Assembly: GCA_938008575.1 (NCBI GenBank)
Contig: CALLKB010000090.1
Span: 1 to 23,525 of the forward strand
Direction: 5' to 3'
Source: an uncultured Cytophagaceae bacterium
Lineage (GTDB): Bacteria; Bacteroidota; Bacteroidia; Cytophagales; Spirosomataceae
Length of the DNA stretch: 23,525 nucleotides
Of this stretch, positions 1-23,525 are shown one piece after another (position 1 is the first letter of the stretch; each line of letters starts with the position of its first letter). A program made the translations under genes and the position numbers. The notes beneath the pieces were generated by a model. The model was given only the letters and a program-made list of their open reading frames with translations, ran no database searches and had not been told where the DNA came from.

Positions 1-257
1 GAAACCGCGCTGTGGCTTTGGAAATTTTCAAAGGCTCTTTTGGAACAACGAAAAATAAAGGCCAAATCAATCAAGTGAAAACCCCCACGCTCATCTTATG
101 GGGAGATAAAGACAACGTCATCAGCGTGGACAATGTGGCGCTTTTCAAACGAGATATACAAGGCAGTAAGTCCGAAATATATAAAAATGTGGGGCATGTT
201 CCCATGGAAGAAGTTCCAGGGAAAGTGACGGCATCTATCTTGAATTTCATACGTTAA
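1..257 (+). CDS. Alpha/beta hydrolase, C-terminal fragment cut by the window edge
   Basis: The reading frame is open to the left edge (codons for N-R-A precede the first GTG at 12), so this is the 3' end of a gene that starts outside the window, not a short gene starting at 12. The visible ~84 residues are the typical end of an alpha/beta-hydrolase fold: a strand and acidic catalytic residue in PTLILWGDKDNVI, then the catalytic histidine in NVGHVPMEEVP, then a final helix. The nucleophile elbow lies outside the window. The substrate cannot be told from this part. It converges with the XRE gene on the other strand, with 60 bp between the stops. Confidence 0.85.
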   Translation, partial: NRAVALEIFKGSFGTTKNKGQINQVKTPTLILWGDKDNVISVDNVALFKRDIQGSKSEIYKNVGHVPMEEVPGKVTASILNFIR

Positions 258-273
258 CGATAGATTCAAACAG

Positions 274-292
274 AAAATCATCCACGGATTTT
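274..292. terminator. Weak A/T-flanked hairpin between convergent genes
   Basis: AAAATC (274-279) and GATTTT (287-292) form a 6-bp inverted repeat with a 7-nt loop between two convergent stops (257 and 318). A-run on one side and T-run on the other would suit a bidirectional terminator, but the stem is short and poor in G/C. Confidence 0.3.
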
Positions 293-317
293 GATGCCCA
301 AGTTAAATGGTGAGCAT

Positions 318-557
318 TTAATTCTCATTAGCTTGCACATTTGAGAAAATGTCCTGCATGGGGACATTCAGCGAGTAGGAAAGGTTATAGACCTGATAAA
401 TGCTTGTATTGATTTGACCCAATTCGATTCGACGCAATTGCTTGCTTTCTATTTCAGCCTCATGCGCTAACTTCTCGATGGTTAGGCCTTTTTCTTTGCG
501 TATTTCCCGAATGTTAGAGCCGACTAGAACGACCAGCTCTTCCTTCTTTAGTTTCAT
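318..557 (-). CDS. Small XRE-family helix-turn-helix transcriptional regulator
   Basis: A 79-residue protein that is almost entirely one Cro/C1-type HTH domain: residues ~12-70 contain IREIRKEKGLTIEKLAHEA, the recognition region IESKQLRRIELGQ, and the closing helices YNLSYSLNVPMQDIF. The length and the lack of an effector domain are typical of single-domain XRE regulators in Bacteroidota, which often act as autorepressors or as partners of a toxin or mobile element. No toxin partner is adjacent. A tandem palindrome lies 16-48 nt upstream of the ATG, which suits autoregulation (inference). The target genes are unknown. Confidence 0.85.
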   Translation of the reverse strand: MKLKKEELVVLVGSNIREIRKEKGLTIEKLAHEAEIESKQLRRIELGQINTSIYQVYNLSYSLNVPMQDIFSNVQANEN

Positions 558-572
558 GGCCCAATATGGAAA

Positions 573-605
573 AAGGTCAAATCTGACACAAGGTCACATT
601 TGACC
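573..605 (-). promoter_or_regulatory. Tandem palindromic operator candidate upstream of the XRE gene
   Basis: Two 15-mers, AAGGTCAAATCTGAC (573-587) and AAGGTCACATTTGAC (590-604), differ at two positions and repeat with a 17-bp period. Each is itself a palindrome of type GGTCA-N4-TGAC(C/A); the right copy, GGTCACATTTGACC (592-605), has perfect 5-bp arms. The outer halves also pair as GGTCAAAT (575-582) with ATTTGACC (598-605). The position just upstream of the XRE start, with near two-helical-turn spacing, suits two cooperatively bound dimers. Confidence 0.6.
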
Positions 606-698
606 CCAATTCCGTTAAAGCAAATGTACATTTAGTTAACGGGGAAAAAGTAAAAACATTGCTTTGGGCTAAGGGAAGAAAAAAAACCTATGCATATA

Positions 699-734
699 GA
701 CCCACACAGTAAGATAAACTTAACTATGTGGGTC
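699..734 (-). terminator. Stem-loop after the dioxygenase gene, probable terminator
   Basis: GACCCACA (699-706) pairs perfectly with TGTGGGTC (727-734), and AGT/ACT extends the stem after one mismatch. Read on the minus strand, the hairpin follows the dioxygenase stop (765) by about 30 nt and is followed about 13 nt later by a run of eight T (678-687 region). The gap to the T-run makes it a less than ideal intrinsic terminator. Confidence 0.5.
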
Positions 735-764
735 CTAAAACTTCATTGGTCAATACGAGTGAAA

Positions 765-1643
765 TTACCCAATCTTCACCGAAGTCATCGTAAGCGATCC
801 GCCTACTGCCATGTCATTGAAAAAACGAATCTTTTCGTTCTTCCCCTTTAAGCCTAGCACATAAAGCAAAGGGATGTAATGCTCCGGCGTAGGGATTGCC
901 ATCAAGGCTTCTCGGCCTAAAGATTCATATTTTACGAGTCTTTCGTGTTCGTTGTTGAGAATCAAATCTTTCATTTTTTGATTGATTTGTTTCGCCCAAT
1001 CAAAGGCATAATTGGGGGCATTCAATTTTCCCCAGTCCAACATGCGTAAATTATGTACCATGTTTCCGCTGCCCACAATCAGCACACCTTTCTGCCGCAA
1101 ATCGGCTAATTCCCGCGCTAAATCGTAGTGATAGGTCATATTTTGACCGGAGTCAATGCTCAATTGCAAAATAGGGATGTTGGCCTTCGGATACATGTGC
1201 CGAATAATCGTCCAAGTTCCGTGGTCCAGCCCCCAGTCATGATCCAATTCCACATGCGTGCTTTTGATGAGTTTCTGGGTTTCTTTCGCAAGGATTGGGT
1301 CCCCTTTGGCTGGATATTGTACCTCAAATAATTCGCGGGGAAAACCACCAAAATCGTGAATCGTTTTCGGAGATTCCATGGCCGTAATCTGGGTACCGCG
1401 CGTCATCCAATGGGCAGACACGACCAATACCGCTTTGGATGTGGGGATTTCCTTCGCCATCGCTGACCAGGTCCGACTGAATTCATTGTCTTCGATGCCG
1501 TTCATGGGCGAACCATGACCGATAAACAAGGTGGGCATCACCGAGCCCGTATAAATCAAATCATCCGTGAATGACTTAAATCCTGAAAATGTGTTGATAC
1601 TTCCCATGGCCAAAAGACTGCTTAAAAATTGGGTTCGATTCAT
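765..1643 (-). CDS. LigB/YgiD-type extradiol dioxygenase (4,5-DOPA dioxygenase-like)
   Basis: This belongs to the class III extradiol ring-cleavage dioxygenase family (LigB; YgiD/DODA type), which opens catechols with a non-haem metal. Numbered from the alternative ATG at 1664, the metal-ligand regions are FIGHGSPMN (His50), VVSAHW (His85), GLDHGTW (~147) and SGNMVHNL (~205), in the usual order and spacing. I prefer the ATG at 1643, which gives MNRTQFLSSLLAMG, a short hydrophobic leader like those on Bacteroidota homologues. The ATG at 1664 adds seven residues and sits 10 nt after the YceI stop, so it is also possible. The leader has only one Arg, so it is not a clear Tat signal. It is probably co-transcribed with the YceI gene. 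The true substrate is unknown. Confidence 0.88.
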   Translation of the reverse strand: MNRTQFLSSLLAMGSINTFSGFKSFTDDLIYTGSVMPTLFIGHGSPMNGIEDNEFSRTWSAMAKEIPTSKAVLVVSAHWMTRGTQITAMESPKTIHDFGGFPRELFEVQYPAKGDPILAKETQKLIKSTHVELDHDWGLDHGTWTIIRHMYPKANIPILQLSIDSGQNMTYHYDLARELADLRQKGVLIVGSGNMVHNLRMLDWGKLNAPNYAFDWAKQINQKMKDLILNNEHERLVKYESLGREALMAIPTPEHYIPLLYVLGLKGKNEKIRFFNDMAVGGSLTMTSVKIG

Positions 1644-1674
1644 TTGAAAATACGCGAAAGGCATCGCAATTTGA

Positions 1675-2214
1675 TTACGCGATTGTTTTCACAAATTGGA
1701 TTTCAGCGGCTAATTTCACTTCTTCGCTCACCAAAACTCCCCCTGTTTCCAAGGCTGCGTTCCAAGATAAACCGAAATCGTTGCGGTTGATTTTTCCCGA
1801 TAATGAGAACCCTGCCTTAACATTTCCCCAAGGATCTTGGCTAATTCCGCCAAATTCCACATCTAAGCTCACCTCATTTGTGATGCCTTTGATTGTCAAA
1901 TTTCCTTTCAATTGTCCATTTTCTGCATCGAACATTTGGAAGGATGTACTCGCGAATTGGATATTCGGATGATTTTCTGCGTCAAAAAAATCACCACTTT
2001 TCAAGTGGCCATCACGGTCCGCATTATTCGTATCGATTGACGTTACATCGATGGTCGCTTGTGCTGTGGCTTTGCTAAAATCATCTCCTTCTGTCGTTAA
2101 TTGTGCGGAGAAATTACGAAACTCACCTTTCACGTTGGCGATCATTAAATGCTTTACTTTGAATGTTAATTCACTGTGCGTAGGGTCAAAAGCCCAAGTG
2201 GTTGTATTTGCCAT
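1675..2214 (-). CDS. YceI-family lipocalin-like protein
   Basis: YceI domain over the whole protein: WAFDPTHSELTFKVKHLMIANVKGEF near the N terminus, the conserved HLKSGDFFDAENHPNIQF in the middle, and NRNDFGLSW before the C-terminal strand. YceI proteins form an extended beta-barrel that binds isoprenoid or other lipids. Here there is no signal peptide, so the copy looks cytoplasmic. I place the start at ATG 2214 (MANTTTW); ATG 2226 is also possible. A longer frame to a TTG at 2250 would run through a palindromic operator-like site and is less likely. It lies between a Crp/Fnr-like regulator and an extradiol dioxygenase on the same strand. Confidence 0.88.
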   Translation of the reverse strand: MANTTTWAFDPTHSELTFKVKHLMIANVKGEFRNFSAQLTTEGDDFSKATAQATIDVTSIDTNNADRDGHLKSGDFFDAENHPNIQFASTSFQMFDAENGQLKGNLTIKGITNEVSLDVEFGGISQDPWGNVKAGFSLSGKINRNDFGLSWNAALETGGVLVSEEVKLAAEIQFVKTIA

Positions 2215-2234
2215 GTTGGTTTGCATATAAGGGT

Positions 2235-2250
2235 TTGTCGATATTGACAA
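2235..2250 (-). promoter_or_regulatory. Crp/Fnr-geometry inverted repeat upstream of the YceI gene
   Basis: TTGTC (235-239 of the 2 kb block) and GACAA (2246-2250) form a perfect 5-bp inverted repeat with a 6-bp spacer, the arm/spacer geometry used by Crp-type dimers. A near -7 box (CAACTTTG on the minus strand, 2260 to 2253) is adjacent. Since a Crp/Fnr-like gene lies immediately upstream, this is a plausible site for it; that link is inference. Confidence 0.4.
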
Positions 2251-2281
2251 TGCAAAGTTGGGGCAAAAAACGCGCGGGCAG

Positions 2282-2297
2282 ATTAACCTATGTTAAT
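2282..2297. promoter_or_regulatory. Perfect 16-bp palindromic element ATTAAC-N4-GTTAAT
   Basis: ATTAAC (2282-2287) and GTTAAT (2292-2297) flank CTAT between the Crp-like stop and the YceI start. It is too short and A/T-rich for a terminator and may be an operator. No second copy was noticed in the window. Confidence 0.3.
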
Positions 2298-2305
2298 AAA
2301 TGAAA

Positions 2306-2893
2306 TTAGTGTTTGCTGGCCAATTGCTTACGAATCCGGCTTAATGATTGTGGCTGAATGCCGAGATAGGAGGCAATGAGGTATTGTGGAATGCGTTGCA
2401 TGAAATCGGGGTGGCGCTTGGCAAATTCCGTGTAACGATCTTCTGCTTCTTCGCTGGTGGTTTTGGCCATGCGGTATTGCATAGAAACATAGGCATTCTG
2501 AATCAATACGCGGAAATAGCGTTCCAAGATAGGCATCGCAGAACAGGCTTGTTCGAAAGCCGCCTTGTTCATCATCAAGACCTTTGTCGGTTCTAAACAT
2601 TCGATGGAATAGGTCGATTTATTTCCTGAAAAAAAGCTTGCTAAGTCGGAAATCCAATAGCCCTCCAAGGCAAATTGAACGACCTGCGTATCACCTTTTC
2701 GATCTGCCAAATAACTGTAACAAGAGCCTGAAAGGACAAAAAATATGTAATTACAACTTTGGCCAGCTTCCAGGAGGAGCGCCTTTTTGTCCAGTGTTTT
2801 TTCAAAAACGAAGGCATCAAACTGCAGGGCGCATTCCTCCGACAAGGATTGGCCGCTGTACTGTTCGATGCTTTTTCGTAATAGGTCGTTCAT
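2306..2893 (-). CDS. Crp/Fnr-family transcriptional regulator
   Basis: A 195-residue one-component regulator. The N-terminal half (~20-115) is a cyclic-nucleotide-binding beta-roll: LLEAGQSCNYIFFVLSGSCYSY and FALEGYWISDLASFFSGN, ending with a FEQACSAMP-type helix. The C-terminal part has a compact winged HTH, with IPQYLIASYLGIQPQSLSRIRKQL as the likely recognition region. There is no Fe-S cysteine cluster at the N terminus, and the cAMP phosphate-binding Arg/Ser pair is not obvious, so the ligand is unknown. This form is common in Bacteroidota, where it often controls a neighbouring gene. A good promoter lies directly upstream, and the YceI and dioxygenase genes follow on the same strand as likely targets. 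Confidence 0.9.
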   Translation of the reverse strand: MNDLLRKSIEQYSGQSLSEECALQFDAFVFEKTLDKKALLLEAGQSCNYIFFVLSGSCYSYLADRKGDTQVVQFALEGYWISDLASFFSGNKSTYSIECLEPTKVLMMNKAAFEQACSAMPILERYFRVLIQNAYVSMQYRMAKTTSEEAEDRYTEFAKRHPDFMQRIPQYLIASYLGIQPQSLSRIRKQLASKH

Positions 2894-2900
2894 GGGCTGG

Positions 2901-2929
2901 CAAAACTAATTTAAAAATGGTAAAATCAA
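2901..2929 (-). promoter_or_regulatory. Bacteroidota-type promoter for the Crp-like gene
   Basis: On the minus strand, TTG (2929-2927) is followed after 18 nt by TAGTTTTG (2908-2901), a perfect match to the TAnnTTTG -7 consensus of the Bacteroidota primary sigma factor. The box ends 7 nt before the ATG at 2893, implying a very short leader. The promoter starts right at the stop codon of the AraC-type gene. Confidence 0.6.
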
Positions 2930-2930
2930 C

Positions 2931-3800
2931 TTATACCCGATAAAAACCTGCCCTAAATTCAATTGGGGTCTTCTCCACATGCTTCTTGAAGAACTTGATG
3001 AAGTTGGTAGGCTCATCAAACCCAAGTTCAAATCCGACTTCTTTGATGGAATTTGCCGTATGGGCTAATAATCGTTTAGCCTCTAAAATAACGCGTTCGT
3101 CTATAATCTCCTTCGGGGATTTGCCCAAAACAAATTGGGTGGATTTGTTTAATTTTCGTTCGGATACCGACATCTTATCGGCATAACCCGACACAGATTT
3201 TAGCTCCGTAAAATGCGATTCTAAGAGTTGATTAAACAATATTGTGTAATCCAATTCTTCACCTTTCCGGATTTCCTTAAATCCAGAGGCGCGTCTTTCC
3301 CGTTCGGCAAGCAGTAATAAATTATGCAATAGATTATGTAACACATCAAATTGAACCGAATCATGAGGCTTCGACAATTCTGTTTCGATGTCTTGAAATG
3401 TTGAAATTAAGGGCGAATAATCAGCCACCTGAAGTACCGGATCTTCGAGTAAATCATTGAACAAAATATTGTTCCGCAAGTATTTGATATCCTGAGGATA
3501 TTTATCAAAAAACGCTTCTGTGAATAACAAAAACCGACCGTCATAACCCCCTTTGGGATCTAACATTTGAACCCGATTCTTATTAATGAAGAGAAAGGAA
3601 TTTGCTTGAACAGGAATCGGCTTAAAGTCAATTACGTGATTCGCAGTTCCTTGTTGGTAGAAAAAGATGTTATAATAATTATCCCGATGCGGATAGGCAA
3701 TGTTCTCGTGGTGAAGCAATAAGGTTTCGGCAATGGAAATGACTTCGATTTCGAGCGGAAGACCCGCTTTAAATCCGATGTTCTTTATTTGATTTGCCAT
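2931..3800 (-). CDS. AraC-family transcriptional regulator
   Basis: A 289-residue AraC/XylS regulator. Residues ~1-110 form a cupin-like ligand-sensing domain (FFYQQGTANHVIDF, then FLFINKNRVQML). The last ~100 residues are the double-HTH DNA-binding domain, with SGYADKMSVSERKLNKSTQFVLGKSPKEIIDERVILEAKRLL shown as first HTH and linker (split here: SGYADKMSVSERKLNKS, then LGKSPKEIIDERVI), and the second HTH KEVGFELGFDEPTNFIKFFKKH. It is the third gene in line after the beta-helix and DUF2911 genes, though a strong hairpin lies before it, so it may be only partly co-transcribed. It is the obvious candidate to bind the 21-bp-spaced repeats upstream of that unit (inference). Confidence 0.9.
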   Translation of the reverse strand: MANQIKNIGFKAGLPLEIEVISIAETLLLHHENIAYPHRDNYYNIFFYQQGTANHVIDFKPIPVQANSFLFINKNRVQMLDPKGGYDGRFLLFTEAFFDKYPQDIKYLRNNILFNDLLEDPVLQVADYSPLISTFQDIETELSKPHDSVQFDVLHNLLHNLLLLAERERRASGFKEIRKGEELDYTILFNQLLESHFTELKSVSGYADKMSVSERKLNKSTQFVLGKSPKEIIDERVILEAKRLLAHTANSIKEVGFELGFDEPTNFIKFFKKHVEKTPIEFRAGFYRV

Positions 3801-3804
3801 AGGA

Positions 3805-3812
3805 CAAATATA
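3805..3812 (-). promoter_or_regulatory. Consensus -7 box for the AraC-type gene
   Basis: Minus-strand TATATTTG is a perfect TAnnTTTG box ending 4 nt before the ATG at 3800, so the transcript would be leaderless or nearly so. No TTTG -33 box is seen at the right distance; the place is occupied by the 3815-3848 palindrome. The box also overlaps the T-run of that hairpin, so it could be coincidence. Confidence 0.35.
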
Positions 3813-3814
3813 AA

Positions 3815-3848
3815 ATATCCTTTATGCTTATCGTAGCATAAAGGATAT
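3815..3848 (-). terminator. Perfect 14-bp stem-loop between the DUF2911 and AraC-type genes
   Basis: ATATCCTTTATGCT (3815-3828) pairs perfectly with AGCATAAAGGATAT (3835-3848) around a 6-nt loop. It starts about 20 nt after the DUF2911 stop on the minus strand and is followed by TTTTATATTTG, so an intrinsic terminator or attenuator is the simplest reading. Because it sits where the -33 region of the AraC-type gene should be, it could instead or also be an operator. Confidence 0.6.
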
Positions 3849-3867
3849 ATAATCGCAACACCTAATC

Positions 3868-4398
3868 TTATTTTATGTTGATCGGAATTACCAATGCTTC
3901 CCAAAGTAAGGAAATTCCATTTTCCGTAATTGTGTAAACCAAGCTTTCTTGCGAAGTGTTAGCAGGCAAGGGCTTTACTGATACGACTAAAACGTCCTTT
4001 TCAGGATTTCGCGTTGTTTCTCCGCTTCTTTCAATTCCCCATTGGCCAACCTGTGAGTTGAAAATTATTTGCCATTGGCTTTCGTTCGGAATTGTGTAGA
4101 TCGTGAATTTTCCGGCAGGCAATTTTTTGCCTTCTACGAGTAAATCTGCATCCGTTTCGATTTGAGTTGCCTCATTTGCTCCGGCTCTCCAGACCTTTCC
4201 AAAAGGAACTAAATCTCCCCAAATCTTTCTTCCTTTGACAGAAGGACTACCATAGGTTATCGTAATCGTTGCATTGCCTACCTTACCTGTAACGGTTTGC
4301 TTGGGACTTTGTCTTACTCTTGCTTGTTGTGCTTGAACTTGCACAAAACTTGTCAGCATTATAAATGCCAAACACATCAAATTCCATTTAGTTTTCAT
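3868..4398 (-). CDS. DUF2911 family secreted protein
   Basis: A 176-residue protein with a clear signal peptide (hydrophobic LMCLAFIMLTSFVQ, cleavage probably after VQAQ at ~24). The mature part matches DUF2911: QTVTGKVGNATITITYGSPSVKGRKIWGDL near the start of the domain, shown in parts as ITITYGSPSVKGRKIWGD, then FGKVWRAGANEATQIE, then LPAGKFTIYTIP. This is a Bacteroidota-enriched periplasmic or surface family with no known biochemical role. It starts 4 nt after the stop of the beta-helix gene, so the two are translated from one message. A strong stem-loop follows. Confidence 0.88.
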   Translation of the reverse strand: MKTKWNLMCLAFIMLTSFVQVQAQQARVRQSPKQTVTGKVGNATITITYGSPSVKGRKIWGDLVPFGKVWRAGANEATQIETDADLLVEGKKLPAGKFTIYTIPNESQWQIIFNSQVGQWGIERSGETTRNPEKDVLVVSVKPLPANTSQESLVYTITENGISLLWEALVIPINIK

Positions 4399-4402
4399 CG
4401 TT

Positions 4403-5530
4403 TTATTTAGTTAGTTTAAACAATCCTGCACCTATTTTGGCCGCTTCGCTTCCTTCTTTGGGATGTAAGAAATTCCGACTTTCTTGATTGAAATCTAATT
4501 CAATCGCTTGGTCTGTAACTTTCGTGTTGTTGAATTTCAATAAAATAGGGTCAATGTCTTTGAAGTTCAATTGAGGTCCTCCGCCCGTCCCAGTTACTTT
4601 TTTGTTCCCGGCAATTAAACTGTTATTCACTTGGTATAAAATGGGTTCCTTGGCTTTTTGTTCCACACCAGCAGCTTCTTGTTGGCCACGATCACGATCT
4701 AATTGGCTTATCCAAGCATACTGTCCATTAGCGATCACATTATTCTCAAACACAAAATCGTTTGCGATGGCAGATGTCCAAACGCCGCAACCGTATCCGC
4801 CATAAATTAAGGTATTTCGCATCACGTGGCCTGTACTTTTGCGCGACCAATAAACGATGGCTTGTTTCAAGTTGTAGAAGATACAATGGTCTACAACAAT
4901 GCTGGTACCATTCGCGATAATTCCTAAATGATTGGGAGCGTTGACCTCGTCTCCGGCAAATACGCATTGCGTAATTTCCAAATCATCCAGTTTGGCATCT
5001 GGACGTGTAATAGGATATACACGAATGATTTTCCCTTTTTGAGGATGTTCGATCACGGGTGCACCCATGATTTTCAATCCTTGAATTGTCATGTGGCTTG
5101 TTTCAACCTTAATACCATACATTCCTCCACCAAATGGATCTTTTTGGCCCATCCAATCATCAGATAATGGCATGGTGTGGATCAAAGTGGGCATACTACC
5201 TGAATTCCAATTGGGGTCATCGGGTAAAACCTCCGCTCGAATGGTTAATCTCGCTTGTTTCGTAAACGTTCGTTTGGTCGGATGGAAGGTTGAAGGCTCC
5301 ATCAAAGCATATACTCCGGAAGCTAATAAAATCGTTATTGGATTTTCACCTTCACTCGCATTGACTAAACGCGAAGCAGCGGGTAAGCTGCGAAGAGGGT
5401 GGGCCTGGGAGCCATCTTGACTATCATTCCCTGTATTAGGATTGACATAAATCAATTGGGTCGTTTGGGCAAATAAGCTTGGGCTCATCAATAAAGCAAG
5501 CATGCATAATCGTAGGTTTCTCATTTTCAT
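4403..5530 (-). CDS. Secreted right-handed beta-helix protein
   Basis: A 375-residue exported protein. I start it at ATG 5530 (MKMRNLRLCMLALL); an in-frame ATG at 5524 is equally good. A longer open frame to 5776 lacks coding character, would overlap the neighbouring gene and has no signal peptide. Signal peptide ends near LFAQ. The domain opens with IYVNPNTGNDSQDGSQAHPL, the hallmark start of many secreted parallel beta-helix (pectate-lyase-like, DUF1565-like) proteins, followed by coil repeats such as MTIQGLKIMG, LEITQCVFAG, IVVDHCIFYN and FVFENNVIANG. Such proteins often bind or cleave polysaccharides. No catalytic residues can be assigned from sequence alone. Confidence 0.85.
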   Translation of the reverse strand: MKMRNLRLCMLALLMSPSLFAQTTQLIYVNPNTGNDSQDGSQAHPLRSLPAASRLVNASEGENPITILLASGVYALMEPSTFHPTKRTFTKQARLTIRAEVLPDDPNWNSGSMPTLIHTMPLSDDWMGQKDPFGGGMYGIKVETSHMTIQGLKIMGAPVIEHPQKGKIIRVYPITRPDAKLDDLEITQCVFAGDEVNAPNHLGIIANGTSIVVDHCIFYNLKQAIVYWSRKSTGHVMRNTLIYGGYGCGVWTSAIANDFVFENNVIANGQYAWISQLDRDRGQQEAAGVEQKAKEPILYQVNNSLIAGNKKVTGTGGGPQLNFKDIDPILLKFNNTKVTDQAIELDFNQESRNFLHPKEGSEAAKIGAGLFKLTK

Positions 5531-5533
5531 CGG

Positions 5534-5556
5534 TTTTGTTCTAATGAAGAACAAAA
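5534..5556. promoter_or_regulatory. 9-bp perfect inverted repeat just upstream of the beta-helix gene
   Basis: TTTTGTTCT (5534-5542) and AGAACAAAA (5548-5556) flank a 5-nt loop, 3 nt before the ATG at 5530. On the minus strand a near -7 box, CAATTTTG (5559-5552), overlaps the distal arm. It could be an operator over the transcription start or an RNA hairpin hiding the start codon. Confidence 0.45.
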
Positions 5557-5580
5557 TTGAACCTTTGCATGAGGAAAAGC

Positions 5581-5611
5581 ATGATACTTTTATGCCAAAT
5601 GATGATACTTT
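5581..5611 (-). promoter_or_regulatory. Two direct repeats 21 bp apart, candidate AraC-type activator site
   Basis: The 10-mer ATGATACTTT occurs at 5581-5590 and again at 5602-5611 (AAAGTATCAT on the transcribed minus strand). A 21-bp period is two helical turns, the usual layout of AraC-family half-sites. The near copy lies where the -33 element should be, relative to the candidate -7 box at 5552-5559, and no -33 TTTG is present, as expected for an activator-dependent promoter. Confidence 0.5.
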
Positions 5612-5615
5612 GGGG

Positions 5616-5912
5616 TCAAATACGGTCGATGAAATAAGCCAAAAGATTCGACCATTCCTCTTCGAGTGAATAGCTCGGCCGTGTTTTCTTCGCACGTGCA
5701 TACCAATAATCCGCGTTCCAAATGTCCCCTTCCTTCCGGTGTAAATAGGCATGCACCCAGGCAGAATCGCGATCACCTAGCTGATCAATGAGTGCATGCG
5801 CTTGATCCCAATCCCCTTTGGCATCGTACCAAAGGCTTTTCAGTATCGTAGAAAGCTGCGGGTCAGGCCTGTCTAAAACGAGGGATTCTTTGAAAGATTG
5901 GATATTGTTCAT
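5616..5912 (-). CDS. Conserved hypothetical protein, 98 aa
   Basis: I do not know a function for this small soluble protein, but it looks like a conserved bacterial family: the core LWYDAKGDWDQAHALIDQL, then WVHAYLHRKEGDIWNADYWY with RA and R-P following, is rich in Trp, Tyr, His and Asp and is clearly under selection. There is no signal peptide or membrane segment. Its predicted helices resemble a short TPR-like hairpin. It overlaps the upstream DUF2200 gene by 4 bp (ATGA), so the two are translationally coupled. Confidence 0.8.
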   Translation of the reverse strand: MNNIQSFKESLVLDRPDPQLSTILKSLWYDAKGDWDQAHALIDQLGDRDSAWVHAYLHRKEGDIWNADYWYARAKKTRPSYSLEEEWSNLLAYFIDRI

Positions 5913-6277
5913 TTCGATGTTCGTAAGATTTTATCCATCGCTTTTCCTTTGGCTAATTCGTCGACCAATTTATCTAAATAACGAACTTGCTTTGTCAGTG
6001 GATTTTCAATTTCTTCAATGCGATATCCACAGATCAGACCCGTGATTAAATGGGCATTGGGATGTAATGTGGCTTTGGCAAAAAAGGTACTGAACAAGGC
6101 CTTTTCATCAATTAGCGCCTGCACGCCTGAGGCATCAAAACCCGTCAACCAATGAATCACTTGAAGCAGTTCCTCCTCAGTTCTGCCTTTCTTAGTGACT
6201 TTCGTAACATAATGTGGATAGACGGATGCGAAGGTCATTTTCGCAATCTTTTCGGTATGAGCGGGAGTTTCTTTCAT
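5909..6277 (-). CDS. DUF2200 family protein
   Basis: A 122-residue protein matching DUF2200 over its full length: KIAKMTFASVYPHYVTKVTK near the start, RTEEELLQVIHWLTGF, and near the C terminus NAHLITGLICGYRIEEIENP followed by VRYLDKLVDELAKGKAMDKI. The family is small, soluble and uncharacterised. It is the first gene of a two-gene unit, with a 4-bp overlap into the 98-residue gene, and is divergent from the toxin-antitoxin pair, sharing a 175-bp A/T-rich intergenic region with it. Confidence 0.88.
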   Translation of the reverse strand: MKETPAHTEKIAKMTFASVYPHYVTKVTKKGRTEEELLQVIHWLTGFDASGVQALIDEKALFSTFFAKATLHPNAHLITGLICGYRIEEIENPLTKQVRYLDKLVDELAKGKAMDKILRTSK

Positions 6278-6400
6278 GATTTATTAAAACTGCCAAAGGA
6301 TAATGGCTAAATATCTCTAAAACAGCTTTCCAAGCAAATTAAATAAAAAGCAAGGAGCTGTACAATAGATTAAGAGGTCTCAATAAACAATATTTTCATT

Positions 6401-6436
6401 TATTTCGAATAATTCATATATTTCGTATAAATTCGC
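6401..6436 (+). promoter_or_regulatory. Tandem 18-bp repeat upstream of the antitoxin gene
   Basis: TATTTCGAATAATTCATA (6401-6418) is followed directly by TATTTCGTATAAATTCGC (6419-6436); 11 of the first 12 bases agree. The repeats end 16 bp before the antitoxin ATG at 6453 in very A/T-rich DNA, where the promoter should lie, so they are likely the autoregulatory operator (inference). The rest of the 6278-6452 region shows only a weak imperfect hairpin (6322-6361). Confidence 0.45.
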
Positions 6437-6452
6437 AAAATAATCAATCAAG

Positions 6453-6908
6453 ATGATAGCAGAGGATAAAATAAGTAGACCAACCAAAGAGGAGCAGAGG
6501 CTTGCAAAAGAATCCTACGAAGCCTTATCTACGACTTTGGAATCGCTTCATGCGACAAATCCCGAAATAGAAATAGAGGAAACGGCAGAGAAAATCAGGG
6601 TACCATTAAAAGCCTTAAAACTTTTGGCAACAATCCTAAAAGCAACAAGTCAAGGAAAACCTATTTCCATCGTTCCCATCGCCACCGAAATGACCACCCA
6701 AGCAGCATCCGAATTATTGGGATGCTCCAGACCACATTTAATTTCTTTGCTTGAAAGTGGCGAAATACCTTTCATCAAAGTTGGCAAGCATCGTCGGATC
6801 AAATACGAAGATGTAACACAATACAAAGCCCAAATGTATGCCAAACAACGCGCGCGTATTATCGATATGATGAAAATGGATGAAGACCTTGGGCTGTATG
6901 ATTCATAG
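6453..6908 (+). CDS. Excisionase/MerR-like HTH antitoxin of a PIN-toxin pair
   Basis: A 151-residue protein. The charged N-terminal ~70 residues are helical. Residues ~80-127 form an excisionase-type winged HTH (HTH_17): MTTQAASELLGCSRPHLISL for the two helices and IPFIKVGKHRRIKYEDV for the wing. The C-terminal tail is a basic-then-acidic helix (KQRARIIDMMKMDEDLGLY) that could bind the toxin. It overlaps the PIN gene by 11 bp, the normal antitoxin-first layout. In this family the HTH partner is the DNA-binding antitoxin and represses its own operon. A lone excisionase of a mobile element is unlikely, because no integrase is present. Confidence 0.82.
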   Translation: MIAEDKISRPTKEEQRLAKESYEALSTTLESLHATNPEIEIEETAEKIRVPLKALKLLATILKATSQGKPISIVPIATEMTTQAASELLGCSRPHLISLLESGEIPFIKVGKHRRIKYEDVTQYKAQMYAKQRARIIDMMKMDEDLGLYDS

Positions 6909-7461
6909 TGTAAAATTCACTTGCTTTCTTGACACCAATGTCATTTATCCAATAATAACACGGGATATACTACTGTGGTTTGCCCACTTTGAATTATATA
7001 CACCCAAATGGAGCCCTGACATTTTTAATGAATGGGCTGAGGTCATGCAACGGAAAAACATATCCGAAGCGGAAATTAAAAAACGAATCGAAAATGTAAA
7101 TTTAGCGTTTCCGGGAGTCATCGTTTATGACTATGATTCCATTGTAGACACCCTAAATCTCCCCGACCTGAGGGACCGCCATGTATTAGCGGCAGCCATT
7201 AAATCGAATGCCGGAATTATCGTAACCAATAATTTAAAAGACTTTCCCCAGGCATATTTACAGCGCTATAATATTACAGCAAAAAATGTAGATGACTTTT
7301 TAACAGATCTCATTGACCTAAACCACGAAATCGCATTAGAGGCGTTTAAAATGATGGTTTCAAACAAGAAAAACCCTGATTTAGACGAATATCAGGTATT
7401 AAACGTTTTTCGAGAAAATGGATTAAAAGACACGGCAGACTACTTGCACGCCTTGTTATAA
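6898..7461 (+). CDS. PIN-domain ribonuclease toxin (PIN_3/VapC-like)
   Basis: A 187-residue PIN-fold protein with the acidic metal-binding set in order: Asp12 in CFLDTNVIYP, Glu45 in FNEWAEVM, Asp93 in LPDLRDRHVLAAA, and the Asn111/Asn112 to Asp115 region in IIVTNNLKDF. PIN toxins are Mg-dependent endoribonucleases that cut tRNA, rRNA or mRNA; the target here is not known. I chose ATG 6898 over an upstream ATG at 6880 because it places the start next to the antitoxin stop and opens directly on the first PIN strand. The C-terminal ~45 residues form an extra helical extension seen in this subgroup. It converges with the FAD monooxygenase, with only 4 bp between stops. Confidence 0.85.
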   Translation: MIHSVKFTCFLDTNVIYPIITRDILLWFAHFELYTPKWSPDIFNEWAEVMQRKNISEAEIKKRIENVNLAFPGVIVYDYDSIVDTLNLPDLRDRHVLAAAIKSNAGIIVTNNLKDFPQAYLQRYNITAKNVDDFLTDLIDLNHEIALEAFKMMVSNKKNPDLDEYQVLNVFRENGLKDTADYLHALL

Positions 7462-7465
7462 AATC

Positions 7466-8662
7466 CTATTTCCCATACTCCTCCAGCTCAATCGTATCAT
7501 CCGTCGGGGACTTGTTTTTATCCGAAAACAGCTCCCCGATTTTCATCACAAACTTACTCGAAATGACATTGAGAATCGTATTCAGTAAGAATATGCCCCA
7601 TTTTGTTTTGGGATGTGCCAACCAAGGCACTCCCGGAGGAAGTTTCTGAATCTTCGTCACATAAGGCCGAAAGGCTTTATCATAGGCGGCAAATGCATCC
7701 GCATAATTCGCATGGCGAGATAATTCCCCAGCCAAAATATAAGCTCCTACGACGGACAGACTAACGCCCATGCCCGTCAAGGGCGATGGACAAAATGCCG
7801 CATCTCCTGTCATGGCACAGCGGCCTTTCGACCAACGAGGCGCAATGACTTGGCTGATGGCATCAAAATACAAATCGGAGTTCTCCTCCATGGCGGCTAA
7901 GACGCGTTTGGCTTCCCAACCGGCATCTGAAAACTTATGCCGTAAAAGTTGCTTTTGCTCGTCTAGAGATAATTTTTCATAGCCCATGGGCTCCGACATA
8001 AACGAAAAGGATGCACGCGTCGTGCCCTCGTTATCCGGACGCATGACGATCACGCGCGAATTCGTTGCGTTATACCAACGAGCCCAACGGCTATCCGAGG
8101 GTCCACGTGGAATCGTAAAATAGGAGACATAAAGCCCCACAGGCTTGACGTACGGTTCATCGCCAAAAACCAATTGGCGAGTTCGCGATCGAATGCCATC
8201 CGCACAAATAACCAAATCAAAATCGCGGATTTCACCGTTTTGGAAAGTCACTTTTACACCGTCTGCATGCTCATCCAAGGCGATTATTTGATTGCCAAAT
8301 AGATACTCTACATGATCTTTGGTGTGCTTGTATAATATCTTGACCAAATCACCTCGTAAAATCTCGAGTTCGGAGGTTCCTAAATTGGATTCGCCTTTCG
8401 GCAGCGCGGCCTTGATCCCATCATTTTCATCCACAAATCGGACGCCCAACTCGCCCGTATCTGCCGCGCGAATTTCCTCCTCAATGCCCATCCATTGCGC
8501 GATTTTTTGCGCGGCACCTTTAATGTCGACATTTTGGCCTCCCAAACGCAGGCTTTCTGCGCGCTCCACAATCGTAACTTCAAAACCAAAACGATTCAAC
8601 CAAAAGGCTAGGGTAGGGCCAGCGATACTCGCACCAGAGATGAGGATTTTTTTGTGATTCAT
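7466..8662 (-). CDS. FAD-dependent monooxygenase (PHBH/TetX superfamily)
   Basis: A 398-residue class A flavoprotein hydroxylase. Motifs in order: N-terminal Rossmann region ILISGASIAGPTLAF (6-20), in which the usual GxGxxG is GASIAG; Glu/Arg at IVERAES; the DG motif VICADGIRSRTR (151-162); and the GD motif MTGDAAFCPSPLTGMG (~284-299), which contacts the FAD ribose and riboflavin. These enzymes hydroxylate aromatic or polyketide-like molecules with NAD(P)H and O2. The C-terminal ~40 residues have a hydrophobic helix near KWGIFLLNTILNVISS, perhaps a membrane or substrate lid. The substrate is unknown, and I see no basis for calling it tetracycline resistance. It is divergent from the VOC gene. 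Confidence 0.88.
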   Translation of the reverse strand: MNHKKILISGASIAGPTLAFWLNRFGFEVTIVERAESLRLGGQNVDIKGAAQKIAQWMGIEEEIRAADTGELGVRFVDENDGIKAALPKGESNLGTSELEILRGDLVKILYKHTKDHVEYLFGNQIIALDEHADGVKVTFQNGEIRDFDLVICADGIRSRTRQLVFGDEPYVKPVGLYVSYFTIPRGPSDSRWARWYNATNSRVIVMRPDNEGTTRASFSFMSEPMGYEKLSLDEQKQLLRHKFSDAGWEAKRVLAAMEENSDLYFDAISQVIAPRWSKGRCAMTGDAAFCPSPLTGMGVSLSVVGAYILAGELSRHANYADAFAAYDKAFRPYVTKIQKLPPGVPWLAHPKTKWGIFLLNTILNVISSKFVMKIGELFSDKNKSPTDDTIELEEYGK

Positions 8663-8690
8663 AAAAGCAAAGAAGGAAGATCTGCTTTTA
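8662..8690. promoter_or_regulatory. 8-bp inverted repeat over the FAD-monooxygenase start region
   Basis: TAAAAGCA (8662-8669) and TGCTTTTA (8683-8690) form a perfect inverted repeat with a 13-bp spacer that begins at the start codon. It sits in the 79-bp divergent region shared with the VOC gene and may be an operator, although no TetR- or MarR-type gene is adjacent. Confidence 0.3.
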
Positions 8691-8741
8691 AAAACTCAAA
8701 AGGGCGCCATAAGTTTTAAAATCATTTCATAAATTGGACTT

Positions 8742-9167
8742 ATGCCCAATATCATCCCACACATCCACTTCAACGGCAATACTGAAGAAGCATTTGAATT
8801 TTATCGTTCCGTATTTGGCGGATCGTTCTCGCGTTTGATGCGCTTTAAGGATTTGAACAATCCTGATTTCTCATTTCCTGAAGAAGAGCAAAATAAGATC
8901 ATGTTGATCCGTTTACCCATCGGTTCTTCGTTCGTTTTATCAGGAAGTGATGTGCCTAATTTTTTAGGTGTTGTGAGCGAGGAGGAGAACCGAAGCAAGA
9001 TTACCATTTCCGCAGCAAGTCAAGCAGAGGCCGAGGCACTATTCAATGGCTTGTCGGCCGGCGGAACCGTAGAAATGCCATTAGACGTAGGTCCTTGGGG
9101 CGCCTATTTAGGTGCGTTTAGGGACAAATATGGGATTGAGTGGATGGTGGAAACTACTGCTTCATAA
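8742..9167 (+). CDS. VOC-superfamily protein, PhnB/3-demethylubiquinone-like
   Basis: A 141-residue glyoxalase/bleomycin-resistance-fold protein of the PhnB-like branch: IIPHIHFNGNTEEAFEFYRSVFGG is the classic opening (IHFNGNTEEAFEFYRSVFG), SSFVLSGSDVP follows in the middle, and the second module closes with GPWGAYLGAFRDKYGIEWMV. PhnB-like proteins are usually small homodimers whose function is not settled; some act as metal-dependent isomerases or hydroxylases. No signal peptide. Its 3' end overlaps the convergent methyltransferase gene by 14 bp, so transcripts of the two genes are complementary at their ends. Confidence 0.9.
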   Translation: MPNIIPHIHFNGNTEEAFEFYRSVFGGSFSRLMRFKDLNNPDFSFPEEEQNKIMLIRLPIGSSFVLSGSDVPNFLGVVSEEENRSKITISAASQAEAEALFNGLSAGGTVEMPLDVGPWGAYLGAFRDKYGIEWMVETTAS

Positions 9168-9768
9168 AACTACAAAACACAAAATTATGCACCGCCCCGC
9201 TTGGTGTAATATGGTCTTCACGTTTGCATTCCGGGTTCTTGAAATCCGACTGAATGAACTTTGCTTTCATGCCCTCCTCATCATATTGTTGAATTTCTAA
9301 ACCACTACATTTGGTCGGCCCATCCGTAGAAAACGTTCCAATGATGACCATTCCATTCACCGCATTTTTGACGATACTTAGATAAGTGTCGATTTTGGTG
9401 GAATCGGTTTGAAAGTGAAAAGCGGCTCGATCATGCCAAACATCGTATTTCTCTTTAGGCTGAAAATCCAAAATATCGCTGACAATCCATGTAACTTTTT
9501 TGGCATCCTCACCTAACCTTTCTTGCACCCGAAGAATCGCGGCTTCGGAAATATCTAAAACAGAAAGATTCGTGTAGCCTTCAGCTAGTAAAAAATCAAC
9601 CAAGTTACTGTCACCGCCACCAATGTCGATAATCTTCGCATTTTGGGGGATTTTAAACTGATGGATGATTGCCAAAGAAGCCGTAGGAACCTCCTGCGTC
9701 CAACTCACTTCATTCGGCTGCTTGGTTTTATAAATGGCTTCCCAATGTTCTTTTACGTCCGTTATCAT
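9154..9768 (-). CDS. Class I SAM-dependent methyltransferase
   Basis: A 204-residue Rossmann-fold methyltransferase. Motif I is AKIIDIGGGDSNLVDFL (44-60), motif II the acidic end of LSVLDISEAAI, and the motif III/IV region VTWIVSDILDF followed by YDVWHDRAAFHF. The WHDRAAFHF segment is typical of a Bacteroidota/Proteobacteria group related to thiopurine/tellurite-type methyltransferases (TPMT/TehB-like). The acceptor is not known. It follows the DUF3052-like gene on the same strand with a 29-bp gap, and its end overlaps the convergent VOC gene. Confidence 0.88.
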   Translation of the reverse strand: MITDVKEHWEAIYKTKQPNEVSWTQEVPTASLAIIHQFKIPQNAKIIDIGGGDSNLVDFLLAEGYTNLSVLDISEAAILRVQERLGEDAKKVTWIVSDILDFQPKEKYDVWHDRAAFHFQTDSTKIDTYLSIVKNAVNGMVIIGTFSTDGPTKCSGLEIQQYDEEGMKAKFIQSDFKNPECKREDHITPSGAVHNFVFCSFMKQ

Positions 9769-9797
9769 GCAGCAAATTTGGGGAAAATCAGATGGGC

Positions 9798-10193
9798 CTA
9801 TTGTGACTTATGTGACTTCCCTACCTTTTCAATCGGACGAAATCGCAAGGCACTCCAGGTATCATCAATGGAAATCGCCGACACGGTCGTAATGCCAAAT
9901 TCCTCAACGGTCATTCGAATGCTATCGCGGTTGATATTAGCTTTCAATTTAGAAGTTCCTTTGGGATAGGCAATCCAAAAAACACTATCTGGAACAATGT
10001 GTCTGAGTCCTTCATTCAGAAAGTGGGTTAACTCTTTCTTTTCCGAAACAAAAACAAGCGTGTTTGTGCTTGGGGCCGAATTGAATTCCATTTTACATCC
10101 ATGTGCAAGAAATGCTTCCGCAAGGTCCTTGGGTGCTTGGATGACGATTCCATCGCCTTTGAATCGGAGTTTTTTAAGGATGTCTTTCATCAT
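9798..10193 (-). CDS. DUF3052-like conserved protein
   Basis: A 131-residue soluble protein, alpha/beta by appearance: LVFVSEKKELTHFLNEGL, then VFWIAYPKGTSKLKANINRD, and a C-terminal DDTWSALRFRP block. The PDSVFWIAYPKGTSK and IDDTWSALRFR signatures fit the DUF3052-like group, in which they are strongly conserved; the biochemical role is unknown. There is no signal peptide or obvious active site. It probably starts at ATG 10193 (ATGATGAAAGAC...), with a second ATG one codon later. It is likely co-transcribed with the methyltransferase downstream. Confidence 0.72.
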   Translation of the reverse strand: MMKDILKKLRFKGDGIVIQAPKDLAEAFLAHGCKMEFNSAPSTNTLVFVSEKKELTHFLNEGLRHIVPDSVFWIAYPKGTSKLKANINRDSIRMTVEEFGITTVSAISIDDTWSALRFRPIEKVGKSHKSQ

Positions 10194-10227
10194 GTAAAAT
10201 TAAGCGCCGCTTATAAGAAGGGGTCAC

Positions 10228-10251
10228 TTGATTGAGAAACAATCAAAAATA
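10228..10251 (-). promoter_or_regulatory. 19-bp palindrome overlapping a -7 box
   Basis: TTGATTG (10228-10234) and CAATCAA (10240-10246) form a perfect inverted repeat around AGAAA. The minus strand of 10251-10244 reads TATTTTTG, a full TAnnTTTG match, so the palindrome overlaps the likely promoter of the DUF3052-like gene and could be a repressor site. The -33 position shows only a partial match. Confidence 0.4.
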
Positions 10252-10289
10252 AATTAATTATCTTGGCATTCATAACCTATTTAAAAACC

Positions 10290-11222
10290 ATGAAAAAAAT
10301 TCATCAAATTCTATTTATACTCATCCTTCAATGTGTTGTAATAAATGCCATCGCACAAGACGGAACGATTTATCCGCTTGAAGCCCCCAAAGAGCCCAAT
10401 GCCATTCCCCTAAACACGGGTTCTGTGAAAGACCAGCCCGCACCTGAAACCTGGTTCCGCCAGTGGGGTGATCCGATGGCACGGAATATTTCAACAGCAA
10501 CCTTAACTCCTTTCTTTCCTGAAAAAGGCAAGGCCAATGGCGCAGCAGTTATCGTTGCTCCTGGCGGCGGATACCGTTGGCTTTCCATGGGCAATGAAGG
10601 CTGGGAGGTCGCAGAAGCGTTGGCCAAACAAGGAATAACAGCCTTCGTTTTAAAATATCGCTTATTTCCTACGCCTGAAAAGCTAGAAGATTTTACAGCT
10701 TGGATGAACCGCCCACGCCCTGCTCCCGCAAAAACGGACAGCTCTGCAAAAAATACGAATCCCATGGCGCAAATGGATCTGACCAATCAACTACAAGATG
10801 CCGAAGCGGCCTATGCAATGATTCTGAAAAACGCGACCGCATGGGGTGTCGATACGAAGCGAATCGGGATGATTGGTTTCTCCGCAGGGGCAGGATTAAC
10901 CATGCATGTGACGCTGAATTCCCAAACCATGAAACTGGCGTTTATTGGCCCTATTTATGGCGGCATGGGCCCGGTAAAAGTGCCGGTAAATGCTCCGCCC
11001 ATGTTCAATGCCATTGCTTCCGATGACTTCCTATTTAATGGGCAGTTTGGCGTGATTGATTCATGGTTTAAGGCCGGCCGACCGGTTGAATTTCATTTAT
11101 ACCAAAATGGAGGACACGGTTTTGGCTTAGGCAATCCAAACCGAACAAGTAATAAATGGTTTGATGCCTTTATTCACTGGTTAGATGTGAATAAGTTTTT
11201 AATATCAGCCAAAGCAGAATAA
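10290..11222 (+). CDS. Secreted alpha/beta hydrolase, xylan-esterase/BD-FAE-like
   Basis: A 310-residue exported hydrolase. The signal peptide is residues 1-~22 (FILILQCVVINAIAQ). I chose ATG 10290 because it starts exactly at the signal peptide (MKKIHQ); an in-frame TTG at 10263 is less likely. Fold features: oxyanion-hole region IVAPGGGYRWLSMGNEGWEVA, nucleophile Ser198 in MIGFSAGAG, acid Asp245 or Asp246 in AIASDDFLF, and His276 in NGGHGFGLG. Residues ~130-165 form a Pro-rich insertion (RPRPAPAKTD) over the active site. The group is often annotated as acetylxylan esterase or endo-xylanase; de-esterification of plant polysaccharides is the likely role. The M23 gene follows after 5 bp. Confidence 0.88.
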   Translation: MKKIHQILFILILQCVVINAIAQDGTIYPLEAPKEPNAIPLNTGSVKDQPAPETWFRQWGDPMARNISTATLTPFFPEKGKANGAAVIVAPGGGYRWLSMGNEGWEVAEALAKQGITAFVLKYRLFPTPEKLEDFTAWMNRPRPAPAKTDSSAKNTNPMAQMDLTNQLQDAEAAYAMILKNATAWGVDTKRIGMIGFSAGAGLTMHVTLNSQTMKLAFIGPIYGGMGPVKVPVNAPPMFNAIASDDFLFNGQFGVIDSWFKAGRPVEFHLYQNGGHGFGLGNPNRTSNKWFDAFIHWLDVNKFLISAKAE

Positions 11223-11227
11223 TACCT

Positions 11228-11845
11228 ATGATTCATCGCCTATTTTGCGAAGCGTTAAGCCCGCTGAACAGTATTACCCTCGATCTCAATGCTACGAATA
11301 CGGAATTGAATGCCTCCATTTATGGAAATACGAGCGCTTTTTGTGCTTATATCGAAGCAAAGCTTGGAGGGAAAATCGGTTATGGCGGTTATTTGGAACA
11401 TCGTGTGATATATGAGTCACACGAGAACTTTGCGACGGCCTCCGCCGATTTCCGAAATATCCATTTGGGTATAGATTTTTGGACTGAAGCGGGTACTCCG
11501 GTTTTTGCACCCCTCGCTGGCGTTGTACATAGCTTTCAAGTTAATCCGGGATCAGGGAATTATGGGCCAACAATCATTTTATTCCACCCAGCTGAAAAGA
11601 TTTACAGTTTATATGGGCACCTAGCAAGTTATGATTTAGCACAGCTGGAAGTTGGCGCACAGATTACAGCAGGCCAAAAGCTTTGCCACCTCGGAAAACC
11701 TGATGAGAATGGAGGCTGGCCACCCCATCTGCATTTCCAATTGATTCGTGATATGCAGGGATTTCAGGGAGATTATCCGGGCGTTTGTTCACTGCGTGAT
11801 GTGGACTTTTATGCGAAAAATTGTCCGGATCCGGCCCGCTTTTGA
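11228..11845 (+). CDS. Cytoplasmic-looking M23 (LytM-type) metallopeptidase domain protein
   Basis: A 205-residue protein with the M23 zinc ligands in the canonical pattern: His79 and Asp83 in HLGIDFW, the catalytic His131 in YGHL, and His167-x-His169 in PPHLHFQ. It has no signal peptide or membrane segment, which is unusual for a peptidoglycan peptidase. The sequence (GTPVFAPLAGVVHSF, NYGPTIILFH, ENGGWPPHLHFQ, GDYPGVCSL, and the ending NCPDPARF) resembles the M23 module found fused between a phosphotransferase-like and a class III aminotransferase domain in larger proteins; here it stands alone. The cytosolic target is unknown. It is probably co-transcribed with the esterase upstream and converges with a methyltransferase after 4 bp. 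Confidence 0.85.
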   Translation: MIHRLFCEALSPLNSITLDLNATNTELNASIYGNTSAFCAYIEAKLGGKIGYGGYLEHRVIYESHENFATASADFRNIHLGIDFWTEAGTPVFAPLAGVVHSFQVNPGSGNYGPTIILFHPAEKIYSLYGHLASYDLAQLEVGAQITAGQKLCHLGKPDENGGWPPHLHFQLIRDMQGFQGDYPGVCSLRDVDFYAKNCPDPARF

Positions 11846-11849
11846 TACT

Positions 11850-12533
11850 TTATTCGCGAGTGTGTTGTTCATCAGCGAGTTTGCCACGACGATGAAACGT
11901 AAATGTTAAAAACGTCTTCCCATTTGGTAAACTATTCTCTTCTTCAAATGATTTGTGAAAGCCAAAATCAACCATTGTTGATTGCACAATCTCCTTATCA
12001 ATTCGCTTAAATTGGCCACTTAAAACATTTACTCCCTCAATTCCGGATTGGCTAACCGCGCCATTCCCATTATTCGATTGAATAGTAACGACGATGACTC
12101 CCCCTTCAGCTAGGTTATTCAACATAAACTGAATACAATTTTTCAAGTCGACGTATTCCAAAAACAAGGCGGCCCAAATGAAATCTGACTGAATGAATGT
12201 TTCGGTCGTTTCGTCAATATTACATTTTATCAGTTTCAATTGAGGAAGCGTATTCTTGAATCGAAGATATGTTTGCTGAAGGTAATCCTCATTGATATCG
12301 ATTCCGACCACGTGTTCAACGGTCGTAGCATCCACATGTTCTAAGCCATTTCCTCCAGCTATTCCCAAAAATAAAGGCTTTTGGGGTTGATGTTTTTCGA
12401 GGTATTTTTTCGTCAATGCACTTAGCAAGGGCAATTGAGCCACAGTCTCGTGGCTCATGTGATTTTCATAATCCGCTAATGAAACTTGATTCCAAAGAGT
12501 GCTCGAATCGTTAATTTTTTCAATTGGATTCAT
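11850..12533 (-). CDS. Class I SAM-dependent methyltransferase
   Basis: A 227-residue methyltransferase. Motif I is unusual, PLFLGIAGGNGLEHV (53-67), followed by the acidic motif II VVGIDINEDYL, motif III LKLIKCNID and motif IV DFIWAALFLEYVDL. It ends with a strand pair around FHKSFEEENSLPNGKTFLTFTFHR (shown as KSFEEENSLPNGKTFLTF). There is no signal peptide. The acceptor is unknown; the FLEYVD segment is typical of small-molecule methyltransferases. It converges with the M23 gene and is 32 bp downstream of the VOC gene, so it may share its transcript. Confidence 0.85.
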   Translation of the reverse strand: MNPIEKINDSSTLWNQVSLADYENHMSHETVAQLPLLSALTKKYLEKHQPQKPLFLGIAGGNGLEHVDATTVEHVVGIDINEDYLQQTYLRFKNTLPQLKLIKCNIDETTETFIQSDFIWAALFLEYVDLKNCIQFMLNNLAEGGVIVVTIQSNNGNGAVSQSGIEGVNVLSGQFKRIDKEIVQSTMVDFGFHKSFEEENSLPNGKTFLTFTFHRRGKLADEQHTRE

Positions 12534-12565
12534 GAAAGGATGGGGTATTGAACCGTTAAGAAAAA

Positions 12566-12970
12566 TTAAGCCGGCAACTTCGACATATCCATGTGAAATA
12601 TCTCCCAGGTATGCCCGTCGAAATCCTCAATCGTACGTTGGACCATAAAACCATAATCGCGCATTTCATTGGGTTCGATACCGCCCGCACCTAAGCCACT
12701 ATCCACGACTTGGTTGACTTCTTCGATACTATCCATGGACAAGGAAAGCAAGGCGGCAATGGATGATTTCGTATCAACAATGGGCTTTTTGGTAAAGCTC
12801 GAAAACTTCTCATGCGAAAGAATCATAACAAAAATATTGTCCGACCAAACCATGCATTTGCCACTTTCGTCGGAGAATTGCGGATTATTCTTGAAGCCCA
12901 AAGCCGTGTAAAATGCCATTGATTTTTCTGGATCTTGCACCGCAAGGTTGATAAAGATTTGATTCGCCAT
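12566..12970 (-). CDS. VOC-superfamily (glyoxalase-like) protein
   Basis: A 134-residue two-module VOC protein: FINLAVQDPEKSMAFYTALGF at the start of module 1, CMVWSDNIFVMILSHEKF completing it, and YGFMVQRTIEDFDGHTWEIF closing module 2. The His/Glu metal ligands are only partly evident (His in the GHTWEIFHM area), so enzymatic activity cannot be assigned. This branch (often annotated as glyoxalase or bleomycin-resistance-like, lactoylglutathione-lyase-like) is usually cytoplasmic and uncharacterised. It belongs to a different VOC branch from the gene at 8742. The region upstream holds the terminator of the large sugar operon. Confidence 0.85.
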   Translation of the reverse strand: MANQIFINLAVQDPEKSMAFYTALGFKNNPQFSDESGKCMVWSDNIFVMILSHEKFSSFTKKPIVDTKSSIAALLSLSMDSIEEVNQVVDSGLGAGGIEPNEMRDYGFMVQRTIEDFDGHTWEIFHMDMSKLPA

Positions 12971-13040
12971 GTTTGTTTAAAAAGGTTTTTTTAAAGATAA
13001 AGAAAATAGGTTAAATACGACGAATTAGAGCTCGAATCAA

Positions 13041-13067
13041 AACAAAAAGAGGCCAAGTTCGACCTCT
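13041..13067 (-). terminator. Intrinsic terminator of the sugar operon
   Basis: On the minus strand AGAGGTC pairs with GGCCTCT (13067-13061 with 13054-13048; one G-U pair) around a 6-nt loop and is followed at once by TTTTTGTTTTG. It lies 25 bp after the stop at 13092. Stem, loop and U-run are all as expected for an intrinsic terminator, so this most likely marks the 3' end of the transcript coming from beyond 23525. Confidence 0.8.
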
Positions 13068-13091
13068 ATTTGTTTCTTAACACCCCTATAA

Positions 13092-14501
13092 TTAACGAGG
13101 CAATACCGTCACAATCACGCGCTGATAGCGAGTTAAAGCAGGTGTCCCTTTATCCGTCACTTGCAAAATAAAATGAATCGTTTTGGGACTATCTACCTGA
13201 GGAGCTGTAATCGGCAAACGATACAAATTAGGCGAATAGGGTCTCGTGCTGATATATCCCGGATAGGTCCCCGCCTCTTTGTATTGAAACCACAAATAAC
13301 TCATGGAATCCCCATCGGGATCAATCGTCCCCTCCGCATTTAAGAAAAACTCCTCGCCAGATTTCACCGTAAATGCCGACGGATGTGCCGTTTTAACCAC
13401 AGGAGGGTGATTAACGTCCTTGTACGCTTTTGTTGTCCAATCGATTCGCGCCGCAAAATCATGTTGGACAGCGGTACGCCAACGCCAAATAGTGGCCAAA
13501 TTACTTTTATAGGCCTGCTTATCTACACCGCGAAGCGAATCCTCCGCATTGGTCCAAATAGCTCTTGTTTCGGGTTCGTCTTTTGGCCAATTTTCCCGTT
13601 TAAATCCTCCGGAATTGGAGTCTCTAAAGGCAGGTAGATAATGTTCATACCGTCCTCCCCAACCTCCATAATTAGGAAATTGCGCATTGTTTAATCCATT
13701 CTCAATCAATCCCAAATAAGCAGGCGTATCGCCTTCCATTCCATACGCCACATCCGGATATAATGCTCCTAAAGGTCCATGGCCTTGTTGGATGTTGTGG
13801 GCCAACCACTCATTGGAAACGGATTCCAAATCAGAACCAGGTGCCTTTGCCGACATCCCCAGCCAAGTGGCGTAGGAATAACTATAGCCCGGCGTTACGA
13901 CAAAAAAGATATCCGGGAAATTCTTTCGTATCCAAGGGCCAGAATCATCTTGATCCGAAATCGTATAGATTCGAACTTTTTGATAAATTTTAGCGGCCTG
14001 TGCGGCCGACAAGGTTGACTTAATTTTAAATAAGGCTTGTGCCAAGGTATTTGGACCACCCCAAATGCTAAACCAAATAGGTCTTTCATCCGGCTTCATC
14101 AATTGGTCTACAATCCAATTCGACCCCTCCGAATCGTGATTCGCCCCTACACCCTGCATCCCATAAACAGGAAGCCCTTTTTTAACCAATTTGCTTAAGT
14201 GTTCATGGCTCGGAAAGCCTTTCTCGTGCAGGCTTAAATTAGGATAGACTTTTTTATATGCACCCAACACTTGATGGATAGAGGCTGGAAACACACTTGT
14301 TTTTTGATGGATCGACGTCGTCGCAACCAAGCCTTCAATATCCCATTGATTGCTGTACAACAAAAAGCGTATCAAGGATTGCGTATCATCTGGATCCGCC
14401 TCAATATCCGTTAAAACAATCACGCGTTTTTTTTCTTGCTGCGCATGAGTTAGCGTAATGCTCCAGCCAACAAAAAACAAAGTAAAGAGGATGTATTTCA
14501 T
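13092..14501 (-). CDS. Secreted DUF1593 (Sde182-like) nucleoside-hydrolase-like protein, copy A
   Basis: A 469-residue exported protein. Signal peptide 1-~20 (ILFTLFFVGWSITLTHA). The N-terminal domain has a nucleoside-hydrolase-type Asp cluster, VLTDIEADPDDTQSLI (Asp32, Glu34, Asp36, Asp38, Asp39), where such enzymes bind Ca2+ and the ribose. It is followed by DQDDSGPWIRKNFPD and WGGPNTLAQAL, and by NYGGWGGRYEHYLP. The last ~95 residues form an Ig-like C-terminal domain ending in PALTRYQRVIVTV. The family (Sde182/'cellulose-binding') is linked to polysaccharide use, but the substrate is unproven. It is the last gene of the operon, 8 bp after the esterase stop, and is a paralogue of the gene at 15687. 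Activity (glycoside or N-riboside cleavage) is inference. Confidence 0.87.
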   Translation of the reverse strand: MKYILFTLFFVGWSITLTHAQQEKKRVIVLTDIEADPDDTQSLIRFLLYSNQWDIEGLVATTSIHQKTSVFPASIHQVLGAYKKVYPNLSLHEKGFPSHEHLSKLVKKGLPVYGMQGVGANHDSEGSNWIVDQLMKPDERPIWFSIWGGPNTLAQALFKIKSTLSAAQAAKIYQKVRIYTISDQDDSGPWIRKNFPDIFFVVTPGYSYSYATWLGMSAKAPGSDLESVSNEWLAHNIQQGHGPLGALYPDVAYGMEGDTPAYLGLIENGLNNAQFPNYGGWGGRYEHYLPAFRDSNSGGFKRENWPKDEPETRAIWTNAEDSLRGVDKQAYKSNLATIWRWRTAVQHDFAARIDWTTKAYKDVNHPPVVKTAHPSAFTVKSGEEFFLNAEGTIDPDGDSMSYLWFQYKEAGTYPGYISTRPYSPNLYRLPITAPQVDSPKTIHFILQVTDKGTPALTRYQRVIVTVLPR

Positions 14502-14509
14502 AGCAAGTC

Positions 14510-17177
<2,668 letters not shown>

Positions 17178-17178
17178 A

Positions 17179-18645
17179 TTAATAGGTATTTGTTTCAATG
17201 ATTTCTTTCCAGGTTTCGTAAGCCTCTTTGATCGCTTTATGCGAAGCCATGGAGGCCAAAGAATCCGCTTGAATCAGCTGTTTCAAGGCCTGCAAATTAG
17301 GGTAAAGACCCCCCTGGAGCCCGGCTAAAAATGCAGCTCCTTGGGCAGATATATGCGGATTGTCTTGTTGGTGAATAGGCGCGGCCAACAAGCCTTGCAG
17401 GCATTTTTGCACATAGCTGTTCCGGGACAAGCCTCCGTGCATCGCAATCTGCTGTATGTTTGAGCCAAAATCAGCTTCCATGGCATCCACCACAGCCTTG
17501 ATCTGAAAGGCTATACTTTCCAATGTCGCCTTAATCAGGTGCGCAGGCTTGGTACCAAACCGCATGCCCACAAAGGAAGCCTTGCGATCCATTTGCCAAA
17601 AAGGCGCCCCCAAACCACTAAAGGCAGGAACTAAATATACCCCCGGATCTTCTTCGACAGATTCAGCTATCGAGGCAGAAGCACGCACATCGTCTAAGAT
17701 GCCCATATCTTTTTTCAACCACTCCATCATGGAACCACAGGCAACAATCGCACCCTCCCAAGCATAAGCTACTTCGTCCTGGGTACTCCAAGCAATGGTG
17801 CTCAACAAGCCTTGCGTGGAAACGCGTGGCGCATTGCCCACGTGCATCAAAAGCGAGCAACCTGTTCCCAAAGTCATCTTCGTATCCCCTTCCGTAAAAC
17901 AGGTTTCCCCAAACATCGAGGCATGTGAATCCCCGATCATCGCAAGCACCGGAATGCCATCCGGCGCCAAACCGAATAAATCTGTTTGGCCAAAATCATC
18001 CGAAGAACGCTTCAATACTGGCAAATGCAAGGAGCTTAATCCCCAACGTGCCAATATTTCCGTGTCCCACGTCAAGGACGCTAGGTTAAAAAACAAGGTC
18101 CGACTCGCATTCGTCAAGTCACACGCATACGAACGTCCTTGCGTCAATTGAAATAAAATCCAAGTGTCCACGGTACCGAAATACAATTCCCCCGCTTCGA
18201 GCGATTGGCGAAGAGATGGGTCGTTTTCTAGCAGCCACAAGACTTTCGTTCCTGAAAAATAAGGGTCAATCAAAAGGCCCGTCCGGGATTTGATCCAGTC
18301 GTTTTGATCCTGTAGCTTTTCACAAATCGCGGTGGATCGTTTGCAAGCCCAAACAACGGCTGGACTCAGCGGCTTACCCTGCGCATCCCACAAAACAAAT
18401 GTTTCGCGCTGATTACTAATCCCAATTCCCTTAATGCTTTTCGGATCCATGCCAGAAAGGCAAGCCTTCACCGCGTTTTCCACACTTTGCATCAAGGCAA
18501 GCGGATCTTGCTCCACATGTCCATTCGGGAAATACGTTGTTTCGAGATCGGCGAGGCCTTGTGCCACCACTTCTCCGCGCACATTCATCAGCAGCGCTTT
18601 GGTACTACTTGTTCCTTGGTCAATCGCTAAAATCAAGTCCTCCAT
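17179..18645 (-). CDS. FGGY-family carbohydrate kinase, glycerol-kinase-like but with altered substrate pocket
   Basis: A 488-residue cytoplasmic ATP-dependent kinase of the FGGY family, closest in motif order to GlpK: AIDQGTSSTKALL (7-19), ISNQRETFVLWD (76-87), DPYFSGTKVLWLL (127-139), FGTVDTWILFQLT (156-168), MIGDSHASMFGE (236-247), LGTGCSLLMH (259-268) and VPAFSGLGAPFW (339-350). Compared with E. coli GlpK glycerol contacts, Arg80, Glu81, Trp99, Tyr129 and Asp239 (R83, E84, W103, Y135, D245) are kept, but Q246 is Ser240 and F270 is Ser264. The substrate is thus probably a different polyol or ketose. It sits between the permease (1-bp gap) and DUF1593 copy B (1-bp gap), so it acts on the imported sugar. 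A xylulose/apulose-type substrate is a hypothesis. Confidence 0.9.
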   Translation of the reverse strand: MEDLILAIDQGTSSTKALLMNVRGEVVAQGLADLETTYFPNGHVEQDPLALMQSVENAVKACLSGMDPKSIKGIGISNQRETFVLWDAQGKPLSPAVVWACKRSTAICEKLQDQNDWIKSRTGLLIDPYFSGTKVLWLLENDPSLRQSLEAGELYFGTVDTWILFQLTQGRSYACDLTNASRTLFFNLASLTWDTEILARWGLSSLHLPVLKRSSDDFGQTDLFGLAPDGIPVLAMIGDSHASMFGETCFTEGDTKMTLGTGCSLLMHVGNAPRVSTQGLLSTIAWSTQDEVAYAWEGAIVACGSMMEWLKKDMGILDDVRASASIAESVEEDPGVYLVPAFSGLGAPFWQMDRKASFVGMRFGTKPAHLIKATLESIAFQIKAVVDAMEADFGSNIQQIAMHGGLSRNSYVQKCLQGLLAAPIHQQDNPHISAQGAAFLAGLQGGLYPNLQALKQLIQADSLASMASHKAIKEAYETWKEIIETNTY

Positions 18646-18646
18646 C

Positions 18647-19612
18647 TTAGTTCGATTTTTGATTCATTTTATCTACAATCACGGCCAACAAAATCACCAG
18701 CCCTTTCACTACCTGCTGCCAAAAAGGGGACACATTCAACAAGACCAATCCATTGTTCAACACACCAATCAAAATAGCTCCGATGATCGTACCTTTGATG
18801 GAACCTTGACCGCCCGACAAAGACGTTCCGCCAATCACAATAGCCGCAATGGAGTCCAATTCATAATTCATACCGGCATTAGGCTGCGCAGAATTCAGCC
18901 GCGAAGTAACCAAAACCCCACCAATGGCGGCCATCGCTCCTGACAAAGCATACACGAGCCATTTCACCTGTTTGATGGGAATCCCAGATACCAAAGCCGC
19001 TTTTTCATTACCCCCAATCGCATAGATAAAGCGACCTAAACTCGTCCGATTCGTGATCACCACAAAGACCAAAATCAAGCATGCCGAAATCCAAACGGGA
19101 ACGGGAACGCCCAACAACCAGGCCGCTCCAATCTGCTCAAAATCTGTCCCTAAATCGGAAATCGGTTGGCCCTGCGTATATAAAAAACTAAGCCCACGCG
19201 CAATGGTCAGCATGGACAGCGTCGCCACAAAAGGAGGAACCGAAAAGCGGGTAATGACCCAACCGTTAAAAAAGCCCAAGGAAGTCCCCACCAAGATCGC
19301 GGCCAACGTAGCTCCCAAAACGGTAAATCCGACCCAAAGATCCAAGGCTGGAAAGGCTAACCCGAATTTCAATAAACCCGCACAAATGGCGCCACTTAAA
19401 CCTAAAATTGCCCCAACAGACAAGTCAATGCCGGCAGTCAAAATGACCAAAGTCATCCCGATGGACAGACAGAGGTTGACGGAGATTTGGCGTAATACAT
19501 TCCACAGATTTCCCGTGGTTAGAAATTTATCAGACACCACACTCAGCACGACCATGAGTAGAAATAGGGCGATGAGGGACTGTGATTTTTTGAGTAGTGA
19601 ATTTGATATCAT
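18647..19612 (-). CDS. RbsC-like ABC sugar importer permease
   Basis: A 321-residue inner-membrane protein with about ten hydrophobic segments, e.g. SLIALFLLMVVLSVVS near the N terminus and VVKGLVILLAVIVD at the C terminus. Family motifs: TAGIDLSVGAILGLSGAIC in the second/third helices, and the cytoplasmic AIVIGGTSLSGGQGSIKGT loop that contacts the ATPase. I start it at ATG 19612 (MISNSLLKKS), which overlaps the ATPase stop by ATGA; the frame to 19693 lies inside the ATPase gene and adds a polar stretch. It is a homodimeric channel partner of the ATPase and binding protein in this operon. Substrate is a small sugar or polyol. Confidence 0.92.
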   Translation of the reverse strand: MISNSLLKKSQSLIALFLLMVVLSVVSDKFLTTGNLWNVLRQISVNLCLSIGMTLVILTAGIDLSVGAILGLSGAICAGLLKFGLAFPALDLWVGFTVLGATLAAILVGTSLGFFNGWVITRFSVPPFVATLSMLTIARGLSFLYTQGQPISDLGTDFEQIGAAWLLGVPVPVWISACLILVFVVITNRTSLGRFIYAIGGNEKAALVSGIPIKQVKWLVYALSGAMAAIGGVLVTSRLNSAQPNAGMNYELDSIAAIVIGGTSLSGGQGSIKGTIIGAILIGVLNNGLVLLNVSPFWQQVVKGLVILLAVIVDKMNQKSN

Positions 19613-21096
19613 AGGATAGGTAGAGCTTCTTTTAATAAATTCGATGCGTTCAGGTGGGAACCCGTCAATTCTGCCTGAATTTGGCCTTGACACATCACGA
19701 GTACACGATCCGCAAGGGCCACAATTTCGGGTATTTCAGACGAGGCAAAGAGGATGCAAGTTCCCTCCGCCGCGATTTGTTTCATTAACTGATAAATTTC
19801 ATCTTTGGCTTGAATGTCGATACCGCGCGTCGGCTCATCCAACAAAAGGATCGTAGGCTTCGTCGCTAACCATTTTGCTAGAATGACTTTTTGTTGGTTA
19901 CCGCCGCTCAATTTTCCACACAATTGTTCGATCGACGCACTTTTAATCCGCAAGTCTTGTCGGTATTTCTCCGCCAATTCAGCGTCTTTATCTGCTTGCA
20001 ACCAATCCCCTAAATGAAGACTCGGCAGGCTGATATTGAATGCCAAATCTTGGTCCATCACCAGCCCGTCTTTCTTTCGGTCCTCTGTTACAAAAGCGAT
20101 TTGATGCCCGATCGCATCCGCAGGGCACTGGATCGAGCAGGGCTTTCCGTGAATTTGAATATCCATGGACGCTTCTGAAGCATGCATCCCAAAAAGGGTT
20201 TCAAGTAATTCGGTCCGGCCCGCACCCATCAGGCCATAGAGACCTAAAATTTCCCCTTGATGCGCTTTGAATTGAATGTTATGCAGTCGGGGTTTCGCAT
20301 CCGAGGCGCCAAGCGTCAAAGCTTTCACTTCTATTGCCAAAGCTTCCCGAGCAAAGGATTCGGCTTTGGGTTCAATGATGACGTTTCGGCCCACCATAAA
20401 AGCAATCAATGCTTCTTCGCTAGTGTCTTTCATTTCCCCGGCAGCAATACTTTTCCCATCCCGCAAAACGTGAAAATATTCCGAAATGCGAAATAGCTCC
20501 TCCATTTTATGTGAGATGTACACAATCGTTTTTCCTTCTGCTTGCCAACGGCGTATCAGGGCATGCAAACGATCTATTTCTTGGTCGGACAAAGCGGAGG
20601 TAGGCTCGTCCATCAAAATAACGGATGCTTGGCTATGCAAGGCTTTGGCGATTTCAACCAATTGCTGTTCGCTCAATTTTAGTTCCCCAACGAGCGTTGC
20701 GGGCGAAGCGTTCACGCCCACTTCGGCTAATAATTCTACGCAAATGCGGTCCATGGCGGCACGGTCCAACAAGCCCCAGGAATTCGTTAGTTCTTTTCCC
20801 AAAAACAGATTTTCGCAAATGCTCAGGTTCGGGAATAGGTTTAATTCTTGGTGAATAATCGCGATGCCTGCTGCTTGTGAGGCTTTCGTATCGGCAAAAG
20901 TAATCACCTGATCCAGCAAGCGAATTTCCCCTTGATAGCCTTGATTAACACCCGAGAGAATTTTGAGCAAGGTGGATTTCCCGGCACCGTTTTCCCCGAG
21001 CAGGGCATTGACCTTCCCAGCTTGGAAAGACAAATTCACCGCATCCAATGCTTTCACACCGGGGAATTCCATCGTTAAGTTATGAACAGCTAACAT
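19609..21096 (-). CDS. RbsA-like double-domain ABC sugar importer ATPase
   Basis: A 495-residue protein with two nucleotide-binding domains. Domain 1 (~1-235): Walker A LLGENGAGKSTLLK (33-46), Q-loop HQELN, signature LSEQQLVEIAKAL (141-153) and Walker B VILMDEPTSAL. Domain 2 (~250-495): degenerate Walker A LYGLMGAGRTELLET, intact signature LSGGNQQKVILAKWL, and Walker B ILLLDEPTRGID. A weakened second P-loop is normal for the RbsA/XylG/MglA group. It powers import of a monosaccharide together with the permease and the lipoprotein upstream. Gaps: 1 bp from the DUF2291 stop, and 4-bp overlap with the permease start. It is cytoplasmic. Confidence 0.93.
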   Translation of the reverse strand: MLAVHNLTMEFPGVKALDAVNLSFQAGKVNALLGENGAGKSTLLKILSGVNQGYQGEIRLLDQVITFADTKASQAAGIAIIHQELNLFPNLSICENLFLGKELTNSWGLLDRAAMDRICVELLAEVGVNASPATLVGELKLSEQQLVEIAKALHSQASVILMDEPTSALSDQEIDRLHALIRRWQAEGKTIVYISHKMEELFRISEYFHVLRDGKSIAAGEMKDTSEEALIAFMVGRNVIIEPKAESFAREALAIEVKALTLGASDAKPRLHNIQFKAHQGEILGLYGLMGAGRTELLETLFGMHASEASMDIQIHGKPCSIQCPADAIGHQIAFVTEDRKKDGLVMDQDLAFNISLPSLHLGDWLQADKDAELAEKYRQDLRIKSASIEQLCGKLSGGNQQKVILAKWLATKPTILLLDEPTRGIDIQAKDEIYQLMKQIAAEGTCILFASSEIPEIVALADRVLVMCQGQIQAELTGSHLNASNLLKEALPIL

Positions 21097-21097
21097 C

Positions 21098-21685
21098 TCA
21101 GTGCTTGATTTCTACAGGGTAAATCGTCAACGAAGTCACAGGCAAATCGCTAGGAGCTACCTCACAAGCACCCACATAGCTGATCTCATCACCGACCTGA
21201 ATACCCTTCATTTCCGCAGGGATTTTGGTTTCACGTAGATGCTTATTTAAGGCTTCGGTTAAGGCATTTAAGTCTTTCTGGGACTTAAAATCTTCTAAAT
21301 GAATCATTCGAGAGGCGTCCCGCACCTCATTCCCAAAAATGAATTGCGTATCCAAACCTGAGCCATTGTCTAATAGCACATACCCATCTCGAATGGAGCT
21401 AATCCGCGCCTTTCCTTTGACTAGATAATAGGCCGACTCCCCGATACCTAGGCGATTACCTAATTTTTTCTGTGTATTAGTTAGATTATTGTTTAATTCT
21501 TTAATTAGTTGCTGGTCTTCGGTCAATACCGGATTATTCAAAACCCCTTGTACAAGTATTGCCTCCACCCGTTTGCCAAAATCCTGCACACCTGAAGCTT
21601 GCTGTGTACGCGTGCTCAATTTTTCAAAATAGACGGATTGATAGCCTAAAACCAGCAAAACTAAGATTCCGATGCCCTTTTTCAT
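21098..21685 (-). CDS. DUF2291 family membrane-anchored protein of a sugar ABC system
   Basis: A 195-residue protein with a short N-terminal hydrophobic anchor (GIGILVLLVLGYQSVYF), then a soluble periplasmic domain. The family signature includes FGKRVEAILVQGVLNNPVL, LGIGESAYYLVKGKARISSI and, towards the end, IQVGDEISYVGACEVAPSDLPV. DUF2291 proteins are found mostly next to Rbs-type transporter genes, between binding protein and ATPase as here, which suggests a role in transporter assembly or substrate delivery; the mechanism is not known. No lipobox is visible, so the N-terminal helix is probably the anchor. 1-bp gaps on both sides show tight coupling. Confidence 0.88.
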   Translation of the reverse strand: MKKGIGILVLLVLGYQSVYFEKLSTRTQQASGVQDFGKRVEAILVQGVLNNPVLTEDQQLIKELNNNLTNTQKKLGNRLGIGESAYYLVKGKARISSIRDGYVLLDNGSGLDTQFIFGNEVRDASRMIHLEDFKSQKDLNALTEALNKHLRETKIPAEMKGIQVGDEISYVGACEVAPSDLPVTSLTIYPVEIKH

Positions 21686-21686
21686 A

Positions 21687-22595
21687 TTAAAAATGTTTGG
21701 CTGTTTTTGCGTTCACGAGATTCACACCTACGGGGATGTGTTGCGGAAAGGACTTCCGACCTTTAAAAAATTCCACGGCAAAAGTCGCGGCCGTTTTGGC
21801 CATGACCTTAGGGTATTGCATGCCTGTGGCAACAATCTTACCTTCTTTAATTTTTTGGACAACCTCATCTGCACCGTCGAAACCAAAGACTTTAATTTGC
21901 TCCGACTTCCCTGCCGATTGAATCGCCTGAAAAGCACCGAGGGCCATGGCATCATTGCCACAAAAAACCCCTTGAATACTTGGATTCGCCTGCATCATCG
22001 ATTCCATGACCTCCATCGCCTTATTGCGGTCAAAATCACCGTTTTGTTGGCCTAGCAATTTCAAGCCTTTGAATTTATCCACCACAGTATGAAAACCATT
22101 GGAACGCGCATAGGTATTGTTATCGCCTGCTAAACCCAAAATTTCCACGTAATTCCCTTTCCCATGCAATTGCTTGACAAATTCCACGCCGATCGCCACA
22201 CAACCCGTGTAGTTATCGGATAATATTTGGCTCGTAGCCGCATCGTTTGAATTAACCTCTCGGTCCATACAGAAAACGGGTATTCCAGCTTCTTTGGCCT
22301 TTAGGATATTGGCAATGGAACCATCCGCATCCGTGGGGTTAAACAGAATAGCATCGAACCCCGAAGAAATCAAGTTTTCGAAATGATCTGATTCCACGGC
22401 CGGGTTATTTTGGGAGTCAAAAAGCTTCGCCTCATAGCCAAGTTTTTCGGCTTGTTGGACCGCTGATTCGCCCAATACGACAAACCAAGGATTATTCAGC
22501 GTCGAGATGACCACGGCAATTTTGGGTTTTTCGGTGGACTCTTTCGAGCTGCAGCCTGCTAAGAACAGTCCCAAGAAAAGGAATATGTATTTCAT
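21687..22595 (-). CDS. RbsB-type sugar-binding lipoprotein of the ABC importer
   Basis: A 302-residue class I periplasmic binding protein (peripla_BP_4). The lipobox LFLAGCSSKES places the acylated Cys at residue 15, so it is membrane-tethered. The family strand-turn pattern is present: KIAVVISTLNNPWFVVLGESAVQQAEKLGYE, shown in parts as IAVVISTLNNPWFVVLGE; then SGFDAILFNPTDADGS, VEILGLAGDNNTYARSNGF, and GVFCGNDAMALGAFQAIQSAG. The ligand should be a small pyranose, furanose or polyol; which one cannot be told from the sequence. It overlaps the transketolase-subunit stop by ATGA and is followed after 1 bp by DUF2291. Confidence 0.92.
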   Translation of the reverse strand: MKYIFLFLGLFLAGCSSKESTEKPKIAVVISTLNNPWFVVLGESAVQQAEKLGYEAKLFDSQNNPAVESDHFENLISSGFDAILFNPTDADGSIANILKAKEAGIPVFCMDREVNSNDAATSQILSDNYTGCVAIGVEFVKQLHGKGNYVEILGLAGDNNTYARSNGFHTVVDKFKGLKLLGQQNGDFDRNKAMEVMESMMQANPSIQGVFCGNDAMALGAFQAIQSAGKSEQIKVFGFDGADEVVQKIKEGKIVATGMQYPKVMAKTAATFAVEFFKGRKSFPQHIPVGVNLVNAKTAKHF

Positions 22596-23524
22596 CGATT
22601 TAATAGGTTTAAAGCCACGCCTTGGATGCCCGCACCCGAGAGGCCATAATGGTCAAAAATCTCCGTTTGAGAACCCGTAACGGTATATTCATCTGGGAAA
22701 CCCATGATTTGAAAAGGAACAAAAAAGCCTTGTTGGAATAAATATGACCCAACCGCCTCACCCAAACCACCATGCACAGAATGTTCTTCCACCGTGATGA
22801 TGGGTTTGCCAGCGGCACCCAGATTGGCCAACAAATCCGTATCCAAGGGTTTAATCGTATGCAGGCTAATCACTTGGGCGGAAATGCCTTGTTCGGCCAA
22901 AAGTTCTACCGCTTGCACGCAAGGCCAAACGGTTTCTCCCGTGGCAATCAAAGACAGGTCGGCACCTGCACGAATGATGCGACCTTTCCCAATTTCGAAA
23001 TTCGGCGAGAGGCTTTGGCCTAAATCCGGCATGTTTTTCTTTCCAAAACGGATGTAAATCGGCTTATCCGTCGCGGCAGCATAGCGAATGGCTTGCTCCG
23101 TTTCAAAGGCATCCGCCGGGACTACAATAGGCAAATTATGGATCGCACGCAAGGCGGCAAAATCGTGTAAACTGTGGTGCGTACTTCCCAGCGCACCGTA
23201 ACTCACACCCGCTGAAATCCCGATTAAACGCACCGGATTATCGGAATACGCGACATCGTTTTTGATCTGTTCCAGGGAGCGGGCCGTCAAAAAACAGGCC
23301 GGGGAAACCGCAAAAGCTTTTTTACCCATGGCAGCTAGTCCAGCCGCTACGCCTACAAGGTTTTGTTCCGCTATGCCTATTTCGACAATTTGGTCAGGAA
23401 ATTTCTCTCCGAAGGGCACCAACTTCCCGGAGCCTCGCGAATCAGAGGTCACGGCTACGACCTGGCGATCTTGCGCGGCAAGAGCTTGTAGAGTTTCTGA
23501 AAATACTTCTAAGTTCGCTTTCAT
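22592..23524 (-). CDS. Transketolase, C-terminal subunit (split enzyme)
   Basis: A complete 310-residue second half of a split transketolase. It has the pyrimidine-binding domain, with the TPP-activating Glu53 in VEIGIAEQNLVGVAAG, the substrate-phosphate region with GSTHHSLHDFAALRAI (113-128), and the C-terminal transketolase domain with LSLIATGETV and VEEHSVHGGLGEAVG. The ATG at 23524 opens the family's usual start (MKANLEVFSETLQAL). The N-terminal, pyrophosphate-binding subunit should lie just beyond the right edge, because these halves are always paired. The enzyme moves two-carbon units between ketose and aldose phosphates. Its place in a sugar-import operon suggests a specialised substrate, such as apulose 4-phosphate in AptAB-type enzymes (inference). 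Confidence 0.9.
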   Translation of the reverse strand: MKANLEVFSETLQALAAQDRQVVAVTSDSRGSGKLVPFGEKFPDQIVEIGIAEQNLVGVAAGLAAMGKKAFAVSPACFLTARSLEQIKNDVAYSDNPVRLIGISAGVSYGALGSTHHSLHDFAALRAIHNLPIVVPADAFETEQAIRYAAATDKPIYIRFGKKNMPDLGQSLSPNFEIGKGRIIRAGADLSLIATGETVWPCVQAVELLAEQGISAQVISLHTIKPLDTDLLANLGAAGKPIITVEEHSVHGGLGEAVGSYLFQQGFFVPFQIMGFPDEYTVTGSQTEIFDHYGLSGAGIQGVALNLLNR

Positions 23525-23525
23525 A

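Follow-up and report, generated by a model that had tools for sequence, protein, structure and literature searches.

The window, that is, the whole 23,525-nt stretch of DNA analysed here, carries nine closely packed genes on the minus strand at 13092–23524, to which domains were assigned by profile search. In the order of transcription, these genes and the feature that follows them are:

22592–23524, minus strand: TktB, the C-terminal half of a split transketolase (PF02779 and PF02780)
21687–22595, minus strand: sugar-binding lipoprotein (SBP) of a CUT2 ABC importer
21098–21685, minus strand: DUF2291 protein, a marker of the importer type (PF10054, 91 bits)
19609–21096, minus strand: ABC importer ATPase with two ABC_tran stretches (PF00005)
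18647–19612, minus strand: ABC importer permease (PF02653), its ATG start overlapping the ATPase stop
17179–18645, minus strand: FGGY kinase of the GlpK-like type (PF00370/PF02782)
15687–17177, minus strand: DUF1593b (Sde182 nucleoside-hydrolase-like), with an N-terminal signal-like stretch
14510–15676, minus strand: esterase (PF00756, 82 bits) with an N-terminal signal-like stretch seen by eye and a weak AMPK1_CBM match (PF16561, 23.6 bits, below the cut-off of 26.8)
13092–14501, minus strand: DUF1593a (PF07632, 346 bits, and PF21027), with an N-terminal signal-like stretch seen by eye
13048–13067, minus strand: probable intrinsic terminator, an 8-pair stem with a T tail

Open reading frames, domains, and the spacing table confirm the arrangement described in the initial annotation, namely nine minus-strand genes linked by ATGA overlaps or gaps of 1–10 nt; the individual spacings are −4 (ATGA), 1, 1, −4 (ATGA), 1, 1, 10, and 8 nt. 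Two starts were reset as read from the overlaps, that of the permease to ATG 19612 in place of GTG 19693 and that of DUF1593b to ATG 17177 in place of TTG 17198. The TktB reading frame is complete, and the gene for the N-terminal transketolase half lies outside the window. The intrinsic terminator that had been said to close the operon is present as a probable one: its stem at 13067–13048 lies 24 nt past the last stop codon, and since terminator-like sites in the whole set (16 versus a shuffle mean of 14.9) are no commoner than in shuffles, it is the position that supports the call.

Upstream genes and recurrence in other genomes

The closest named relative is Sandaracinomonas limnophila, whose orthologous operon carries the genes cut off by the window edge and reads DeoR, PF02952, TktA, TktB, SBP, DUF2291, ATPase, permease, FGGY, DUF1593, esterase, DUF1593. 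A transketolase N-terminal subunit, an isomerase, and a regulator had been predicted beyond position 23525, and these are indeed found in S. limnophila as TktA, a FucI-like PF02952 protein, and a DeoR-type protein. The gene content beyond the window is thus read from relatives, chiefly S. limnophila, and the source of the window presumably has the same upstream genes. TktB and the S. limnophila TktA are 41% and 47% identical, respectively, to the subunits of the apiose cluster of Escherichia coli SE15; similar split pairs also occur in other loci.

The gene set recurs elsewhere: the whole core (FucI-like, TktA, TktB, SBP, DUF2291, ATPase, permease) stands in one run in 65 of 72 DUF2291-centred regions of other genomes. 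Since the order is identical in S. limnophila and these 65 regions hold the core in one run, it is not a product of chance. A DUF1593 gene lies inside the run in 56 of the 72 regions, in 46 of them immediately ahead of the SBP gene, and anywhere in the fetched stretch in 65; when the seven regions from genomes reached first through DUF1593b (L190–L196) are subtracted, the figures are 50 of 65 runs, 42 directly before the SBP gene, and 58 of 65 stretches. The 72 regions are the 73 counted minus L180, which has no matching ATPase, and the 300-nt gap rule and our own ORF caller make all these counts lower bounds. In GC-rich records this caller overlooks genes, and existing annotations were drawn on where a record had them; the gene tables of the plasmids have gaps. 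The 80 relatives' loci are the best 80 of 321, with many contigs cut, and one set of 12 genomes was hand-chosen from the DUF2291 list after short neighbour listings had been viewed.

On plasmids, the DUF2291 sample comprises 18 loci: 15 of 26 records opened, L204 (retrieved through its accession), and two loci, L262 and L263, from a control set of five with ribose-type binding proteins. Apiose- or apionate-type genes adjoin DUF2291 in 17 of the 18, eight being aptAB/aplK-like and nine oiaX-type, while the Arthrobacter locus L262 has neither aptAB nor oiaX. The oiaX-type call for L212 and L213 is based on 164–165 bits to the Rhizobium etli OiaX and two further apionate-cluster neighbours, and the transketolase and kinase matches of L211, L217, and L218 are at family level only. 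Neither DUF2291 nor apiose-type genes are annotated in the control loci L259–L261, which hold ribose-type binding proteins. We propose DUF2291 as a marker by which apiose-type importers may be traced in genomes.

The place of the isomerase in S. limnophila is occupied by the PF02952 protein and not by an ApsI-type TIM barrel, the fold that we take ApsI to have. With the TIM-barrel protein of the plasmid locus L217 as a stand-in query for ApsI, the best match in 18 operon-bearing genomes reaches 28% identity and 58.6 bits; the TIM-barrel gene of the Emticicia aquatica operon was rejected as ApsI, being without similarity to the L217 protein. The S. limnophila FucI-like protein matched no solved structure by sequence. 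A search of E. coli genomes with the Klebsiella FucI-like gene as query gave no match, and Pectobacterium is absent among the named rows, a minority, of the 120 matches listed for the Klebsiella protein. Proteins of this kind, which in enterics and Bacteroidota bear no more specific name than 'L-fucose/L-arabinose isomerase family protein' or plain 'fucose isomerase', are candidates for a second class of D-apiose isomerase.

Importer, kinase, and the transported sugar

The importer is a CUT2 ABC system with DUF2291, the same kind as in the E. coli apiose cluster. The best NCBIfam models for the ATPase are of the xylose/arabinose/ribose type, every one below cut-off, and the best model for the permease, ribose permease, is likewise below cut-off. 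The SBP is 55% identical to the ribose-binding protein of Thermotoga maritima, and of the binding proteins with solved structures the nearest bind ribose or are named as doing so. All ten ribose contact residues, as given for the T. maritima protein (PMC2630998), are retained in the window SBP and likewise in its orthologues (82/82), as against 5 of 10 in the SBP of the E. coli apiose cluster. It is this conservation that makes ribose the main rival and keeps a binding protein for ribose, the refuting case named in the initial annotation, a live option. The contacts nevertheless fail to separate ribose from apiose, since the R. etli binding protein (4ry0, 5ibq), encoded within an oiaX (apionate) cluster, has the same polar contacts in an alignment inspected by eye; the binding-pocket residues were therefore rejected as an arbiter. 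The ligand of 5IBQ is presumably alpha-D-apiose.

If the locus were a ribose operon, DUF1593 would cleave ribosides outside, the ABC importer would take up D-ribose, the FucI-like protein would convert it to D-ribulose, the FGGY kinase would produce ribulose 5-phosphate, and TktAB would boost the pentose phosphate pathway. Besides the binding proteins, the fold that DUF1593 has in common with ribosyl hydrolases is consistent with such a route, as is an extra operon gene of one family in eight regions, the single member scanned being a PF01156 nucleoside hydrolase. D-arabinose enzymes and a transketolase, which are described for the ribose operon of T. maritima (PMC3750489), point in the same direction. 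However, RbsD and ribokinase are missing from the nine genes and from the S. limnophila operon, on which ground a canonical ribose operon (RbsDACBK) was rejected; a dedicated transketolase would be unneeded, the contacts are equal in the R. etli protein, and the presence of apiosidase-like, BT_1020-like, and pectate lyase genes around the detached kinase (see below) would be left unexplained. The ribose reading is considered unlikely.

The window kinase scores 491.3 bits against NF000756 (GlpK; cut-off 498), and the E. coli apiose-cluster kinase, to which it is 37% identical, likewise falls just below with 490.4 bits. The positions of Q246 and F270, which we take to be pocket residues of GlpK, are S/S in both kinases but Q/F in six GlpK-like paralogues of operon-bearing genomes, so that a glycerol kinase role is thought unlikely. 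The S/S pocket is also present in an Agrobacterium kinase adjoining an importer without DUF2291 and is therefore no proof of apiose. In the kinase tree, the window-type, E. coli-type, and GlpK-like paralogous kinases form three separate groups, with three long-branched rows; without resolution among the groups, the tree was rejected as an arbiter of function.

In 17 genomes the kinase is missing from the operon, and a 49–52% identical kinase lies 12–37 kb off on the same contig. Next to it lies an apiosidase-like gene in 11 of these genomes, SusC in five, and a pectate lyase gene in one; in the nine whose surroundings were read further, a BT_1020-like gene occurs in eight and GH127 in all nine. 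The BT_1020-like and GH127 genes suggest a rhamnogalacturonan-II locus, given the role that BT1020 presumably has in this polymer. BT1012 of the rhamnogalacturonan-II locus is described as a beta-apiosidase (PMC7939467). The gene after the permease in Spirosoma-type operons proved wrong as the missing kinase, those scanned being FBPase or GH43-like. The suggestion of an ABC-fed route without SusCD stands for the nine window genes, none of which belongs to such a system; in related genomes, SusC/SusD genes accompany the detached kinase gene.

Another pectin furanose or ketose, for example an arabinose-like one, might be imported instead, with the transketolase acting on a different ketose phosphate. 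The Agrobacterium locus L206, which combines a split transketolase and an FGGY kinase with SDR genes and an ABC importer, indicates that this pair is not confined to apiose, and GH127 (by family name a beta-L-arabinofuranosidase) and GH43-like genes lie near some operons. Yet the L206 annotation is without DUF2291, and where DUF2291 is present, its neighbours are of the apiose or apionate type in 17 of 18 loci; this reading appears very improbable. Further points against apiose are the low identities of TktA and TktB (47/41%), the separation of the kinase groups, the S/S pocket in Agrobacterium, the Arthrobacter locus L262, and the occurrence of DUF1593b orthologues in loci that show no sign of the operon in the stretch covered.

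The comparison with the D-apiose AptAB pathway made in the initial annotation holds and gains two further links, DUF2291 and the GlpK-like kinase, and we infer that D-apiose, the best-supported sugar, is most likely the one used.

DUF1593, the putative apiose route, and related systems

DUF1593a matches 2yhg (E 4.2e-84), and the predicted structure of DUF1593b has a nucleoside-hydrolase fold. The metal motif of nucleoside hydrolases, DxDxxxDD, is conserved but altered, reading D-x-E-x-[DE]-x-D-D in DUF1593a and D-G-E-I-D-D in DUF1593b. The acidic positions D32, D38, D39, and D258 of DUF1593a (80/80 sequences) and D38, D42, D43, and D319 of DUF1593b (91/91) are invariant, which argues for catalysis. 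The proposals that the DUF1593 enzymes free the sugar and the esterase de-acylates it are supported by association only, a DUF1593 gene being part of 56 runs and of 65 fetched stretches among the 72 regions. DUF1593 may be an apiosidase. The most far-reaching proposal, which is advanced tentatively, is that DUF1593 is an apiofuranosidase with a metal-held cis-diol, that D-apiose has a second, unrelated kind of isomerase in the FucI-like protein, that the operon encodes a complete ABC-fed apiose route of Bacteroidota, and that the Thermotoga 'ribose/D-arabinose' genes belong to the same pathway. Cis-diol chemistry is what is invoked for the DUF1593 metal, and a ribosyl-hydrolase fold would have evolved into an O-glycosidase acting on apiose, a branched furanose.

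It is also possible, with the balance somewhat against it, that the cytoplasmic half is apiose catabolism and DUF1593 no apiosidase, the protein cleaving another furanoside of the same polymer or binding sugar non-catalytically; the sugar being the same, confidence in this reading overlaps with that in the D-apiose reading. Sde_0182 (PDB 2yhg, Saccharophagus degradans), which differs in that it belongs to a larger protein containing carbohydrate-binding domains, reportedly shows no activity towards nucleosides, and its domain is viewed as a module that interacts with furanoses (PMC8910321). Moreover, DUF1593b orthologues stand beside many unrelated glycan genes, in loci that carry carboxylesterases, AtuA, GH3, or GH51 and show no operon sign in the stretch covered, and 17 of 18 operon-bearing genomes searched already have an apiosidase-family (PF13204) match. 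On the other side are the invariant acidic positions and three genomes of 7–8 Mb in which the operon gene is the sole PF07632 gene.

In the favoured reading, which we hold to be fairly probable, the window operon serves D-apiose utilisation. Outside the cytoplasm, the two DUF1593 proteins and the esterase would trim apiose-bearing plant material and release D-apiose, which the DUF2291-type CUT2 importer would carry across the inner membrane. The FucI-like isomerase, encoded upstream of the window, would convert D-apiose to D-apulose, and the GlpK-like FGGY kinase D-apulose to apulose 4-phosphate. Glyceraldehyde 3-phosphate would then receive a two-carbon unit from apulose 4-phosphate through TktAB; the products of such an apulose-4-phosphate transketolase are xylulose 5-phosphate and dihydroxyacetone phosphate. 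The DeoR-type protein would regulate the operon. The transketolase route for D-apiose is itself known, Carter et al. 2018 reportedly being the original paper, and the operon is most likely a variant of it in Bacteroidota.

Apiose being part of plant cell-wall rhamnogalacturonan II, the operon touches on the environmental use of plant pectin by bacteria. For DUF1593 (PF07632), a family closely tied to the presumed apiose operon, with 4904 relatives of DUF1593b returned in one search, a structure has been solved (2yhg, released 2011) and the substrate is unassigned; the operon supplies one specific sugar candidate. In the open-access literature searched, no mention of DUF2291 or DUF1593 was found, Sde182-type names occur in two papers, and no title or abstract among the matches listed for apiose isomerase, apulose, apiosidase, apiose together with nucleoside hydrolase, and GH140/BT1012/BT1020 links DUF1593 or a FucI-like protein to apiose.

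Among known systems, T. maritima has a DUF2291 match, and TM0951–TM0957 may correspond gene by gene to the window operon. The T. maritima ribose (RbsR) operon is described as comprising an ABC importer for ribose, a transketolase, and two predicted D-arabinose enzymes; it differs by its ribokinase and LacI-family regulator and is induced nearly as much by xylose as by ribose (PMC3750489). The apiose cluster of E. coli SE15 (ECSF_RS02670–02715) has the split transketolase, the GlpK-like FGGY kinase, and the CUT2 importer with DUF2291; it differs in its two SDR genes, the absence of FucI-like, DUF1593, and esterase genes, its regulator type, and its SBP with half the ribose contacts. The E. coli and E. 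fergusonii strains tested that bear the cluster, SE15 not being among them, are reported to grow on D-apiose, whereas K-12 does not (PMC13001218). Rhizobial 3-oxo-isoapionate (OiaX) clusters, such as that of R. etli p42f, share the importer type with DUF2291 but belong to an oxidative apionate route, the stretches seen being without an annotated transketolase, FGGY kinase, or FucI-like gene. Clusters of Klebsiella pneumoniae pINF102.2, Sodalis praecaptivus pHS1, and Rahnella H145 differ from the window-type operon in regulator and gene order and have no secreted glycosidase or DUF1593 annotated, yet they share SBP, DUF2291, ATPase, permease, TktA, TktB, FucI-like, and FGGY genes. They lack the SDR pair; identity to the E. 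coli apiose cluster is 69–72% for their kinase, 78–79% for TktA, 73–77% for TktB, and 72–75% for the regulator, and their FucI-like protein is 53–54% identical to that of S. limnophila.

Organization of the operon and its Sandaracinomonas counterpart

The right end of the window is occupied by nine minus-strand genes forming a single packed run of 10.4 kb in the order TktB (C-terminal half of a split transketolase), sugar-binding lipoprotein, DUF2291 protein (PF10054), ABC ATPase, permease, FGGY kinase, DUF1593b, esterase, and DUF1593a (DUF1593, PF07632). Successive intergenic gaps measure -4, 1, 1, -4, 1, 1, 10, and 8 nt, and a stem with a T tail after DUF1593a ends the operon. The packed run bears out the nine-gene description of the initial annotation, with two start codons shifted (permease, 19612; DUF1593b, 17177).

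13092-23524, minus strand: nine-gene operon
13092-14501, minus strand: DUF1593a
15687-17177, minus strand: DUF1593b
17179-18645, minus strand: FGGY kinase

The ten ORFs scanned between 765 and 12533 look unrelated and comprise a LigB-type dioxygenase, cNMP-binding and AraC regulators, DUF2911, a beta-helix protein, a PIN domain, an FAD-binding oxidoreductase, a methyltransferase, an alpha/beta hydrolase, and an M23 peptidase.

A DUF1593b profile scan of a species-genome collection yielded 321 relatives, the best 80 of which were taken as loci; parts of the same operon are visible in 14 of these 80 within the stretch covered. Nearest among the best 80 of 321 is a locus of Sandaracinomonas limnophila (L001) with a complete operon and the gene order of the window: DeoR regulator, PF02952 protein, TktA (N-terminal transketolase half), TktB, binding protein, DUF2291, ATPase, permease, FGGY kinase, DUF1593b, esterase, and DUF1593a. 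PF02952 is the L-fucose isomerase C-terminal family, and its members are termed FucI-like here. The pieces missing from the window thus exist in the closest named relative, where the TktA, isomerase, and regulator sought by the initial annotation beyond position 23525 are all present. Identity to L001 is 92% for the binding protein, 81% for DUF1593b, and 68% for the kinase (17179-18645), an uneven divergence within one operon.

Spread of the operon and association with DUF1593

Among 200 genomes of the S. limnophila family, 71 gave a DUF2291 match, one of them weak; the corresponding figures are 9 of 299 for the Euzebyella family and 5 of 395 for genomes drawn across the phylum. Seventy-three surrounding regions were fetched and 72 scored (L180 was dropped), with runs delimited by a 300-nt gap rule on the ORFs of an in-house caller, which makes all run counts lower bounds. 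The whole core (FucI-like, TktA, TktB, binding protein, DUF2291, ATPase, and permease) forms one run in at least 65 of the 72; by single gene, run membership is at least 65 for FucI-like, 65 for TktA, 67 for TktB, 52 for FGGY, and 47 for DeoR. DUF1593 lies within the run in at least 56 regions, anywhere in the stretch in 65, and immediately ahead of the gene for the binding protein in 46. The operon is real and conserved. Omitting seven regions first found via DUF1593b leaves 50 (run), 58 (stretch), and 42 (directly before the binding-protein gene) of 65.

Twelve genomes chosen from those with a DUF2291 match contain 34 PF07632 genes, of which 21 lie within 20 kb of DUF2291 versus 0.21 expected; 20,000 random placements brought at most 3 near it. 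The sole PF07632 gene found in each of three genomes of 7-8 Mb is the copy at the operon.

Eight regions (L139, L141, L142, L144, L149, L151, L155, and L159) have an additional gene in the operon, which comes from the same family in all eight; the sole member scanned (L139:14043-15092) belongs to the PF01156 inosine-uridine nucleoside hydrolase family and is a second nucleoside-hydrolase-type enzyme in the operon. At L252:16596-17894, PF07632 is fused to DUF5060, the N-terminal domain of apiosidase-like proteins. DUF1593b orthologues also recur in a second kind of cluster, alongside a CitMHS transporter and AtuA with its ferredoxin-like partner (L064 and L022, both Pfam-scanned; L064 also has carboxylesterases); L025, L031, L075, and L076 were assigned to this type by gene sizes only. 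There, DUF1593b would have a different role.

Apiose and ribose as candidate sugars

DUF2291 matches occur in 26 plasmid records, of which 15 were opened; in all 15, genes resembling aptAB/aplK (D-apiose transketolase pathway) or of oiaX type (apionate-type) adjoin DUF2291, the oiaX-type match being weak in L212 and L213. With three further loci (L204, L262, and L263), such neighbours accompany 17 of 18 DUF2291 loci (8 transketolase-type and 9 oiaX-type). The exception, Arthrobacter plasmid L262, contains neither aptAB nor oiaX in its cluster; it carries a dihydroxyacetone-kinase-family gene together with RpiB, TPI, and alcohol dehydrogenases, and may encode another pathway for this sugar or a relative of it. 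Five ribose-type binding-protein loci served as controls: two had DUF2291 (L262 and L263, counted among the 18), and the remaining three have neither DUF2291 nor apiose-type genes annotated. Split transketolase and FGGY kinase occur without DUF2291 in Agrobacterium, so the presence of this pair of families is by itself no proof of apiose. Of the control genomes, Thermotoga maritima has a DUF2291 match and an apiosidase-family PF13204 match, and Bacillus subtilis has a DUF2291 match.

Seventeen genomes lacking the kinase in the operon region encode a 49-52% identical kinase elsewhere on the contig, at a distance of 12-37 kb. Next to this detached kinase gene lies an apiosidase-like gene in 11 genomes, a SusC gene in 5, and a pectate lyase gene in 1; the sole apiosidase-like neighbour scanned reads DUF5060-PF13204-DUF5605. 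In nine of these genomes read further, similarity to Pfam-checked L249 genes identified SusC/SusD-like (9/9), GH127-like (9/9), and BT_1020-like (8/9) genes. The accessible part of PMC7939467 describes BT1012 as the beta-apiosidase in rhamnogalacturonan-II degradation by B. thetaiotaomicron. An apiosidase-like gene lies inside the operon itself in 6 of 72 regions.

The binding protein raises ribose as a rival. Its best sequence match is the T. maritima ribose-binding protein. The ten contacts to ribose given in the accessible part of PMC2630998 are all conserved in the window protein and in each of 82 orthologues; 5 of them remain in the protein of the E. coli apiose cluster and 8 in enteric FucI-cluster proteins. 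The T. maritima ribose operon, in the accessible part of PMC3750489, is induced 14- to 92-fold by ribose over glucose, with xylose almost equal, and is described there as also containing a transketolase and two predicted enzymes of D-arabinose metabolism. In structure comparison, 4ry0 and 2fn8 tied as best matches of the binding protein. However, the Rhizobium etli protein of 4ry0 and 5ibq, the latter a structure with alpha-D-apiose as ligand, is encoded within an oiaX cluster and shares the polar ribose contacts (alignment read by eye). Because of this sharing, the conserved contacts are not decisive for ribose, which is an unlikely substrate; the sugar is quite probably apiose.

Comparison with enterobacterial apiose and apiose-like clusters

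In the apiose cluster of E. coli SE15, two SDR genes stand with genes for an importer (permease, ATPase, DUF2291, and binding protein), an FGGY kinase, a regulator, and both transketolase halves, TktA and TktB. According to the accessible part of PMC13001218, which describes no gene deletion, the E. coli cluster was assigned by gene content, and those E. coli and E. fergusonii strains with the cluster that were tested grew on D-apiose.

The window and E. coli cluster kinases score 491.3 and 490.4 bits against the GlpK model, both just below the cut-off of 498, and both have serine at the positions equivalent to the GlpK pocket residues Q246 and F270; the Q and F are present in six GlpK-like paralogues encoded in genomes that carry the operon. 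The detached kinase carries the same serines (6/6 checked), as does the Agrobacterium kinase of the DUF2291-free cluster, so the serines are not specific to apiose.

Klebsiella, Sodalis, and Rahnella have plasmid-borne clusters in which the kinase, TktA, TktB, and regulator are 69-79% identical to those of the E. coli cluster; no SDR pair lies within them, and a FucI-like gene is 53-54% identical to that of L001. On the simplest reading of these sequences, the FucI-like protein would supply the same ketose to the same kinase. A TIM-barrel protein takes its place in Rhizobium L217. Two short linear Klebsiella "plasmid" records of one strain, L198 (CP110761.1) and L216 (CP110763.1), have no replication gene annotated; one consists of the sugar cluster and a single additional gene, and the other has fragmented copies of similar genes. 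The two are perhaps assembly fragments.

D-apiose use is the most likely purpose of the operon, whose value lies in making two enzyme assignments testable. It shares with the E. coli SE15 cluster the DUF2291 importer type and probably also the kinase type and the transketolase type. Most likely it represents a variant AplK-AptAB route in which a FucI-like protein serves as the isomerase, accompanied by secreted-looking DUF1593 proteins.
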